Part shown: piece after piece, positions 1-64,000 of the stretch
How positions within the stretch are numbered: the first letter of the stretch is position 1
How the letters are laid out: each line of letters starts with the position of its first letter
Origin: Clostridia bacterium
Lineage (GTDB): Bacteria; Bacillota; Clostridia; Christensenellales; Aristaeellaceae
Direction of reading: 5' to 3'
NCBI GenBank assembly: GCA_017404985.1
Contig: JAFRBK010000036.1
Coordinates: forward strand, 1 to 64,000
Length of the DNA: 64,000 bases
Translations under genes and position numbers: made by a program
The notes under the pieces: model-generated
What the model was told of the DNA's origin: nothing
The model's input: only the letters and a program-made list of their open reading frames with translations
The model's database searches: none

Positions 1-27
1 ATTCTTTTTATGAAAAGGGGTGAGATA

Positions 28-306
28 ATGACAACATCCACTACAAATTTGAACATTAAAACAGACAGAGCCGTAAAAGAAAAGTCAGAGCGTATTTTCT
101 CTGAGCTTGGATTGAATATGACTACAGCGGTAAATATGTTCTTACGCGCATCAATCAGGGAGAACGGTATCCCTTTTGATTTGAAAATCGACAAACCAAA
201 TAAAACAACAATCGCTGCTATTGAAGAGGGCCGTCAAATCGCGTCAGACCCTACAGTCAAAGGATATCACAATATCGATGATTTGAAGGCGGCTCTCGAA
301 ATATGA
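28..306 (+). CDS. RelB/DinJ-family type II antitoxin
   Basis: The 92-residue product matches the RelB/DinJ antitoxin pattern: a short N-terminal ribbon-helix-helix segment (NLNIKTDRAVKEKSERIF, then LGLNMTTAVNMFL) followed by the conserved ENGIPFDL stretch and a charged C-terminal tail. Such proteins bind and neutralise a YafQ/RelE-type mRNA endonuclease and repress their own operon. I chose the ATG at 28 over the one at 10, because the purine-rich ribosome-binding site (AAGGGGTGAG) lies just before 28. The stop codon overlaps the start of the toxin frame (ATGA), the usual translational coupling of these pairs. The toxin is broken here, so the antitoxin looks orphaned. Confidence 0.85.
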   Translation: MTTSTTNLNIKTDRAVKEKSERIFSELGLNMTTAVNMFLRASIRENGIPFDLKIDKPNKTTIAAIEEGRQIASDPTVKGYHNIDDLKAALEI

Positions 307-529
307 AGTACGAAGTAAAATTCACGACACAGTTTAAAAAAACCTCAAGCGAGCAAAGAAACAGCATAAGAATCTGGATAAACTATTTGAAGTAGTTTCC
401 ATTCTTGCCAATGGAGAAAAGAAACTACATAACACCAGAACAAGGGATGCACAAAAAACCACACATCCAAAGCGGATGCATGAGCCATTCAAAAAGGGGA
501 TCAGACACTTCCGATCCCCTCAGGTGTAG
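303..529 (+). pseudogene. YafQ-family mRNA interferase toxin, frameshifted and truncated
   Basis: The frame opens MKYEVKFTTQFKK, typical of YafQ toxins, but a run of seven A at about 335-341 throws it out of frame and it stops at 393-395. Shifting by one base after the A-run restores NLKRAKKQHKNLDKLFEVV and then SILANGE, the expected next part of YafQ. One A has therefore probably been lost from an ancestral run of eight. Past about 418 the restored frame no longer resembles the family, and the C-terminal catalytic segment (the GNW..RECHI..DWLLIY region) is absent, so it is also truncated or replaced. The restored frame ends at 527-529. A sequencing error in the homopolymer could explain the shift but not the missing end. 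Confidence 0.7.
491..520 (-). terminator. Rho-independent terminator for minus-strand transcript
   Basis: An 8-bp stem (AGGGGATC / GATCCCCT) with a 10-nt loop is followed on the minus strand by five T. It lies downstream of the small minus-strand genes at 777-989 and 520-723. The TGA of the latter touches the first base of the stem. Confidence 0.6.
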
Positions 530-723
530 TCCGAAGACGTCCACCACAATTCCGATGGGTTTGTGTATGAGCACGGATGAACCGGCCCCGCTGGTTCCTT
601 CTCCGTATGCTCCGAAAAACCGAAACGAAAAAGACCGTCCCGGCGTTTCGATTCGTAATTGTCATGCTTCTTCACTTTCGTTCGCATCACTCTGTTACTC
701 ATTGGGCTTTCGCCTGCCTTCAT
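520..723 (-). CDS. Possible 67-residue hypothetical protein
   Basis: This short minus-strand frame is rich in Lys and Arg (for example MRTKVKKHDNYESKRRDGLF). It sits between the zinc-ribbon peptide gene and a terminator, and its stop codon abuts that terminator, as expected if the transcript is translated to its end. I see no convincing ribosome-binding site and do not recognise a family. It could equally be untranslated 3' RNA or a decayed repeat. I keep it at low confidence because otherwise about 250 transcribed bases would have no explanation. Confidence 0.22.
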   Translation of the reverse strand: MKAGESPMSNRVMRTKVKKHDNYESKRRDGLFRFGFSEHTEKEPAGPVHPCSYTNPSELWWTSSDYT

Positions 724-776
724 CTGCCACTCAGCAAAGTGACAGCAGCATCAGGAAGGAAAGCTGAAATACATCG

Positions 777-989
777 TCATTTGCTCATTCCTTTAGCGCA
801 TTTGCTGCAATAACCATCCGGGTTAACAGATATGCTGGACCCGCATCGTTTACAGATTCTGCGTCTTTGCGGGCTGGCCTTTGAGCTGCTTTCCAGGACG
901 ATATCCGGATCTCTCATTCCGCCTGTCACCCGTTCCAGTTCCTCATCTCTTACCTCGGTGATCGCGTCCTTTTTCTTGCAGGTTTCCAT
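777..989 (-). CDS. Small double-glycine-leader peptide with a C4 zinc-ribbon core
   Basis: The 70-residue product starts with a leader ending in DEELERVTGG (residues 15-24), the double-glycine cleavage motif used by C39-peptidase ABC exporters of bacteriocin-type peptides. The remaining 46-residue core carries CKRC (46-49) and CSKC (61-64), a four-cysteine pattern typical of a zinc ribbon. A strong ribosome-binding site (AAAGGAGG) sits about six bases before the ATG, so the gene is well supported. No transporter, immunity or modification gene is visible nearby. It could be an exported peptide processed by a transporter elsewhere, or an intracellular zinc-ribbon protein that merely resembles a leader peptide. 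I favour the first because of the leader's acidic helix and exact GG position. Confidence 0.65.
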   Translation of the reverse strand: METCKKKDAITEVRDEELERVTGGMRDPDIVLESSSKASPQRRRICKRCGSSISVNPDGYCSKCAKGMSK

Positions 990-1007
990 GGTTGACCTCC
1001 TTTGGTA

Positions 1008-1115
1008 TCAATATAAGCCCGGATTACCTCTTCTTACGTCAGGTGTGTTCCCATTTCGTACGGCGGCAATAAGTGCATCTGTAGTAATTCTTTGTCCTCC
1101 TTGCTGAGTGAGCAT
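1008..1115 (-). CDS. Possible 35-residue peptide upstream of the GG-leader gene
   Basis: A frame starting MLTQQGGQRITTDALIAAVR on the minus strand ends 18 bases before the ATG of the zinc-ribbon peptide gene. An AAGGA stretch precedes its ATG by a few bases. The length and position would suit a co-transcribed small peptide, but no family is recognised and the frame may be chance. Confidence 0.2.
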   Translation of the reverse strand: MLTQQGGQRITTDALIAAVRNGNTPDVRRGNPGLY

Positions 1116-1490
1116 CTATCCTTGTTATTTGCTGTTCCGAAGTTTTTTATCGGAACAATATTATATACGCATATTTTTGCCAGATGGCAGTTCTCAGCTA
1201 AAATATTTTTTTCTCCCTGGTCCGAGGGGAACGGTGGTCCGGAGGGGACGGTTCTTTCCGGACCACTGGTCCGCCCGGGACGCACCTTCGCCCAAAAGTG
1301 GTCCGGAAGGGACGGGTGGTCCGGAGGGGACGGTTCTTTCCGGACCACTGGGACGGTGGTCCGGAAGGGACGGTTCTTCCCGGACCAAATCATTTCCGCG
1401 GATATGATAGGCTATGGCGCACAGAAACAACACGATCCCGTTGTCACTGGCCCCAGATTGCATAAGCATCCAGGTTTTTTTGCAGAACTG
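1116..1490. other. Gene-free stretch holding palindromes and the first repeat cluster
   Basis: No convincing gene lies here. It contains an isolated palindrome (TGTTCCGA at 1133-1140, TCGGAACA at 1150-1157), an AT-rich segment at about 1155-1215, and then the cluster of 31-bp palindromic units described separately. Frames crossing the repeats encode only Gly/Arg/Pro-rich translations of the repeat itself. Confidence 0.6.
1235..1387. repeat. Cluster A of the 31-bp palindromic repeat (three units)
   Basis: Three near-identical units occur at 1235-1265, 1317-1347 and 1357-1387. Each has 9-bp arms TGGTCCGGA and TCCGGACCA around a 13-nt loop GGGGACGGTTCTT; the third has two changed bases. Between the first and second unit lies a spacer beginning TGGTCCGCCCGGGACGCACC, which recurs in cluster B at 5555. 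The cluster lies downstream of sbcC. The form suggests REP-like or MITE-like hairpin elements rather than simple terminators, since there is no T-run. Confidence 0.8.
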
Positions 1491-1518
1491 AAAAAGCAGC
1501 AGGCACGTAGCCCGCTGC
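1491..1518 (-). terminator. Terminator of the sbcDC operon
   Basis: On the minus strand a 9-bp stem (GCAGCGGGC / GCCTGCTGC, with one G-T pair) is followed by TTTTT. It sits 23 bases beyond the sbcC stop. Confidence 0.65.
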
Positions 1519-1540
1519 TGAAAGAAATCTTTACCAAAAG

Positions 1541-4309
1541 TCAAACCTCAATCGGGGGGATCCTGCTTCCGCCGCCGGGACACTTTTTAACAACAATCTG
1601 CCTGTCTATCACACGCCGGAGCTCCGCCACATGGGAGATGATTCCAATCAGGCGGTTCGTTTCCGACAGGCTGTTCAATGCCTTCATTGCCTGCTGAAGG
1701 GTCTCCTCGTCCAGGGATCCGAAGCCTTCATCCACAAACATTGTATCCAGCCGGATTCCGCCGGCGCTCATCTGAATCTCCTCGGACATTCCCAGCGCCA
1801 GGCTGAGGGAAGCAATGAACGATTCTCCGCCGGACAGGGACTTTACACTGCGGATGGTTCCATTCGTGTGGTCCACCACATCCAGGTCCAGCCCGCTCTG
1901 TGTCCTGTTATCATCATTGGTTTCCCGCCGTTTCAGATCATACTTGCCGCCGCTCATCTGCACCAGGTGCACGTTTGCCCGGCGCAGGATCCTGTCAAGG
2001 AAGGTTGTCTGGATCCATGTTTCAAACATGACGTGGTCTTTACCTTTCAGTGTTCCGTTCGCAGTGTCCGAAAGGGAGGTTGCCAGTTTCCACTTCCGGT
2101 CGATCTCAGCCAGTTCATTCGAAACTGTGCTGAGGTTTTTAAGCACATCGCCATTTGTGGCAATCCTTGCCTGGACAGATTCCCGGATTCCCGAAATCTC
2201 CTGTTTCTTTGTATTGAGGCCATCCCTCTCAGTTGTAACGGCTTCCAGATCCTTCACTTCATCTTCCTGCAGAAGGTTCTCCGCCTGTTTCATCTGCCCT
2301 TCCAGGCTCGAAATTTCCTTTTCACAGTCCTCCCTGGCTTTCTGTGCATCTGCCAGCTTTTGCTTCCTTTGCTTAATCTCCTGGTCCAATGCTTCTGCTG
2401 CCGCGCTGGCTTTCCCATGGTCCGGATAGCTCAGCTTGGCCTGCTGCTCCTCGATATGCTTTTTCTGTTCCTGCAGCCGGCTTTCTTCATTTCCAAATGC
2501 AAGCTCAGCAGCATTCAGCTCCTGGGATTTCCTTTGCAATTCATTGTCTTTTTCCGGGATCTGCTGCTCCAGCTGGGTTCTGCGGGATTTCTTTGTTTTT
2601 TCAGTATCAAGCTGCCCGGCGATATCTTCAAGCTCGCTTTTTATTTCGGCCAGCTTATCCTCCGTCTGCGGGAAAACAGCTTCTTCTTCATAGGCTCCAA
2701 GCAGTTCTTCCGCCTGCTCCCGAATATTCTTCAGGGCATGGTCAAGATTCGTTTTTTCAGAACCGGCTTCTCTGCTTGCTGTATTCGCCTTCGTTTGTTC
2801 ACGTTGCGCCTGTTTTTCGGCATCTTCCACTTTTTTCAGGTCTGGCGCATCCGATGGCTTAATCGCCTTGTGCGGATGGTCGAGTGATCCGCAAACGGGG
2901 CAGCGTTTCCCCGGTTCAAGGCCCTCGGCCAGAATTCCCGCCTGGTTATCATTATATCGTCTGCGTAACTCCTCTGCCTCCCTGCGGGCATTTTCCGCAT
3001 TTTCCATTGCCTTGATATATTGATCCTGGGCGTCTTTGCTTTTCCTCCTGATCTCAGGAAGCTCATACAGCGCGTTTTTCAGCGTTCCCAATTTTCGCTG
3101 TTCTTCTTTCAGTTTTCCCTCTCTTAACTGCAGATTGGCGCTGTGGTCTGTTGTATCTTTCAGGCTTTCCTGTTCCTGGCGGAGTAATTTCAGGTCCTTT
3201 TCCAGACTCTCTTTTTCATCTTTCAGCTGCCCGATTTTATTTTTCCTCTGTTGCTGGGCCTTTTCCGCCTTTGCAATGTCCGAACGCCGCCGGTCCAGCG
3301 CTTCGTATTCCCTGAGCTCATCACGGATCCTCGCAAGTTCAGCGCTTTTCTGCTCGGTTTCTTTCGCGCGGTCCTTCTCCCTTTCCAGAGCTTCTTCAAG
3401 GGGCTTTAATGCTTCCTGTTTTATTTTCCTTTCCGCAGTGGCTTTTTCCAGGTCTTCCCTGGCTTTTTTCTGGTTCTCCGCTTTTCCGATAATCTGGTTC
3501 AGTTCCCCAATCCGTTTCTCCAGTTTCCCCTCCTCTTCAACCAGGGCGTCCCGCTGTGTCCGGTCCCGGGCAAGGATCTGGTTGATGACATCGGCAGCCT
3601 GCTCTGCCAGCATTTCGCCGTCTCTGGCTTTTTTCGCTTCGATTTCCAGCGGGTCATTCTCCGGGCAGGCAATCCGCTTCATGTGAATCTGGATATCGCC
3701 ATTTCTCCGGTTGCGCTCGGCCTCAATGTTCCGGGCTTCCTCTTTCAGCCTGTCCTGGAACCCCTGGTAAATATGTGTCCGGAATATTTCCCGGAAATGC
3801 GCCCTTCTGTCCCTGGTATCTTCAAGAAGGATTTTCAGGAACTCTCCCTGGGCGATCATGGCAATCTGGCAGAACTGTTCCCGGTTGACGCCCAGAATCT
3901 CCGTGATTGTTTTATTGATTTCCTTTTCCTTTTTCACGATCCGGCCATCCGGCAGGTGAAGCTCAGCATCCGCAGAAACAGGCACGTCTCCGGATCCCTT
4001 CAGCTTCCGGCGTATATGGTCCATGGTTCTCCTGACCGTATAATTCCTGCCGCTGTATTCAAAAGTAAGCTCAACCCCGGGCACTGCATACTTATCCGCG
4101 TACTTGGACTTGAGCATGGCCGGGTCTCTGTTCTGCCCGCTGGCTTTTCCGTACAGGGCAAAGATGATCGCATCAAAAATCGTTGTCTTCCCTGCCCCGG
4201 TATCCCCCGTGATCAGATACAGGCCGCTTTTCCCCAGTTTTTCAAAGTCAATCGTTTCTTTTCCTGCATAGGGCCCGAAGGCAGACATCTCCAATTTCAA
4301 CGGTCTCAT
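1541..4309 (-). CDS. sbcC: Exonuclease subunit SbcC (Rad50-like ATPase)
   Basis: SbcC is the SMC-like ATPase partner of SbcD. The complex opens DNA hairpins and degrades palindromic or double-strand ends. The 922-residue protein shows an N-terminal Walker A (GDTGAGKT, 35-42), long coiled-coil arms, a zinc hook (CPVCGSLDHP, near 470), and a C-terminal ABC signature (SLSGGESF) with Walker B (MFVDEGFGSLDEE). It is somewhat shorter than the usual roughly 1,000 residues, with the difference in the coiled coil. Its ATG overlaps the sbcD stop by four bases, so the two are translationally coupled. The operon lies between two clusters of hairpin-forming repeats, which are potential substrates for this enzyme; that link is inference. 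Confidence 0.95.
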   Translation of the reverse strand: MRPLKLEMSAFGPYAGKETIDFEKLGKSGLYLITGDTGAGKTTIFDAIIFALYGKASGQNRDPAMLKSKYADKYAVPGVELTFEYSGRNYTVRRTMDHIRRKLKGSGDVPVSADAELHLPDGRIVKKEKEINKTITEILGVNREQFCQIAMIAQGEFLKILLEDTRDRRAHFREIFRTHIYQGFQDRLKEEARNIEAERNRRNGDIQIHMKRIACPENDPLEIEAKKARDGEMLAEQAADVINQILARDRTQRDALVEEEGKLEKRIGELNQIIGKAENQKKAREDLEKATAERKIKQEALKPLEEALEREKDRAKETEQKSAELARIRDELREYEALDRRRSDIAKAEKAQQQRKNKIGQLKDEKESLEKDLKLLRQEQESLKDTTDHSANLQLREGKLKEEQRKLGTLKNALYELPEIRRKSKDAQDQYIKAMENAENARREAEELRRRYNDNQAGILAEGLEPGKRCPVCGSLDHPHKAIKPSDAPDLKKVEDAEKQAQREQTKANTASREAGSEKTNLDHALKNIREQAEELLGAYEEEAVFPQTEDKLAEIKSELEDIAGQLDTEKTKKSRRTQLEQQIPEKDNELQRKSQELNAAELAFGNEESRLQEQKKHIEEQQAKLSYPDHGKASAAAEALDQEIKQRKQKLADAQKAREDCEKEISSLEGQMKQAENLLQEDEVKDLEAVTTERDGLNTKKQEISGIRESVQARIATNGDVLKNLSTVSNELAEIDRKWKLATSLSDTANGTLKGKDHVMFETWIQTTFLDRILRRANVHLVQMSGGKYDLKRRETNDDNRTQSGLDLDVVDHTNGTIRSVKSLSGGESFIASLSLALGMSEEIQMSAGGIRLDTMFVDEGFGSLDEETLQQAMKALNSLSETNRLIGIISHVAELRRVIDRQIVVKKCPGGGSRIPPIEV

Positions 4310-5451
4310 GCTTTCCCCTCCTTCAGCCCTTCCAGGATTTCTTCAGCAAAGGACCTCTGCTCATCGCTCAGCGGCTGGCCGTTCTGCTTCTCGAAAAACT
4401 CGTTGAAAAGTTCGATCTCGCTCTTGTGCTCTATGTCCCCGGCGCCGCCCACATCCGAAGAAGCCTGGGTTCGCTGGTTGTCATAGTCAATTTTCATAAT
4501 GTTCGGATAGATCGTCCGCATTCGTGCCATCGCATCCGGAACATCATCTTCATCTGTCAGGACCACATGCAGGTAATCATCCGTTGCGGTACCCTCCCAG
4601 GTTTTCTTCAGCATCAGTTCATCATATGTTCCGCGGATCTCCCGCATATCATGCACAGGCTTCAGCGGAATCGTCCGGATTTCCACATTGCCCTTTTCCT
4701 TCAGCTCCACCACAGTCAACGATTTAATATGGTCCTTTTCTGAGAAGGAATACTTAATGGGCGTCCCGCAGTAGCGGATGGTTTCCCGTCCGATATGCTG
4801 CGGCCCATGGAGGTGGCCCAGGGCTACGTAATCGAACTGGTCGAACACGGAAGCATCCACATTGTCCAGCCCTCCGACAGACACATCCTCCGATTCAGAC
4901 CTCGTCGCACCGGTAACAAACTGATGCGCTACCAGGATGTTTCTGTCAGATGGGTCCATGTTCATGTGCACAATTACCTGCCGGACCGCGTCCGTGTAGT
5001 CCGAAACGCTTTCTTCCGGATAGGCATGTCGCACATCCACCGGCTTAACAAAGGGAAGCATCCAGATTTTGGCTTCCCCATACTCATCCGCCAGCGGGCA
5101 CGGCTCAATACTGCCCGAAAAAACAGGAGACACGTGAATGCCGCCCAGTTGGAAAAACTCCCCGCCGAAGGCAACCCGCTCAGCAGAATCATGGTTCCCG
5201 TATATCATATAAACCTTCTGCTTCATAGCCGCCAGCCGTTTGAGAAAATCATCAAGCAACGAAACAGCCTCTGCGGAAGGAACCGCCTTATCATACACAT
5301 CCCCCGCGATGATCACGCCATCCGGCTTTTCCTGTCCGATGATCCTGAGAATTTCCAGGAGGATATACTGCTGGTCCTCCTGCATTGGAAACTCGTTCAC
5401 TCTCTTTCCAAGATGCAAATCCGACAGATGCATGAGTTTCAAGTCCGCCAT
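4306..5451 (-). CDS. sbcD: Exonuclease subunit SbcD (Mre11-like nuclease)
   Basis: This is the metallophosphoesterase nuclease subunit of SbcCD. The motifs expected of Mre11/SbcD are visible: HLSDLHLGK near the N-terminus, GDVYD, YGNHDS and GHLHGPQ, which together bind two metal ions. Length (381 residues) is normal. The ATG at 5451 gives MADLKLMHLSDLHLGK. A TTG at 5442 would give MKLMHLSDLHLGK, closer to the common family start, with GGGAG nine bases before it, so the true start may be 5442. A TATAAT-like -10 on the minus strand lies at 5490-5495. The gene is first in the sbcDC operon. Confidence 0.95.
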   Translation of the reverse strand: MADLKLMHLSDLHLGKRVNEFPMQEDQQYILLEILRIIGQEKPDGVIIAGDVYDKAVPSAEAVSLLDDFLKRLAAMKQKVYMIYGNHDSAERVAFGGEFFQLGGIHVSPVFSGSIEPCPLADEYGEAKIWMLPFVKPVDVRHAYPEESVSDYTDAVRQVIVHMNMDPSDRNILVAHQFVTGATRSESEDVSVGGLDNVDASVFDQFDYVALGHLHGPQHIGRETIRYCGTPIKYSFSEKDHIKSLTVVELKEKGNVEIRTIPLKPVHDMREIRGTYDELMLKKTWEGTATDDYLHVVLTDEDDVPDAMARMRTIYPNIMKIDYDNQRTQASSDVGGAGDIEHKSEIELFNEFFEKQNGQPLSDEQRSFAEEILEGLKEGKA

Positions 5452-5523
5452 CTCCCTTCCCTGAATTTGCTTTTATTTTCCATGCTCTCATTATACACAA
5501 AATAGCAGTGCAGGAAAACCACA

Positions 5524-5705
5524 TGGTCCGGAGGGGACGGTTCTTTCCGGACCATGGTCCGCCCGGGACGCACCTTCACCCCAAAAGTGGTCCGGAGGGG
5601 ACGGTCCGGAGGGGACGGTTCTTTCCGGACCACTAGTCCGAGGAGAGACGCTCCTTTCCGAATCATCCGGAACCATGATTAACGGTTCCGAATTGTTCCA
5701 GCCTC
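5524..5705. repeat. Cluster B of the palindromic repeat, upstream of sbcD and rpn
   Basis: A perfect 31-bp unit lies at 5524-5554 and another full unit at 5603-5632. Between them are the same spacer as in cluster A (TGGTCCGCCCGGGACGCACC) and a partial unit at 5588-5604. A second module follows from about 5660, CATCCGGAACCAT then ACGGTTCCG, and it recurs in cluster C. The bases from 5452 to 5796 hold no gene: they contain the sbcD -10, this cluster and the rpn promoter, with divergent transcription on each side. Confidence 0.8.
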
Positions 5706-5741
5706 ACCAGCCGAAGATCCTTTCTTGTTTTCCCGGCCATG

Positions 5742-5770
5742 TTGAAAGAGCATGACGGCTGTGATACAAT
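5742..5770 (+). promoter_or_regulatory. Promoter of the rpn-family gene
   Basis: TTGAAA (5742-5747), a 17-base spacer and TACAAT (5765-5770) form a good sigma-A promoter. It overlaps the in-frame ATG at 5752, which argues that translation starts further down at 5797. Confidence 0.65.
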
Positions 5771-5796
5771 ATATACGGATCAAGGAGGTGAATATA

Positions 5797-6690
5797 TTGG
5801 CGGCAGTGACGGAAGAGTACAAGGATCGATTATTCTGCTTTATCTTTGGTTCCAAAGAACATAAGGACTGGACGCTGAGCCTTTATAATGCGGTTAACAA
5901 TACCTCCTATACTGATCCGGAAGCGATCACCATTGCGACGCTGACGCAGGTGTTGTATATGGGAATGCAGGATGATGTGGCCCTGCTGATTTTCGATGAA
6001 TTGAATCTGTATGAGCACCAGTCGTCCTATAATCCCAATATGCCGCTTCGCCTCATGCAGTATACCAGCAATATCTATGAGACGCTGATTACCCTGCAGA
6101 AGAAAAACAAGTACGGTTCAAAGCTGATTCCGCTCCCGGTTCCGAAATTGGTCACATTTTATAACGGAATGGCCGATAAACCGGAAGAACTGATCCTTCA
6201 TCTGTCGGACTCTTTTCCTGAGGACAAGCGGGACGAATCGGACATTCAGGTTCAAGTACGAATGATCAATATCAACCCCGGACATAATCTGAGCATGGTA
6301 ACAAAATGTAAACCGTTGGAGGAATACACCTGGACAGTAGCAGCTATACGTGAGAACAGGAAACAGATGGATATTGAAAGGGCGATTGACAAAGCACTCG
6401 ACGACATGCCGGATGATTTTGAAATCAAACCATTCCTGAGCGCTAACAGAGTGGGGGTGAAGAAAATGCTGTTGACAGAGTATAACGAAACAGAAACGAT
6501 GGAACTTTTTAAGGAAGAAGGCCGTGCGGAAGGCCGCGCAGAAGGAAAAGATGAAGCAAACATTTCAAATATTCGAAAGATCATGGCCAAAATGAAGCTT
6601 TCCGCAAAGAAAGCTATGGACTTTATGGATATCTCTTCCGAAGACCAGCAGCGTTATGCCCCATTGCTGAAGGAGCATCCCGAGCTCTGA
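5797..6690 (+). CDS. Rpn-family recombination-promoting nuclease / putative transposase (PD-(D/E)XK)
   Basis: The roughly 297-residue protein fits the Rpn/PDDEXK-transposase family. It has an N-terminal DRLFCFIFGSKEHKDWTLSLYNAV, a DDVALLIFDELNLYEHQSS segment holding the expected E-x-Q metal-binding motif, and a C-terminal EGRAEGRAEGKDE linker leading to a short helical tail (KLSAKKAMDFMDI). RpnA-type proteins are DNA endonucleases that raise RecA-independent recombination, and are often multicopy. I chose the TTG at 5797 because a perfect AAGGAGGTG precedes it and a promoter covers the upstream ATG at 5752. The gene stands alone and is flanked on both sides by related palindromic repeats (clusters B and C). 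Nothing else in the element resembles a transposon. Confidence 0.85.
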   Translation: MAAVTEEYKDRLFCFIFGSKEHKDWTLSLYNAVNNTSYTDPEAITIATLTQVLYMGMQDDVALLIFDELNLYEHQSSYNPNMPLRLMQYTSNIYETLITLQKKNKYGSKLIPLPVPKLVTFYNGMADKPEELILHLSDSFPEDKRDESDIQVQVRMININPGHNLSMVTKCKPLEEYTWTVAAIRENRKQMDIERAIDKALDDMPDDFEIKPFLSANRVGVKKMLLTEYNETETMELFKEEGRAEGRAEGKDEANISNIRKIMAKMKLSAKKAMDFMDISSEDQQRYAPLLKEHPEL

Positions 6691-6752
6691 GTCTCTGATA
6701 ATGTGGAAAGAGGAATGCCCAAAACCGTAACAAACTATGGTCTGGGCATTAT

Positions 6753-6825
6753 TGGTCCGGAGGGGACGGTCCTTTCCGGACCATCCGGAACCATAGCCGA
6801 CGGTTCCGGATGGTCCCGGCCTAAA
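6753..6825. repeat. Cluster C of the palindromic repeat, downstream of rpn
   Basis: A 31-bp unit at 6753-6783 (same 9-bp arms, loop with one changed base) is followed at once by CATCCGGAACCAT, then ACGGTTCCGGATGGTCCCGG. The latter is itself an inverted repeat (TCCGGAACC / GGTTCCGGA) and matches the second module of cluster B. The rpn-family gene therefore sits between two copies of the same composite. Confidence 0.8.
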
Positions 6826-6955
6826 CAGACAGACAATGGAAACCGGCCCGGAAAGATCCGGCTTTTCTACTTTGTGCAGATTCCGGAAGACTTCATACGC
6901 AGATCCGAATTGAGATTCATTTCTTTACTGCTGTTCTTTCTCTCCACCCGTAAAT

Positions 6956-7011
6956 ATCATGCTACCAAAATGGATGCGGAAAAAACCCCGCATCCGTTTT
7001 GGTAGCATGAT
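6956..7011. repeat. Long near-perfect inverted repeat (24-bp arms)
   Basis: Arms 6956-6979 and 6988-7011 pair over 24 positions with one G-T mismatch (ATCATGCTACCAAAA...GGATGCGG against its complement), separated by eight bases (AAAAAACC). There is no T-run on either side, so it is unlike an ordinary terminator. It could be the fused ends of a decayed element or a structured RNA. The interval 6691-7063 holds no gene apart from this and cluster C. Confidence 0.75.
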
Positions 7012-7063
7012 GATGTCGGAAGACAGAAGATGAAGGCCATACGATAGAATGGAGGAAAAAGGC

Positions 7064-7294
7064 ATGAATTCAGTACAGCGGGAAAGAGGCATCCAGAGGT
7101 TTCTTCGGAAGGTTGTCCTTGGACAGCCGGTTCAGAAGTTTGTGACCGCCGGCAGCATGAACTGCCGGCAGATGATTCAGGAGTCGAAGGCCCGGAAGCG
7201 TTGCATCCCCGGCGACAACGAGATCCTTGCCTCCGCCGAATATGATCTGACCCGCGAAATCCTGTGCGGCTTCTGGGATATCCGTGCAGCCTGA
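7064..7294 (+). CDS. Possible 76-residue hypothetical protein
   Basis: A plus-strand frame starts at an ATG preceded by GGAGGAAAAAGGC, a good ribosome-binding site, and reads MNSVQRERGIQRFLRKVVLG onward with no recognised domain. An internal hairpin (CCGGCAG...CTGCCGG, 7148-7167) lies within it. It ends about 100 bases before a strong terminator. It may be a real small gene or the remnant of a longer one. If it is rejected, 6691-7472 is a gene-free stretch. Confidence 0.3.
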   Translation: MNSVQRERGIQRFLRKVVLGQPVQKFVTAGSMNCRQMIQESKARKRCIPGDNEILASAEYDLTREILCGFWDIRAA

Positions 7295-7395
7295 ACAGAC
7301 ACAGAAAGAGCGTCCACAGACGGACGATCCTTTCGATAAAAGAACAGGAAGGCCATTAAAGTTTGGGATGTTTTGGGTATGTTCCTTGTCCATAG

Positions 7396-7438
7396 AAAAA
7401 GGGCTGCCTCGCTTTTGCTTCGTGAGGCAGCCCCTTTT
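7396..7438. terminator. Bidirectional Rho-independent terminator
   Basis: GGGCTGCCTC (7401-7410) pairs with GAGGCAGCCC (7424-7433). There is an A-run before and a T-run after, so it can end transcripts from both sides, including the minus-strand operon ending at 7473. Confidence 0.8.
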
Positions 7439-7472
7439 GGGACAACCGTACTGTCCGGCGGCAACCGTTGAC

Positions 7473-7847
7473 TCAATGATACTTGTAATGTGTTGTTTCA
7501 ACGAAATCTTCTTCCCGGGCAGCCTCTGAAGATTCTTCTGCCTTTTCATCCGGTTCAGTTTTTCCCTCGTTTCTCTTTTTGCGATTGAAGTACAAGACCA
7601 GGCCTGCAGCGATACCGAGTGCAACGCTTGCAGAAGGTGGAATCCAGCCAGGATAAACCAGAGGGGTGGTAAACACGAAATAGAGGGCCTCTCCGAATGA
7701 AGCGCCGCTGTTCATCGCCACCACAATGAACAGGCCAATATTATAGATACAATAAACTGCGAACACTCCGAGAAAAATCCGGAGCCCGCGATGAAAGCCC
7801 CTGCTGCTGAACAACCGTCTGCAGAAACCGGCAACACGCTGAAGCAT
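7473..7847 (-). CDS. Small membrane protein, twin of the one at 13,586-13,960
   Basis: The 124-residue product has a basic N-terminus (MLQRVAGFCRRLF), two clear membrane segments (about 22-45 and 72-86), then a charged EEK-rich tail ending THYKYH. A second gene 6 kb away encodes a protein of identical length, more than half identical by eye without gaps and with the same THYKYH end. No known domain is recognised. It follows the DUF2779 gene by 22 bases, so it is probably the last gene of that operon, and a strong terminator lies downstream. Function unknown. Confidence 0.7.
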   Translation of the reverse strand: MLQRVAGFCRRLFSSRGFHRGLRIFLGVFAVYCIYNIGLFIVVAMNSGASFGEALYFVFTTPLVYPGWIPPSASVALGIAAGLVLYFNRKKRNEGKTEPDEKAEESSEAAREEDFVETTHYKYH

Positions 7848-7869
7848 TACGAAGATTTTCTCCCTTTGT

Positions 7870-9363
7870 TTATATGGTGACAGCTTTTTTCAGTGCTTCC
7901 CATACCTTGACCATCGCCAGCGTGTCAAGCCTGCAGTAAGCCAGAAGGTTTTCCCTGGCCTTTGCCTGCTCCTCCGGCGGCATAGACTGGATCCGGGGAA
8001 ACACGCTCATGGCTTCGCTGCCGTTGTGGACTCCCTCCAGCCCGCGGTAGTCCAGTTCGGGATCACCCGGGCAGATTGCCGGCAGCACGCTCTTAATCGA
8101 AAAGCTCCCGCCCATTTCTTTATTATAGTACATTCCTTTCTGGAACGGCGTCAGAAGATCCACGATATTCGCTTCGATTGCGAGAAGATGTTCCGAAAGG
8201 TCTGGAAACGTGGCCGCCAGTTCTTTCAGCCTTGTGCATTCGAACGCTTTGTTAAACGCGGTCACACAGACGTTCGCCGGGATATCCCGGCACAGGGCTT
8301 CCGCGATCGCCCGTCGGGGATCCGTTCCGCTCTCCGCCAGGAACTCCCTGTGTTTCAGTTCTCCGCCCTCATGTTCGATATAGTGCAGGGAATACTGGAA
8401 CGGGATCTGCGCAAACGGATGCGTTCCCACACAGAACGGGATCGCAGGCTGCATTGTCTCAAAGTCCAGGAAATAAAGCGGATACGTCAGGCCGGAGAGG
8501 AATTCCCGGATTTCATTCACATCAGCGTATGTCCCCCGTTCCCTCAGCGCGAAATCGACCTGCCTTTTCTGAACCACGTTCTTAATCACCCCTGCCTTTT
8601 CCAGTTCTTCAAAGCTGACCAGCCCCTGCTGATAGTACTCCAGCTTTTTCTTCATCGCCAGCCTGTACAGCTCAAACACATTGGGAGAAGGCAGATCCCG
8701 GGTACAGTATTGGAAATAAACACAGTCTTTGCATCCCTCCGCCAGTTCCATATGCGGTTCCTGGTCCGACGCAAGCACCTGCTCTGCAGTTCGAAGAATC
8801 TCCGGAACATTCTGCTGCTCCCGCGATGCCTGCTCCCAGAGATCATTGATTTGAAAGAAACCATTCAGATCCAGGCCTTCCGGCCCCAATACATAGGAAG
8901 TATCAATGCAGACGAGGAAGACACCCGTGACGTTTACTCCGCAGTGTTCCAGCACATATTTCTGGTATGAAACGTCCGCTATATATTTATCCTGCAGACC
9001 GTCGGAAGAACTTTTGACTTCATAGATGGCCCATCCATCTTCGTTCCGGCGGAGCAGGTCCACCGCGCAGTACAGGCCTTCATAGGAGAAGGATGCTTCA
9101 CAGATCACGGAAGTCCCCCGCTCCATCTCCTCCCTGGTATTCTCAATCATCCGCGGCAGATCCAGGGAGCCATCCTCTTTCAAAGCTGTCACATTCACAA
9201 ATGGCCCAAAGAGCCCCCTGGCAAGATCTCCCACTTCGTTTCCCGTACGGAAGCGGGCAAGCGTATTTTCATCCTGCAGAACCAGTTCCGGATGATTTTG
9301 GGTGATCCAGGCGCCCTTCCGGCAGGACCAGACACGGACATAGCTGGTTTTGGACAGATACAC
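7870..9363 (-). CDS. DUF2779 protein: Cas4-like PD-(D/E)XK domain plus DnaQ-like exonuclease domain
   Basis: The 497-residue protein has two nuclease-like halves. The N-terminal half has the Cas4/RecB-type layout: an early cysteine (C14), an acidic residue in AVDLL, an E-x-K motif in IYEVKSSSD (near 115), and a cysteine trio in CKDCVYFQYC (near 210) that could hold an iron-sulfur cluster. The C-terminal half has DnaQ/RNase-H-like motifs: YFLDFET, a middle NKAFECTRL and YCRLDTLAM near the end. This matches the uncharacterised DUF2779 family. It follows a small hypothetical gene (39-base gap) and precedes the twin membrane protein. Its biological role is unknown; DNA repair or defence is plausible but unproven. 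Confidence 0.8.
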   Translation of the reverse strand: MYLSKTSYVRVWSCRKGAWITQNHPELVLQDENTLARFRTGNEVGDLARGLFGPFVNVTALKEDGSLDLPRMIENTREEMERGTSVICEASFSYEGLYCAVDLLRRNEDGWAIYEVKSSSDGLQDKYIADVSYQKYVLEHCGVNVTGVFLVCIDTSYVLGPEGLDLNGFFQINDLWEQASREQQNVPEILRTAEQVLASDQEPHMELAEGCKDCVYFQYCTRDLPSPNVFELYRLAMKKKLEYYQQGLVSFEELEKAGVIKNVVQKRQVDFALRERGTYADVNEIREFLSGLTYPLYFLDFETMQPAIPFCVGTHPFAQIPFQYSLHYIEHEGGELKHREFLAESGTDPRRAIAEALCRDIPANVCVTAFNKAFECTRLKELAATFPDLSEHLLAIEANIVDLLTPFQKGMYYNKEMGGSFSIKSVLPAICPGDPELDYRGLEGVHNGSEAMSVFPRIQSMPPEEQAKARENLLAYCRLDTLAMVKVWEALKKAVTI

Positions 9364-9402
9364 GATGCCTTCCGCTCCCTTCCTTATCGTCTCAGGAATA
9401 CT

Positions 9403-9657
9403 TCATTCCCGGCGGCATCCTTTGCTTTCGTTCTGCCCGGCCGGATGGGCCAGTACATAATACTTCCCGTCTGCAGTCCTGTGAATGATGCCCATCTCCG
9501 CAAGCTGAGAAGTGTATTCCTGGAATGAATCGGGGTTGATCAGATCTGTTTCAGGAAGCTTTTTCGCCGTCTCCGGTGATACTGCACCCGCTTTTCTGAG
9601 TGCATTTTTGATCAGTTCCCGGCGCATTGACATTGCTGCAGATGTGAAGACCGCCAT
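9403..9657 (-). CDS. Small hypothetical protein, possibly a winged-helix fold
   Basis: The 84-residue product begins MAVFTSAAMSMRRELIKNAL and ends in a region reading QLAEMGIIHRTADGKYYVLA, which looks like the recognition helix and wing of a small helix-turn-helix protein. The ATG at 9657 follows AAGGGATGATTCC; an upstream in-frame ATG at 9699 lacks such a site. It is the first gene of the probable operon with the DUF2779 gene. The fold assignment comes from pattern only. Confidence 0.55.
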   Translation of the reverse strand: MAVFTSAAMSMRRELIKNALRKAGAVSPETAKKLPETDLINPDSFQEYTSQLAEMGIIHRTADGKYYVLAHPAGQNESKGCRRE

Positions 9658-9790
9658 GGAATCATCCCTTCCCCATTCGTTTTTGCTGCCCAAACACACG
9701 GAAAGCGTCTGTTTCCCTTTGTCCGCGTCGGGAGCATTTTCATTTTATCGTAAACCACCCCGTTTTCGCAAGTGAATCCGAAACAGTGAA

Positions 9791-10615
9791 TCAGCTCCGC
9801 TGCGGTGCATTGGCCTGGCCGGCTTTCACCAGTCCCTGAAACCTGTCCACCACGGCCAGCATGTCCTCCGGCAGACGCTTTCTGCATGCATCCACCATCT
9901 CGGGAGGCACCCTGTAGAAAGCCTCCGCAATGCCCCCGGCGATGCAGGTCAGCGTATCGCAGTCTCCGCCCAGGGATACCGCAGTGCGGATCACATCCTC
10001 GAAATCCGTTCCCTCCAGGAAAGCGGTCATCGCTTCCGGCACGGTTTTCTGGCAGCTCTCGATGTGATGGTATCCGGGCCGGATCTCATCGCACGTCCTG
10101 CTCAGATCATAGCCGAATTCCTGAATCACGTACGCTTTGATCTCTTCCTTGCTGCAACCGGTCCGGGCCAGGAAAATGGCGCTGGCCGTTGCCTCCGCCC
10201 CCTTGATGCCTTCCGGATGGTTGTGGGTCACTTCTGCGGTCAGCCGGGCCTTCTTCCGGGTTTCCTCCAGCGTGCCGTACAGCCACCCTGCTGCGGACAC
10301 CCGCATCGCAGAGCCGTTTCCGTAACTGCCGTAGGGTTCCGGATTCCCTGAATGCAGCCAGTCATAGAACATGCATCCATATCCCGCATCAGGATACCGT
10401 TTTCCCCACTTCTTCATGGAAGAAACCAGCGTGGCCTTTATCCCCTCATCCGGCATCCCGATACTGTCCATCAGGGCTTCCGCCACAGCGACCGTCATCA
10501 CGGAATCATCCGTGAACATCGTCCCCCGTCCGAAAAGCAGAAACTCCTTCGTCTTGTTTCCCCTGTCGAATTCATACGGCGCCCCAATCATGTCTCCCAT
10601 CAAAGCTCCGATCAT
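9791..10615 (-). CDS. ADP-ribosylglycohydrolase family protein
   Basis: The 274-residue protein has the family's Mg-binding motifs: GDMIGAPYEF near the N-terminus, FTDDSVMTVAVAEAL, and GGDCDTLTCIAGGIAEAFYRVP near the C-terminus. Such enzymes remove ADP-ribose from proteins or nucleic acids, or degrade ADP-ribosylated metabolites. No ADP-ribosyltransferase is nearby, so no toxin-antitoxin pairing of the DarT/DarG or dinitrogenase type is indicated. The ATG at 10615 has GGGAG eight bases upstream. Confidence 0.9.
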   Translation of the reverse strand: MIGALMGDMIGAPYEFDRGNKTKEFLLFGRGTMFTDDSVMTVAVAEALMDSIGMPDEGIKATLVSSMKKWGKRYPDAGYGCMFYDWLHSGNPEPYGSYGNGSAMRVSAAGWLYGTLEETRKKARLTAEVTHNHPEGIKGAEATASAIFLARTGCSKEEIKAYVIQEFGYDLSRTCDEIRPGYHHIESCQKTVPEAMTAFLEGTDFEDVIRTAVSLGGDCDTLTCIAGGIAEAFYRVPPEMVDACRKRLPEDMLAVVDRFQGLVKAGQANAPQRS

Positions 10616-10722
10616 ATGATCATCTCCCTTCCCTTTGATAAACCCAGTATATCAGAAATCAAAAACAGATAAGTCGTCCGCCAGGCGACAAATGCACCCA
10701 ATGCTTTCCTGCCCCCTGGCCA

Positions 10723-11655
10723 TCACAGCGATTTGCACAGCCCGCCCGGCGCCATGGAACAAACCATATACTGCAGCGTCTCATCCGAATAATGGGACCG
10801 CTCCAGGTTCACGACAGCCGCCGGTTTCTTTTCTCCCCGTTCGTCCGCCTTCATCCGCAGATAAATCTTTTTCTCATATATCTGGACGGTTTCGACGGAA
10901 TCCCACGGAATCAGGATCCCCTTGGGGCAAGCCGTATAATACCGGATTCCCGCCCGGTTCATTTCCGCCAGCAGGAACAGGTTCCGGCTCTCCGACACAG
11001 CCCCGCAGGCGCACACCGCCGTGATGATGATATAAATAATTGAAGCAAGCACGACAAATCCGTTGTCCATATAAGGCGACCGGAACATCGCCACCAGAAT
11101 GATCAGCATGAGAGCCTGAATCACGAGCCCCGTCATATATCCATCAAACCGTTTGGGGTTATTCATGCATTTGATCCGCAGCTCCCGGTTTTCTTCCTGT
11201 ATCGCGGCCCCGTCCTCCCGCAGCGCCCGGCGGACAATCTGCCGCGTTACCGCAGGAATCACCAGAAGCGCGGCCAGAAAAGCCCCTGTCAGCGCCAGCC
11301 CATGCTTTCTGATCCACTCCATGCCGACGCCCTGCTTTCCGCCTGCTGCGACGCCCCACATTACACCGGCAACCATCAGCCCGCAAACCAGGAACGTAAA
11401 GGTAAACTGCAGAATAATACCCCATCGGGTCACTTTTTCCACATCTTCAAGCTTCCCGGTCCTCTCCGCTTTCTCCCGCAACGCTTTCATTCCTTCTTTT
11501 CCCCTGTAGGAAAATGAAAGCAAAACGGAGATAATGCCCAGCAGCACCGGCGGCCCTGCAACCCAAATCAGAAACATTCCTGTTCGATGCCTCCTTTTCA
11601 CTTCCGGTTCCCGGAAAGGAATCTCCCCGAGTCCTTTCATCTGTTTAGACGGCAC
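10723..11655 (-). CDS. Hypothetical multi-pass membrane protein
   Basis: The 310-residue protein has about five hydrophobic segments (near 27-48, 78-100, 115-135, 172-190 and 200-220) and a C-terminal soluble part (roughly 225-310). That part contains YYTACPKGILIPWDSVETVQIYEKKIYLRMK and resembles a small PH-like beta domain of the kind found in YcxB-type membrane proteins. The start appears to be a GTG, with GGGAG seven bases upstream. The gene stands alone. No function can be assigned. Confidence 0.65.
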   Translation of the reverse strand: MPSKQMKGLGEIPFREPEVKRRHRTGMFLIWVAGPPVLLGIISVLLSFSYRGKEGMKALREKAERTGKLEDVEKVTRWGIILQFTFTFLVCGLMVAGVMWGVAAGGKQGVGMEWIRKHGLALTGAFLAALLVIPAVTRQIVRRALREDGAAIQEENRELRIKCMNNPKRFDGYMTGLVIQALMLIILVAMFRSPYMDNGFVVLASIIYIIITAVCACGAVSESRNLFLLAEMNRAGIRYYTACPKGILIPWDSVETVQIYEKKIYLRMKADERGEKKPAAVVNLERSHYSDETLQYMVCSMAPGGLCKSL

Positions 11656-11726
11656 GAACCTGCTCCCGGTTCCTCCAATTTTGTCACGCCCGGATCATGT
11701 GTCGCGCACATGCAAGATTTCCGTAA

Positions 11727-12029
11727 TCACGCAGCTTCCCTTCCGCAGGGAACCGCTGCCTCAGCAGCCGCATGCTTCGGTTCCGGCTCCGCTTCCGTTT
11801 CCAGGTGCTTCCGCCAGGCATACCCCAGCACGCGCAGAAAGCCCTTCTCGGTCCGGTTCGCCTCAGGGTCATCCATCCAGTTCCAGAAGAACAGCGGCGT
11901 GCAGTCATACCCCATGGCAATCTCTGGCAGCGCTTTCCGGCTGTACGGGCATCCCCAATCCAGAAATTCCTTCGTGAGCTCAGCTGCAACCTCTTTCCAG
12001 GTCATTCCCATCATTTCAGCATCCATCAT
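11727..12029 (-). CDS. Hypothetical protein, 100 residues
   Basis: The product begins MMDAEMMGMTWKEVAAELTK and contains a conserved-looking hydrophobic stretch GYDCTPLFFWNWMDDPEANR, then an Ala/Glu/Pro-rich tail. I chose the ATG at 12029 because AGGAGG lies seven bases upstream. No family is recognised. It is preceded by the terminator of the aminopeptidase gene and followed by the GTG-started membrane protein gene, so it may be transcribed with either or alone. Confidence 0.45.
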   Translation of the reverse strand: MMDAEMMGMTWKEVAAELTKEFLDWGCPYSRKALPEIAMGYDCTPLFFWNWMDDPEANRTEKGFLRVLGYAWRKHLETEAEPEPKHAAAEAAVPCGREAA

Positions 12030-12097
12030 CCGGCGCCTCCTGCACATATTTGCCGGGCCTTTCAATCCCCTTCTTTTCCCCCGGCATATTCAATATA

Positions 12098-12130
12098 CCA
12101 AAAGAGATGCGGGAAATTTCCCGCATCTCT
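12098..12130 (-). terminator. Terminator of the M29 aminopeptidase gene
   Basis: A perfect palindrome (AGAGATGCGGGAAA / TTTCCCGCATCTCT, 12103-12130) is followed on the minus strand by TTTT. Confidence 0.8.
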
Positions 12131-12197
12131 CCGGGCAGCGGAGAAAGCCTGGCAGAATGCACTGGCGTTTCCCCTTTGCGGTCCTGTGAATGATAGG

Positions 12198-13421
12198 TCA
12201 GAACGCCCACCGGCCCCGGCGGAAGATCGGAACAGTCCTTCCGTCACGGGTAATCGCGTCGATGTCCAGCCCCTCATAGCCGATCATGAAATCCTCATGG
12301 TTCATGGAGTCATTGATGCCCATGGACCGGCACTCATCCAGGGTTTTGTTTTCATATCCCTTAATCGTATCGGCAAAGCCCATGCCCAGTGCCAGATGGC
12401 AGGCGGCATTCTCGTCGAACAGGGTCTCGTAAAACAGCAGCCCGGACTCGGAGATCGGGGAGTTCACCGGCACCAGGGCGCACTCGCCCAGATAGGCAGC
12501 GCCCTCGTCCATGGCAATCATCTGCTCCAGCAGCGCCTGGTTCTTTTCGGCTTTGACCTCGACGGCCTTGCCGTTTTCGAAGCGGACGGAGAAGTTTTCG
12601 ATCAGCTGGCCCTGGTAGGACAGGGGCTTCGTGGCATAAACGATGCCTTCGGCTTTGCCGCGCATCGGAGAGGTGAAGCACTCCTCAGTGGGAATGTTGG
12701 GATTGAAGTAGATGCCCTTCAGGCTGGTGTCACCGCCGCCCTTGAACTGGCCCTCCGGGATCATGCCGACGGTAAGGTCGGTGCCGTTGTCGCCCCGATA
12801 GCGCAGCTCAGCGATACCCAGGCTGTTGAGATAGTCGCAGCGGCTGCTCAGGTCCCTGTTGTGTGCCTCCCACGCTGCCACAGGGTCATCGGTCACCCGG
12901 GAGGTGAAAAGGATCATCTCCCACAGCTTTTCCATGGCTTTTTTCTTCGGAAGGCCTGGGAAGACCTTCCTGGCCCAGGCCGCACCTGGAACCGCCGCGA
13001 TGCACCACTGGTATTTGTTTTCCATCGTATCCCAGTAGGGTTTGACAACGGGCCAGCGCTTCTGCTCAGCCCTGGCCAGCTTTTTCTGGTTGATGCCTTT
13101 CAGTCCGTCGGGGTCCCTGGAAACCAGGTAGATCCGGCAGGGAAGGGTATCCGTATAGTGCTGGAGGCGGGCTTTTTCCCATTCCTCGACCTTGGCCATG
13201 GTGGTGACGGCCTGGTGGCGGACATGCAGCTTTTCCAGGGGCTGGTAATCGAACTCCACCTTCACCTTCCTGGCGCCGGCTTTGTAGCATTCGTCCGCCA
13301 GCAGTTCCACAAATTTCGGCTGGTCCAGGTCACATGCGATGATCACGTCCTGTCCCTTCTGGATATTGGCGCCGACGCGGGCGATCAGGCGGGCATAATT
13401 ACGAAGAATGCTGATTTTCAT
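12198..13421 (-). CDS. Aminopeptidase, M29 (AmpS/PepS) family
   Basis: This 407-residue protein is a typical M29 metallo-aminopeptidase, cytoplasmic and metal-dependent, releasing N-terminal amino acids from peptides. Family metal ligands are visible in the C-terminal half: the Glu of IPTEECFTSP, the Glu of MDEGAAYLGE, the His of ENAACHLALG, and the His-Asp of NHEDFMIGYEGLDI. The N-terminal half has the usual VGANIQKGQDVIIACD. AGGAG precedes the ATG. It forms a single-gene unit with its own terminator. The first part of the intergenic stretch upstream (13,422-13,585) shows only short direct repeats ending in CTCAATGATA. Confidence 0.92.
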   Translation of the reverse strand: MKISILRNYARLIARVGANIQKGQDVIIACDLDQPKFVELLADECYKAGARKVKVEFDYQPLEKLHVRHQAVTTMAKVEEWEKARLQHYTDTLPCRIYLVSRDPDGLKGINQKKLARAEQKRWPVVKPYWDTMENKYQWCIAAVPGAAWARKVFPGLPKKKAMEKLWEMILFTSRVTDDPVAAWEAHNRDLSSRCDYLNSLGIAELRYRGDNGTDLTVGMIPEGQFKGGGDTSLKGIYFNPNIPTEECFTSPMRGKAEGIVYATKPLSYQGQLIENFSVRFENGKAVEVKAEKNQALLEQMIAMDEGAAYLGECALVPVNSPISESGLLFYETLFDENAACHLALGMGFADTIKGYENKTLDECRSMGINDSMNHEDFMIGYEGLDIDAITRDGRTVPIFRRGRWAF

Positions 13422-13585
13422 GTTGGTTTTCTCCTGTCAGTATATTTTGATCCGTTTTCCCTTAGTCCATATTTTCCGTTTCCTGTTTCACCCTGTTCTC
13501 AAAAGAACGCCTCCGCTTCCCATGGTTTTCGGTTCCTTCGCTGGCCTTCTCCTCAATGATAGCAGTTCCTTCGCCGGTCTTCTTC

Positions 13586-13960
13586 TCAATGATACTTGTA
13601 GTGTGTCGGTTCAATGAATTCTTCTTCCCCGGCTGCATTGGAAGCTTCTTCTTCCTTTTCATCCGCTTCAGTGCTTTCCCTGCTTTTCTTTTTGCGATTG
13701 AAGTACCAGATCAGGCCTGCGACGATCCCGATCGCAAAGCTTGCGGGAAACGGAATCCGGGCAGGATAGGTCAGCGGTATGGTAAACAGGAAACGAAGGG
13801 CTTCCCAGAAAGAAATGCCGACGTTCATCACCGCGATAAAGTACCGGATGATACTATACAGGCTCATAGCAGCATACACCACGAGAAAAATCCGGACCCC
13901 GCGAAGAAAGCCCTTGCTGGTGAATAACCGTCGGAGAAACCCGGCAATACGTTGAAACAT
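13586..13960 (-). CDS. Small membrane protein, twin of the one at 7,473-7,847
   Basis: This 124-residue product has the same layout as its twin: basic start MFQRIAGFLRRLFTSKGF, two membrane segments, YFNRKKK, an acidic tail and the identical final THYKYH. The ribosome-binding region (AAGGGAGAAAA) is also shared. A 31-bp palindromic repeat sits just upstream. The strict length conservation and shared C-terminal motif suggest a recent duplication under selection. The function is unknown. Confidence 0.7.
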   Translation of the reverse strand: MFQRIAGFLRRLFTSKGFLRGVRIFLVVYAAMSLYSIIRYFIAVMNVGISFWEALRFLFTIPLTYPARIPFPASFAIGIVAGLIWYFNRKKKSRESTEADEKEEEASNAAGEEEFIEPTHYKYH

Positions 13961-13992
13961 GACAATGCTTTTTCTCCCTTGGTTTTATTAAG

Positions 13993-14023
13993 TGGTCCGG
14001 AGGGGACGGTTCTTTCCGGACCA
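13993..14023. repeat. Isolated copy D of the 31-bp palindromic repeat
   Basis: This is a perfect copy of the unit found in clusters A and B (arms TGGTCCGGA / TCCGGACCA). It lies between the amidohydrolase stop and the start of the second twin membrane protein, about 7 kb from cluster C. Confidence 0.85.
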
Positions 14024-14083
14024 TTCACGGAAACCGGAAATAATAGGTTGTCCGGCAGGCGGCAAAATCAACAGACGCGCGTT

Positions 14084-15703
14084 TCACGCATTCACAGGAT
14101 ACACACGCCGATTCCCCAGATAGCATGAATGGACCGCAATGGCGTGCAGCCGTTCCGGCTCCGTCTCAAACGGATTCCCCTCCAGCACCGTGAAATCCGC
14201 CAGATATCCCGGAGCAATCCGCCCCTTGCAGCCTTCTTCAAAGCTTGCTTCCGCCCCGCGGACCGTAAAGCTGTCCAGCGCCTCCTGAATGCTGAAGGCT
14301 TCCTCCGGCAGATAGGGCCCGGTTCCGTCCATGGACGTGCGTGTCACCGCGCACTGAATCCCACGCATCACATCCGCCGGTTCGACGGGGCAGTCCGATC
14401 CGTTGGAAACCGAAACCCCGCGCTTCATCAGGGTTTTCCACCGGTAGCTGCTTTCCGCCCGTTCCGCGCCGACCCTGCTTTCCACAATATGGTTGTCGTA
14501 GTCCAGGAAGATCGTCTGTGCATACACATGCAGTTTCATCCGCGCGATCCGCTCCAGCTGGTCAGGCCGCGTAATCTGGCAGTGCACGATCCCATGCCGG
14601 TGGTCCTCCCGGGGATGGCTTTTCAGCGCCTCCTCCATCGCGTCGAGCACCCGGTCCAGGCAGGCGTCCCCGATCGCATGGACCGCAATCTGCATCCCAT
14701 GCGCGTTGGCATACCGGACCATTTCTTTCATTTCTTCGTCGCTGAACAGCGAAAAGCCACAGGTATCCGGCCGGTCCGCGTACGGCCGGGACAGGTGCGC
14801 GGTATAGCTGCCGAGCGAGCCGTCGCCCACCATCTTCAAAGGCCCGATGCGGAAGAGCGCGTCGCCCTTCCCGGTACAGTTCCCCGCCCCGATAAAGCCC
14901 TCCAGCTCCGAAAGCGCGGCAAAATTCGCCTGTTCGTACACGCGGACCGTCAGCTCCCCGCTATCCGCCAGCTCCCGGAAAACCTCGTTCACCGTCTCCC
15001 AGGGCACGCCCCGGAAAACCCCGTAATCGTCGGATTGCACACTGGTCACGCCGTATGCGCTCAGCGTTCTGCAGGCAAGGCGGACCATGTCCTTCAGTTC
15101 CTCCCGGCCCGGGAGCGGAATAAACGGATTCAGCAGGTCAATCGCATTGTCATACAGCCTTCCGTCCGGTTCCCCGTTTTCCATCCCGATCCGGCCGCCG
15201 TCAGGGGAAACGGTGTTCCCGGTAATCCCGGCGATCTCCAGCACGCGGGAATTGACGACACAGCAGTGCCCGCAGGTGCGGATTACCATGATCGGAATCT
15301 GATCCGAAACGGCATCCAGGTCCGCCCGGTTCGGCATGCGGTTCACATCCGCAAAGTAATCCTGGTTCCATCCGCGCCCCAGCAGCCACTGCCCCTCCCG
15401 CGGCGGATGCTCCGCGGCAAACTGCCGCAGGCACCCGAGCATCGCGGCCAGGCTGTCCGTATGCCGCTGCAGCGGAGCGCACCGCAAGGTCCGCCCCAGG
15501 CTGAGCAGATGCATATGCGAGTCATTGAACCCGGGGCAGACAAACCGCCCTTCCATGTCCACCCTCACGGTATCCCCATCCGCCATCGCAAGGATTTCTT
15601 CATTCGGCCCCACGGCCCTGAAAACCCCGCCTTCAACCAAAAAAGCCTGCTGTAGCTCCCTCTCCCCGGTATAAACCCGGGCATTATAATATACCGACTT
15701 CAT
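14084..15703 (-). CDS. YtcJ-like amidohydrolase
   Basis: The 539-residue protein belongs to the amidohydrolase superfamily branch of YtcJ, AepA and N-substituted formamide deformylase. The metal-site motifs are present: FNDSHMHLLSLG (HxH), a KMVGDGSLGSYTA segment, HAIGDACLD, IVHCQ and NGSDCPVEPADV (the final Asp). The substrate cannot be told from sequence. Although the frame stays open further upstream, I start at the ATG at 15703 because the family begins with this MKSVYYNARVYTGE strand and the upstream part overlaps the HD-domain gene. The gap to that gene is 22 bases, so the two are co-transcribed. Confidence 0.88.
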   Translation of the reverse strand: MKSVYYNARVYTGERELQQAFLVEGGVFRAVGPNEEILAMADGDTVRVDMEGRFVCPGFNDSHMHLLSLGRTLRCAPLQRHTDSLAAMLGCLRQFAAEHPPREGQWLLGRGWNQDYFADVNRMPNRADLDAVSDQIPIMVIRTCGHCCVVNSRVLEIAGITGNTVSPDGGRIGMENGEPDGRLYDNAIDLLNPFIPLPGREELKDMVRLACRTLSAYGVTSVQSDDYGVFRGVPWETVNEVFRELADSGELTVRVYEQANFAALSELEGFIGAGNCTGKGDALFRIGPLKMVGDGSLGSYTAHLSRPYADRPDTCGFSLFSDEEMKEMVRYANAHGMQIAVHAIGDACLDRVLDAMEEALKSHPREDHRHGIVHCQITRPDQLERIARMKLHVYAQTIFLDYDNHIVESRVGAERAESSYRWKTLMKRGVSVSNGSDCPVEPADVMRGIQCAVTRTSMDGTGPYLPEEAFSIQEALDSFTVRGAEASFEEGCKGRIAPGYLADFTVLEGNPFETEPERLHAIAVHSCYLGNRRVYPVNA

Positions 15704-15725
15704 TCCCCGCGCTTTCTCCCCTGCT

Positions 15726-16349
15726 TCACACATCCGACGTACCGCGATCCAGCATAAAGACAGCCGCCTCATCAGCCACATGGACAATCCACGCCAGGGG
15801 CGAATACCGGAAAGACTCACCGATGCTGATGGTGCTGTCCACTCCGCGGGAAAATCCCATATGGCAGTTGATTGCGATGGCTTCCTCATCCCGGAGGTCC
15901 TTCAGGAATTTGGACAGCACATACACGCTTTTCCCTCCGTGTGCCCCGAAGGGCAGCTGCTCGTCCACCGCATAGGAAATGTTCCGCCCGCTGATGCGCG
16001 TTTTATAGAAATTCACCTTGCACAGGTCATGGAACAAAGCCGCCACCGCCAGCGATTCCAGAAACTGTTCCCGGTCGTAGGGGCGGTTCAGGACCAGATA
16101 CTGCTTCCGGATATCCTCCCGGTACAGTTCCTCCAGGCGAACCGCCATTTCATACACATCAATGGAATGCTCACAGAGCCCGCCGTCATAATTTCCATGG
16201 TATTTTGTGCTGGCCGGCGCGGTGAAAAAATCACATTCATCGCTGATCAGCCAGTCCCGCAGAGCTTCCTTCCCTTCCCGCTCCCCGATCCGGGTGTCAA
16301 AAATATGCAGAAACCTGTCCCGCTGCATTTCCATGTCAAATTGTTCCAC
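15726..16349 (-). CDS. HD-domain phosphohydrolase
   Basis: The 207-residue protein has the HD-superfamily ligands in order: the His of GGLCEHSIDVYEMA, the His-Asp of AALFHDLCKVNF, the His of INCHMGF, and the Asp of HVADEAAVF. HD proteins hydrolyse phosphate esters of nucleotides or RNA. The substrate here is unknown, and the fold is close to the HD part of YhaM-type or phage-like proteins. The start is a GTG with GGGGGG nine bases upstream. It lies between the C11-like gene and the amidohydrolase, all in the same direction with short gaps. Confidence 0.8.
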   Translation of the reverse strand: MEQFDMEMQRDRFLHIFDTRIGEREGKEALRDWLISDECDFFTAPASTKYHGNYDGGLCEHSIDVYEMAVRLEELYREDIRKQYLVLNRPYDREQFLESLAVAALFHDLCKVNFYKTRISGRNISYAVDEQLPFGAHGGKSVYVLSKFLKDLRDEEAIAINCHMGFSRGVDSTISIGESFRYSPLAWIVHVADEAAVFMLDRGTSDV

Positions 16350-16394
16350 CGGTTTGTTCCCCCCTGTTTTTCATTTCTTGCCGCATCCGTTGCT

Positions 16395-17552
16395 TTATTT
16401 CTGCACCGCCAGGAAAGGCGCCAGCGCATCCAGGTAAGCCGTATATCCCGGACAGAAGCCCAGCTGATGATACTGTTCCAGCCACTGTCCATAGTTCTCC
16501 TGTTGTTGGCCCAGCGGATGGCCAACCGCCGGCCCCAATCCTTCTCCCCTGTTTGGAGAAGAGCAGACTATCGCTTTCTCCACAGCGTCCTTCACCTTTT
16601 CTGCTGCACCCGGATCCACCTGCTCATAGCATTCGCAGAGAGAGACAAGATCCAGCAGGCCGGGGTCTGTCCCATGTGCAAAACCTGCTAATCCACTCAG
16701 CTGCCCGAACAGGCTTTCGTCCATCTTCCCGGCCACCTGTCCGAAGAAATCATTCATGGCTGCCTCAACCGCCGCTGCTTCGGACAGGTCCAGACAGATC
16801 AGGGGGTATTCCTGAACCTCGCCATAATCTTCATAAGCCTCCCGATAGGCATCGATGATCCGTTTTCCGGTTTCAGCACCGCTCCGGTCCTGCTCAGTTC
16901 CCTTCAGGAAACTGTAGTCCCAGCCGGATGCCGGTTCGTTGAACGGAGGGGCAATTACGTATTCCGCATACGGGGCTGTCTTTGACATCATCTCCACAGT
17001 TCCTGCATCTGTCGTGTCGAAGCCGATCCAGGAAAGCTTTTGCTTCCGGAAACCGGTTTTTTCCAGCGCTGCGGCCAGTTCATCCAGGGTCAGGAAATCC
17101 TTCCGGATCCCGTCAAAGCAGATACCTTCCGTCGGGCCGCCACCCTGTCCCCAGAGAATCAGGGCATAGCGCTTCGCCGGGAATTTCTTTTGGGCATAAT
17201 CCAGCAGGAGGGCCAGGGATTCGGAATCTCCCATGTTCAGTTCCGGATACCTTTCCAGGATCCGTTTGCGCCCCCGGGCTGTCTGCAGCAGGGAAGCTTC
17301 CCCTTCACCGCCGAAACCGTCGTGCCAGCTGCGGGCGCCTCCGGCCAGAATCAGCAGGTTGGTCTGCTCAGAATCAAATCCGGAATCGATCATTTCCATG
17401 ATTTCAGAGGAGCCAATCCCATAATCATCTTCCAGTGTGCCTCCGGCCATATACACCATCACCGTGAGATCCTTTTCATCCGATTCGGCAGACACGGCCG
17501 CCAGGCCGAACAGGAAAAAAGCCGCAAGCACCAGGGACAGTAAACGTTTCAT
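16395..17552 (-). CDS. Secreted clostripain-family (C11) homologue lacking both catalytic residues
   Basis: This 385-residue protein has a signal peptide (MKRLLSLVLAAFFLFGLAA, cleavage after VSA at about 22) and aligns along its length with the N-terminal domains of the two large C11 proteases in this window. Those read LWDHGAGP and GFDACLMGSLEV at the catalytic His and Cys. This one reads LWGQGGGP (Gln136 for His) and GFDTTDAGTVEM (Thr181 for Cys). The rest of the fold is kept (LTVMVYMAGG, LSWIGFD, GWDYSFL). It cannot work as a cysteine protease of the known mechanism and may bind substrates or regulate its relatives. AAGGAGG precedes the ATG, and it heads the operon with the HD and amidohydrolase genes. 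Confidence 0.88.
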   Translation of the reverse strand: MKRLLSLVLAAFFLFGLAAVSAESDEKDLTVMVYMAGGTLEDDYGIGSSEIMEMIDSGFDSEQTNLLILAGGARSWHDGFGGEGEASLLQTARGRKRILERYPELNMGDSESLALLLDYAQKKFPAKRYALILWGQGGGPTEGICFDGIRKDFLTLDELAAALEKTGFRKQKLSWIGFDTTDAGTVEMMSKTAPYAEYVIAPPFNEPASGWDYSFLKGTEQDRSGAETGKRIIDAYREAYEDYGEVQEYPLICLDLSEAAAVEAAMNDFFGQVAGKMDESLFGQLSGLAGFAHGTDPGLLDLVSLCECYEQVDPGAAEKVKDAVEKAIVCSSPNRGEGLGPAVGHPLGQQQENYGQWLEQYHQLGFCPGYTAYLDALAPFLAVQK

Positions 17553-17670
17553 ACGTTTTCCTCCTTCAGAGTCCTTTTTATTCCAAGGTTTCCGGTTTTC
17601 AGATACCAAAAGATTCCACAGCGCGGCAGGCATCTCCTGCAGACCCGTCGGAAAAACCCGCTCTTCCCCT

Positions 17671-17698
17671 TTGACAACGCAGCCGGATCTGATATACT
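17671..17698 (+). promoter_or_regulatory. Promoter of the lipoprotein gene
   Basis: TTGACA (17671-17676) and TATACT (17693-17698) are separated by 16 bases, 40 bases before the ATG. It is divergent from the C11-like operon. Confidence 0.75.
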
Positions 17699-17738
17699 GT
17701 TTCCAGCCATCTCAAAATCAAAAAAGGAGAGAACAGCC

Positions 17739-18371
17739 ATGAAAAAAACGATTTCGATCCTCGCCGCCCTGTTGGTTTTCCTGTCAGCCTGCACTGCGGC
17801 AACAGCGGAAAACAAGGCAATCATCATTGACAATCCCACGCTGACCGAATGGGCCATACAATATACCGTTCAATTGCTGCTGATGCAGAAGGAAGGGAAC
17901 CCGGTGGAACATGACACCGGTAACGGCTCGATTCTTTCCTATGAGCAGAATATCCGGTACGGCGCCAACGGGGAACGGGTCCTGGACGGCGGCCTTTACA
18001 GCGAGAACGGAATCTATACGCTGGGAATGGGAGCCGGCGTGGACCGGGACGACCTGTGGTACGTCACGCTGACCTTCGGCTCCAGTGCGGATCCGAAAAT
18101 CGTTGCCAATAATACGCGCTGCATGATCTGCGCCTTCGAGGATCTTGACAAGGCCTTTTCGGAATCCGACGAAACCAAAGCGATATTCGAAGAAATCCTG
18201 GCGATCCTGACCCAGGGAAACGGCGACGTCGGTTTCGAGATAAACGGAAAACTGCTGATGCGCAAGGAGCTCGGAAACGGCCTGTTTATCGTCGGCGTTG
18301 ATTCCGTAGCATTCTATAACGCATTCTATGCCGGATCCCTGAAAGATTATTATACCCTGTCCAACGAATAA
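17739..18371 (+). CDS. Putative lipoprotein of unknown function
   Basis: The 210-residue protein has a lipoprotein signal with lipobox LSAC (Cys18). The mature part contains SILSYEQNIRYGANGERVLDGG and several beta-rich segments but no recognised domain. A ribosome-binding site (AAGGAGAG) and a clear promoter support the gene. It is transcribed away from the inactivated C11 homologue and toward the large C11 lipoprotein, so a role at the same cell surface is possible. A DUF-type family assignment is not attempted. Confidence 0.7.
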   Translation: MKKTISILAALLVFLSACTAATAENKAIIIDNPTLTEWAIQYTVQLLLMQKEGNPVEHDTGNGSILSYEQNIRYGANGERVLDGGLYSENGIYTLGMGAGVDRDDLWYVTLTFGSSADPKIVANNTRCMICAFEDLDKAFSESDETKAIFEEILAILTQGNGDVGFEINGKLLMRKELGNGLFIVGVDSVAFYNAFYAGSLKDYYTLSNE

Positions 18372-18426
18372 CAGCGCTTTCCCCTGCCTGGCCGCCTGCC
18401 GCGCTCTGCATCGTCTCAGAAGAAGG

Positions 18427-21400
18427 TTATTGCCGGCGGTATTGCAGGTCCAGCAGGACGGCCCTGTATCCGGAACCGTCCTCCGCCCGGGAGATCCCAA
18501 GCAGCATGGTATAATCCGCCTGGCCGGCCGCAGCCGTATCCCCGTTGTCTGAAATGCACGCCAGCCGAAGCGTTATCGTTTCAGGATCCTGCCGGAGCTG
18601 GTCCCAGGACAGCGGAACGGTCACGAGCACCCTTTCCTCCGTCCGCCAGGGGAATTCGATGACGCATGCCGGAACCGGCTCAATTTCGCTGGCCATGGAC
18701 AGGGAAACCTCTGTCTGGTCGACAGCGCCGTCCGGCAGGATAAGCATCATCCTTCTGTCCGTTTTGTTCCGGATGTCAAGGCGAAGCTCCATGCTCTTCA
18801 TTTTCTTCGAAACCTCGCGAAGTGAGACTGAAAAAACCTCATCGTCGATGAGCATATTCTTTTCCAGGGAAACCTCCGGATTCCTCTCCAGCGGCAGAGG
18901 TGTATCCAGCCTGATTTCCGTAACTCGGACCGGGCCGTCAAAGTCGTTCGCCTCGCTGTCCCTGCAGACAGCATACACCAGGCCGATGGATTCAATTTGT
19001 CGGATCCCCCAGTAATCCAGAAGGCTCATGCCCTCTGTTCTGCTTGTTCCGCCCGGGGCGAACCCATGGTCCCCCAGGCCCGGCAAAACCCGGAAATCCG
19101 CCAGGGTACTGCTCCCGGCCGGCAAAGCCAGGCTGTGGAAAACGTCCAGGTTTTCAGCAAGCAGGCACCCGTTCAGGGTAACGGAAGCAGCTGTTCCGTT
19201 TTCCGTGAACCGTGTGTACAGAAACCGGTCCCCGTCCGTCCGGTTGGCAAGATAAAGCGTTCCGCTGAGGGATCCGTCCTGCTCTTCCCGAAGCGCAACC
19301 AGCCGGAACAGGATACCATCCGCCGTCGTTTCGCCCAGCGTTTCTTTTTGCTCCTCAGGCCTCTCCCGCACAATATTCAGGATGGATACGTCCATTTCTA
19401 GCTGGATCGTAACCCTTTCGCCCAGAAGATGGTCCGGAATCTCCCCGTCTCCCTGTCCCGGCAGCCTGCCGGACGAGTCATCCTGTGCAGGCAGGAGCTC
19501 CTGGAGTGACCGTTCCTGGTTTTCCAGTTCAGCCACAAAGGAAAGGCTGTGAATCGTTCCGTCCGGAAGAACCGGAAAGCTTTCCAGCGGCACCCGAACA
19601 TAGATATCCTCTTCTGACCCGGGCCGGATCGGCTGGGCAGAATGGAAGATTTCCGGAACGCCGGTCCCGTTGATCACCGGGCGCAGCAGGCTCAGCCGGT
19701 AGGAATATTCGCTGTCGTTTCGGACATGGAACCGAAGGGCCAGCCCGGACTCGCTTTCCGCCCGGACAAGGTCGATCTGCTTCAGCCGGACCTGGGCCCA
19801 GGAGGATGTCAGCACTTCTTCATCCACCGGAAGCCGGCCGGCCACCGCCTGGTTTTCCAGGGGAATCAGCTCACTGGCGGTCTCGTTCCCCTGCGTATCC
19901 GTGACAATATACTGGGCATAGAGATTCATTCCGCTCTTCGGCCCCTGCTTCAGGCAAAGGGACCATCCGCCCTCCGACCTGACTTCCTCCCGCAGATGGT
20001 AATCCTCTTGTCCGGGATCCGAAGAAGAATACAGCACGCTTCCCGTTCCCTGCGGGTGCCCCTCCCCGTCCAGGCTCTGAAAAGCATCATAATGGATACC
20101 GGCCACAGGAGCCCACTGGGAAACCGGCAGAAGCTGCCCGCTCTCATCGCGTTCCGGCTGGAACACAATATTGTTCTGGAAGAAATAGAGCCAGGGCCAG
20201 TTTGCCGAATCAAAGGTTGTGCTCTGCCGCCCCAGGTGGATCCGTTCCGACGCATCGTCATAGAAAACGATATTTACCAGTTCAAGCGCATCCGTTCCCC
20301 CGGCAGCCCGGAAAACCAGCCGGACGGTTCGGCTGCTGTTTTCGGGCGCTGCTGTCCCCACAGCCTCCCGAAGCAGCTGGTGAATGCTGGTGTCCTGGCC
20401 GCTGACCAGCTGCATCGTCTCATCCGGAATGCTGTTCGTTTCCAGCATCGCATTGACATAATAATACTCATCCCGCTTTTCGAAGGGATAGGAATCCGTC
20501 AGCAGTTCACCCTGTTCGTTCACGAGATACAGCCCGTCAAAGGCGTATTCCGCGGTCAGAGAACTGCCTTCAAGGCGGACATCGTTGATTTCATATACTT
20601 TCTGATAGGTGTCCTGCGATCCGGTTTCCCGGAGAATGGCCACCTTGGCGGAAGCAAAATGGGTCAGCTGTTCCTCCGTCAGTTCCAGGCGGACCGTCTG
20701 GGTTTCTCCCCGTAATGGATCCGCCCCGTAAGAGAAAAGCGTCCAGTCCGCCAGTTGTTCTCCCAGCCAGATACCGGCATAGCGCCCCAGGTAACGGGTG
20801 TAAACCGGCAGGCAGGCAATTTCCCGGTATTCCTCCATCCACCCATGCTGGAAATCATATTTGTTATACAGGGGAAAATAGATGGAAACGCCGCAGGCTT
20901 CCGGAAGGTTCCCCTGGGCATAGACTGCCTCCTCCAGGGCGTTTCGCAGTGCCAGCGATTCCGCCGGCTTCTCCTGTTCAAACTGCAGGGAAAGCTGCAG
21001 AAGGTCCACCAGGTCAAAATCCGAGCTTGTTTTTTTGCTGCCGATGTCCAGGGAATTCTGCCTGGCCCTGGAAAACCGGGAAAATGTATCCCCGTTCAGC
21101 TGGAAAAAGAGCGCGTCAAAAAGCCGGTCCGTCGCATCCTGCACGGCGGCCATCTTCCCCAGGTCCATGCTGGCCAGTGTCAGAAAAACAGGGCCTTCTG
21201 TTTCCTGGGCTGCATATCGGTCCACAATCAGCTGCCCGGCTTCCCGGCCGGATGCACAACCGGCAAGGTCACGGAGAAACGTATAATCCCAGCCGACGGA
21301 CGGTTCCAGTTCTTCGCTGGCCACCATATGCTCCGCATAGGGCGACATGGCGGCAGCAACCTCCAGGCTGCCCATCAGGCAGGCATCGAAACCGATCCAG

Positions 21401-21927
21401 CTCAGTTTGCCGGGAAAAGACGCCTTTTCCAGGGATCCCGTCAGTTCATCCAGCGTCAGCATGTCCCGGGAAAACAGATCGTCCCGGCAGATCCCGACCA
21501 GCGGGCCGGCGCCGTGGTCCCAGAGGATCAGCGCGTACTCCTCTGCGGGAAACTGTTCCTTCCCGTAGGAAAGCAGATAATCCAGGGTCGCCGGATCTCC
21601 CATGCTGGCTGCGGGCAGCCGTTCCCGGATCCGCTTTCCTTTGGCGCCCAGTTCCAGCACGGTCAGCTCGTCCGCGGAAAGCCCCATGTGCCATGCTTTC
21701 GACCCGCCCGCGAGAATCACGACGCTGACCTGGGAAAAGTCACAGCCGGAATCCAGCATCTCCTGGATGTCCTTCGTTGCGGCGCCGTTTTCCTCCTCCA
21801 GGCTGCTGCCGCACATATAAACCATCAGCGTCAGTTTACGGCCGGTTTCCTGCTCGGCCTTCGCCCGGCAGCCGCAGGCAAAAAGCAAAAGGACAGCCAG
21901 CAGGGAAAACATCAGATGCTTTTTCAT
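18427..21927 (-). CDS. Large clostripain-family (C11) protease, surface lipoprotein
   Basis: The 1,166-residue protein has a signal ending LLLFACGC, a likely lipobox with Cys18. Its N-terminal C11 domain keeps the catalytic dyad: His138 in LILWDHGAGP and Cys183 in GFDACLMGSLEV. The protease domain reaches about residue 390. The remaining roughly 770 residues are beta-rich with no recognised domain, and may be stacked immunoglobulin-like modules. Clostripain-type enzymes cleave after Arg or Lys and often activate themselves. The ATG at 21927 has GGAGAGG upstream; the in-frame ATG at 21978 has no signal. Transcription follows a strong terminator at the end of acnA, so it should have its own promoter. 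Confidence 0.88.
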   Translation of the reverse strand: MKKHLMFSLLAVLLLFACGCRAKAEQETGRKLTLMVYMCGSSLEEENGAATKDIQEMLDSGCDFSQVSVVILAGGSKAWHMGLSADELTVLELGAKGKRIRERLPAASMGDPATLDYLLSYGKEQFPAEEYALILWDHGAGPLVGICRDDLFSRDMLTLDELTGSLEKASFPGKLSWIGFDACLMGSLEVAAAMSPYAEHMVASEELEPSVGWDYTFLRDLAGCASGREAGQLIVDRYAAQETEGPVFLTLASMDLGKMAAVQDATDRLFDALFFQLNGDTFSRFSRARQNSLDIGSKKTSSDFDLVDLLQLSLQFEQEKPAESLALRNALEEAVYAQGNLPEACGVSIYFPLYNKYDFQHGWMEEYREIACLPVYTRYLGRYAGIWLGEQLADWTLFSYGADPLRGETQTVRLELTEEQLTHFASAKVAILRETGSQDTYQKVYEINDVRLEGSSLTAEYAFDGLYLVNEQGELLTDSYPFEKRDEYYYVNAMLETNSIPDETMQLVSGQDTSIHQLLREAVGTAAPENSSRTVRLVFRAAGGTDALELVNIVFYDDASERIHLGRQSTTFDSANWPWLYFFQNNIVFQPERDESGQLLPVSQWAPVAGIHYDAFQSLDGEGHPQGTGSVLYSSSDPGQEDYHLREEVRSEGGWSLCLKQGPKSGMNLYAQYIVTDTQGNETASELIPLENQAVAGRLPVDEEVLTSSWAQVRLKQIDLVRAESESGLALRFHVRNDSEYSYRLSLLRPVINGTGVPEIFHSAQPIRPGSEEDIYVRVPLESFPVLPDGTIHSLSFVAELENQERSLQELLPAQDDSSGRLPGQGDGEIPDHLLGERVTIQLEMDVSILNIVRERPEEQKETLGETTADGILFRLVALREEQDGSLSGTLYLANRTDGDRFLYTRFTENGTAASVTLNGCLLAENLDVFHSLALPAGSSTLADFRVLPGLGDHGFAPGGTSRTEGMSLLDYWGIRQIESIGLVYAVCRDSEANDFDGPVRVTEIRLDTPLPLERNPEVSLEKNMLIDDEVFSVSLREVSKKMKSMELRLDIRNKTDRRMMLILPDGAVDQTEVSLSMASEIEPVPACVIEFPWRTEERVLVTVPLSWDQLRQDPETITLRLACISDNGDTAAAGQADYTMLLGISRAEDGSGYRAVLLDLQYRRQ

Positions 21928-21994
21928 GGTGTATTCCTCTCCGCATTCGTTTTTTCTCTTCTTCGTGCCCACCATCATACCATAACCGCAGGAC

Positions 21995-22036
21995 GAAAAA
22001 AAGCCCGGGACGGCATCGCCGTGATCCCGGGGCTTT
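21995..22036 (-). terminator. Terminator of the aconitase gene
   Basis: On the minus strand GCCCCGGGATCACGGC pairs with the complementary GCCGTCCCGGGC arm and is followed by seven T. It lies just past the acnA stop. Confidence 0.85.
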
Positions 22037-22042
22037 CTGCAT

Positions 22043-23980
22043 TCACTTGTTTTCCGCTTCGCTGCGGATAAAGTTGATCAGCCCGCCGGCAAGAATCATG
22101 CCGCGCTGGCGTTCCGACAGCGGCAGGAGAACCCGATAGGATTCCTGCTTCGTTTCGTTCCTGAGCTCCAGCTCTTCCTTTCCGGCCGCAATGGCTTCCC
22201 GGACGCCCGGCAGGCTCAGGGTGTCGCCCTGGTCGATCTTTCCGTAGTCCTTTTCATCCACGAAAGTCAGCGGCAGGATGCCGTTGTTGATCAGGTTCGC
22301 CTGGTGGATCCGGGCAAAGCTCTTCGCCGCCACGGCGCGGATGCCCAGGTACAGCGGCACCAGCGCCGCGTGCTCCCGGCTGGATCCCTGCCCGTAGTTG
22401 GCTCCGGCCACAAGGATGCCGCCCTTTTCCGCCTTGGCCCGGGCCGGGAAGCTTTCGTCCACCGGCGTCAGGCAGAAGTCCGCCAGGTGGGGAATATTGC
22501 TGCGGTAGGGCAGCAGCTTCGCGTTGCTGGGCATAATATGGTCGGTGGTGATGTTGTCCTCCATCTTCAGCAGCACCTTGCCCGTCACCGTATCCTCCAG
22601 GTCATGGCCCAGCGGGAAAGGCTTGATGTTCGGGCCGCGGACGACCTCCACCCTGTCCTCGGCGCCCTCGCTCACCGGCGGAATCACCAGGTTGTCATTC
22701 ACTTCGAAATGCGCCGGCTGCTCCACCGTCAGGTCAATTCCCAGGCCCCGGGGATCCGTCAGCACGCCGGTGAGGGCCGTGGCCGCGGCGGTTTCGCAGC
22801 TCACCAGGTAGATGCCCGCGCTGGCCGTCCCGCTGCGGGCATAGAAGTTACGGTTGTTGGTGCGCACGGAGACCGCGTTGGTCTTCGGGCTCTGGCCCAT
22901 GCCGATACAGGGGCCGCAGGCGGATTCCAGGATCCGGGCGCCGGCGCCCAGCATATCCGCCAGCGCGCCGTTGCGGGCCAGCATGGTCAGCACCTGCTTG
23001 CTGCCGGGGCCGATGACCAGGCTCACGTCCGGATGCACGGTTTTCCCCCTCAGGATCCGGGCCACCCGCATCATATCCTGATAGCTGGAGTTGGTGCAGG
23101 AGCCGATAAAGACCTGGTCCACCTTGATCGGCCCGACGTTTTTCACGGTGTCCACTTTGTCCGGCATATGCGGCTGGGCCACCAGGGGCTCCAGCGTGTT
23201 CAGATCGATCTCCACCATCTCGTCGTAATGCGCGCCGCTGTCGGGATACAGCTCCCGGTAGTCGTCCTCCCGGCCCTGGGCTTTCAGGAACGCCCGGGTC
23301 ACCTCATCGCTGGGGAAAACAGAGGTCGTGGCGCCCAGCTCCGCGCCCATGTTCGCGATGGTCGCCCGTTCCGGCACGGTCAGGGTCTTCACCCCGTCGC
23401 CGATATATTCCATCACCTTGCCCACGCCGCCCTTGACGGTCAGCCGGCGGAGCACCTCCAGAATAATGTCCTTCGCAGCCACGCCGTAGGGCAGCTTTCC
23501 GGCCAGCCGGACGCCGACCACCTTCGGGCAGGTCAGATAATAAGCCCCGCCGCCCATGGCCACCGCCACATCCAGGCCGCCGGCCCCGATGGCCAGCATG
23601 CCGATGCCGCCGCCGGTGGGCGTGTGGCTGTCGCTGCCCAACAGGGTCATGCCGGGAACGCCGAAGCGCTCCAGGTGCACCTGGTGGCAGATGCCGTTGC
23701 CGGGCTTGGAGCAAAAGATGCCGTGCTTTTTGGCCACGCTCTGGATATACTGGTGGTCGTCCGCGTTCTCAAAGCCGGTCTGCAGCGTGTTATGGTCGAT
23801 ATAGGCCACGCTGCGGCGGGTGCGCACCCGGCCGATCCCCATGGCTTCGAACTGAAGGTAGGCCATGGTGCCGGTGGAATCCTGGGTCAGGGTCTGGTCG
23901 ATCCGGATGGAGATTTCCTCCCCCGCCACGAGGCTCCCGCTGAGCAGATGGGCGCTGAGAATCTTCTGGGTCAGGTTCAT
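22043..23980 (-). CDS. acnA: Aconitate hydratase
   Basis: Aconitase interconverts citrate and isocitrate using a [4Fe-4S] cluster. The 645-residue protein has the three cluster cysteines in the expected motifs: GSCTNSS (near 295) and ACGPCIG (near 354 and 357). It also has the SDSHTPTGGGIGMLAIGAGG active-site segment and a C-terminal swivel domain with YGQGSSREHAAL. Its length fits the short aconitase type of clostridia (about 640 residues) rather than the 900-residue E. coli AcnA. No citrate synthase or isocitrate dehydrogenase is adjacent. AGGAGG lies ten bases before the ATG, and terminators lie on both sides, so it is a single-gene unit. Confidence 0.92.
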   Translation of the reverse strand: MNLTQKILSAHLLSGSLVAGEEISIRIDQTLTQDSTGTMAYLQFEAMGIGRVRTRRSVAYIDHNTLQTGFENADDHQYIQSVAKKHGIFCSKPGNGICHQVHLERFGVPGMTLLGSDSHTPTGGGIGMLAIGAGGLDVAVAMGGGAYYLTCPKVVGVRLAGKLPYGVAAKDIILEVLRRLTVKGGVGKVMEYIGDGVKTLTVPERATIANMGAELGATTSVFPSDEVTRAFLKAQGREDDYRELYPDSGAHYDEMVEIDLNTLEPLVAQPHMPDKVDTVKNVGPIKVDQVFIGSCTNSSYQDMMRVARILRGKTVHPDVSLVIGPGSKQVLTMLARNGALADMLGAGARILESACGPCIGMGQSPKTNAVSVRTNNRNFYARSGTASAGIYLVSCETAAATALTGVLTDPRGLGIDLTVEQPAHFEVNDNLVIPPVSEGAEDRVEVVRGPNIKPFPLGHDLEDTVTGKVLLKMEDNITTDHIMPSNAKLLPYRSNIPHLADFCLTPVDESFPARAKAEKGGILVAGANYGQGSSREHAALVPLYLGIRAVAAKSFARIHQANLINNGILPLTFVDEKDYGKIDQGDTLSLPGVREAIAAGKEELELRNETKQESYRVLLPLSERQRGMILAGGLINFIRSEAENK

Positions 23981-24008
23981 AAAGCTGCAACCTCCTGTAT
24001 CATGGTGT

Positions 24009-24042
24009 AAAAAACGGCCGCCCTCGCGTCGGAGGCGACCGT
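24009..24042 (-). terminator. Terminator after serS
   Basis: On the minus strand ACGGTCGCC pairs with GGCGGCCGT (one mismatch or bulge) and is followed by TTTTTT. It ends the rpmH-to-serS transcript and precedes acnA by about 30 bases. Confidence 0.7.
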
Positions 24043-24127
24043 CTGTTGCCTTGTTTTATTCTACCTGATCCGCCCCGGCGGAATCAATGACCCGGCGGGG
24101 AAAGAACACCAAAAGACCAGAACGTGC

Positions 24128-25408
24128 TCAGCCGATATGGTCCTTGCCGCCCATGTACATGCGCAGGGCTGCGGGAATCGCCACGGTGCCGTCCGCCTTC
24201 AGGTTGTTCTCCAGGAAGGCGATCAGCATGCGGGGCGGGGCCACGCAGGTGTTGTTCAGGGTATGGGCGAAATACTTCCGCCCGTCCGCCGCCTTCACGC
24301 GGATCTGCAGGCGCCGGGCCTGGGCATCGCCCAGGTTCGAGCAGCTGCCGACCTCAAAGTACTTCTTCTGGCGGGGGCTCCAGGCTTCCACGTCCAGGCT
24401 CTTGACCTTCAGGTCCGCCAGGTCGCCGGAGCAGCACTCCAGCGTGCGCACCGGGATATCCAGCGTACGGAAGAAGTCCACGGTGTTCTGCCAGAGCCGG
24501 TCAAACCACATGGGGCTCTCCTCGGGCTTGCAGACCACGATCATTTCCTGCTTCTCGAACTGGTGGATCCGGTACACCCCGCGCTCCTCGATGCCGTGGG
24601 CGCCGACTTCCTTCCGGAAGCAGGGGCTGTAGCTGGTCAGGGTCTTCGGCAGGCTGTCCTCGTCCAGGATCCGGTCGATGAACTTGCCGATCATGCTGTG
24701 CTCGGAGGTGCCGATCAGATACAGGTCTTCCCCCTCGATCTTGTACATCATGTTCTCCATCTCCGCGAAGCTCATGACGCCGGTCACCACGTTGCCGTGG
24801 ATCATGAAGGGCGGCACCACATAGGTGAAGCCCCGGTCAATCATGAAATCCCGGGCGTAGCTCAGGATCGCGCTGTGGAGCCGGGCAATGTCCCCCATCA
24901 GGTAATAGAAGCCGTTGCCGCTGGTATCCCGGGCGGCGTCCAGGTCGATGCCGTTCAGCCGCTCCATGATATCCACATGGTAGGGAACCTCCCATTCCGG
25001 CACCACGGGCTCGCCGTAGCGCTGGATTTCCACGTTTTCGCTGTCGTCCTTCCCGATCGGCACACTGTCGTCGATAATGTTCGGGATCACCAGCATGCGC
25101 TTGCGGATTTCGGCCTTCAGCTCTTCTTCCTTCACTTCCAGGGCGGAAAGCTCATCCGCCATGGCGGCGACTTCCGCCTTGGCCTTCTCAGCCTCTTCCT
25201 TCATGCCCTTCGCCAGCAGGCCGCCGATCTCCTTGCTCATGGTCTTGCGCTTGTTCCGCAGTGCGTCCGCCTGCTGCTGCGCATCCCGGTATTCCCGGTC
25301 AAAGCGGATCACTTCGTCCACCATGGGCAGTTTCTGGTCCTGGAATTTCTTCCGGATGTTCTCCCGGACCTTTTCCGGGTCATTTCTCAGCAGATTGATA
25401 TCCAGCAT
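24128..25408 (-). CDS. serS: Seryl-tRNA synthetase
   Basis: SerRS charges tRNA-Ser. The 426-residue protein has the N-terminal coiled-coil arm (about 30-110), class II motif 2 in FRKEVGAHGIEERGVYRIHQF, and motif 3 near the end. Motif 3 reads LNNTCVAPPRMLIAFLENN instead of the common NGSGLAVGRTLVAILEN; the catalytic Arg is kept, and this resembles a variant type I associate with some anaerobic bacteria. The gene follows khpB by 20 bases, with no room for a T-box leader, so it depends on the upstream promoter. Linkage to the rpmH operon is unusual. Confidence 0.95.
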   Translation of the reverse strand: MLDINLLRNDPEKVRENIRKKFQDQKLPMVDEVIRFDREYRDAQQQADALRNKRKTMSKEIGGLLAKGMKEEAEKAKAEVAAMADELSALEVKEEELKAEIRKRMLVIPNIIDDSVPIGKDDSENVEIQRYGEPVVPEWEVPYHVDIMERLNGIDLDAARDTSGNGFYYLMGDIARLHSAILSYARDFMIDRGFTYVVPPFMIHGNVVTGVMSFAEMENMMYKIEGEDLYLIGTSEHSMIGKFIDRILDEDSLPKTLTSYSPCFRKEVGAHGIEERGVYRIHQFEKQEMIVVCKPEESPMWFDRLWQNTVDFFRTLDIPVRTLECCSGDLADLKVKSLDVEAWSPRQKKYFEVGSCSNLGDAQARRLQIRVKAADGRKYFAHTLNNTCVAPPRMLIAFLENNLKADGTVAIPAALRMYMGGKDHIG

Positions 25409-25428
25409 GGTTCAAATCTCCTCCCGCC

Positions 25429-26409
25429 TTATTTTTTCACGGTAATCACAACATGACGGTTGGGCTCGTCCCCCTCGGAGTGCGTGGCAACGCCCTCGTT
25501 CTGCTGCAGCGCGAAATGAATGATGCGCCGTTCATAGGGGTTCATGGGCTCCAGGCTCACCTTCCGGCCGGTCCGCAGGGCACGGTTCGCCATCCGGTTT
25601 GCCAGGCGAACCAGGGTATCCTCCCGCTTCGCCCGGTAATTTTCGGTATCCAGGGTCACCCGGGTATAGCTGTCCTTGCCCCGGTTCACCTTCAGGCTGG
25701 TCAGGTACTGCACGGCATCCAGGGTTTCGCCCCGGCGGCCGATCAGGATGCCCAGCGTGTCCCCGTTCATATAGCCGTATATGTTGCCCTCGGCATCGGC
25801 GCCCATATCAATGGTCACATCCACGCCCATGAGCTTCGTCAGCTCCATGAGGAAGGCGTGGGCGATGCCCGCACTGCTCTCAGGATCCAGCTGGTCGGCA
25901 GGAATCATGGTCACTTCCGGCTTCTCCAGCACCCGGACGGGTTCTTTTTCCGCCTTTTCTTCGGTCCCGGTTTCGGCTTCCTGCTTCTTTTCCGGCTTCG
26001 GGGCAGGTTTGCTCTCCTCCGCCTTTTTCGCCTCGGGCTTCTTCTCCGCCGGTTTCTTCTGCTCGGGCTTCTTTTCTTCAGCCTTTTTCTCTTCGGCTTT
26101 CTTTTCTTCCGGCTTCTTCTCTTCCTGCTTCTTTTCAGCAGGCTTCTTTTCGGGCTTCTTCTCCGCCTTCTTTTCCGGCGCCTTCTGTTTCGGCTGGTCC
26201 TCCATCATCAGGCCGCTCAGGGGATCCTCCTCGCTGGCCTTCACGGTCAGCAGCACCTTGGCGGGGCGGGAGCCGAACAGGCCAAACAGGCCCTTGCTGC
26301 CTTCCTCCACCACGCGGACATCCACATCACCGATCGAAACGCCAAGCTCCTGAAGCCCCAGTTCGATGGCTTCCTCCACCGTCTTGGCGGACGCTTCATA
26401 CTGTCTCAT
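25429..26409 (-). CDS. khpB: KhpB/Jag RNA-binding protein
   Basis: KhpB (Jag, EloR) binds RNA, usually with KhpA, and affects cell elongation. The 326-residue protein has the N-terminal Jag-N domain (QYEASAKTVEEAIELGLQELG), then a KH domain (IDMGADAEGNIYGYMNGDTLGILIGRRGETLDAVQYL) and a C-terminal R3H domain (MNPYERRIIHFALQQNEGV). Between them lies a roughly 100-residue Lys/Glu/Pro linker made of repeated KKPEEKK-like units. The linker is longer than usual and probably disordered. The ATG overlaps the yidC stop by four bases. Confidence 0.93.
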   Translation of the reverse strand: MRQYEASAKTVEEAIELGLQELGVSIGDVDVRVVEEGSKGLFGLFGSRPAKVLLTVKASEEDPLSGLMMEDQPKQKAPEKKAEKKPEKKPAEKKQEEKKPEEKKAEEKKAEEKKPEQKKPAEKKPEAKKAEESKPAPKPEKKQEAETGTEEKAEKEPVRVLEKPEVTMIPADQLDPESSAGIAHAFLMELTKLMGVDVTIDMGADAEGNIYGYMNGDTLGILIGRRGETLDAVQYLTSLKVNRGKDSYTRVTLDTENYRAKREDTLVRLANRMANRALRTGRKVSLEPMNPYERRIIHFALQQNEGVATHSEGDEPNRHVVITVKK

Positions 26410-27410
26410 TTTACTGTTCCTTCCCCGGCCACAGGAGCCGCATTCTTTTCCTTGCTGTCCAGTACTTTGTTAATCACGAGGGTCTGCACCATGCTCACCA
26501 GGTTGCCCGCCACCCAGTACAGGGCGAAAGCAGAAGAGTAGCTGAAGCACAGCACCAGCGAGAAGATGGGGAAGAACCACATCATGAACTTGCCGGTGGT
26601 GGCCGCGCTGCCCTGCTCGGCGCCGGCCTGGGCGCCGCCGGTCAGCTTGGTCATGGCGATCTGGCTGACGGCAGACAGGATCGGAAGCAGCATCAGGCCG
26701 TTATAGTCATTGACGAAGTTCAGCGTGGTCACCAGCAGGTTCACGCTCATGCCGGGCTTCACAGCCAGGGCCTCCGCATAGGCGGCGTTGCCTTCCAGCA
26801 GGGTATTGGAAATCATGGCGATGGTATTGCCCAGTTCGCTGCTGCTGAAGCTGGCCTCCGTCAGGTTCAGGCCCTGCAGGAGCGCCGGCAGGTTCGCCTG
26901 GTCCAGGCTGTTGAACCATTTCTGCCACTGGTCCGCACCGATCTGGCGCATGGTGCCCAGGTCCGGCAGGGCCGGGCTGAACAGGCTGTCCGGCATCCAC
27001 AGGTTCTTGATCCAGAGCCATTTTTCCAGCTCCGGCGCCTTGTTGTTCAAAAGGTCGGTAACCTGCACCAGCAGCTGCTCATTCGCGGCGGCGCGCATGG
27101 CGCCGAACACGGCGATCAGGATCGGCCAGGTCAGCAGCATGGGCAGGCAGCTGGACAGGGGATTGACATGCTCCTTCTTGTACAGCTCCGCCATTTTCTG
27201 GTTCAGTTTTTCCTTGTCATTGGCGTACTTCTTCTGCAGCGCCTGCATCTGGGGCTGCAGCTTGGACGTTTTCCGCATGCTGACCCGGCTCTTGATGTCC
27301 AGGGGCGTCAGCACGAGACGGATCAGGATGGTGAACACCACCATGGCCCAGCCATAGCTGCCCACCCACCCGTTGATCCACTTCAGGATCCCGAGCAGAA
27401 AATCATTCAT
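26406..27410 (-). CDS. yidC: Membrane protein insertase YidC
   Basis: This 334-residue Oxa1/YidC-family insertase has the expected core: an N-terminal membrane segment (WVGSYGWAMVVFTILIRLVLTPLD), a conserved Lys/Arg-rich cytoplasmic loop (MRKTSKLQPQMQALQKKY), and further membrane helices ending in FALYWVAGNLVSMVQTLVINKVL. Unlike many Firmicutes YidC proteins it has no clear lipoprotein signal. It has a sizeable insert of about 90 residues (roughly 120-215) between the second and third helices. It lies in the canonical rnpA-yidD-yidC-jag order. AAGGAGG precedes the ATG. Confidence 0.95.
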   Translation of the reverse strand: MNDFLLGILKWINGWVGSYGWAMVVFTILIRLVLTPLDIKSRVSMRKTSKLQPQMQALQKKYANDKEKLNQKMAELYKKEHVNPLSSCLPMLLTWPILIAVFGAMRAAANEQLLVQVTDLLNNKAPELEKWLWIKNLWMPDSLFSPALPDLGTMRQIGADQWQKWFNSLDQANLPALLQGLNLTEASFSSSELGNTIAMISNTLLEGNAAYAEALAVKPGMSVNLLVTTLNFVNDYNGLMLLPILSAVSQIAMTKLTGGAQAGAEQGSAATTGKFMMWFFPIFSLVLCFSYSSAFALYWVAGNLVSMVQTLVINKVLDSKEKNAAPVAGEGTVK

Positions 27411-27416
27411 ACAGGG

Positions 27417-27659
27417 TTATTCCCTCCTTAAAATAATGGCGAGGTCTTCCGGCACCGGATCGTAGCCGCCCTTGCTGAAGGGGTTGCACCGGAGCACCCG
27501 CCAGGCTGCCATGCGCCCGCCCTTCAGCGCCCCGTACCGCTCGATGGCGGTGACGGCATACTCGCTGCAGGTGGGAATATAGCGGCAGGTCGGATGCTTC
27601 TTGCGGCGGCTCAGGTTCCTCCGGTAAAAGCGGATCATGGCAAGCATCAGTCGTTTCAT
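27417..27659 (-). CDS. yidD: Membrane protein insertion efficiency factor YidD
   Basis: This 80-residue protein has the YidD signature ([19 protein letters not shown] and the GYDPVP end). It helps insertion of YidC clients. The frame is open much further upstream, but the start is the ATG at 27659, which overlaps the rnpA stop by four bases. Confidence 0.93.
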
Positions 27660-28015
27660 GGGGCGCGGTTCCCTTCCGGATCCCCCGGAGGATTCAGCAC
27701 GCCCTGTTTTTTGAGCAGGTAGTGCAGGTCCTTCTGCAGATCCCCGAAGGCGGCCTTGGCGGCGGTCGGCCTGGCTACAACAACGTACAGGCCGGTTTTC
27801 ACATCCCCCAGAAAGGGCCGAAAGCATTCCCGCAGGCGCCGCTTCACCTTGTTTCGGATCACGGCCTTGCCTACTTTTTTGCTGACGGAAAACCCGACCC
27901 GGAGCTCCCTGCTTTTCGCAAAGAGCAGCACCAGATCCCGGCAGGCAACAGAATGCCCCTTCCGGTACACATACTGGAAGGCTCTGTTTTTCTGCAACCG
28001 ATACCGTCTTTCCAT
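27656..28015 (-). CDS. rnpA: Ribonuclease P protein component
   Basis: The 119-residue basic protein of RNase P helps the catalytic RNA trim 5' ends of tRNA precursors. The family signature is present: an N-terminal [43 protein letters not shown] (the RNA-binding RNR motif) and YVVVARP. The start at 28015 matches the family N-terminus; the longer open frame is not used. It follows rpmH after a hairpin. Confidence 0.95.
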
Positions 28016-28074
28016 TCCTGATCTTTCTTCCGCTCCGTCGGAAAAAACCCCGGGAGCCATCGGCCCCCGATGAG

Positions 28075-28106
28075 GAAAAGCCCGCCCATTGATCACGGGC
28101 GGGCTT
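28075..28106 (-). terminator. Hairpin between rpmH and rnpA (partial terminator or processing site)
   Basis: On the minus strand AAGCCCGCCC pairs with GGGCGGGCTT around a 9-nt loop and is followed by TTTT. Its place inside the rpmH-rnpA operon suggests it limits read-through or marks an RNA processing site, lowering RnpA relative to L34. Confidence 0.65.
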
Positions 28107-28141
28107 CATCCACAATCACAACTAAAACCGGCTGGACGGGA

Positions 28142-28276
28142 TTACACCGTCAGTTCTTTACGGCCGCGGCGGCGGCGGGCGGCCAGCACACGACGGCCGT
28201 TCTTGGTCGACATGCGGGCACGGAAACCGTGTACCTTGCTGCGCTGACGCTTCTTGGGCTGATACGTACGGAACAT
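28142..28276 (-). CDS. rpmH: 50S ribosomal protein L34
   Basis: The 44-residue product begins [18 protein letters not shown] and ends [11 protein letters not shown], an exact L34 pattern. A strong promoter lies about 70 bases upstream. In many Firmicutes dnaA lies beside rpmH at the origin; here the divergent neighbour is a C11 protease gene instead. Confidence 0.96.
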
Positions 28277-28343
28277 GGTCAACACTCCTCGTCTTTTGGT
28301 CCTGCGGGAACTGCTTCCCCGCGCTGCTGCGAACAGCCTTTAT

Positions 28344-28372
28344 AGTATACAGAACCTTCAAACGCTTGTCAA
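28344..28372 (-). promoter_or_regulatory. Promoter of the rpmH operon
   Basis: Read on the minus strand, TTGACA (28372-28367), a 17-base spacer and TATACT (28349-28344) form a near-consensus promoter. Confidence 0.85.
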
Positions 28373-28467
28373 GCTTGAATTTTGGATTTTTCAGCCGGCC
28401 TGCCCCTTTGATATTTCTGATTTTTCTTCCGTCGGCCCTGCTTCTGTCCTTTTGGCCGGAAAGATGG

Positions 28468-28473
28468 TATAAT
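28468..28473 (+). promoter_or_regulatory. Probable -10 box of the large C11 protease gene
   Basis: A perfect TATAAT lies 106 bases before the ATG at 28579. I see no good -35 at 17 bases. The implied leader of about 100 bases has no obvious structure. Confidence 0.45.
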
Positions 28474-28578
28474 GCCCTCAGTTTTCAAGGCATAAAAATC
28501 ATTCACAGAAAAGTGCTGCGGCCGGCTTGCGGGACTTTCCGGCTTTCCGGCCCGGGCACATGGAAAGGATGCGAAGGC

Positions 28579-31500
28579 ATGAAAAAAAAGACATGGTTGC
28601 GCGCTGCGGCGGCCCTGGCAGGATTGTTTCTGATGGTTTTCTTCCTGCCGCAGGCAGAAGCGGCAAAGCAGGAGCGAAAGCTGACCATCATGGTCTATCT
28701 GTGCGGAAGCAATCTGGAAAGCACCTCCGGCGCAGCCTCGGCAGATATACAGGAAATGCTGGATGCCGGCGCAGGTTCGGCGGACGTTTCCCTGCTGGTG
28801 ATGACCGGCGGAACCAGATCCTGGGCCATGGGATTTGACCCGGAAAAAACCATGATCCATGAGATTCGGGGCGGAAGGCAGCGCTGCGTGTGGAGCGCGG
28901 ACAAAATGGACATGGGAAAAGGCGAAACCCTGACCGCCTTTCTCCGCTACGGAAAAGAGCACTATCCGGCAGAAAAATACGCGCTGGTCCTCTGGGACCA
29001 CGGCGCCGGCCCCCTGGGCGCCGTCTGCTGGGATGAACTGTTTTCCATGAGCCATATGACTTTACGGAACATGCGGGATGCCATCCGGAGTGCCATGGGC
29101 GCGACGAAGCTGAGCTGGATCGGCTTCGACGCCTGCCTGATGGGCTCCCTGGAAGTAGCTTCCGAGCTGTCCGCTGTAGCCGAATACATGGTCGCCAGCC
29201 AGGAAACCGAACCCGCCTTCGGCTGGAACTACGCGTTTCTTTCCGGCCTCACCGGAGAGGAAAACCCGGAAGAAACCGGCCGGCGTATCGTGGACGCCTA
29301 CTTTGAAAACCGCGAGGAAAGCCGGGAAATCATGACCCTGGCCTGCATCAACCTGGAAAAAGCCCGGCAGGCGGCGGAAACCCTGGGCAGTTTTTTCTCG
29401 GACGTTGAAAAGGAGATCGATGCCGATTCATTTCCGGAGCTGTCCGGCCTGCGGCTCAGCTCCGTCAGCTTCGGCAAAAGCGTGGAGACCGCCGTCGAAA
29501 GCAGCGGCTATGACCTGGTGGACGCCAGGGACCTGGTCTCCCGGATCGGCCTGAATCCCGAAGAAAAGGAGCAGGTCCTTTCGGCACTGGAAGCGGCCGT
29601 CGTATACAGCAGAAGCAACGAAAACGGGGCCGGCGGGCTGACGCTCTACCACCCCTACCACAACAAAACCCGCTGGCTGTCCGAGTGGAAGGATTCCTAT
29701 CTGCAGATGAACCTGATCCGGGGCTATACCCGCTACGTGCAGTCCTTCGGGAGCCTGCTGACCGGGGAGGACCTGGTGCGCTGGGTCCATCTCCAGACTC
29801 AGGAAGAGGAATCGTCCCGCCCCGGGGAAACCCATTTCAGCCTGCAGCTGACGGAAGAGCAGGCGGCGCACTTTGCTTCCGGAAAGCTGCTGGTCATCGG
29901 GGAGAAGGGGCAGAACACGCTGGGAGGGGATACTGCCCTGTTTTCCGTGAGCCCGGCGGAAATGGATGAAAATGGCATCCTGCACGGAACGTACAGCCAG
30001 GATATCCTGTATGTTGAAGAAGACGACGGGAAACTGCTCGGGCCGATCGGCTACCGGCAGACGGAAGACGGTCTTTTCAACGTGGTTTCCGCCACCTATC
30101 TTCATCGGGATGAGGGAGCAGACTCCGAGGATGTCTGCTATGTCCAGTTTTATCTGGCGGCGGAAGACCGAAGCACCCATCCGGAGATTGTCCGCACACA
30201 GGTCTGGGACAAGCTGACGGAAAGCTATTCAAGCCGCCTGGCTTTTTCGGAAGAACAATACCAGAGTGTTCTGTTCAAAGATCAGGGCAAAACGTATCCG
30301 GGGGCTTCGGAAGGCGCGCTGCCGGACTATTATGCCTGGGAACCGGCGGAGAAGATTGCCCTCCGGGGGTTCCTCCTGCCCAACCGGTGGAAGTTTACCC
30401 ACCTGCAGGAACAGGCGGCGGACACACAGCTGTATGCCATGTTTGAAATTACGGACGTGCAGCAGAACGTGTGCTGTTCCGTGCCTGTTCCGGTAGAAAA
30501 CCCCGGCCAGCAGTTTTTCACAAACCGGACCGGAACTGTGCCGTTCCACGGCTGCGACATTACGCTGGCCGGATATATCAACACTTCCGCCAATCCCGGC
30601 GTCCACCTGATGCTGACGGTGAAAAACCGGGAAAACAGCGCCAGAAGGCTATCGGTGAACGATTTGCTCATCAATGATGGACGCGAAACAGGAGGTGGAT
30701 ACCGAATCGACCTGCAGCCAGCGGGAGAAACCGTGCTGGAATTTGATATCCAGCCGGAAGCCCTGGCCCGGATCACGGAAATACAGGCAATCTCCTTTAT
30801 CATGAAAGAAGAAGTGGACGGGAAAACCGAATCCGGCGCCGTTTCATTCCAGGTTGAAGGTGCCGGGCTTCAGGCCTTCGATTCACCCGTTTCCCTGGGC
30901 AGCCGGGAACAGGGCGGGATCCGCCTGGAGATCCTGGGAATCCAGCCGAGTCACCTGGGCGGGTTTACAGTCACCGGCCTGATGGAGAACCAAAGCGAAG
31001 AAGCCGTCCTCCCCAAGTCCCTGATGCTGAACGGATACCAGCTCGGATCTGGAGCGGAAGATGAGCTTCCCGCCGGAAGAAGCCGGGTCATCCGCTGGCA
31101 GTGGAGCAACGGGCTGGAGCTGTCTCAAACAGACCTGTCCGTTCCGGGAAAAGACTATTCCGGGATCATCGTTCTGGACCATTTGCTGGCCCTGCACGGG
31201 CAGGATCGGGTCCGGACCGTATCCCTGCTGTGCACGAACCCGGAGAACAGCGGGGACAACGGCACAATCCTTTCCGTTGAACTGGATGAACCGTGGGAAG
31301 TGCAGGAGGACAGCCGCAGAAGCGATCAACAGATTTTGCTGTACTCCCTCTTTTCCCCGGAGGCAGAGGAAGCCGTGCCGGCCGTGATGCTCGCGGAAAA
31401 CGACCGGTTCCGGGTCCGGCTTCGGCGGATGGTTATCGGCGAAAAATCCGTCGTCTTCATCCTGGAAATGACAAACAAAACGGAAGAATTCCTGGGGCTG

Positions 31501-32568
31501 AACCTGCAGGAGGTCACCCTGAACGACGGCGAAATCGATCCGTATAATCCCATGGCCTTCCACAGGGGAAGCTGGATTACCCTCCTGCCGGAAGTGACAC
31601 TGACGAAGGCGGTTTGCATGAATTCCTACAGAGGTGTGCAGCCGGGCATGGAAATCCGGTCCGCCGCCATGCTGTTTTACGAATTTGATACCATGCCGTG
31701 GACGCCGGCTGTCATCACCCTGCCTGTCCCGGCCGTCACCGGCGGGCCGAACCTGCAGTGGTTCAGCGCGGACCAGCTCACGGTGGAGCCGGGCCGGATG
31801 CCGGAAGAGGATCCGGAAGAAGCAGGAACCGGGCTCGTTCCGGAAGTGCTGCTGCCGGACCGGGCATCCTCCCTCTGCCAATGGCTGGAAGCGCCCCTGT
31901 CCGAAGCGGAAATGAAGGCCGCGGAAAGCGGGACCCTCGTGATGGTTCTGCCGGCCCGGAGGCTCTACGGGGAAAAAGCAGCGGCGTCCTGGGCAGTTCC
32001 GGTGCTGGTCCAGGACATGGAACAGAACGAAGCAGGAAAATGGGGCGCGCTGTTTCCCGGGCTGCTGCCCTGTGCCGATATAGAACCGGAAAACCTGATT
32101 CCCATCCGCATCCGGGAAATGGGCACAAACCGGATGCTGGCCAACATCGGCTCCGCTTTTGAGCTTTACAATTCCGATTACTCCAACGACAAGACCGTCC
32201 AGGTGAAAGTGAAGCTCGCCGTGGATTACGAAGCCAACCGGGCGGAAGTCATGGATCCCGAATTCATCGGCATCTACGGCAATTCCCCGATGAAAACCTG
32301 GGAGATCCAAAGCATCACCTGGTATTCCCTCATGTTCGACCTGGGAGAGGAGCAGGATGGAAAATACCCCGGCTACTACAATATGGAAACAGTCAGCGGG
32401 CAATATACCGGATGGAATGTAAAGCCGGGCGGCCATCCGCTACGCATCCGGATGCGCCCCGTCACCCCGGAAGATGAAATCAGTATCATTTTCTCCGTCA
32501 CCAACCGGGACGGGTCAGAATACTCCGTCATCCGGCCCTGGTCGGAGATTGTTTCGGGCAACCCCTGA
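28579..32568 (+). CDS. Very large secreted clostripain-family (C11) protease
   Basis: The 1,329-residue protein has a signal peptide (MKKKTWLRAAAALAGLFLM, cleavage near PQAEA) and an N-terminal C11 domain with intact catalytic His141 (VLWDHGAGPLG) and Cys186 (GFDACLMGSLEV). After about residue 395 come roughly 930 residues of beta-rich sequence without recognised domains, including segments like those of the 1,166-residue relative (for example the LTEEQAAHFASGKL region). It lacks a sortase motif, a membrane anchor and a lipobox, so it is probably released or held non-covalently. I start at ATG 28579, where the signal peptide begins; the open frame upstream covers the promoter. Confidence 0.88.
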   Translation: MKKKTWLRAAAALAGLFLMVFFLPQAEAAKQERKLTIMVYLCGSNLESTSGAASADIQEMLDAGAGSADVSLLVMTGGTRSWAMGFDPEKTMIHEIRGGRQRCVWSADKMDMGKGETLTAFLRYGKEHYPAEKYALVLWDHGAGPLGAVCWDELFSMSHMTLRNMRDAIRSAMGATKLSWIGFDACLMGSLEVASELSAVAEYMVASQETEPAFGWNYAFLSGLTGEENPEETGRRIVDAYFENREESREIMTLACINLEKARQAAETLGSFFSDVEKEIDADSFPELSGLRLSSVSFGKSVETAVESSGYDLVDARDLVSRIGLNPEEKEQVLSALEAAVVYSRSNENGAGGLTLYHPYHNKTRWLSEWKDSYLQMNLIRGYTRYVQSFGSLLTGEDLVRWVHLQTQEEESSRPGETHFSLQLTEEQAAHFASGKLLVIGEKGQNTLGGDTALFSVSPAEMDENGILHGTYSQDILYVEEDDGKLLGPIGYRQTEDGLFNVVSATYLHRDEGADSEDVCYVQFYLAAEDRSTHPEIVRTQVWDKLTESYSSRLAFSEEQYQSVLFKDQGKTYPGASEGALPDYYAWEPAEKIALRGFLLPNRWKFTHLQEQAADTQLYAMFEITDVQQNVCCSVPVPVENPGQQFFTNRTGTVPFHGCDITLAGYINTSANPGVHLMLTVKNRENSARRLSVNDLLINDGRETGGGYRIDLQPAGETVLEFDIQPEALARITEIQAISFIMKEEVDGKTESGAVSFQVEGAGLQAFDSPVSLGSREQGGIRLEILGIQPSHLGGFTVTGLMENQSEEAVLPKSLMLNGYQLGSGAEDELPAGRSRVIRWQWSNGLELSQTDLSVPGKDYSGIIVLDHLLALHGQDRVRTVSLLCTNPENSGDNGTILSVELDEPWEVQEDSRRSDQQILLYSLFSPEAEEAVPAVMLAENDRFRVRLRRMVIGEKSVVFILEMTNKTEEFLGLNLQEVTLNDGEIDPYNPMAFHRGSWITLLPEVTLTKAVCMNSYRGVQPGMEIRSAAMLFYEFDTMPWTPAVITLPVPAVTGGPNLQWFSADQLTVEPGRMPEEDPEEAGTGLVPEVLLPDRASSLCQWLEAPLSEAEMKAAESGTLVMVLPARRLYGEKAAASWAVPVLVQDMEQNEAGKWGALFPGLLPCADIEPENLIPIRIREMGTNRMLANIGSAFELYNSDYSNDKTVQVKVKLAVDYEANRAEVMDPEFIGIYGNSPMKTWEIQSITWYSLMFDLGEEQDGKYPGYYNMETVSGQYTGWNVKPGGHPLRIRMRPVTPEDEISIIFSVTNRDGSEYSVIRPWSEIVSGNP

Positions 32569-32664
32569 TGCTGCATCCGCAGTTCCCGGCCAAAGCAGCA
32601 TCCATCCTCCTGCTTCGGCAAAGCGGCTTCAGGCTTCCCCGGAACCAGCATTTGCATTTTTGGA

Positions 32665-32693
32665 TTGCGAAACCGGGCGGTTCCGTTTATAAT
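32665..32693 (+). promoter_or_regulatory. Promoter of pduL
   Basis: TTGCGA (32665-32670), 17 bases, then TATAAT (32688-32693), 39 bases before the ATG. Confidence 0.7.
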
Positions 32694-32732
32694 GAAAAAA
32701 ACCGCTTTTATGCAGAAAGAAGGATGATTCCC

Positions 32733-33305
32733 ATGAATAAAATCCTGGTTGAAACCTCCGCCCGCCATGTGCACGTTACCAAAGAGGACCTGGAGACCCT
32801 GTTCGGCGCCGGCCACGAGCTGACCGTGAAGAGCTGGCTGTCCCAGCCCGGCCAGTTCGCCAGCGAAGAGCAGGTGGACATCGTCGGCCCCAAGAACACC
32901 CTGAAGCGCGTGCGCATTCTCGGGCCCATCCGCTCCGCCACCCAGGTGGAAGTGTCCCTGACGGACGCCCGCTCCATCGGCGTGACCGCTCCCGTCCGTG
33001 AATCCGGCGACATTGCCGGTTCCGGCGCCTGCAAGCTGGTCGGCCCCTGCGGCGAAGTGGAAGTGAAGGAAGGCGTGATCGCCGCCAAGCGGCACATCCA
33101 CATGACACCCGCCGACGCCGCGGAATACGGCGTTAAGGACAAGGACATCGTCTCCGTCAAGGTGGAGACCGACAGCCGCGCCCTGACCTTCGGCGACGTG
33201 GTGGTCCGGGTCAGCGAGAAGTTCTCCCTGGCAATGCACATCGACACCGATGAGAGCAATGCCGCCTGCGCCGTGAACGGCACCATGGGCGAACTGATCA
33301 AATAA
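32733..33305 (+). CDS. pduL: Phosphate propanoyltransferase (PduL type)
   Basis: PduL exchanges the acyl group between acyl-CoA and phosphate, giving acetyl- or propionyl-phosphate, and is unrelated in fold to Pta. The 190-residue protein has both zinc-binding histidine pairs (RHVHV, His12/His14, and RHIHM, His121/His123) in its two similar half-domains. There is no N-terminal encapsulation peptide and no microcompartment gene nearby, so it is probably a free housekeeping phosphotransacetylase. The ATG at 32733 has GAAAGGATG upstream; the open frame further upstream covers the promoter. Confidence 0.92.
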   Translation: MNKILVETSARHVHVTKEDLETLFGAGHELTVKSWLSQPGQFASEEQVDIVGPKNTLKRVRILGPIRSATQVEVSLTDARSIGVTAPVRESGDIAGSGACKLVGPCGEVEVKEGVIAAKRHIHMTPADAAEYGVKDKDIVSVKVETDSRALTFGDVVVRVSEKFSLAMHIDTDESNAACAVNGTMGELIK

Positions 33306-33325
33306 TAAAAGGTTCATTACGCAAG

Positions 33326-33351
33326 CAGCCCCGCGCAATCGCGCGGGGCTG
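33326..33351. terminator. Hairpin between convergent pduL and metK
   Basis: CAGCCCCGCGC and GCGCGGGGCTG pair perfectly around a 4-nt loop. The T-run is weak (TTCCTT on the plus strand), but the position between two converging genes suits a terminator. Confidence 0.65.
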
Positions 33352-33375
33352 TTCCTTATATTCAGGTTTTTACGT

Positions 33376-34551
33376 TCAGGCTTTCACGGCTTCCTTCAGT
33401 TCAGCCGTCCGGTTTTCCTGTTCCCAGGGCAGGCTGATATCCGTACGGCCGAAATGCCCGTAGGCAGCGGTCTGCCGGTAGATCGGGCGGCGCAGGTCCA
33501 GGTCGCGGATGATCGCCGCAGGCCGGAAATCAAACACCTTGCACACCGCCCTGGCCAGGGTTTCGTCGTCCACCGTGCCGGTCCCGAAGGTATCCACCAG
33601 CACGGACACGGGTTCCGCTACACCGATGGCGTAGGCCAGCTGAATCTGGCAGCGGTCCGCCAGGCCGGCGGCCACCACATTCTTCGCGGCCCAGCGGGCG
33701 GCATAAGCCGCGCTGCGGTCCACCTTGGTCGGGACCTTGCCGCTGAAGCAGCCACCGCCGTGGGGGGCGGATCCGCCGTAAGTATCCACAATAATCTTGC
33801 GGCCGGTCAGCCCGGTATCCCCGGCAGGCCCGCCGATCACAAACCGCCCGGTGGGATTGATGTAGTACTTGGTTTCGGGCGTCAGCAGTTCCGCCGGAAT
33901 CACCGGCCGGATCACATGCTCCATCACGCCCGCGGCAATCTCCTCCTGGGTGGCGTCCGCGGCATGCTGGGTGGAAATGACCACGGTATCCACCGCCACG
34001 GGCTTTCCGTCCTCATAAACCACGGTCACCTGGCTCTTGCCGTCCGGATAGAGGAAGGGCAGAATGCCTTCCTTCCTGGCTTTCGCCAGCTGCAGCACCA
34101 GCCGGTGGCTCAGCGCGATGGGCAAGGGCATCTTCTCCGGAGTCTCGTTGCAGGCATAGCCGAACATCATGCCCTGGTCGCCGGCGCCGGTATCCGCCTC
34201 ATCCGAGCCGTTCCGGGTCTCCAGCGCGTCGTCGACGCCCATGGCGATATCCGGGCTTTGTTCATGAATGGCTGTCATCACGGCGCAGGTTTTGCCGTTG
34301 AAGGATTTCTCCGGCGCGTCATAGCCGACCTCCAGCACGGTTTTGCGCACGATGCTGGAAATGTCCACATAGGTATCGGTCGTGATTTCGCCCATCACGG
34401 TGACCATGCCGGTAGTGGCGAAGCTTTCGCAGGCCACCCGGGCATTGGGGTCCTTCTCCAGAATGGCATCCAGCACCGCGTCGGAAATCTGGTCGCACAG
34501 TTTGTCGGGATGTCCTTCGGTCACGGATTCAGAAGTAAACAGTTTGCGCAT
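33376..34551 (-). CDS. metK: S-adenosylmethionine synthetase
   Basis: MetK makes SAM from methionine and ATP. The 391-residue protein has the signatures [29 protein letters not shown] and the glycine-rich [21 protein letters not shown]. The ATG at 34551 is preceded by AAAGGAG, and the open frame upstream of it lies in the riboswitch leader. The gene is a single transcription unit controlled by its product through the SAM-I riboswitch just upstream. Confidence 0.97.
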
Positions 34552-34582
34552 GGATTCTCCTTTGCCAATAGCATATATTCGC

Positions 34583-34618
34583 AAAAAAACCGCCTGGCCA
34601 GCACACAGACCAGACGGT
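34583..34618 (-). terminator. Riboswitch-controlled terminator before metK
   Basis: On the minus strand ACCGTCTGG pairs with CCAGGCGGT and is followed by seven T. It lies between the SAM aptamer and the metK start, and so forms the off-state of the switch. Confidence 0.85.
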
Positions 34619-34636
34619 AACAATCGCTCGATTGTC

Positions 34637-34748
34637 CTTATCTGCCAGCGCCCCTCCCGGGGTGTGCGCGCTGTGGGAATTGGCACCATGCTTTGAAAGC
34701 CGGTTGCCGTGACGTCATCAGGCCCGTCCCTCGGTCACTCGTGATAAG
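34637..34748 (-). promoter_or_regulatory. SAM-I (S-box) riboswitch aptamer
   Basis: The minus strand shows the conserved S-box core: CTTATC closing helix P1, GAGGGACGGGCC, a TGATGA kink-turn segment, CGGCAACC, GGTGCCAATTCC and the closing GATAAG. It lies between a consensus promoter and a terminator upstream of metK. When SAM is bound the terminator should form and metK expression falls. Confidence 0.93.
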
Positions 34749-34760
34749 GTTTGCGGAGCT

Positions 34761-34789
34761 ATCATACAAAGAAACCCGTGGGTTGTCAA
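34761..34789 (-). promoter_or_regulatory. Promoter of the metK leader
   Basis: On the minus strand TTGACA (34789-34784), 17 bases, TATGAT (34766-34761), about a dozen bases before the riboswitch P1. Confidence 0.85.
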
Positions 34790-34889
34790 CAAAAAAATAA
34801 TCCCGCCGGCATAAAAAAGATTCCGCCGGAATTCATAAAAGGGCACCGCCCGCGCTCGGCCGCGAAAAAGCCCCAGCGGCGTTCGGCCG

Positions 34890-34922
34890 AAAAAAAGACC
34901 CCTCCGGCGTTCGGAGGGGACC
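34890..34922 (-). terminator. Terminator of mscL, part of a tandem hairpin array
   Basis: On the minus strand GGTCCCCTCCG pairs with CGGAGGGGTC and is followed by seven T. Two further hairpins with similar GC arms (around 34,876-34,890 and 34,849-34,863) follow before the metK promoter. Confidence 0.85.
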
Positions 34923-34935
34923 TTTGAAAGGTTGC

Positions 34936-35328
34936 TTATTTGATCTCGCTGGTGCAGTGCGGGCAGCGGGTAGCCTTGATGTCGATCTCGCTCATGCAGA
35001 AGGGGCACTTCTTCGTGGTGGGAGCAGCGGGCTTCTCGTCCTTTTTCTTCAGGCCCTTGGCTTTGTTGATCGCCTTCACGATCAGGAAGAGCACCAGGGC
35101 GGTCAGGATAAACTCCACCAGCACACCCAGGAAGCTGACCAGGCTGCCCACAAATCCGGTGCCGCCGTTTTCCATCTTCGGCAGGGCTTCGAGAATGGGA
35201 TTCAGGAAGATTTCAATGATGGCGGTGACAACCTTGCCGAAAGCGCCGCCGATCACAACGCCGATTGCCATATCAATGGCATTGCCCTTGACTGCAAATT
35301 CCTTGAACTCGTTCAGAAACTTCTTCAT
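34936..35328 (-). CDS. mscL: Large-conductance mechanosensitive channel with zinc-ribbon tail
   Basis: MscL is the membrane pore that opens during osmotic down-shock. The 130-residue protein has the N-terminal amphipathic start (MKKFLNEFKEFAVKGNAIDMAIGVVIGGAFGKVV), two membrane helices (about 17-45 and 68-90) and a short cytoplasmic tail. In place of the usual C-terminal helix bundle it ends with two CPxC knuckles (CPFC at 108-111, CPHC at 122-125), a probable zinc ribbon. The upstream region holds a weak ribosome-binding site (AGAGGAAG). Confidence 0.93.
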   Translation of the reverse strand: MKKFLNEFKEFAVKGNAIDMAIGVVIGGAFGKVVTAIIEIFLNPILEALPKMENGGTGFVGSLVSFLGVLVEFILTALVLFLIVKAINKAKGLKKKDEKPAAPTTKKCPFCMSEIDIKATRCPHCTSEIK

Positions 35329-35411
35329 ACGTCCAGACTTCCTCTCTCTTTTGTTTATATTACCCCGCTCCGGTCACCCGAAGCGCAGCAACCCCTGAAA
35401 AACCCATGCCG

Positions 35412-36167
35412 TTATTTCTTTCCGCCGCCCAGCAGGTTCTTGATCGCCTTGCTGGCGCCCTTGGTCAGCTCGCTGACCACCTGGCGGGTAGCGGTCTGAA
35501 TCGCCGTATTCTTCACCCGGCCGGCCACAGAGTCATTCCGGCGGGCGCGCTCGGCGGCTTCCTCACGCAGCTGGTCCGCCCGGGCCCTGCGCTCGGCGGC
35601 TTCCTGCTCCTTGGCAGCCTTCGCAGCGGCGGCGGCAGCTTTTTCGGCAGCTTTCGCGGCAGCCTCAGCAGCCTTGGGATCCGCGGCAACGGGAGCCGGC
35701 ACATAGTTTCCGGTAGCCGGATCCAGCACCATATCCATCATCTGCTGGACATACTGGCCGGAAGCCGGATCCAGCACCATGACGGGCATCTTCTGCACCT
35801 GAGGCTGCGCCTGGACCACAGGCCGTGCCTGAACTACGGGCTGCGCCTGAACCACGGGCTGCACCGCCTGATAAACAGGCTGAGCAGCCTGCTGCACATC
35901 CTGGTAAACGGGTTGCGCCGCCTGCTGCACATCCTGGAAAACAGGCTGCACTGCCTGCTGCGCATCCGGGTAAACAGGCTGCGGGATCTGTTGCACCGCG
36001 TCAACCACAGGCGCGGCCGTCTGGGTCACCGGCGGCACCTGCATCACGGGAGCGGCAGGTGCTTCCGGCACGGGAGCCGGCTGTTCCGGAATCTGGGTCA
36101 TGGTGGGGATTTCCTTGTCCACATACTGTCCGGTGGCGGGATCAAAAATCTTGAATGTCTGTGCCAT
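35412..36167 (-). CDS. Repeat-rich protein resembling a detached DUF853 tail
   Basis: The 251-residue protein starts MAQTFKIFDPATGQYVDKEI and holds three more copies of the xxDPATGxYV motif. A Gln/Pro/Val repeat region (QPVYQDVQQAA-type units, about 70-150) separates these. The C-terminal part is an Ala/Lys/Glu helix followed by RRNDSVAGRVKNTAIQTATR and QVVSELTKGASKAI. That final segment resembles the tail I associate with HerA-like DUF853/YjgR proteins. The gene for such a protein lies immediately upstream on the same strand, but its product lacks this tail. So the tail may have become a separate gene. The start at 36167 lies past the upstream stop. No enzymatic domain is seen. Confidence 0.6.
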   Translation of the reverse strand: MAQTFKIFDPATGQYVDKEIPTMTQIPEQPAPVPEAPAAPVMQVPPVTQTAAPVVDAVQQIPQPVYPDAQQAVQPVFQDVQQAAQPVYQDVQQAAQPVYQAVQPVVQAQPVVQARPVVQAQPQVQKMPVMVLDPASGQYVQQMMDMVLDPATGNYVPAPVAADPKAAEAAAKAAEKAAAAAAKAAKEQEAAERRARADQLREEAAERARRNDSVAGRVKNTAIQTATRQVVSELTKGASKAIKNLLGGGKK

Positions 36168-36238
36168 GTCCGTTTGCGCGGTGCTCTCCTCCTGCGCCGC
36201 GAGAGGGGTCGTTAAGGAAACAGAAACAGGATATCCGG

Positions 36239-37606
36239 TTACTTTGCTTTCGGCCTGGCGTACCACACGCCGTTGACGAGGAAGAATTCCAGGTCCGAAG
36301 CCTGGGCCTGAGACTGCGGCTGGGCCGCCGGCTGCGCTTCCTCCGACGGGGAATCGTCCGCCTTCTCATAGATGCCCCAGAGGGGGCTGGACGCGATCAC
36401 CCGGGCGCGCACTTCCTCATCGACCGCACCCATATGGCTTTGCGGCGGAAGGATCGTGGCCCGCTCCACTACGCCCGGAGCGCCGTGCTCATCCAGGAAG
36501 GAAACCAGCGCCTCCCCTGTTTTCAGGGTGGTAATGGCTTCCTCTGTATCAAAGGACGGATTCGCCCGGAACGTCTGTGCCGCCACCTTGACCGCTTTCT
36601 GGTCCAGGGGTGTGTAGGCTCTCAGCGCGTGCTGGATCCGGTTGCCCAGCTGGCCGAGAATCGTCATCGGAATGTCCACCGGGTTCTGGGTGATAAAGTA
36701 GACCCCGACGCCCTTGGACCGGACCAGCCGAACCACCTGCTCGATCTTTTCCATCAGGGGGCGGCTGCAGTTATTGAACAGCAGGTGGGCCTCGTCAAAG
36801 AAAAACACGACCTTCGGCTTCTCCGCGTCCCCCTGCTCCGGCAACAGGTCATACAGCTTGGTCAGCATCCAAAGCAGGAAGGTGGAATACATCGTGGGGT
36901 TGTTGAACAGCCGATCCGCTGCCAGAATATTGATCCGGCCCTTTCCGCTTGCCGGGTCGCACGCAATCCAGTCATTGATGTCAATGGCCGGCTCGCCGAA
37001 AAACTCATTCCCGCCCTGGTCCTCCAGCACGGCCACGGCCCGCTGGATCGCACCCACGCTGGCCACGGAAACATTGCCGTACTCCAGCGTATAGTCCTTC
37101 GTGTGGGCGCCCACATGGACCAGCAGGTTTTTCAGATCCTCCAGGTTCGTCAGCAGATGCCCTTCCCGGGCGGCCACCCGGAACAGGATGGTCATCACCC
37201 CGCTCTGGGTCTCGTTCAGGCTCAGCATCCGGCTCATCAGAAGCGGCCCCATGTCCAGCACGGTGGCCCGGATTGGATGCCCCTGCTCGCCGTATACATC
37301 CCAGAACAGGGAGGGATAGGCGTGATAGTCAAAACCGGCCGGGTCGATTCCGCAGGACCTGAGCCGCTTGTCAATGGCCTCGCTGCCTTCGCCGGGCTGC
37401 ACCATGCCGCTCAGGTCGCTCTTGATATCGCTCAGGAAAACAGGAACGCCCAGGTCCGAGAAGCCTTCCGCCAGCACTTTCAGGCTGACGGTTTTCCCGG
37501 TCCCCGTCGCGCCGGCGATCAGGCCGTGACGGTTCGCCATGGCAGGCAACAGAAAAACCGGCATTTCCCCGGCAGTGCCGACCCGGATTTTGCCTTCCTG
37601 AATCAT
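36239..37606 (-). CDS. HerA-like / DUF853 (YjgR-type) ATPase
   Basis: The 455-residue protein is a HerA/FtsK-superfamily P-loop ATPase. It has Walker A (GATGTGKTVSLK, near 33), Walker B (KPKVVFFFDEAHLLF), a conserved QNPVDIP after motif C, and GNRIQHALRAYTP near the C-terminus. These proteins are thought to be DNA-translocating or remodelling ATPases, but the YjgR branch has no proven role. It ends soon after EFFLVNGVWYARPK without the usual Ala/Lys-rich tail of about 50 residues. A tail-like segment is present in the next gene downstream. Confidence 0.85.
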   Translation of the reverse strand: MIQEGKIRVGTAGEMPVFLLPAMANRHGLIAGATGTGKTVSLKVLAEGFSDLGVPVFLSDIKSDLSGMVQPGEGSEAIDKRLRSCGIDPAGFDYHAYPSLFWDVYGEQGHPIRATVLDMGPLLMSRMLSLNETQSGVMTILFRVAAREGHLLTNLEDLKNLLVHVGAHTKDYTLEYGNVSVASVGAIQRAVAVLEDQGGNEFFGEPAIDINDWIACDPASGKGRINILAADRLFNNPTMYSTFLLWMLTKLYDLLPEQGDAEKPKVVFFFDEAHLLFNNCSRPLMEKIEQVVRLVRSKGVGVYFITQNPVDIPMTILGQLGNRIQHALRAYTPLDQKAVKVAAQTFRANPSFDTEEAITTLKTGEALVSFLDEHGAPGVVERATILPPQSHMGAVDEEVRARVIASSPLWGIYEKADDSPSEEAQPAAQPQSQAQASDLEFFLVNGVWYARPKAK

Positions 37607-37691
37607 GGGTTTCCGTCCCCTCTTCCGCGCACATCATTCACTTGGTTTCTTCAGGGTATTTTACATGTTTTTCCCGCAATCGTCAAGGTTT

Positions 37692-39041
37692 TCAAAGGGT
37701 TTCGCTGTCTTTGCTTCGTCTTTTTTCCTCCGCGCGGCGCCTCAGGATTCCGATCATCGCCTCGCAGGCTTTCGCCCGGTGGCTGACCGTGTTTTTTTCC
37801 TGGTCGGTAATCTCCGCAAAGGTCTTTCCCAGCGGTTCGCAGTAAAACAGCGGATCATAGCCGAAACCGCCGGTGCCCTGCCGCGCCGTCAGAATCGTTC
37901 CCTCGCAGCGCCCTTCCGCCACCAGCGGCTCCTCCCCGGGAAACTTGACCGCGATGGCGCACTCATAGGCCGCCCGCCGGTCGGTTTTCCCCTCCATCCG
38001 GCTCAGCAAAAGGTCGTTGTTGGCTTCATCGTCCCCGTGGCCGCCGGCATACCGGGCACTGTACACGCCCGGTTCCCCGTCCAGCGCCTCCACCACAAGG
38101 CCGCTGTCGTCCGCAATGGCCGGCAGCCCCGTGGCCGCGCAGACCGCTTCCGCCTTGATGACAGCATTGCCGGCAAAGGTGACGGCGGTTTCCTCAATCG
38201 GGCCGAAGAAGCCGGCCGCGGCCATCGGCGCCACCGTATAGTCCTCCCGGAGGAGCTCCTGCAGCTCCCGCAGCTTGTTCTCATTGCCGGTCGCCGCCAG
38301 CATCACGGGCTTCGGGCATATGTGCCGGACCCGGTCTCCCAGCGCTTCCCGCTGTGCCGCCATCAGTTCGTCGATTCCTTTGCGGCCGTAGCTCATCAGG
38401 GTCGCCAGTTCCTCGGCGGTAAAGGCCCTGCCCTCGCCGGTTCCCTGCAGCTCGATGAACTCCCCTTTTTCGTTCATCACAAAGTTCATGTCCACCTGGG
38501 CACTGCTGTCCTCCCGGTAGCACAGGTCCAGGCAGGGCACGTTCCCGACCACGCCGGCGCTGACAGCCGCCACCTGGTGCACAATCGGGCTGGCTACCAG
38601 CTTCCCCTCCCGGACCAGCCGGTCCACAGCGCAGGCCAGGGCCACCATGGCCCCGGTCACCGACGCGGTACGGGTGCCGCCGTCCGCCTCCAGCACATCG
38701 CAGTCCAGGGTAATCGTCCTCTCACCCAGGGCCTTCAGGTCCACGGCCTGGCGCAGGCTGCGGCCGATCAGCCGCTGAATTTCCACGCTGCGCCCGTCCT
38801 TTTTGATGCCGTCCCGCTTTTTCCGCTCGGGCGTGGAGGCCGGCAGCATCGCATACTCCGCCGTCACCCAGCCCTGGCCCTTTCCCTTCAGGAACTGCGG
38901 CACGGCTTCCTCCACGCTGGCGGTGCAGATGACCCGGGTTTTTCCCGTGGCGATCAGGCAGCTGCCCCAGGCCGTGCGCACAAAGTCCGGTTCAATTTTC
39001 ACCGGCCTTTTTTCATCCGGCTGTCTTCCGTCTTCTCTCAT
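37692..39041 (-). CDS. Fusion of ribonuclease PH and RdgB/Ham1 dITP/XTP pyrophosphatase
   Basis: Two housekeeping enzymes are joined in one 449-residue protein. Residues 1 to about 240 are RNase PH (rph), which trims tRNA 3' ends using phosphate; visible signs are [30 protein letters not shown] and [19 protein letters not shown]. Residues from about 250 are RdgB (Ham1), which removes non-canonical purine triphosphates; signs are [41 protein letters not shown] and [12 protein letters not shown] choose the ATG at 39041 (AGGAGAGG upstream), which fits the family start. Such fusions occur in some Firmicutes. Confidence 0.92.
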
Positions 39042-39228
39042 GGTTCCTCTCCTTTTCCAGCAGGATTCCTGTCCTGCCGGGTCGAAATGTTTGTAATGGG
39101 TTTTCCCGGCAGTGAACGCCTCCGGAATTCGTCTGCGCCGCGCCCGCCTAAGAACGGGCGAAGCATTCAGCAGCGGTTCCCGGGCCGCTTCCTGTCCGAT
39201 GATTCTGACCGAAAGAAGCTGATCCCCC

Positions 39229-39816
39229 TTGAAGGAACGCCTCCGTAAACTGTTTACCAATGTCTGGAACATCCCCAACGCGCTGACCATGCTCCGGCTG
39301 GTGCTGATCCCGGTCTTTGTTTACCTGTTCTGGAAGGTGGACCGGAAGGCCGCCCTGGTGGTCTTTCTCGTCGCCAGCCTGACGGACATGCTGGACGGCA
39401 TGCTCGCCCGGAAGCTGAACCAGATCACGGATTTCGGCAAGCTCTTTGACCCGCTGGCCGACAAGGTCATGGTGCTGACCGCCCTGATCTGCCAGGGCCT
39501 GGCCGGCGTTTTTCCGTGGTCGGCCATCATCATCGTCTGCTGCAAGGAGCTGGTCATGCTGCTGGGCGGGGTGTTCATGCTGAGCAAAAACGTAGTGGTC
39601 TATGCCAACTATTTCGGCAAAACCGCCCAGGTGTTCTTCATCATCAGCCTGGTGCTTTCCTTCTTCCATGACGAGCTGGCCGCACAAAACCTGCCGCTGG
39701 ACATCATCCTGCTCTGGGTCACAGTCGGCCTGGCGCTGCTGGCCATGGCCGTCTACATTTTCGGCGCCGTAAAAACCATTCTGAGCCGCAGGAAAGATCC
39801 TCCGGCCGAAAACTGA
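39229..39816 (+). CDS. pgsA: CDP-diacylglycerol-glycerol-3-phosphate 3-phosphatidyltransferase
   Basis: PgsA makes phosphatidylglycerol-phosphate, the first step to phosphatidylglycerol. The 195-residue membrane protein has the complete CDP-alcohol phosphotransferase signature [19 protein letters not shown] followed by LFDPLAD. It also has about five membrane helices, beginning with [21 protein letters not shown]. The start is a TTG at 39229 with a weak upstream GAAAGAAG; an ATG is not available in this position. It diverges from the rph-rdgB gene and converges on glpK. Confidence 0.93.
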
Positions 39817-39913
39817 CGCACGGCGCCGTCCCGCCCCGGGCCGCATCCCGGCCGCACAGCCATTGTCGCATGATCCCCGGCCGTGTAAACAGCTTTTCCC
39901 CCGTTTCCTGCTG

Positions 39914-39939
39914 AAGCCACCGTGAATCCACGGTGGCTT
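39914..39939. terminator. Terminator between pgsA and glpK
   Basis: AAGCCACCG pairs with CGGTGGCTT; the T-rich stretch TTGTTATTT follows on the plus strand. It can serve both converging genes. Confidence 0.7.
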
Positions 39940-39945
39940 GTTATT

Positions 39946-41436
39946 TCAGTGTTCCGCGAAATTCAGGCTCCGTTCCACGGCCCGGTGCCAGCCTTTCAGG
40001 CCCAGCAGCCTTGTCGCCTCATCCATCTGGGGCGTGAAGGAAAGGTCCTGGTGCCAGACGGCTGCCGTTTCTTCCAGGCTGCTGTACACGCCTGCACCCA
40101 GCCCGGCCAGCAGGGCAGCGCCCAGCGCGGTGGTTTCCAGTACCACGGGGCGCACCACCGGAATTCCGCTGATATCCGCCTGGAACTGCATCAGGAAACT
40201 GTTGGCGCTGGCGCCGCCGTCCACCTGCAGCCTCTCCGGCTGTTTCCCGCTGTCCCGGGCCATGGCCTCCATCAGGTCCGCACTCTGGTAGGCAATCGCC
40301 TCCAGTGCCGCGCGGACGATCTGGGCCCGCCCGGTGCCCCGGGTCATGCCGATCAGCGTTCCCCGGGAATACATATCCCACCAGGGAGCGCCCAGGCCCG
40401 TAAACGCAGGCACCAGATACACGCCGCCGGTACCGGGAATGCTCCGGGCAATGCCTTCCGTTTCTGCCGCATGGGTAATAATCTTCAGCTCGTCCCGCAG
40501 CCACTGGATCGTCGCCCCGCCCATGAATACGCTGCCTTCCAGGGCATAGGTCGGCTTCCCGCCGATCCGCCAGGCCATGGTGGTCAAAAGCCCATTCTGG
40601 CTCACCACCGGCCGGTCCCCGGTATTCATCAGCATGAAGCAGCCGGTGCCATAGGTGTTCTTCAGGTCCCCGACCTTCATGCAGGCTTGGCCGAACAGGC
40701 TGGCATGCTGGTCTCCGGCCATGCCGGTTACCGGAATCGCCCGGCCCAGAATCGCCGGATCCAGCAACCCGATGGGCCCGGCGCTGTCCACCACTTTCGG
40801 CAGGCAGGCCCGGGGAATGTCCAGCAGCTTCAGCAGGTCATCATCCCAGTCCTGCGTCCGCAGGTTGAACAGCATGGTCCTTCCGGCGTTGGTGGCATCT
40901 GTCACGTGGGGCCGCCCTTCCAGCAGATGCCAGCACAGGAAGCTGTCCACCGTGCCAAAGCACAGCTCGCCTTTTGCCGCCTTTTCATGAAGGTTGTAAT
41001 AGTCCAGCATCCATTTCAGCTTCGTGCCGGAGAAATAGGCATCCGGCACCAGCCCGGTGCGCTCCCGAATCAGGTCGCCGCAGCCGTCCGACACCAGCTG
41101 GTCCACAATCCCGCTGGTACGCCGGCACTGCCATACGATCGCGTTCCCGACGCATTCCCCGGTCGCCCGGTCCCAGAGAAAAGTAGTCTCGCGCTGGTTG
41201 GTCAGGCCGATGGCCGCAATCTCCGATACGTGAATGCCGCCAAGCCGAACCGCCTCCTGCAGCGCCTCGATCTGGGTATCCAGAATGTCCCGGGGATCAT
41301 GCTCGACCCAGCCGGGCTTGGGATAATGCTGGGGAAATTCCCTGTTGTAAGAGGATACCACCTGCCCGTCCGTCGTAAAAACCACTGCCCGGGAACTGGT
41401 GGTTCCCTGATCCAGCGCAACGATATACTGACCCAT
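39946..41436 (-). CDS. glpK: Glycerol kinase
   Basis: GlpK phosphorylates glycerol to glycerol-3-phosphate, the substrate of the phospholipid pathway used by pgsA on the other side. The 496-residue FGGY-family protein has the N-terminal ALDQGTTSSRAVVF, the GCFMLMNTGDRPV and GLGAPWWDMYSRG motifs and LQVDGGASANSFLMQF near the C-terminus. The ATG is preceded by GGAAGGGAGAG. It lies 41 bases after the beta-propeller gene on the same strand, so the two may be co-transcribed. Confidence 0.96.
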   Translation of the reverse strand: MGQYIVALDQGTTSSRAVVFTTDGQVVSSYNREFPQHYPKPGWVEHDPRDILDTQIEALQEAVRLGGIHVSEIAAIGLTNQRETTFLWDRATGECVGNAIVWQCRRTSGIVDQLVSDGCGDLIRERTGLVPDAYFSGTKLKWMLDYYNLHEKAAKGELCFGTVDSFLCWHLLEGRPHVTDATNAGRTMLFNLRTQDWDDDLLKLLDIPRACLPKVVDSAGPIGLLDPAILGRAIPVTGMAGDQHASLFGQACMKVGDLKNTYGTGCFMLMNTGDRPVVSQNGLLTTMAWRIGGKPTYALEGSVFMGGATIQWLRDELKIITHAAETEGIARSIPGTGGVYLVPAFTGLGAPWWDMYSRGTLIGMTRGTGRAQIVRAALEAIAYQSADLMEAMARDSGKQPERLQVDGGASANSFLMQFQADISGIPVVRPVVLETTALGAALLAGLGAGVYSSLEETAAVWHQDLSFTPQMDEATRLLGLKGWHRAVERSLNFAEH

Positions 41437-41477
41437 CCGTCTCTCTCCCTTCCGGTTTTTGTCCTTCTTTGCCTTGT

Positions 41478-44400
41478 TTACCCGATGCCCTCGGCGTCTT
41501 CGCCGGGTTCTTCATCATACTCTTCCGCGGGCTCTTCATCATATTCCTCCGCGGGTTCCTCTTCCGCAGGCGCTTCCTCGGCGGGTTCTTCCTCTGCCTT
41601 TCCGGGGTTCGGCGTTTCCTTCGCTGCATCCTCCGGCACCGCCAGGTCCTCATTTCCGCTGCGGATTTTAATCCCGTAGATATAGGTGTCGCCCTTGCCG
41701 GTGGTGGAAATAACCATCATATCATTGTAAACCGCCGGGGAGGCTTCAATCTGGCCCTCCAGCTTCAGCGTGTCAATCACCTTTCCGGTCAGTCCCTCCA
41801 GCAGGGTAATTGTTCCGCCCTGGTCGCACTGGATCAGCCAGCCTTCCCCTTCGGAAGAATACACCGCCACCGGCGAAGATTCGCTGCGGTCTCCGAGGCC
41901 ATAGGCCCAGGCCACGCTGCCGTCCTCTTTCCGGAGCGCGATCAGGGCCGCCTTCGGCCCGCCGGACAGGCCCAGTTCCTTCGCCCCTTCATCGGACAGG
42001 CCGGTAACCGTGAAATACACCAGATCCCTGAGGCTGTTCTGGCCGATGACCGGGCTGGCCTTGGCCCCAACCTCCGCGGAGGAGTTCTTTTCCTTTGCGG
42101 TGCCGATCTCCGTCGTCCAGGCCTCCAGGCCGGACAGCGCATCATACCGTCGGATCTGTACCTTGCCGGTTTTCCGGTTCTCCAGCATGTTCGCCGTGTA
42201 GAGGTTCAGCTCGCGGCTCATCGGCATGTCCAGCGCCACCGCTGCCTTGACCGCATCCCCGGTTTTCACCGCCCAGACCGTTTTCAGGGTGTCAGTATCC
42301 ACGCAGCGGAGCACGCCGCTCATATCCGCATAGTAGACATACTTATCATAGGCTGCAATAGAAGATTCCACCGCCGTCAGTGCATCTTTCTCCCCTTTGG
42401 TTTTCGTCCGGAGCACCACCGTGGTCGCCGCAGTCTTGTAAACCCCCGCCTGATAATCAAAATCACTGTTCAGCGCATGCAGGTACAGCATGCCGTTGGT
42501 GCCCGCCGTAATTACCGTATCCGATGTCCGGTCGATCAGGCTTGAGGTTTCAAAGCTGCCGACATTGTTGAACGGCCGGTGCATTTTTCCGTCCAGCCCA
42601 TCGATCAGGGCCAGTTCCTTCTGGGTATAGAGATTATACTGTCGCAGGCCGATCTTGCCGGTTTTGACCTTCATTTTCCGGGCAAACTGGCCCACGTTCA
42701 TATACGGGAAACCGCTGGGATGGATGCTGGGGGTGCCCCGCATCGGATACGTCAGCTTGATGCTGTTCCGGGTCAGCTTGCCGTCGGACAGGTCCAGGAA
42801 GCGGATTGCTCCGTCCAGGCCGGCCACGATGACTTCCTTCAGGCCGCTGACTGTCTTCTTTTCATCGTAAATATTGCTCTTTTCCCGGACCTCCTTGCTC
42901 CATTTCACAATGGCGGCCTGGCCGGTCCAGCCCACGCCGTAATATGAAATATTGGCGCCCCTGGCACTGCCGGTTTCCGCGGTCCAGGCAACGGACAGCC
43001 CTTCCGCACCGCTGACCGTGCCGCAGGCGGCATTCCTTCGGAAGTTGTCTCCCCGGAAGGTCATCACACCCATGGGTTTTTTGGTATATTCGTCCGCAAC
43101 AGGCATCCGGATGACTTCCTTGGCTGCCCGGTTGTATTCCTTCTGCAGCTTGCCGCCCACATACACCTGGGAGGTGGTAATCAGGGACGGGTTCGCCGAT
43201 TCGTCCGCTTCCGCTGTCAGCGGAGGCGTCGCGGTCGGCGCAGCCGTCGGCTTGGGCGTCGGTGTCGGCGTGGTGATCTCCGTCGGGACCGGCGTCACCC
43301 GTTCTTCCTCCGCCGGTTCCTCCGGAATCTCTTCCGTTTCCGTTACGGCGGGCAGTTCTTCCGGTTCCTCCGCCGGTTCCGGGGTCTCGGTTTCCTCTGC
43401 GATCGGCAGGCTGCCTGTGGGCGCGCCGGAGCCGTCTCCGCTTTCTGACAGGGACCGAACCGAGATGATCGCGGTATCCCCGGTATCCACCCATTCCTCG
43501 CCCTTCCGGCAGGCCTGAAGCTTTACCGTCCCTTCATAGGGTTCGTCCAGGTGCATGGTCAGAATCCATACACTGTCCGCTGTGTTGTCGCCCTGGGCCA
43601 GCGTTGTCACCAGCGGCCGGCCTTCCTCATCCGTCAGCCGGATGCTCACTACATCCTTGGAGGTCACCACCGAGATCGTCACATTCGTCGGCGCAATGGC
43701 ATTCTGATTGCCGGATACGGTAAAGGACAGGGTCCGGATCGGTTCCGGCGCCTTCTTCCCGATAAAGGGCAGTACGCTGGCCAGCTTCTGCCGAATCGTA
43801 TTGTCCTCCGGCAGAATGAAGGCCGCTGCAGCCAAAGCCCCGGCAATCACGGCAACCACAATCAGCAGAATCAGCAGGAGCTTGCGGGTATTCCCTTTTT
43901 TCTTTTTCCCTTTTTCCAGATAGGCCTGGGCAGCCGCCGGCTTTTCAAACCGGTTTTCCGGGTACTCCCGCACCCGGGCGCCGTGCTCGGCCGCGGAACC
44001 CCGTGAAGCGGGCTTCGCTTCCCGTGCGCTTTCCCGCACTCGGTCCCGTATGTTTTCCCGCACTCGGTCCGGAGCGCTTTCCGGCGCATTTTCCCGGGCG
44101 TCTTCCCTGGGCTGGCGCAGCATGCTCTCGCTCATGCGTCCGGGAGCATAGCCCACCTGCTGCCGGGACAGGCTTTCCACGCCCGGCCTCGGCGGCATCG
44201 CAGGCCGGGACTTGGCCGGTACCCGGACCCCGGGCCGGCGCACCGCCGCGCTGCTGACCGCGCTGACGGCGCCGTAAGGATCAGCACTCATCTGGCGGGC
44301 CCTGGGCGGAACCCGGTTATCCTGTGCCTGGGCCGGCATTTTCGGAGATGTCTCCGTTTCCTCCTCCGGGCCTTCCCCGGCCGTTTCCGGCGCTGTCCCT

Positions 44401-44597
44401 TCCTGAACCGGGGACAGCTGCTTCGCAACCTTCGCCCTCAGCGCAGCCAGCAGTTCATCCGAATCCCCGGCTTCCGTCGGCGCATCCTCCGTTTCTTCTT
44501 CCGGAAGGGCATCAGTTTTCCGGATCTCCTCCGGCTCTTCCTTATATCGGTCCGTCCGTCGAACCCGGCGCGGCCGTTCCATGTTTTGTTCGTCCAA
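41478..44597 (-). CDS. Membrane-anchored PQQ-like beta-propeller protein
   Basis: The 1,039-residue protein has a long charged, probably disordered cytoplasmic N-terminus (1 to about 235), one membrane helix (RKLLLILLIVVAVIAGALA), and a Pro/Thr/Glu-rich linker with PTPTPKPTAAPT. An extracellular domain of PQQ-like beta-propeller repeats follows, with recurring Trp-docking-like units such as KTVWAVKTGDAV, GLEAWTTEIGTA and GSVAWAYGLGD. It ends with an acidic EEPAEE/EEYDEEP tail. Propeller proteins of this sort often bind partners at the cell surface. The role is unknown. The start is a TTG with GGAGG seven bases upstream. Confidence 0.78.
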   Translation of the reverse strand: MDEQNMERPRRVRRTDRYKEEPEEIRKTDALPEEETEDAPTEAGDSDELLAALRAKVAKQLSPVQEGTAPETAGEGPEEETETSPKMPAQAQDNRVPPRARQMSADPYGAVSAVSSAAVRRPGVRVPAKSRPAMPPRPGVESLSRQQVGYAPGRMSESMLRQPREDARENAPESAPDRVRENIRDRVRESAREAKPASRGSAAEHGARVREYPENRFEKPAAAQAYLEKGKKKKGNTRKLLLILLIVVAVIAGALAAAAFILPEDNTIRQKLASVLPFIGKKAPEPIRTLSFTVSGNQNAIAPTNVTISVVTSKDVVSIRLTDEEGRPLVTTLAQGDNTADSVWILTMHLDEPYEGTVKLQACRKGEEWVDTGDTAIISVRSLSESGDGSGAPTGSLPIAEETETPEPAEEPEELPAVTETEEIPEEPAEEERVTPVPTEITTPTPTPKPTAAPTATPPLTAEADESANPSLITTSQVYVGGKLQKEYNRAAKEVIRMPVADEYTKKPMGVMTFRGDNFRRNAACGTVSGAEGLSVAWTAETGSARGANISYYGVGWTGQAAIVKWSKEVREKSNIYDEKKTVSGLKEVIVAGLDGAIRFLDLSDGKLTRNSIKLTYPMRGTPSIHPSGFPYMNVGQFARKMKVKTGKIGLRQYNLYTQKELALIDGLDGKMHRPFNNVGSFETSSLIDRTSDTVITAGTNGMLYLHALNSDFDYQAGVYKTAATTVVLRTKTKGEKDALTAVESSIAAYDKYVYYADMSGVLRCVDTDTLKTVWAVKTGDAVKAAVALDMPMSRELNLYTANMLENRKTGKVQIRRYDALSGLEAWTTEIGTAKEKNSSAEVGAKASPVIGQNSLRDLVYFTVTGLSDEGAKELGLSGGPKAALIALRKEDGSVAWAYGLGDRSESSPVAVYSSEGEGWLIQCDQGGTITLLEGLTGKVIDTLKLEGQIEASPAVYNDMMVISTTGKGDTYIYGIKIRSGNEDLAVPEDAAKETPNPGKAEEEPAEEAPAEEEPAEEYDEEPAEEYDEEPGEDAEGIG

Positions 44598-44672
44598 TGC
44601 TGTTTCCTCCGTCGTTTTTCAAACAATCCGACAGATTATATTATAGCCCAATCCCCATCCCATCACAACCCC

Positions 44673-44702
44673 TTGCCAGGTCCCTGATGGATTGTCTATA
44701 AT
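44673..44702 (+). promoter_or_regulatory. Promoter of the radical-SAM gene
   Basis: TTGCCA (44673-44678), 18 bases, then TATAAT (44697-44702), 37 bases before the TTG start. Confidence 0.65.
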
Positions 44703-44738
44703 AGTCCCGCCATCAATCATTAACGGGAGGAAAAAGCA

Positions 44739-45611
44739 TTGGCCTGCATGTTGTGCCCCCGGCGCTGCGGCGCAAACCGGGCAGCAGCGCCCGGCTTCTG
44801 CGGCCTCGGGGAGGAAATGCTGATTGCAAGGATCGCTCCGCACCTGTGGGAGGAGCCGCCTGTTTCCGGCACCCGGGGCACCGGTGCGGTCTTCTTTTCC
44901 GGCTGCACCCTTCGCTGCGCCTACTGCCAGAACGGGGATATTTCCCATCGGAACGCCGGGCGGGCCTTCACGCCCCGGGCCCTGGCGGACAGCCTGAAGC
45001 GGCTGGAAGACCTTGGTGTGGAGAGCATTTCCTTTATCACAGCCACCCCTTTCGTTCCCCGAATTCTGGAAACGCTGGAAATCTATCGGCCGCCGCTCCC
45101 GCTGGTATGGAACAGTTCCGGCTACGAGCTCCCGGAAACGCTGAAACTGCTGGACGGCGTCATCGACGTTTATCTGCCGGACCTGAAGCATTTCTCCGCC
45201 CGGATGGGAAAGCTCTGCGCCGGGGCTCCGGACTATTTTGAGGCAGCCTCCGCGGCCCTCCGGGAAATGTGCCGGCAGACCGGAACGCCGGTATACAATG
45301 AGAACGGAATCATGCTGAAGGGCACCCTGGTCCGCCATCTGATCCTGCCGGGGCTGACCGGGGAAAGCCTGAAGCTGCTGACCTGGATCAGGGATGAACT
45401 GCCGGAGGGCACGCCGGTAAGCCTGATGCGGCAGTATGTGCCCTGCAACGGCGTGAGTATTCCCGGGCTGGGCCGCCGGATCACGGAGAAAGAGTACGCC
45501 CGGGTCCGGAACCATATGTTCGCCCTGAACCTTCCCGGATTCCTGCAGGAAGAGGCTTCGGCAGACAAGTGCTTTATTCCCGCCTTCAACCGGGACGAAA
45601 GCTTTGTATAA
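44739..45611 (+). CDS. Radical-SAM protein, pyruvate-formate-lyase-activase-like
   Basis: The 290-residue protein has the radical-SAM cluster motif CTLRCAYC (CxxxCxxC) and an N-terminal extra cysteine set (CMLCPRRCG... and GFCG) typical of the COG1313 group of PFL-activase-like proteins. Later segments (WNSSGYE, DVYLPDLK and LVRHLILPG) match that group. The substrate is unknown, and no glycyl-radical enzyme gene lies nearby. The start is a TTG with GGGAGG eight bases upstream, and a promoter lies just before. Confidence 0.88.
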   Translation: MACMLCPRRCGANRAAAPGFCGLGEEMLIARIAPHLWEEPPVSGTRGTGAVFFSGCTLRCAYCQNGDISHRNAGRAFTPRALADSLKRLEDLGVESISFITATPFVPRILETLEIYRPPLPLVWNSSGYELPETLKLLDGVIDVYLPDLKHFSARMGKLCAGAPDYFEAASAALREMCRQTGTPVYNENGIMLKGTLVRHLILPGLTGESLKLLTWIRDELPEGTPVSLMRQYVPCNGVSIPGLGRRITEKEYARVRNHMFALNLPGFLQEEASADKCFIPAFNRDESFV

Positions 45612-45705
45612 TCATACATCAGGAGAAACACCCTGAAGCGAAAGCAATGGACGAACGCTTTGTTTGATCCTGCTTCAGGGGGTAATATCCTGAATGAAAA
45701 GCAAT

Positions 45706-45734
45706 ATAAAAAAGCCGCGGCATGCGGCTTTTTT
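45706..45734. terminator. Bidirectional terminator; inverted repeat just before it
   Basis: GCCGC and GCGGC are flanked by six A before and six T after, serving both the radical-SAM gene and the converging E2-like operon. Slightly upstream lies a nested inverted repeat (CCCTGAAGC at 45631-45639 with GCTTCAGGG at 45672-45680, and AAAGC with GCTTT inside) that may form an extra 3' structure. Confidence 0.85.
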
Positions 45735-45743
45735 CTAAGCGAT

Positions 45744-46643
45744 TCACATGGCAGGCGCCTTCGGCGCTTTCGGCACATGGTATTCCATTCCCGGGTCAAA
45801 ACGAACCGTTTCCGGGGGTACTTCCAGGATTTCCGGATGGTCAAAGCCCTTCCTCACATCCGAGAAAAAGGAGGAATAATGGGCCCCGGAGCAAACCCGC
45901 TCATCCGCTGTAATCCCGATCGGCAGCCAGCGCTTCATGCGGACCCTGCCGTCCGGTTCCGTAACGGCCTCCCGCTGAATGCTGCCCATCGCCATAAACA
46001 GGGACACATTGCCGAAGTTATAAATATGGTGCCACACATGGTGGAGCCCGATGGACATGTTGTTGGTCATGAAGGCGCCGCTGTAGAAAGGCAGCGCCTT
46101 GAGCAGCGCCCAGGGGGCCAGGCCGTAGCGGTCCAGAAAACGGACGATCCAGACAATCAGGCTGGTCAGGCCTGGAACAGACAGCACCACCTTGGCGATT
46201 TTTTCTGCCGCAGTGTCCGTCTCCTCTGCCCGGGCCGCCGCCTGGGCGGCAACCATCCTGTCCCGGACATCGAACAACGTGTCCGTCAGGTCGAACTCAA
46301 TGCGAACCGTGGTCTCGCTGCTGTCATAATCATGCTCATCCTTCAGGATGACATAGGAAGCGGAACAGTTATTCCGGCTGTAATACTGCTTATTGAATAT
46401 AAAGCGGTTCACTTCAGGATGCTGGCTCACGGCACGGATATAGCTGGCCATGATGATCTGCATATAGGTGATTTTTTCGCCTTCCTGTGCCTTCTGCGAA
46501 ATGTACCGGGTCAGCATTTCATAATCCAGCTTATGTTCCAGGAATACCTGCGCGTCACAGCGCATAGGCATCAGGTATGGCGTAATCTGGACAATGGGAT
46601 CCACATCACGCAGGCGCTTTCCGTCCGGGCGATGTCCAAACAC
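45744..46643 (-). CDS. Stand-alone E2-like acyltransferase-fold protein without the catalytic HxxxDG
   Basis: The 299-residue protein resembles the catalytic domain of 2-oxoacid dehydrogenase E2 and chloramphenicol acetyltransferase, but has no lipoyl domain. The active-site motif HRVxDG of true E2 is replaced by ERVCSG in GITADERVCSGAHYSSFF, so the catalytic His and Asp are missing. Related stand-alone clostridial proteins, as I recall them, also carry DER at this place. It is therefore unlikely to be an ordinary acyltransferase. The GTG start has GGAGGAGGG upstream. It is the last gene after divIVA and sepF, which hints at an envelope role. Confidence 0.72.
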   Translation of the reverse strand: MFGHRPDGKRLRDVDPIVQITPYLMPMRCDAQVFLEHKLDYEMLTRYISQKAQEGEKITYMQIIMASYIRAVSQHPEVNRFIFNKQYYSRNNCSASYVILKDEHDYDSSETTVRIEFDLTDTLFDVRDRMVAAQAAARAEETDTAAEKIAKVVLSVPGLTSLIVWIVRFLDRYGLAPWALLKALPFYSGAFMTNNMSIGLHHVWHHIYNFGNVSLFMAMGSIQREAVTEPDGRVRMKRWLPIGITADERVCSGAHYSSFFSDVRKGFDHPEILEVPPETVRFDPGMEYHVPKAPKAPAM

Positions 46644-46687
46644 CGGCTTTTTCCCTCCTCCGTCTCCATCAGCATCAGCCAGGTCTG

Positions 46688-47152
46688 TCAGAATAAGTCA
46701 GACGCCTTTTCCAGCGCTTCCTGCTGGGCCTGAAGCAGCGCCTCGAACCGGCGGCGGTATTCCTTCGCCACTTCCCTGAGCTCGGCAACTTCTTTTTCTG
46801 CTGCAGCCTTCTCCGCGCTCAGCCCGTCCAGGCGCTCGGAAGCCTCGTTCTCCGCCTTGGTACGGATCGCTTCGGCATCTTCCCGGGCTTTCCGGATCGT
46901 TTCCTCCTTGACTTTCTGGGCCATCTCCAGAATCTCCCGGAAGCTGGACTCATCCTTCGCGGAAGGGCCTTCTGCCGGTTCCGCCGGACGGACTACCGTC
47001 GTCTTCTGGCGCAGATCCTTGATTTCTTCCTCCATGCGTTCCATCTCTTCGCAGATATCATCCAGGAAACTGTCGACCTCCCGGCGGTCATAGCCCCGGT
47101 TTTCAAGGGAGAATTCCTTGCTGGTAATCAGATCCACCGTAATCTTCGCCAT
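46688..47152 (-). CDS. divIVA: DivIVA-domain cell-division protein
   Basis: DivIVA proteins are coiled-coil markers of curved membranes at septa and poles. The 154-residue protein has the conserved N-terminal membrane-binding domain (SKEFSLENRGYDRREVDSFLDDICEEMERM), a linker, and a long C-terminal coiled coil (about 75-150). AGGAGG lies before the ATG. It follows sepF, as in many Firmicutes division clusters (ylm genes). Confidence 0.92.
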   Translation of the reverse strand: MAKITVDLITSKEFSLENRGYDRREVDSFLDDICEEMERMEEEIKDLRQKTTVVRPAEPAEGPSAKDESSFREILEMAQKVKEETIRKAREDAEAIRTKAENEASERLDGLSAEKAAAEKEVAELREVAKEYRRRFEALLQAQQEALEKASDLF

Positions 47153-47220
47153 CGTGTTATGCCTCCTTCATCCGTTCAGAAACAATCAGCAGCAATCTTC
47201 ATCACAGCAGCCCTTCGGGC

Positions 47221-48204
47221 TCACATGCCGTATCCGCCGAAAGCAGCGTAGGATCCGGCTGCCGCGGGCATCGACCCTGTATAGGGGTTGTAGTCCGGAC
47301 GCTCGCCCCGGCGGGCGGCATTCCAGTCCGCGTTTGTGCCGGAGCGGCGTTCCCGCCTGGGAACAACGGGCGCCGCCTGGGCTTCCGGCTGGGGAACAAA
47401 GGAGCGGACAGGCATCTCCACCCGGACATTCTCTTCCGGCAGGATCTTCACGCTCTCCGGCGCGATAATCACCACCCGGCCGCCCTGCAGGCTCCGCACC
47501 ACACAGCCCAGCGTAAAAGCTGCGCCGGCGAGCATATCCTGGCAGCGCATGCTTTCATTCTCGTTGGCAATCGCGTCCAGGGTCACAATCAGGGTCTCCC
47601 CATTCTTCATGCACTCAATGGCTTCATAGCAGGTCTTCAGGCTTGTCATCGGCATAATGTGTTCCACATGGGTAAAGCTGGACCCCGCATCCGGCGCATA
47701 GCCGGGCATATAGGAGATGTTTCCCTGGGGCTTTTTCTCCTCCCGGGGGGCAAACCAGCCCCGCTCCGGCCGCTGCGCCTGTGCGTCATACGCCGGCTGG
47801 CCGCCGGTGCCGTACGGCATGGCCGTGCCGAAAGCATCCGGCTGGCCGTATCCGGACGTCTGCCCATAGGGCGCTGGCTGGCCATATGCAGTTTGTCCGT
47901 AGGAAGCCGGCTGGCCATATGCAGTTTGTCCGTAGGGGGCCGGCTGGCCGTATCCCGTGGGCTGCCCGTATGCACCCGGCTGCATGGACCCTGTCTGGCC
48001 GAAGGGCGGCGGATTCATGCCGGTAAAGCCTGTATGGATATAGGGAGTCTGCGGCGCCGCTGCCGGAGCCGGCTGCTCCTCTTCCTTCTTTTTCCTGCCG
48101 ATGGGACGATAAAAACTGGTCCCTCCGTCCGGACGGCGGGTGGAGTCCCCGGCCACCTTTCGGAAAGCCCCCATCAGTTTCTGTGATAAATCCCTGAATG
48201 CCAT
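47221..48204 (-). CDS. sepF: Cell-division protein SepF with repeat-rich linker
   Basis: SepF tethers FtsZ to the membrane and shapes the septum. The 327-residue protein has an N-terminal amphipathic start (MAFRDLSQKLMGAFRKVAG), then a long Gly/Gln/Tyr/Pro linker with 11-residue units (AYGQPAPYGQT-like, about 75-125). The C-terminal SepF core follows (MTSLKTCYEAIECMKNGETLIVTLDAI, then RCQDMLAGAAFTLGC). The linker is much longer than the roughly 40 residues of Bacillus SepF. Two copies of a 27-bp DNA repeat (period 33 bp) encode part of it. It is followed by divIVA. Confidence 0.93.
   Translation of the reverse strand: MAFRDLSQKLMGAFRKVAGDSTRRPDGGTSFYRPIGRKKKEEEQPAPAAAPQTPYIHTGFTGMNPPPFGQTGSMQPGAYGQPTGYGQPAPYGQTAYGQPASYGQTAYGQPAPYGQTSGYGQPDAFGTAMPYGTGGQPAYDAQAQRPERGWFAPREEKKPQGNISYMPGYAPDAGSSFTHVEHIMPMTSLKTCYEAIECMKNGETLIVTLDAIANENESMRCQDMLAGAAFTLGCVVRSLQGGRVVIIAPESVKILPEENVRVEMPVRSFVPQPEAQAAPVVPRRERRSGTNADWNAARRGERPDYNPYTGSMPAAAGSYAAFGGYGM
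47877..47936. repeat. Tandem DNA repeat inside sepF
   Basis: Two identical 27-bp copies (47877-47903 and 47910-47936, period 33 bp) encode the YGQ-rich linker units. Being identical at DNA level, they are a likely site of length variation between strains. Confidence 0.75.
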
Positions 48205-48233
48205 GTTTATCGGCTCCTCCTGTCTGTCCGGCG

Positions 48234-49466
48234 TCAGAACAACCGCACCGTCTGGCCCTCGTAGAGAACCCCCTGCTGGATGGCGGAGATGAACACCATG
48301 TTATCCCGCTTCTCCAGGATGTTGACGGGGATAAACCATTCATATCCATTATCTGACAGCACGATTCCCGGCATGTTGTCCTGATAGTAGATGGCCCGGG
48401 CCGGCACCATCAGGCTGCTGACGCTGTCTCCCAGCACGCCTGTGCAGGTCCGCACATACAGCACCGGCTGCACCGGGGCCTGAACCGACAGGCGCACCAC
48501 CAGCTCGCCGCCGGAGCGGGTAAAGCTGGTCACCGTCGCCTGCACGGTGGTGTCCTTGAAGTTCTCCAGTTTCAGCTCGTAGCTGGCGCCCTCCACAGGA
48601 TTCCAGTTGCTGTCACGGATCAGCATCAGCACGTACCATTGCCCGTCCCGCACGATTCGGTAGATCGTGGTCTTTCCTTTGGCCAATGCGCCGGTCTCCG
48701 GCTTTTTCCCGTTAATCATGGACCGGACTTCCGATGGTGTGAAGCTGTCGTAATTCGATACAGTCAGCCCATACTCATAGCCGTCGGAATAAAAGCTGAC
48801 AAGGCCCTCGCTCATGGCCGCGTACTGCTTGGTCCATGAGGAAATCCGCTGCAGCTGGCTCAGCTCGTCATCGTACAGCCGGGTCATCCGCTGGTCCTCG
48901 CTGTACTTGGATTTCAGGTAGTTCTGGCGGTTGCTGATAGCGGCCGCAAGCATACTCTCCTGGTTATTCATATTGCCCCTGGCGCCGCCGATCAGCTGGC
49001 GGACTTCCCGCGCCTGGGTCATCACGTCAGAGGCCAGCTTTTCCAGCTGGGTATCCGTCGTGATCTCGCTGGAAAGCAGCTTGATCTGATATTCCTTAAT
49101 CTGGTTCCGGTAATCCTGCAGGGTATTCATCTCCCGGGTGGAAAAGCCCGAGGAGTATACGTTGCAGACCGAAATCCCCCGGTAGACCATGCTTCCTTCT
49201 TCGGCAATGTAGTCCACGCTGGTGACGCCCTCAGCGTCATAGGGAGTTTCATCCCGGACGAGCAGGCAGTCTCCGGTATAGCGGGAACCGATCACCCCCG
49301 CGGTAATGGTTCCATAACGCTCCGGGGCAGGGGTCAGCGTCGTGATCAGATACCAGGCCACAAAACCAAGCACCAACACAATCAGCATAATCTGCGGCAC
49401 GCTGAGGCGCTTGTTTTCCGGTTGCGGCGGAAGCTGCACCGGCTGAGGCGGGTTCATCTGATACAT
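48234..49466 (-). CDS. HlyD-like single-pass membrane protein beside sepF
   Basis: The 410-residue protein has one N-terminal membrane helix (SVPQIMLIVLVLGFVAWYLIT). It is followed by an HlyD/membrane-fusion-like layout: a beta segment, a long coiled coil (about 120-210) and a C-terminal beta region (VLYVRTCTGVLGDSVSSLMVPARAI...GQTVRLF). Such proteins appear near sepF in clostridia without a linked transporter. Its role is probably at the division site or envelope, but this is inference. It precedes sepF by 29 bases. Confidence 0.72.
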   Translation of the reverse strand: MYQMNPPQPVQLPPQPENKRLSVPQIMLIVLVLGFVAWYLITTLTPAPERYGTITAGVIGSRYTGDCLLVRDETPYDAEGVTSVDYIAEEGSMVYRGISVCNVYSSGFSTREMNTLQDYRNQIKEYQIKLLSSEITTDTQLEKLASDVMTQAREVRQLIGGARGNMNNQESMLAAAISNRQNYLKSKYSEDQRMTRLYDDELSQLQRISSWTKQYAAMSEGLVSFYSDGYEYGLTVSNYDSFTPSEVRSMINGKKPETGALAKGKTTIYRIVRDGQWYVLMLIRDSNWNPVEGASYELKLENFKDTTVQATVTSFTRSGGELVVRLSVQAPVQPVLYVRTCTGVLGDSVSSLMVPARAIYYQDNMPGIVLSDNGYEWFIPVNILEKRDNMVFISAIQQGVLYEGQTVRLF

Positions 49467-49543
49467 AAGCCGTTTCCCCTTTCCGATCCTTGTGGATCTC
49501 GGTAACAGTTTATAATATCACATTCCCTTTCCCTTTGGCAAAT

Positions 49544-50362
49544 TCACTCCAGCCATTCCGCAGGCTTCACCAGCGCCTCCGGCGTTTCGCCGCCGGTAAC
49601 TTCCAGGGTCATCAGGCTGCGGGCACCGGTAATCCGCTTTTTTTCCGGAATCACCGTGCTCATGACAAAAGCCATGCCGATCACGGACACATTGAATTCC
49701 CGCATCAGTTCAATCATGCCCCGGGCGGTTCCGCCGCCTTTCAGGAAATCATCCACAATCAGAGCCTTCTGGTTTTCCTTCACGGCCCGGCGGCTGAGGC
49801 TCATGGTTTCAATATTTCCCGAACCGGACACATAGTTAATGTTCACCGCGCTGCCTTCATAAACCTTGGAGGAATGCCGCGCAATCACCAGCGGAACGCC
49901 CAGCGCGTTCGCCGTGGCAAAAGCCACCGGGATCCCCTTGGTTTCCATCGTCAGCACGAAATCCGGCATCGCGCTGTAATACTCTGTCGCCAGAATTTCC
50001 CCCATCCGATTCACAATGCCGGGAGTGGACAATATATCGGAATAGTACAAAAACCCTCCCGGCAACAGGCGCTCGCTGCCGCTGAGCTCATGGCACAGGT
50101 CCCGGATCGTCCTCCGGGCACTTTCACGGCTGACAACCGGACGGTACCGCACACCGCCGGCTGCGCCGGTTACTGTTTCGATCTCGCCCAGGCCGAATCT
50201 CTCCGCCACGCCGCGGAGCAGGTCAATATCCTCGCTCATGGTAGATTTGGCGGAACCAAACAGCTCGCAGAACATCCCCAGCGTCTGAATTGTGTTCGGC
50301 GAAGCGGACAGCAGCTTCATCATCGCGCTCATCCGCTCATTCCGGCGGATTTTTTCCATCAT
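49544..50362 (-). CDS. purR: Purine operon repressor PurR (Bacillus type)
   Basis: PurR represses purine synthesis genes and is released by PRPP. The 272-residue protein has the N-terminal winged helix (ERMSAMMKLLSASPNTIQTL... ELFGSAKSTMSEDIDLL) and a C-terminal phosphoribosyltransferase-fold domain with the PRPP loop ALIVDDFLKGGGTARG. The first or second Met could be the start. Candidate operators lie upstream of its own gene. It may share a transcript with the HlyD-like gene 77 bases downstream, although that gap contains AT-rich promoter-like sequence. Confidence 0.94.
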   Translation of the reverse strand: MMEKIRRNERMSAMMKLLSASPNTIQTLGMFCELFGSAKSTMSEDIDLLRGVAERFGLGEIETVTGAAGGVRYRPVVSRESARRTIRDLCHELSGSERLLPGGFLYYSDILSTPGIVNRMGEILATEYYSAMPDFVLTMETKGIPVAFATANALGVPLVIARHSSKVYEGSAVNINYVSGSGNIETMSLSRRAVKENQKALIVDDFLKGGGTARGMIELMREFNVSVIGMAFVMSTVIPEKKRITGARSLMTLEVTGGETPEALVKPAEWLE

Positions 50363-50420
50363 AGCGTCCCTCCCTGCAGGAAGCCGGCAGCTTCCCCGAA
50401 AAGGAATTGTATCATAATTT

Positions 50421-50456
50421 CCGAATTAACGGAAGGGATTTTTTAATGATTGTTCG
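50421..50456 (-). promoter_or_regulatory. Candidate PurR operator pair upstream of purR
   Basis: Two facing motifs lie in the purR leader: CCGAATTAA (50421-50429) and its facing partner ATTGTTCG (50449-50456, read CGAACAAT on the minus strand). They resemble the PurR box core CCGAACAWT. Spacing to the known arrangement was not verified. The region also carries an imperfect direct repeat at 50471 and 50510. Confidence 0.35.
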
Positions 50457-50546
50457 CCTTTTCTGGGGGTTTTCTTCCGAAACCGTCCTATGATCTTCGC
50501 CTTTTCAGATTTCTCCCAAAACTGTCCGATGGTTTTCCTTTTCAAG

Positions 50547-50571
50547 AAAAAATCAGCCGCCCGAAGGCGGC
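50547..50571 (-). terminator. Terminator of the HPr-like gene
   Basis: On the minus strand GCCGCC and GGGCGGC form a stem with a TTCG-type loop, followed by TTTTTT. Confidence 0.85.
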
Positions 50572-50585
50572 CGTATGCAGTGCTG

Positions 50586-50822
50586 TTATTCCTGCGGAGC
50601 AATAAAAGGCTCAATTTCCTCCATCAGTGCCTCGCAGTCGTCACTGTAGATTTCCAGGGCAATCGGCCTGGACAGATCCAGGGAGAAGATCCCCAGGATC
50701 GATTTCGCGTCCACCACGTGGCGGCCGGCGCGCAGGTCCATCTCAAAAGGATACCGGGTGACAATATTGACAAATTTATTTACATTCTCCACCAGGCTCA
50801 GTTTGATCATCACAGTCTTCAC
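50586..50822 (-). CDS. HPr-like protein without the phosphorylated histidine
   Basis: The 78-residue protein aligns with HPr from the helix after the active site onward: VTRYPFEMDLRAGRHVVDAKSILGIFSLDL matches the HPr segment with the regulatory Ser46 (AKSILG keeps the Ser). The N-terminal His15 motif (GIHARPA in HPr) is absent. It therefore cannot carry phosphate in the PTS relay, and recalls Bacillus Crh, which also lacks that His. The start is probably the GTG at 50822, with AGGAGG eight bases upstream. It is a single-gene unit between purR and the peptidoglycan-binding gene. Confidence 0.8.
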   Translation of the reverse strand: MKTVMIKLSLVENVNKFVNIVTRYPFEMDLRAGRHVVDAKSILGIFSLDLSRPIALEIYSDDCEALMEEIEPFIAPQE

Positions 50823-50940
50823 GGCGTTCACCTCCTGTCTTTTGCCGTGCACAATATCATACGGGGGTTCACGAACGATTTCAATTGCCGGAATGGACAT
50901 TTTTCGCCCGTTTCATACAGAAACTGCCGATTCCTCTTTC

Positions 50941-52173
50941 TCAATCCCCGTCACTACCTGCTTTCGGGGGCAGAGTCAGCATCAGGGTTTTCTCCTCAGG
51001 CACCCACAGCGCTTCACCGCCGAAGAGCCGGGCAAGGAATTCGCTGTCTATGAAGCAGCCCTCATTGATGAAATCGAAATCATCCCCGGTCATGGCAACT
51101 TCTGTTCCGTCCACCGTAGCGCTGGGGCCTGCCTCCTCATTGAAGACTGCGATGGTATAGCCTTCCGCCTCAAGCACCAGCGTTCCGTTCTCATCCTTGG
51201 TCAGGGTCCAGTCCTCCAGGCAGTCTCCCAGGTCATCCAGGCTGATAAAAATGCGGTCTTCCTTCTTTCTCAGCCGCGGAACTTTCCGCACAGTAATCCC
51301 ATCCGCCATCGCGGTCCAGGACAACGGCTCGCCCCGTTCGTTCAGGGCGACGGAACCCTCCAGTTCCTCATATCCTTCTGCATCCAGGTCGATAAAAACG
51401 GCTTCGGTCTCCGGTGTCGCGGCGGCATCCGCCCGCGTGTCCGGGGCTTTGGTCGGCTCCGCGGGCGGGGGCTCCGTCTCCGCAACCGCCTTCTTCCCCG
51501 GCTTCGGCGAATCTGTCGGTTCCTCCAATTCCGCCTCCTCCGGTTCTTCCTCCGGCTCTTCCTCGGGTTCCTCCTCCGGCTCTTCCTCGGGTTCCTCCTC
51601 CGGCTCTTCCTCGGGTTCCTCCTCCGGCTCTTCCTCCGGTTTCTCCGCTGCCGGCGTTTCTTTCGGCGCGGGCGTCTCCGTCATTGCGGGAGCCTGCGTG
51701 GGGCACGGCATGACATCCGGGTTCTCGAACAGATTGGTCTGGGTTGCCCGGCCGGCGACACCGTCCTGGGTCAGGCCGTTGTAATACTGGAACTTCCGCA
51801 CGGCATTGGCGGTCTTTCTGCCGTAAACGCCGTCAGCGCTTCCCTCCGGCAGATATCCAAGCTCGATCAGGCGCTCCTGCAGCCTCCTGACCTCCGCCCC
51901 CTTGGAACCCATCGCCAGGTTCCGGTATTTCTTCACGTTCGGCGTGATGGTGGGCACCGGCCGCGGCGTAACGGACACCGTCGGCGCAGGCGTTTCTGTC
52001 GGAGCCTGGGTGGGTTCCGGCGTAATCTCCTCGATCTCCGGCGTTGCTGTCGGGGTTGGTGCCGGGGTCACGACAGCAGTCGGCACCGGCGTGATCTCCG
52101 GCGTCGGGGCCGCCTGCACGGAGAGCGCCAGGGTCGCCGACATATAGATCATCAGCATTTTTACAATATCCAC
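50941..52173 (-). CDS. Secreted peptidoglycan-binding (PG_binding_1) protein with acidic repeats
   Basis: The 410-residue protein begins MDIVKMLMIYMSATLALSVQA, a signal peptide. A Pro/Thr-rich linker follows, then a PG_binding_1 domain (GSKGAEVRRLQERLIELGYL, then GVYGRKTANAVRKFQ), an acidic EEPEEEPE repeat region and a C-terminal domain with KYSILG-free beta structure. I start at GTG 52173, because AAGGAG lies before it and the ATG at 52212 overlaps the -10 box. It probably sits in the wall; the catalytic part, if any, was not recognised. Confidence 0.75.
   Translation of the reverse strand: MDIVKMLMIYMSATLALSVQAAPTPEITPVPTAVVTPAPTPTATPEIEEITPEPTQAPTETPAPTVSVTPRPVPTITPNVKKYRNLAMGSKGAEVRRLQERLIELGYLPEGSADGVYGRKTANAVRKFQYYNGLTQDGVAGRATQTNLFENPDVMPCPTQAPAMTETPAPKETPAAEKPEEEPEEEPEEEPEEEPEEEPEEEPEEEPEEEPEEAELEEPTDSPKPGKKAVAETEPPPAEPTKAPDTRADAAATPETEAVFIDLDAEGYEELEGSVALNERGEPLSWTAMADGITVRKVPRLRKKEDRIFISLDDLGDCLEDWTLTKDENGTLVLEAEGYTIAVFNEEAGPSATVDGTEVAMTGDDFDFINEGCFIDSEFLARLFGGEALWVPEEKTLMLTLPPKAGSDGD
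51547..51640. repeat. 24-bp tandem repeat encoding EEPEEEPE
   Basis: Nearly four copies of a 24-bp unit (CTCCTCCGGCTCTTCC then TCGGGTTC) encode the acidic repeat region of the peptidoglycan-binding protein. It is in frame, so changes in copy number alter only the linker length. Confidence 0.85.
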
Positions 52174-52210
52174 GATCGCTGCTCCTTGCGTTTTTATCAA
52201 TTCAACTTTC

Positions 52211-52239
52211 ATTATAACAGGACAGGCCGGTAATGACAA
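52211..52239 (-). promoter_or_regulatory. Promoter of the peptidoglycan-binding protein gene
   Basis: On the minus strand TTGTCA (52239-52234), 17 bases, TATAAT (52216-52211). It overlaps the upstream ATG at 52212, so that ATG cannot be the start. Confidence 0.75.
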
Positions 52240-52301
52240 TCCCTGTTTTTTATGGTAAAATAGCGGCAAATCATGCAGAAAACATGGGGTGAGGCAACAG
52301 G

Positions 52302-54533
52302 ATGGAACATCTGGAGGCAATCGTCCAGGGCACTGTTTTCCGCAATGAGGAAAACGGCTGGTCCGTCCTCACCGTGAAAGTCGGCCGCAGGGATGAAACC
52401 GTCGTCGGGTCCCTTCCGGAACTGGGTTCCGGTGAACAGGTTACCTTCTCCGGCGAGTGGACCGAGCACAGGAATTACGGCCGCCAGTTCCGCTGCCAGG
52501 GCTTTGAAATCCACCCGCCCACAACCCTGCTGGGCATCGAGCGCTATCTTAGAAGCGGCCTGATCAAAGGCGTCGGGCCCACGACCGCCGCCCGGATTGT
52601 GAAGACCTTCGGGGAAGAAACCCTGGACGTGCTTTCAGAACATCCGGAACGGCTGGTCGAGGTGCCCGGCATCGGCAGAAAAACAATGCTCCTGATTGCT
52701 GAGAGTTTCCTGCAGAACCAGGCATCCCGGCAGGCGCTTGTGTTTCTGCAGAGTTATGGTATTTCTCCCTCCCTGGCAGAAAAAATCAGCAAACGGTACG
52801 GCCTGCGTACGCAGGAAATCGTCCAGTCCGACCCCTACCGCCTGTGTGAAGAGATCGATGGCGTCGGCTTCAAAACCGCAGACCGGATCGGCCTGGCCAT
52901 GGGCATCGCCCCGGACAGCGAAGGCCGGATCCGCGCCGCACTGAAATATGTCCTTCTGGACGCAGCAGCGGAACGGGGGCATGTATTCCTGCCCGAAGAA
53001 GAACTGCTTCGCACCGCGGCAGGACTTTTGCAGGCCGGTCTGGACCGGTGCCGCACCCCGCTGACGGAACTGCTGGTCGGTTCTGTGCTGACAGCGGAAA
53101 CCGCGGAAGACGGAACCCGCCGGATCTACCTGCCCCGTCTCTGGCGGGCAGAAAAGGAAGTTGCCCTCCGGATCCGTGAACTGATGGCCGCCATCGCGCC
53201 GAACCGCTTTGCCGGCGCTGCCCGGGCCATTTCAGCTTTTGAGAAGCGCCGCGGCATCACGTTTTCCGCTAATCAGCGCGAAGCCATCCGCCGTGCGCTG
53301 GAAACCGGCGTTTTTGTTATCACAGGCGGCCCGGGGACCGGGAAAACCACCATTATCAACTGCATTCTTGAGCTCCTGTCGCAGGACAACAAGGTGGCGC
53401 TCTGCGCACCCACAGGGCGCGCGGCCAAGCGCATGACCGAAGCCACCGGCCAGGAGGCGCAAACCATCCACCGCCTGCTGGAATACAACGGCGAGGAAGG
53501 CGCTTTTTCCCGAAATCCCGAAAAACCGGTGGAAGCCGACTGCATCATCGCCGACGAGGCCTCCATGATCGACCTTTTGCTGATGCGTTCCCTGCTCCGG
53601 GCACTGGAACCCGGCACCCGCCTGATTCTGGTCGGAGACGCGGACCAGCTGCCGTCCGTCGGCGCCGGCAATGTGCTCAGGGACATTCTGGAAAGCGGGG
53701 AGGTTTCCTGCGCCCGGCTGACCGAGATCTACCGCCAGAGCGAAACCAGCCGCATTGTCGTAAATGCCCACCTGATCAATCGGGGTGAAATGCCCCTGCT
53801 GAACGAAAAGGATACGGATTTCTTTTTTGAACGCAAAAACACATGGGCCGAAACCGCGAAAAGCGTGACCGCCCTGATCACCACCCGGCTGCCGAAATAC
53901 CTGAAATACCCGGAGAACGAGCAGCCCGCCCTGACCGTACGGAATATCCAGGCCCTGTCCCCGACCAGGAAGGGAGACTGCGGCGTCAGTGCGCTGAACC
54001 TGATGCTCCAGGCCGCACTGAATCCACCGCAGGAAGGAAAGCCTGAGCTGAAATGGAATGATACGGTCTTCCGGCTTGGGGACAAGGTAATCCAGACACG
54101 CAACAATTACCAGATTCCCTGGCAGCGGCGGACGGGCCGGGACTGGGAGGAAGGCGTCGGCGTTTTCAACGGCGACGTGGGATTCATTACCCGGATGGAT
54201 CCGGAAAGCAGCAGGCTGACCGTCTGCTTTGATGACGAGAAGGACGTGGTCTATGAATCCGGAAACCTGGAAGATCTGGAAATCGCCTACTGCCTGTCTG
54301 TCCATAAGAGCCAGGGCAGCGAATTCCCGGTGGTCGTCATGCCGGTCATCGGCGGCCCGCAGATGCTGCTGACCCGAAACCTGCTCTATACCGCCATGAC
54401 GCGGGCGAGAAATCTCGTGGTTCTGGTTGGCCGCGAAGAGATCATCCGGCAGATGGTGGAAAACGACCATGAGGTCCGGCGGAATACCACGCTGGCAGAC
54501 CGGCTGCGGGAGACGGCCGAATACGTCTCATAA
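52302..54533 (+). CDS. recD2: ATP-dependent DNA helicase RecD2
   Basis: RecD2 is the RecD-type helicase found without RecBC in Firmicutes. The 743-residue protein has N-terminal OB and helix-hairpin-helix segments (GSGEQVTFSGEW; IKGVGPTTAARIV; VEVPGIGRKTM), then the SF1B motor: Walker A GGPGTGKTTIIN (near 341), Walker B ADEASMIDLLLM, and the C-terminal motifs SVHKSQGSEFPVVV and YTAMTRARNLVVLVG. AGGCAACAGG is a weak ribosome-binding site. It is followed by comF after 15 bases. Confidence 0.95.
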   Translation: MEHLEAIVQGTVFRNEENGWSVLTVKVGRRDETVVGSLPELGSGEQVTFSGEWTEHRNYGRQFRCQGFEIHPPTTLLGIERYLRSGLIKGVGPTTAARIVKTFGEETLDVLSEHPERLVEVPGIGRKTMLLIAESFLQNQASRQALVFLQSYGISPSLAEKISKRYGLRTQEIVQSDPYRLCEEIDGVGFKTADRIGLAMGIAPDSEGRIRAALKYVLLDAAAERGHVFLPEEELLRTAAGLLQAGLDRCRTPLTELLVGSVLTAETAEDGTRRIYLPRLWRAEKEVALRIRELMAAIAPNRFAGAARAISAFEKRRGITFSANQREAIRRALETGVFVITGGPGTGKTTIINCILELLSQDNKVALCAPTGRAAKRMTEATGQEAQTIHRLLEYNGEEGAFSRNPEKPVEADCIIADEASMIDLLLMRSLLRALEPGTRLILVGDADQLPSVGAGNVLRDILESGEVSCARLTEIYRQSETSRIVVNAHLINRGEMPLLNEKDTDFFFERKNTWAETAKSVTALITTRLPKYLKYPENEQPALTVRNIQALSPTRKGDCGVSALNLMLQAALNPPQEGKPELKWNDTVFRLGDKVIQTRNNYQIPWQRRTGRDWEEGVGVFNGDVGFITRMDPESSRLTVCFDDEKDVVYESGNLEDLEIAYCLSVHKSQGSEFPVVVMPVIGGPQMLLTRNLLYTAMTRARNLVVLVGREEIIRQMVENDHEVRRNTTLADRLRETAEYVS

Positions 54534-54548
54534 GATCGGATTGGAACA

Positions 54549-55250
54549 ATGAGCTGGATATACGAAAAATGGGGAGACCTGCTGAAGGCTGCCGGCGCAT
54601 TTCTGCGGGACACAGTCTATCCTGAGGGCGCTGTATGCACCGGCTGCGGGAAAATATCAGACGGCCGGCCACTGTGCCCGGACTGCCGGAAACAGCTGGC
54701 GGAAGACGGCGCCAGCTTTGCCTGGTCGTTCACCGAGCCGGAGCCCGGACTGCCGGCTTACAGCCTGCGCCCCCATGAGGGGCTGAGCCGGACCCTGGTG
54801 CTGAAACTGAAACACCAGGGGGAAGCCTGCCTTGCGAAGGAAATGGCGGAAACCGTGCTGCCGCTGCCTGCGTGGCTTTCCTTTTCCCCGGAAACCGTCG
54901 TGACCTGGGTGCCGATGCCGAAAGCGCGGCTTCGCGTCCGGGGAATCGACCATGGAAGGCTGCTGGCGGAAGCCGTGGCAAAACAGCTGTCCCTTCCCTG
55001 CAGGCAGCTGCTGAACCGGACCAACGACCGTTCCCGGGCCCAGGCGGCCCTGGACAGGGCCGGCCGGGAACAGAACCTGGCCGGAGTGTTTACGCCCGTC
55101 GGCAGAATCCGCGTTCCGGTCCTGCTGGTGGATGACGTGCTCACTACCGGCACCACCGCCCGCCGCTGTGCCGAAGCGCTTCGAAAAGGGGGAGCGAAGG
55201 ATATCACGGTGCTGACTTTCACCCGGGCCGTCGGGACAAACCGGATCTGA
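54549..55250 (+). CDS. comF: ComF-family phosphoribosyltransferase-like protein
   Basis: ComF-family proteins combine an N-terminal four-cysteine zinc finger (CTGCGKISDGRPLCPDC) with a PRPP-binding domain (VLLVDDVLTTGTTARRCAEAL). They take part in DNA uptake in naturally competent bacteria, although many carriers are not known to be competent. The 233-residue protein has normal length. It shares a transcript with recD2. Confidence 0.92.
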   Translation: MSWIYEKWGDLLKAAGAFLRDTVYPEGAVCTGCGKISDGRPLCPDCRKQLAEDGASFAWSFTEPEPGLPAYSLRPHEGLSRTLVLKLKHQGEACLAKEMAETVLPLPAWLSFSPETVVTWVPMPKARLRVRGIDHGRLLAEAVAKQLSLPCRQLLNRTNDRSRAQAALDRAGREQNLAGVFTPVGRIRVPVLLVDDVLTTGTTARRCAEALRKGGAKDITVLTFTRAVGTNRI

Positions 55251-55267
55251 GCATAACCTGCGAAAAC

Positions 55268-55294
55268 AAAAAATCCCGGGGAAATTCCCCGGGA
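55268..55294 (-). terminator. Terminator of aspartokinase
   Basis: TCCCGGGGAAATTCCCCGGGA forms a perfect hairpin. On the minus strand it is followed by TTTTTT. The plus-strand side lacks a T-run, so comF may end elsewhere or use the hairpin alone. Confidence 0.85.
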
Positions 55295-55316
55295 AAAAAT
55301 GTTTTACGGCAAAAAG

Positions 55317-56639
55317 TTATCCGACAAATTCATGGTAGATGGCACGGACCGTCGCTTCAAAATCGCTGTCATTGACCCCGACGATGATGCTCAGTTCACT
55401 GGATCCCTGGTCGATCATCCGGACATTAATCCGGGCGCGGCTCATCGCCTTGAAAAGGCGGGCGGCGGTGCCGCAGTTGTGCACCATGCCGCGGCCGACA
55501 GTGGCAATAATGGCCAGCTGGTCCGATACGGAAACAGCGCCCTGTCCGTCCACCAGTTCCTCAATCTTCCCCATGACCTCGTCCCGGTACGGCGCCAGGG
55601 CTTCGGTTTTCACGACCACGCAGAGGCTGTCAATGCCGGTGGGCATATGCTCAAAACTGATCCCGCGGTCCTCCAGCACCTGCAGCACCTTGCGGCCGAA
55701 ACCAACCTCGCTGTTCATCATGCTCTTTTCCACGTTGATGACACTGTAACCCTTGTGGCCGGCAATGCCGGTAATGGTCGGCACAGAGATTTCGTTTGGG
55801 GCATCCCGGCTGATCATCGTGCCGGGATGGTAGGGTTTGTTGGTGTTGCGGATATTGGTCGGGATTCCGGCCTTGCGTACCGGGAACATCGCGTCCTCGT
55901 GCAGCACGGAGGCGCCCATATGGCTCAGTTCCCGCAATTCCTTATACGTAATGGAGGAAATTTCCGCCGGCCCGTCAATAATCCGGGGATCCGCCATCAG
56001 GAAACCGGACACATCCGTCCAGTTCTCATACACATCGGCGTTCACAGCCCGCGCCACCAGGGCGCCGGTAATGTCGCTTCCGCCGCGGGAGAAGGTGCAT
56101 ACTTCACCGTTTTCCATCGCGCCGTAGAAGCCGGGAACCACCGCGGACTCCCCGTCCGCCAGCAGAGCGGAAAGCTTTTCCTGGGTCTTGGGGTCGTCCA
56201 GCGTCCCATCCTCATGGAACACGATCCCGTCGGCAGCATCCACAAAACGCCATCCAAGATAATCCGCCACCAGCAGGCCGCAGAGATATTCCCCGCGACT
56301 GGCGCACCAGGCCCGGCTTTTCCCGGCCGTAATGCCTTCCTCAACCTCATTCAGGCTGGCTTCAATATCCACTTTCAGATGCAGCCCCCGTGCAATATCC
56401 AGGTACCGGTCCCGAATTTTGGCGAACGGGTCGGTAATGGACTTGCCCTCAGAAGCAAGTTTGTGGCATAGATACAAAAGGTCCGTTACCTTGTCATCCC
56501 CGTCAAACCGTTTTCCCGGGGCGCTGGGAACCAGATAGCGCCGGGTCGGTTCCAGTTCGAGAATGCTGCGGACTTTTCGGAATTGTTCATCACTGGCCAG
56601 CGAGCTGCCGCCGAATTTGGTTACGATACATTCAAGCAC
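55317..56639 (-). CDS. lysC: Aspartate kinase
   Basis: Aspartokinase starts the lysine, threonine and methionine pathway by phosphorylating aspartate. The 440-residue protein has VTKFGGSSLA at the N-terminus, SRGGSDITGALVA in the kinase domain, and C-terminal ACT domains (SVINVEKSMMN, then ISFEHMPTGIDSL and the final IATVGRGM region) for feedback control. I start at the GTG at 56639, because GGAGGG lies before it and the family begins near this residue. It is a single gene with a divergent promoter shared with rfbD. Confidence 0.94.
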   Translation of the reverse strand: MLECIVTKFGGSSLASDEQFRKVRSILELEPTRRYLVPSAPGKRFDGDDKVTDLLYLCHKLASEGKSITDPFAKIRDRYLDIARGLHLKVDIEASLNEVEEGITAGKSRAWCASRGEYLCGLLVADYLGWRFVDAADGIVFHEDGTLDDPKTQEKLSALLADGESAVVPGFYGAMENGEVCTFSRGGSDITGALVARAVNADVYENWTDVSGFLMADPRIIDGPAEISSITYKELRELSHMGASVLHEDAMFPVRKAGIPTNIRNTNKPYHPGTMISRDAPNEISVPTITGIAGHKGYSVINVEKSMMNSEVGFGRKVLQVLEDRGISFEHMPTGIDSLCVVVKTEALAPYRDEVMGKIEELVDGQGAVSVSDQLAIIATVGRGMVHNCGTAARLFKAMSRARINVRMIDQGSSELSIIVGVNDSDFEATVRAIYHEFVG

Positions 56640-56681
56640 GGGATTCCCTCCATCGTCTTCGTTCAATGCAGACCAAATGTT

Positions 56682-56711
56682 ATTGTACCGCCTGGGATCC
56701 CGGAATGTCAA
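56682..56711 (-). promoter_or_regulatory. Promoter of aspartokinase
   Basis: On the minus strand TTGACA (56711-56706), 18 bases, TACAAT (56687-56682), 43 bases from the GTG start. Confidence 0.75.
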
Positions 56712-56718
56712 GCCAGCC

Positions 56719-56747
56719 TTGCATTTCCGGCAAAAACCGCTTACAAT
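56719..56747 (+). promoter_or_regulatory. Promoter of rfbD
   Basis: TTGCAT (56719-56724), 17 bases, TACAAT (56742-56747), 36 bases before the ATG. It lies back to back with the aspartokinase promoter. Confidence 0.7.
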
Positions 56748-56782
56748 GGTAAAGAGAAGAAAATCCCCGGGGAGGTTTGGAT

Positions 56783-57634
56783 ATGAAAGTACTGGTTACA
56801 GGCGCAGCCGGACAGCTGGGGCATGATGTATTGGAGCTGCTCCGGCTTCGCGGAATTGAATGCCGCGGGGCGGACCTTGCGGAGTTTGACCTGACCGACG
56901 GCGCAGCCGCCAAAGCCTTTGTGACGGACTATGCTCCCACTGCGGTGGTGCACTGCGCTGCCTATACCAATGTGGACAAAGCAGAATCTGAGCCGGAGAT
57001 TTGTGCGGAAGTCAACGGGATGGGCACCATGAATATGGTCCGCGCCGCCCTGGCCGCAAACGCAAAACTCGTCTATATCTCCACGGACTATGTTTTCAAC
57101 GGTTCCGGGGATAAGCCCTGGAAACCGGACGATGAATACGGCCCGCTGAATGTATACGGCATGAGCAAGGTTCAGGGGGAGGACGCCGTCCGCAGCCTGA
57201 TGACCCGGTTTTTCATTCTGCGCACCAGCTGGGTTTTCGGCCTGAACGGGAAGAATTTTGTCCGGACCATGCTTCGGCTCGGCGAGGAAAAGCCTGAGCT
57301 TCGCGTGGTGGCGGATCAGGTGGGTTCCCCGACCTATACCCGCGACCTGGCCCGGGTGATCTGTGATATGCTCCCTACGGAGAAATACGGCATTTATCAT
57401 GTCCGGAATGAAGGCTTCGTCTCCTGGGCGGAATTCGCCGATATGATCATGAAAAAGGCCGGGCTGAGCTGCCGGATCATTCCCGTATCCACCGCGGAAT
57501 ATCCTGCTGCTGCGAAACGGCCGCTGAATTCCCGCCTGGACGGCAGCAAGCTGGCGGAATCCGGCTTCGCCCCGATGCCGTCTGTGGAAGACGCGCTGGA
57601 CCGTTATCTGGAAGAACTGCGGAGTGCCGTGTAA
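56783..57634 (+). CDS. rfbD: dTDP-4-dehydrorhamnose reductase
   Basis: RfbD makes dTDP-L-rhamnose, a precursor of wall polysaccharide. The 283-residue short-chain dehydrogenase has the NAD(P)-binding GAAGQLGHDV, the family's HCAAYTNVDKAE, and the catalytic Tyr-Lys in YGMSK. The other rhamnose genes (rfbA-C) are not in this window. I start at ATG 56783, with GGGGAGG seven bases upstream; a TTG six bases before it is less likely. Confidence 0.92.
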   Translation: MKVLVTGAAGQLGHDVLELLRLRGIECRGADLAEFDLTDGAAAKAFVTDYAPTAVVHCAAYTNVDKAESEPEICAEVNGMGTMNMVRAALAANAKLVYISTDYVFNGSGDKPWKPDDEYGPLNVYGMSKVQGEDAVRSLMTRFFILRTSWVFGLNGKNFVRTMLRLGEEKPELRVVADQVGSPTYTRDLARVICDMLPTEKYGIYHVRNEGFVSWAEFADMIMKKAGLSCRIIPVSTAEYPAAAKRPLNSRLDGSKLAESGFAPMPSVEDALDRYLEELRSAV

Positions 57635-57648
57635 TCCGTCTATCTGCC

Positions 57649-57797
57649 ATCAGCAAAAATCGGCTTCCGGAAACAAGGGGAGGCCCCATCCGGTACCATC
57701 AGCAAAATTCGGCTTCCGGGAACGAGGGGGAGGCCCCGTCCGGTACCCTCAGCAAAATTCGGCTTCCGGGAACGAGGGGAAGGCCCCGTCCGGTACC
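57649..57797 (+). repeat. Three tandem copies of a terminator's left arm
   Basis: Units at 57649-57697, 57698-57747 and 57748-57797 (period 49-50 bp) each carry CAGCAAAAtTCGGCTTCC followed by GAGGGG and GGCCCCGTCCGGTACC. The last unit's second half is the left arm of the terminator hairpin. The two earlier copies could also pair with the single right arm. Confidence 0.85.
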
Positions 57798-57842
57798 CTC
57801 AGCAAAAATTCGGGTACCGGACGGGGCCTCCCCTCGTTTTTT
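57773..57842 (+). terminator. Giant Rho-independent terminator of rfbD
   Basis: The left arm starting CGAGGGG (57773) pairs with the right arm GGGTACCGGACGGGGCCTCC (57812 on, ending CTCG at 57836). The stem is about 25 bp with one bulged A, and TTTTTT follows. It ends at the stop codon of the converging rluD. Confidence 0.9.
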
Positions 57843-58755
57843 ACATAATAATACCATTTCCCTTCAGACCCTTCAGAAAGTCCTCCGGCAGGGGAGCCTG
57901 AAAGGCCATTTTCTCATGGGTTCGCGGATGCTCAAAGGCCAGCGAGAAAGCATGCAGCATCAGGCATGGCACCTTCACGCCCTTTTCCGCCCCGTAGATG
58001 GGATCCCCGCAGACCGGATGATGGATGCTTTTCAGGTGCACCCGAATCTGGTGGGTGCGCCCGGTCAGGATATGCACATCCAGCAGGGTGCAGCCTCGGC
58101 CCTCCGCCATCACTTTCCATTCGGTGACCGCCTCCCGGCCTTCGGGATCAACGGCCATTTTTTTTCGGTCCTTTTTGCTGCGGCCCAGTGGCGCGTCAAT
58201 CACCCCTTCCTGCTCCCGGAAAAGGCCCTCCGCCAGGGCGCGGTAATGCTTCTCGATTTTTCGCTCCCGTAGCATGTCCGACAGGGCCTGCTGAGTCTCG
58301 TCGTTCTTGGCCACCATCAGAAGGCCGCTGGTGTCCTTGTCCAGCCGGTGCACAATCCCCGGCCGGAGTTCGCCGCCGATCCCGCCCAGGGAACTGAGAT
58401 TCCCCAGCAGCGCGTTTACCAAAGTGCCTTCGCTGTGCCCTGCCGCCGGATGCACCACCATCCCCCGGGGCTTGATAACCACCGCCAGATCCTCATCTTC
58501 GTAGAGTATTTCCAGCGGCAGGTCCTCCGCCTGTGGAACTGGATCCTTCGGCGCTGGCACCGTTAGGGTCACCGGGCTTCCCGGAGCCGGCTTTTCCCCG
58601 GCCTTCCGACAGGTTCTCCCGTTCAGGGTGCAAAAGCCTTCCTCCATCAGGGCGGCCACCCGGGACCGGCTGAGCCCGGAAGTTTCCGACAGCAGCACAT
58701 CCAGGCGCCGGCCGTCCGCCGCCGCCTCAATCGTCCGTTCCCCGTCTCTCTCCAT
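57841..58755 (-). CDS. rluD: RluA-family pseudouridine synthase (RluD-like)
   Basis: This enzyme turns uridines of large-subunit rRNA into pseudouridine. The 304-residue protein has an N-terminal S4 RNA-binding domain (RRLDVLLSETSGLSRSRVAALMEEG) and the catalytic motif HRLDKDTSGLLMVAK with its Asp. The start at 58755 has GGAGG six bases upstream and lies inside the end of lspA (29-base overlap). It is the last gene of the pth-mfd-lspA-rluD operon. The exact target positions are not known. Confidence 0.9.
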   Translation of the reverse strand: MERDGERTIEAAADGRRLDVLLSETSGLSRSRVAALMEEGFCTLNGRTCRKAGEKPAPGSPVTLTVPAPKDPVPQAEDLPLEILYEDEDLAVVIKPRGMVVHPAAGHSEGTLVNALLGNLSSLGGIGGELRPGIVHRLDKDTSGLLMVAKNDETQQALSDMLRERKIEKHYRALAEGLFREQEGVIDAPLGRSKKDRKKMAVDPEGREAVTEWKVMAEGRGCTLLDVHILTGRTHQIRVHLKSIHHPVCGDPIYGAEKGVKVPCLMLHAFSLAFEHPRTHEKMAFQAPLPEDFLKGLKGNGIIM

Positions 58756-59200
58756 GGGCTTCCTCCTTCCCGAACAACAGGCAAATGACCACCATCACAC
58801 AGCCGACGGTCAGAAAGGCGTCGGCCACATTGAAAACCGCGAAATCCACAAACAGCAGCTCAATCATATCCGGCACATAGCCGAGGAAAAACCGGTCTGC
58901 CATATTTCCGGCTGCCCCGCCCAGCATCATCATGAGCCCGGCAGTCACCGGTTTGCTCATCCTCTTATTTCGCAGGAACCATGCCGCTGCCAGCAAAATC
59001 GCCAGGCTCAGGCATCCCAGCAGCCAGGGTTTTCCGCTGAGCAGGGAAAAGGCGATTCCTTCATTCCGCACAAGCCGCAGCCGAACGATCCCGGGAATCA
59101 GTTCCAGGCCCGCCTCCGGCAGGGAGAAGCTTGCAATCTTCGTGATCCGGTCCAGGCCGAGCACGGCGATCGCGATCCAGAGCCCGTCCCGTTTTCTCAT
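58727..59200 (-). CDS. lspA: Lipoprotein signal peptidase
   Basis: LspA cuts lipoprotein signal peptides after lipid attachment; this window encodes at least two likely clients. The 157-residue membrane protein has four helices and both catalytic Asp motifs: GNMADRFFLGYVPDMIE and FNVADAFLTVG. The start at 59200 overlaps the mfd stop by four bases. The open frame continues upstream, but that part lies inside mfd. Confidence 0.94.
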   Translation of the reverse strand: MRKRDGLWIAIAVLGLDRITKIASFSLPEAGLELIPGIVRLRLVRNEGIAFSLLSGKPWLLGCLSLAILLAAAWFLRNKRMSKPVTAGLMMMLGGAAGNMADRFFLGYVPDMIELLFVDFAVFNVADAFLTVGCVMVVICLLFGKEEAHGERRGTDD

Positions 59201-62200
59201 GCCTCCTGCCCCTTCCCTTCGGCTTCCGCTGCCTGCTGTTCCTTGGCCGCCTCCGTCAGCACCTCCAGCCGGGCAGTCAGCTTCCTCATTACCTTCAGGG
59301 CTTCCCGGAGGCACTCCGTATCGTCTGCGCTGACGTTTCTCAGGGTCAGGGCCGCCGGCGCCCGGGCAGACAGCACCAGCCGTCCGTCGGTCTCGGCGAT
59401 GGCCTGCAGGAAGCAAGCCGGATCCGGCACGCAGCGTTCATCCAGCCGCATGCGAAGCCCTTCCTTCCCCCGGGCCACGGCGGAGACGCCGATCCGGTTG
59501 CACAGGGCCCGCAGCTGGCTCACATCCAGCAGCGTTTCCACCACTGCGGGCATCTCGCCGTAGCGGTCGATCAGTTCGTCGGTCACATCCGCGCGGTCCT
59601 CGTCGGTCACGATGGATGCGATGCGCTTGTACATCTCCATCCGCTGCTTCTCTTCCGCCACATAGTCGCCTGGCAGGAAGGCATCCACGCGCAGGTCGAT
59701 CCGGGTTTCCAGCTCCCGGGGCGTGCTTTTTCCGCTGACCTCAGCAAGGGTTTCCTCCATCAGCTTACAGTACATGTCGTAGCCGACCGTAGCCAGGTGC
59801 CCGTGCTGTTCCGGTCCCAGAATATTGCCGGCGCCGCGGATCTCCAGGTCCCGCATCGCAATGCGGAAGCCCGCTCCGAATTCGGTGAACTCCCGGATGG
59901 CGGCCAGCCGCTGCTGGGCGGTCTCAGACAGGATCCGGTCCGGCCGGACCGTGAAATAGGCGTAGGCCTGGCGGTTGCTGCGGCCGACCCGGCCGCGCAG
60001 CTGATAGAGCTGGGAAAGGCCGAAGCGCTCCGCGTCGTACACGATCAGGGTATTGGCAGTGGGCACGTCCAGCCCGTTCTCGATGATGGTCGTGCACAGA
60101 AGCACATCGTAGTTCCCATTATAGAAGTCCATCATCACGTCCTCCAGCTGGTGCTCCCGCATCTGGCCGTGGGCCACGCCGATCCGGACCTCCGGCACCA
60201 GCACCCGCAGCCGCTCATAAAAGCGCTCGATGCTCTGCACCCGGTTGTAGAGGAAGTATACCTGGCCGCCCCGTCCTGCCTCCCGCAGGATCGCGTCCCG
60301 AATCAGGGCATCAGAGTATTCCGTCACCGCGGTCTGCACTGGAATACGCTCCTCCGGCGGCGTTTCCAGCAGGCTCATGTCCCGGATCCCGGTCATGCTC
60401 ATGTGCAGCGTTCGGGGAATCGGCGTGGCAGACAGGGTCAGCACGTCCACCTGCCGCTTCATATTCTTGATAATTTCCTTGTGTGCAACGCCGAAGCGCT
60501 GTTCCTCGTCCACGATCAGGAGCCCCAGGTCCCGGAATTTCACATCCTTGCCCAGCAGCCGATGGGTGCCGACGATGAAATCGATCTCCCCGGCCGCAAG
60601 CTTCGCAAGCACCTCTTTCTGCTCCTTCGGCGTCCGGAAGCGAGACAGGTAATCGATCCTGGCCCCGGTGCGGTGAAAGCGTTTCAGAATGGTATTATAA
60701 TGCTGCTGGACGAGAATGGTGGTCGGCGCCAGCAGCGCCGCCTGCTTGTTGTTTACGATCGCCTTGAAGGCAGCCCGGAGGCTGACCTCGGTTTTCCCGT
60801 AACCCACATCTCCGCAGAGAAGCCGGTCCATGTTCCGGTCGCTCTCCATGTCCGCGGTGATTTCTTTCACGCTTTGCTGCTGGTCCGGCGTCAGTTCCCA
60901 GGGGAATTCATCCTCGAACTCCCGCTGCCAGGCCGTGTCCGGCCCAAAAGCGTAGCCGGTATTCCGGCTCCGCTCCGCATAGAGGTTCCGCAGGTCGAAA
61001 GCCAGGGTTTTGAGGCTTTCCTTCACTTTGCCCTTCTGCCGGGCCCATTCGGAGCCGCCCAGCCGGTTCAGTTTCGGTGCGGAGCCCGGATGGCCGATAT
61101 AACGCTGAACCCGCTCCAGCTGTTCCACCGGCACATAAAGCTTGTCGTTGCCGGCGTACTGGATCAGAAGGTAGTCCCGCCAGGCGCCTTCGGACTGGAT
61201 CCGGGTCGTTCCCCGATAGATGCCGACGCCGTGGTCTTCGTGCACCACATAGTCTCCGACCTTCAGGTCCGTGAAGGTGGAAATCCGTTCGCCGGAATGC
61301 TTCCGGCTTTTGCTTTTCCGGTACCCTTCGCCCCAGATGTCCGAGTCGCTGACTACGGCCAGGCCGCAACCCTTCAGCAAAAAGCCCTTGCTCAGGGTCA
61401 GGGGCAGGATCGCCGCCTCCCCGGCGCTGAGCTCCGGGCATTCCTCCCGGAAGGGAACGCTTTCCCCAAGCTCCGCCAGGCTTTCTTCCAGGCGCTTTCC
61501 CCGCGATGCGCCGCCGCTGAGCAGGAATACCCGCATGCCCTGGGCTTTCCATGCGCCCAGGTCGCTCTTCAACGGGCGGATCTGGCCGTTGTAGCCGGGA
61601 ATGCCGGCAGCGCCGGCATCAAATACCTGATCCGGCCGGATGCCTCCGAGGCCCAGCAGCATCTCCGTCACCAGCGCCCGGGGGCATGGGCTCAGTTCCC
61701 GCAGGATCGTCTCCCAGTCCGCCATCAGCCCCTGCTGCTCCATGACCGCTTCCCTGCGGCTGACCGCGTTCATCAGATCCTCTGAGAACCCCTGGAGCCT
61801 CTCCTCCACCCGGGTGCGCAACTTATCCGGCTCGCAGAGAATGACCAGGTCCGGCCTGAACCAGTCCGTCACCGTGCCCAGGTGGTCCGTCAGCACCGGC
61901 AGCCAGGCCCGGATCCGGCGGAAGGGCAGCCCGGATTCCAGGTTTTCCGCTTCCTGGCGCAGGCGGCCCAGGCGCAGGTCCGCGGCATTCTCCGCCGCTT
62001 CCTTCCAGGCCTTTTCCCGCGCTTTCGGGGCCACCACGGCGTCAAAAAACTCCTCCGCATCCGCGTCATCTTCCGGCAGGGGCGGCAGGGAATCCAGCAG
62101 GGCGTCCGCCGCCGGAGCCGGCGGCTCTTCCCCGATCGCCTCCAGCATCCGCCGGGAAGCCTCCGCGTATTCATTTTCCTCCAGCAGCGCCTCGCAGGCC

Positions 62201-62853
62201 GGCGTCAGCCATACTTCCGCCGCATCCCCAAGGCTTCGCTGGCTGATACAGTCAAACTCCCGCAGGCTGTCAATCTCGTCGTCGAAGTATTCGATCCGGA
62301 TCCCCTGGCTCAGGGCCGGAGGATACACATCAATAATCTCCCCCCGGCGGGCATACTGCCCCTTGCCCTCCACCATGCCGACCCGCTCATAACCCATCCG
62401 GTCCAGCCGTTCCGTCAGGGACGCCGGCGGGAACACGTCCCCCGGCTTCAGGCTGACCGTCAGCGCCCGGAAAGGTTCCGGCCGGCCCATGCGCTGGCTC
62501 AGGGCTTCTGCGCTGACGCACAGAAGCTGCACGTTCCCCTGGGTCACCTCAGCCAGGGCTTCCAGCCGGCGCCAGCTGCTTTCGAGGCTCCCGGCCGCCC
62601 GGGTCAGGTCGATCTCCCCGCCGGGCAGGCATGCCCCGCCGCCGGAGAGCTGGCGGATATCGTCCGCCGCCCGTGCCGCCTTCAGGTCGTTGTCCATCAC
62701 CAGCAGAGTCCTCTTTCCCCGCGCGGCAGCCACGCAGGCCAGGGCCGCGGTCAGGGACGGGTGCAGCCCGGTCAGGGCCAGCGTGGTTCCCTTTTCTGCC
62801 CGGAGCAGTTCTTCCAGTCCCGGGAATGTCAGTGCTTGCAGAATTCCGTTCAT
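59197..62853 (-). CDS. mfd: Transcription-repair coupling factor
   Basis: Mfd removes stalled RNA polymerase and recruits UvrA. The 1,218-residue protein has the expected order: N-terminal UvrB-like domain, the RNA-polymerase-binding region with [17 protein letters not shown], then a RecG-like SF2 motor with Walker A ([11 protein letters not shown], near 680), the DEEQ box ([10 protein letters not shown]), and a C-terminal TRCF domain (GDRYGEMP-like [11 protein letters not shown]). Size is normal. Its start overlaps the pth stop by four bases. Confidence 0.96.
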
Positions 62854-63437
62854 TTGCCTTTTCCCTGTCCCGCGTGGTTCATCGCGTAATCGATTCCGTG
62901 CTCAATCCAGTTCTCCGCCGCCTCGGCCGCCCGGTCAAAGGCCTCTTCCATGGCTGGCTGTTCCTCCTTCGAATAACGGCTCAGCACCCAGTCCGCCAGG
63001 TCCTGCCCGGCCGGCCGGTCCCCTGTGCCGATCCGGATCCGGGGAAAGTCCGTCAGCCCCGTTTCTTCCACAATGGAGCGCATGCCGTTATGGGTGCCCG
63101 GCCCGCCGTTTTTCCGCACCCGGATTCGGGCCGGCGGCAGATCGATATCGTCGTAGATCACCATCAGATGGCTCGGATCCGCCCGGTACCGGGCCAGCAG
63201 TTTTTTCACGCATTCGCCGCTGTTGTTCATATAAGTGGCCGGCTCGCAGAGAACGATTTTCCGTCCCGCCTCCGCGATCTCCGCCGTCATGCCCGGCAGC
63301 AGCAGCTTTTTCCGGAGCACTGCGCCCCGGCGCGCTGCCAGCCGTTCCAGCACCTCAAACCCTGCGTTGTGCCGGGTATGGGCATACTTTTCCCCGGGAT
63401 TCCCGAGCCCTACAATCAGAAAAACTTCCTTTTCCAT
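62850..63437 (-). CDS. pth: Peptidyl-tRNA hydrolase
   Basis: Pth frees tRNA from prematurely released peptidyl-tRNA. The 195-residue protein has [22 protein letters not shown] with the catalytic His, the [10 protein letters not shown] motif, [28 protein letters not shown] and the [10 protein letters not shown] segment. I start at ATG 63437, which gives the family N-terminus; the open frame goes further upstream without support. It is first in the operon with mfd, lspA and rluD, each overlapping the next. Confidence 0.96.
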
Positions 63438-63602
63438 TCCTTGCTCCCCAAAAATACCTTTTGGCGAAGGGCACGCCGTCCCCTTCGCTTCCCACAGTTT
63501 CTCACCTTTCCCCGGCCCTGTCAAGAACAGAAGCAGTACTTCCCTTTCCATCCAAAACATGGTATGATTCGCATTGAAATTTTTTCTCCGGGAGGGCTCC
63601 AT

Positions 63603-64000
63603 ATGAATCTGATCATTCCGGATCACTATAATCCCGTACTGGATCTTCGGGATACGGAGATCGCCATCAAGCTGGTTAAGGACTTTTTTGAAACGGAGCT
63701 GGCCAAGGCCCTGAACCTGACCCGTGTTTCCGCCCCGATCATGGTCACCCCCGAAAGCGGCCTGAACGATAACCTGAACGGCGTGGAGCGGCCCGTTTCC
63801 TTTGATATTCTGGAAACCGGGCGCCAGGCGGAAATCGTGCATTCCCTGGCCAAATGGAAGCGCCAGGCCCTGAAGACCTATGGTTTCTCCATGGGAGAAG
63901 GACTGTATACGGACATGAATGCCATCCGTCGCGATGAAATCACCGATAATATCCACTCCATCTTCGTCGACCAGTGGGACTGGGAGCGTATCATGGCGCC
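63603..64000 (+). CDS. asnA: Aspartate-ammonia ligase AsnA (5' part; runs off the window)
   Basis: AsnA makes asparagine from aspartate and ammonia with ATP. The visible 132 residues match the family start: [40 protein letters not shown], and [30 protein letters not shown] lies eight bases before the ATG, and a TATGAT -10 is at 63563. The rest lies beyond base 64,000. It is divergent from pth. Confidence 0.95.

Follow-up and report, generated by a model that had tools for sequence, protein, structure and literature searches.

The closest known systems to the repeats described here are the TIRtrons and the GTAG REPs. As presented in the consulted parts of Di Nocera et al. 2013 (PMC3733652), TIRtrons are tyrosine-transposase genes with inverted repeats that share the sequence GGGGWSAS. 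Neither 'Firmicutes' nor 'Clostridi' turned up when this paper was searched for these words. The same parts of the paper report that REPtrons are absent from some REP hosts, so that a cognate RAYT is not strictly required. In the sections consulted of Quentin et al. 2018 (PMC6006769), the TnpA-Y1 proteins of subclass 2.1, given as Bertels group 1, have an HTH tail and no REP was found for them; this subclass is said to correspond probably to the TIRtrons. For the TnpAREP proteins of groups 2 and 3, the excerpted text of PMC8266576 describes foot, stem and loop as being read to differing degrees, with some loop positions essential.

The window, i.e. the whole 64-kb stretch of DNA that was analyzed, contains a 31-bp unit in which a 9-bp stem (TGGTCCGGA/TCCGGACCA) encloses a 13-nt loop (GGGGACGGTTCTT). 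Matching the 31-mer at up to 3 mismatches gave seven copies, compared to a mean of 0.00 over 100 dinucleotide shuffles, and thereby recovered the three clusters (A, B and C) and the solitary copy (D) that a sequence-only reading of this DNA had reported. The spacer modules that this reading had seen as common to A and B and to B and C were also found, the former with a length of 31 nt and 94% identity, the latter with 64 nt and 78% identity. The hairpins, the modules and the genes between them are as follows.

1218..1234, plus strand: partial unit of cluster A (left arm and loop start), read from the sequence; repeat family D2
1235..1265, plus strand: hairpin A1, 0 mismatches, stem TGGTCCGGA/TCCGGACCA, loop GGGGACGGTTCTT (31-mer match, fold)
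1267..1297, plus strand: spacer module common to clusters A and B (repeat D16, 94%)
1299..1315, plus strand: partial unit (left arm and loop start), read from the sequence; repeat family D3
1317..1347, plus strand: hairpin A2, exact (31-mer match)
1357..1387, plus strand: hairpin A3, 2 mismatches (31-mer match, fold)
1541-4309, minus strand: sbcC
4306-5451, minus strand: sbcD
5524..5554, plus strand: hairpin B1, exact (31-mer match, fold)
5555..5585, plus strand: A/B spacer module, copy 2 (repeat D16)
5588..5604, plus strand: partial unit overlapping the start of B2, read from the sequence (repeat analysis)
5602..5632, plus strand: hairpin B2, 1 mismatch (31-mer match)
5647..5710, plus strand: B/C module containing GGAACC...GGTTCC (repeat D5, 78%)
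5752-6690, plus strand: rpn-like ORF (Pfam Transposase_31, 23.2 bits, cut-off 21)
6753..6783, plus strand: hairpin C, 1 mismatch, loop variant ending GGTCCTT (31-mer match, fold)
6765..6828, plus strand: B/C module, copy 2, overlapping hairpin C (repeat D5)
13993..14023, plus strand: solitary hairpin D, exact (31-mer match, fold)

All window copies point in the same direction. Single-strand DNA folding predicted a hairpin in each of the five copies tested, three of which are identical in sequence, with z-scores between -2.1 and -4.1. The lowest-energy fold places a few weak, mostly G-T pairs within the loop, and in the centroid structure of the exact copies all 13 nt of the loop stay unpaired. 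The rpn-like ORF scores 24.1 bits with the NCBIfam Rpn model, under its cut-off of 52.1. Further features of the window include a RelB-type antitoxin gene at the start of the contig (10-306, plus strand) and a 24-bp inverted repeat at 6956-7011, with arms 96% complementary and 8 nt between them, unrelated to the 31-bp unit. Two paralogous small proteins of 124 aa, encoded on the minus strand at 7473-7847 and 13586-13960 and sharing a 300-nt repeat (74%), have no Pfam match; some 33 nt separate the gene at 13586-13960 from hairpin D, which is upstream of it.

The host genome, which is 85% complete and comprises 2.98 Mb on 52 contigs, holds 13 copies of the 31-mer at up to 3 mismatches, seven in the window and six on four further contigs (three on C34, the others on C42, C47 and C50). 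The exact loop core GGGGACGGTTCTT occurs 14 times and the reversed control 0 times; at up to 1 mismatch, the numbers are 36 and 3, several of the 1-mismatch matches being left out as looking like chance or coding before the 18 element sites were sorted by eye. For six of these eye-sorted sites (on C6, C17, C26, C32, C34 and C50), the nearest contig end is no more than 1.5 kb away, compared to about 5% expected (P=0.0002). The distribution of the 31-mer is uneven, with four of its eight sites within 13 kb in the window region, a concentration to which local duplication may have contributed. The copies are thus neither evenly spread over the genome nor, given those on C34, C42, C47 and C50, restricted to the surroundings of rpn and sbcDC. 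A slightly altered variant of the A/B spacer also recurs in the C34 cluster, so that this spacer is not private to the sbcDC/rpn locus. The C47 copies sit among genes read, by translation alone, as aromatic amino-acid synthesis genes. On the same contig (L078, 2760-3715), a 188-aa gene, XRE-like by translation, is bracketed by inverted hairpin pairs in a manner resembling that of RAYT genes in relatives.

Among 61 genomes searched, the full 31-mer with these arms was found in the host genome only, and the exact GGTCC-stem pattern gave 0 matches in the named genomes, a set that possibly leaves near relatives outside. The exact loop GGGGACGGTTCTT was found in 34 of 100 genomes searched, and within the genus 29 of 45 genomes carry it, with 231 copies in all; summed by hand over all 100 genomes, there are 236 exact matches versus 7 for the reversed control. 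Core counts reach 26 in G017, 17 in G006, 16 in G022 and 14 in G001, and the one-contig genomes G022 and G035 also carry dispersed cores. The common stem varies by genome: AAGACAG in G017, AAGACAC in G006 and G067, TGTGTCAG in G023, GGGAACGA in G030 and GGAACAAA in G062, with TGGTCC, TGAACC and TGGGCC in G011 and two stem kinds in G022. In a survey of 127 loop matches on stretches from 11 genomes, 67 had at least 6 of 8 adjacent positions paired in a fixed register, the matches of G003 being mostly out of it. That the GGGGACGGTTCTT loop is the mark of a family, and that the window hairpins belong to this family, is well supported.

Inspection of relatives revealed transposase genes between such hairpins. 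In G001 and G022, a 249-aa gene with the motif GNHVHLL is bracketed by inverted core hairpins, and in G035 a RAYT is bracketed by core hairpins, one side being rearranged. The 249-aa gene matches Pfam Y1_Tnp, and among NCBIfam models it is nearest to that of the REP-associated tyrosine transposase, whose cut-off it does not reach. All 11 RAYTs in our alignment match Pfam Y1_Tnp and NCBIfam REP_Tyr_transpos (NF047646), with a best E-value of 4.4e-24 and, for two members, scores of 71.5 and 63.3 versus the curated cut-off of 80 bits. The only PDB match of the RAYTs at E 0.01 was TnpArep (4er8). Matches of the C-terminal region to HTH models were weak (HTH_7 and HTH_23 in three of 11 each; the best, HTH_IclR at 1.2e-4, in one of 11).

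Using the 11-protein alignment, RAYT loci were collected from named genomes, and the best 80 of at least 577 confirmed relatives were analyzed. They come mainly from Clostridia but also, among others, from Coriobacteriaceae, Atopobiaceae, Atribacteria and Acetothermia records. In this set of the best 80 of at least 577, 71 loci carry the core no more than 400 nt away from the gene, with up to 2 mismatches and both orientations allowed; it is found upstream at 61, downstream and inverted at 52, and on both sides at 43, and the reversed core gave 5 matches versus 175 for the core itself. The 13-nt loop register is kept in 99 of the 113 hairpins at these loci. A core-blind search, carried out on 79 loci (one of the 80 had flanks that were too short), detected a terminal inverted repeat scoring at least 16 at 51 loci, and 50 of these 51 contain GGGGAC or GGGACGG; the remaining 28 loci had no terminal inverted repeat reaching 16. 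When the flanks of different loci were swapped, 23 of 79 reached this score, 21 of them via the shared core, and part of the terminal-repeat signal is therefore the core itself. In one record, from Heliorestis acidaminivorans (L278), the terminal inverted repeats of the RAYT are strong and do not contain the GGGGAC core.

Within the genus set, which comprises 47 RAYT genes in 45 stretches (two of them from outside the genus), 34 genes have terminal inverted repeats scoring at least 16 and 13 do not, as counted by hand and without a control. These genes were located by tblastn, in place of an earlier regex finder that had caught 17. The loops at the genus RAYTs occur as the variants GGGGACGGTTCTT, GGGACGGTCTTTT, GGGACGGGGTTTTTG and GGGACAGTCCC, and the stems are many. 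In G022 (L131, around 1048-1893), the inverted repeats that flank a RAYT are long (alignment score 255), and hairpins of the GGGGACTGTCCCC type form part of them.

The pairing of the stems was analyzed on hairpins picked by the core at up to 2 mismatches and by best pairing, as were those of the RAYT loci above. In 62 distinct stems, restricted to the 13-nt register (99 of 113) with one hairpin per distinct left 7-mer, 5.60 of 7 positions pair, compared to 2.81 after shuffling (sd 0.19, with no more than 3.40 in any of 2000 shuffles). In an alignment of 29 hairpins (28 upstream hairpins and one window copy), 79.3% of the cells pair versus 48.8% in shuffles, and the covariation score is 0.775, compared to 0.224 after shuffling and no more than 0.271 after sliding; none of 500 shuffles reached the observed value in either case. 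Pairs in which both partners have changed number nine in the same 29 hairpins, which is not above the shuffles (8.2; 143 of 500). Stems upstream and downstream of one gene agree at 5.77 of 8 positions (n=43), compared to 3.11 between loci. Stem similarity tracks protein similarity weakly over 61 of the 80 RAYTs (Spearman 0.166, with none of 500 permutations as high), and among the 73 pairs of RAYTs that are at least 60% identical, 6 of 7 stem bases are common in 19%. By these sequence comparisons, the stems evolve faster than the RAYT protein, and the loop much less; as the hairpins were selected by their core, the constancy of the loop is partly a matter of choice.

Beside the RAYTs of relatives, the loop of the window hairpins recurs in an unchanged register, mostly inverted at the two ends, with stems that are lineage-specific and yet pair. 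We therefore interpret the repeats of the window as non-autonomous hairpins of the REP/TIR type that belong to a clostridial RAYT family, i.e. to Y1/HUH single-strand DNA transposases with a putative HTH-like tail, and assign this reading a probability of roughly 80%. The comparison with REP/RAYT systems, offered in the sequence-only reading as an analogy in idea, turns out to be more literal than it was meant, with hairpins of the same loop flanking real RAYT genes in relatives.

The resemblance to TIRtrons/TIRYT, as far as the consulted parts of PMC3733652 describe them, includes tyrosine-transposase genes with inverted repeats (here at 51 of 79 loci), a sequence close to GGGGWSAS, usually GGGGACGG (7 of 8 positions, one departure from the consensus), the dispersal of copies in moderate abundance, the occurrence of dimers and clusters, and the self-complementarity of some repeats. 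However, the constant 13-nt loop with its covarying stem, seen here, is not part of the TIRtron description in those parts. Judged by motif and length, as distinct from that paper's models, the RAYTs would fall into subclass 2.1, sharing with it a length near 240-250 aa, NHVH, Y---NP and a putative HTH-like C-terminal tail; in contrast to the REP-like sequences reported as absent there (PMC6006769, sections consulted), hairpins are present here at most loci. The GTAG REP/RAYT systems (REPtrons, REPINs; E. coli TnpAREP) likewise consist of extragenic palindromes and inverted dimers with a flanked Y1 transposase. According to the same sections of PMC6006769, each canonical RAYT has its own repeat type, a further likeness. 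GTAG REPs have a 5' GT[AG]G foot and mostly short loops, whereas the present hairpins combine a long conserved loop with a variable stem and no consistent GTAG. None of the seven window copies has the GTAG foot outside the stem that marks a canonical GTAG REP; GTGG is found at the foot of four of the seven, merely via overlap with the TGG of the stem. CGTC REPs are also small palindromes, and the complement of the loop contains CCGTCC; in the excerpted text of PMC3733652 they carry their tag at one end, have loops of 4-5 nt and no transposase, whereas in the present hairpins a RAYT-linked loop of 13 nt encloses the motif. With the motif within the loop and the 13-nt register in 99 of 113 hairpins, the repeats do not fit a CGTC REP either. 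The ends of IS200/IS605 elements are hairpins recognized as single-stranded DNA by Y1 transposases (PMC8266576, parts consulted), but the genes found here, of about 240-340 aa, are RAYT-like and accompanied by dispersed end-only elements. In the literature searched, which left most subscription journals outside its scope, no description of a RAYT hairpin with a constant loop and a covarying stem was found.

In the broad sense of REP/RAYT, the repeats are multicopy extragenic palindromes, and a palindrome of their loop family stands beside a Y1/HUH RAYT in relatives; the TGGTCC-stem palindrome itself was not found beside a RAYT, nor a cognate RAYT in the 85%-complete host genome. The Pfam model detected none there, the same search yielding Y1_Tnp in 42 of 100 genomes, and neither did a genus profile up to E 10 (a search run with no positive control). 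No RAYT with TGGTCC stems was seen among the RAYT loci read by eye. Across 45 genus genomes, core copy number shows no significant relation to whether a RAYT is present (one-sided p=0.18; Spearman 0.21, p=0.16), in a statistic that counts one exact core and includes many incomplete genomes. For the statistics, the genome counts of cores, RAYTs and rpn genes were typed by hand, and RAYTs were separated from IS200 by hand according to score and length. Element sites are enriched at contig ends, and a RAYT flanked by repeats could therefore hide in a gap. The copies of the host genome could thus be orphans, or their RAYT could be hidden in an assembly gap; its loss is equally possible.

The position of the hairpins around sbcDC and rpn had suggested another engine, namely that an Rpn-type PD-(D/E)XK nuclease, perhaps together with SbcCD, processes or spreads them instead of a RAYT. 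We consider this highly unlikely. No second rpn gene was found in the host genome, where the sole match is that of the window, and the sites on C34, C42, C47 and C50 are thus without such a gene beside them, which speaks against the enzyme as the engine. As for SbcCD, the sbcDC orthologues of the five closest-matching genomes (G006, G015, G017, G019 and G027) have neither the element nor rpn within 8.5-11 kb, even though G006 and G017 are core-rich; core copy number is unrelated to SbcD (two-sided p=0.92, 31 genus genomes), and the proposed link finds no backing. No clean empty site was obtained, as no other tested window gene was found beside sbcDC in these five genomes. The expectation that copy number follows rpn fared slightly better, with a one-sided p of 0.057 in 45 genomes (0.10 without the host genome), but cores are also abundant in genomes without rpn, among them G017, G006, G022 and G001 with the counts given above. 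These rpn counts combine another search with one gene found by PF04754, a model too insensitive in the genus (2 of 45 genomes).

In favor of a role for rpn, a core at up to 2 mismatches, in either of two loop variants, lies within 500 bp of four of 17 rpn-like genes, i.e. that of the window and three of the 16 others (these counts rest on cores, as weak stems escaped a score-thresholded hairpin detector). The three others are on G003:C5, with cores 166 nt upstream and 30 nt downstream, on G011:C33 and on G011:C53 (97 nt upstream). G000 and G011, both without a detected RAYT, both have TGGTCC-like stems and rpn-adjacent elements. However, the G011 genes are paralogous, which leaves three independent cases, and for the other 13 of the 17, some of them broken or situated at contig ends, there is no core closer than 500 bp. 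On G003:C5 (L280, 800-4400), the rpn orthologue (73% identical) adjoins a RAYT, and cores of the second loop variant, GGGGACGTATCTT, lie on both sides, in a region that is element-rich over 11 kb. Moreover, the copies around the rpn gene of the window are direct, whereas most RAYTs are flanked by inverted copies. The weak association with rpn may arise, for example, through shared insertion hot spots, and shared element-rich regions explain the proximity at least as well as function does. Both rpn and sbcDC are probably bystanders of the hairpins.

Non-mobile extragenic hairpins acting as transcription terminators or mRNA stabilizers would account for the intergenic location after sbcC and after rpn and for the stability of the folds. 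This is quite unlikely, as the stems in the window are not followed by a T-run, a stem that differs among species around a conserved loop is not what a terminator requires, and the association with RAYT ends is strong (71 of the best 80 of at least 577 loci). An Rfam search of 1000-14200 gave five matches with E-values not exceeding 1; two of the five fall on cluster A, and all are far below the gathering scores. The partial units inside the clusters and the six of 18 sites near contig ends might suggest tandem junk produced by chance or by assembly, an explanation of negligible probability given the 0 matches in 100 shuffles and the presence of cores, with a control near 0, in 29 of 45 genus genomes, including the one-contig G022 and G035.

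Returning to the clostridial RAYT family, we infer that its transposases mobilize the hairpins. Single-stranded DNA folded into the hairpin would be bound by the RAYT, which would read the loop (chiefly GGGGAC) and require a stem, though no particular one; it would then cut and transfer the hairpin, probably at replication forks. The lineage with TGGTCC stems would have spread in the host species, with local clusters formed by tandem and partial duplication, and its RAYT would later have been lost or would lie in an assembly gap, leaving rpn and sbcDC as neighbors, not engines. A more specific version, which we put forward tentatively and with more doubt than conviction, is a loop-addressed RAYT system in which the 12-13-nt loop, GGGGAC above all, is recognized and the stem serves as a fast-evolving barcode separating the repeat populations of RAYT lineages. 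The TGGTCC-stem populations of two species would then persist without a detected RAYT, via another RAYT or a different nuclease.

The case of rpn and sbcDC illustrates that a striking gene-flanking pattern can come from dispersed repeats without a functional link. Regarding the RAYTs, the hairpins join two loose ends in the published record, RAYT relatives said to be without REPs and inverted repeats that share GGGGWSAS. They also yield numerous naturally matched pairs of a RAYT and its hairpin in which evolution has separated the stem from the loop, and which part of the hairpin a Y1 transposase reads is therefore directly testable.
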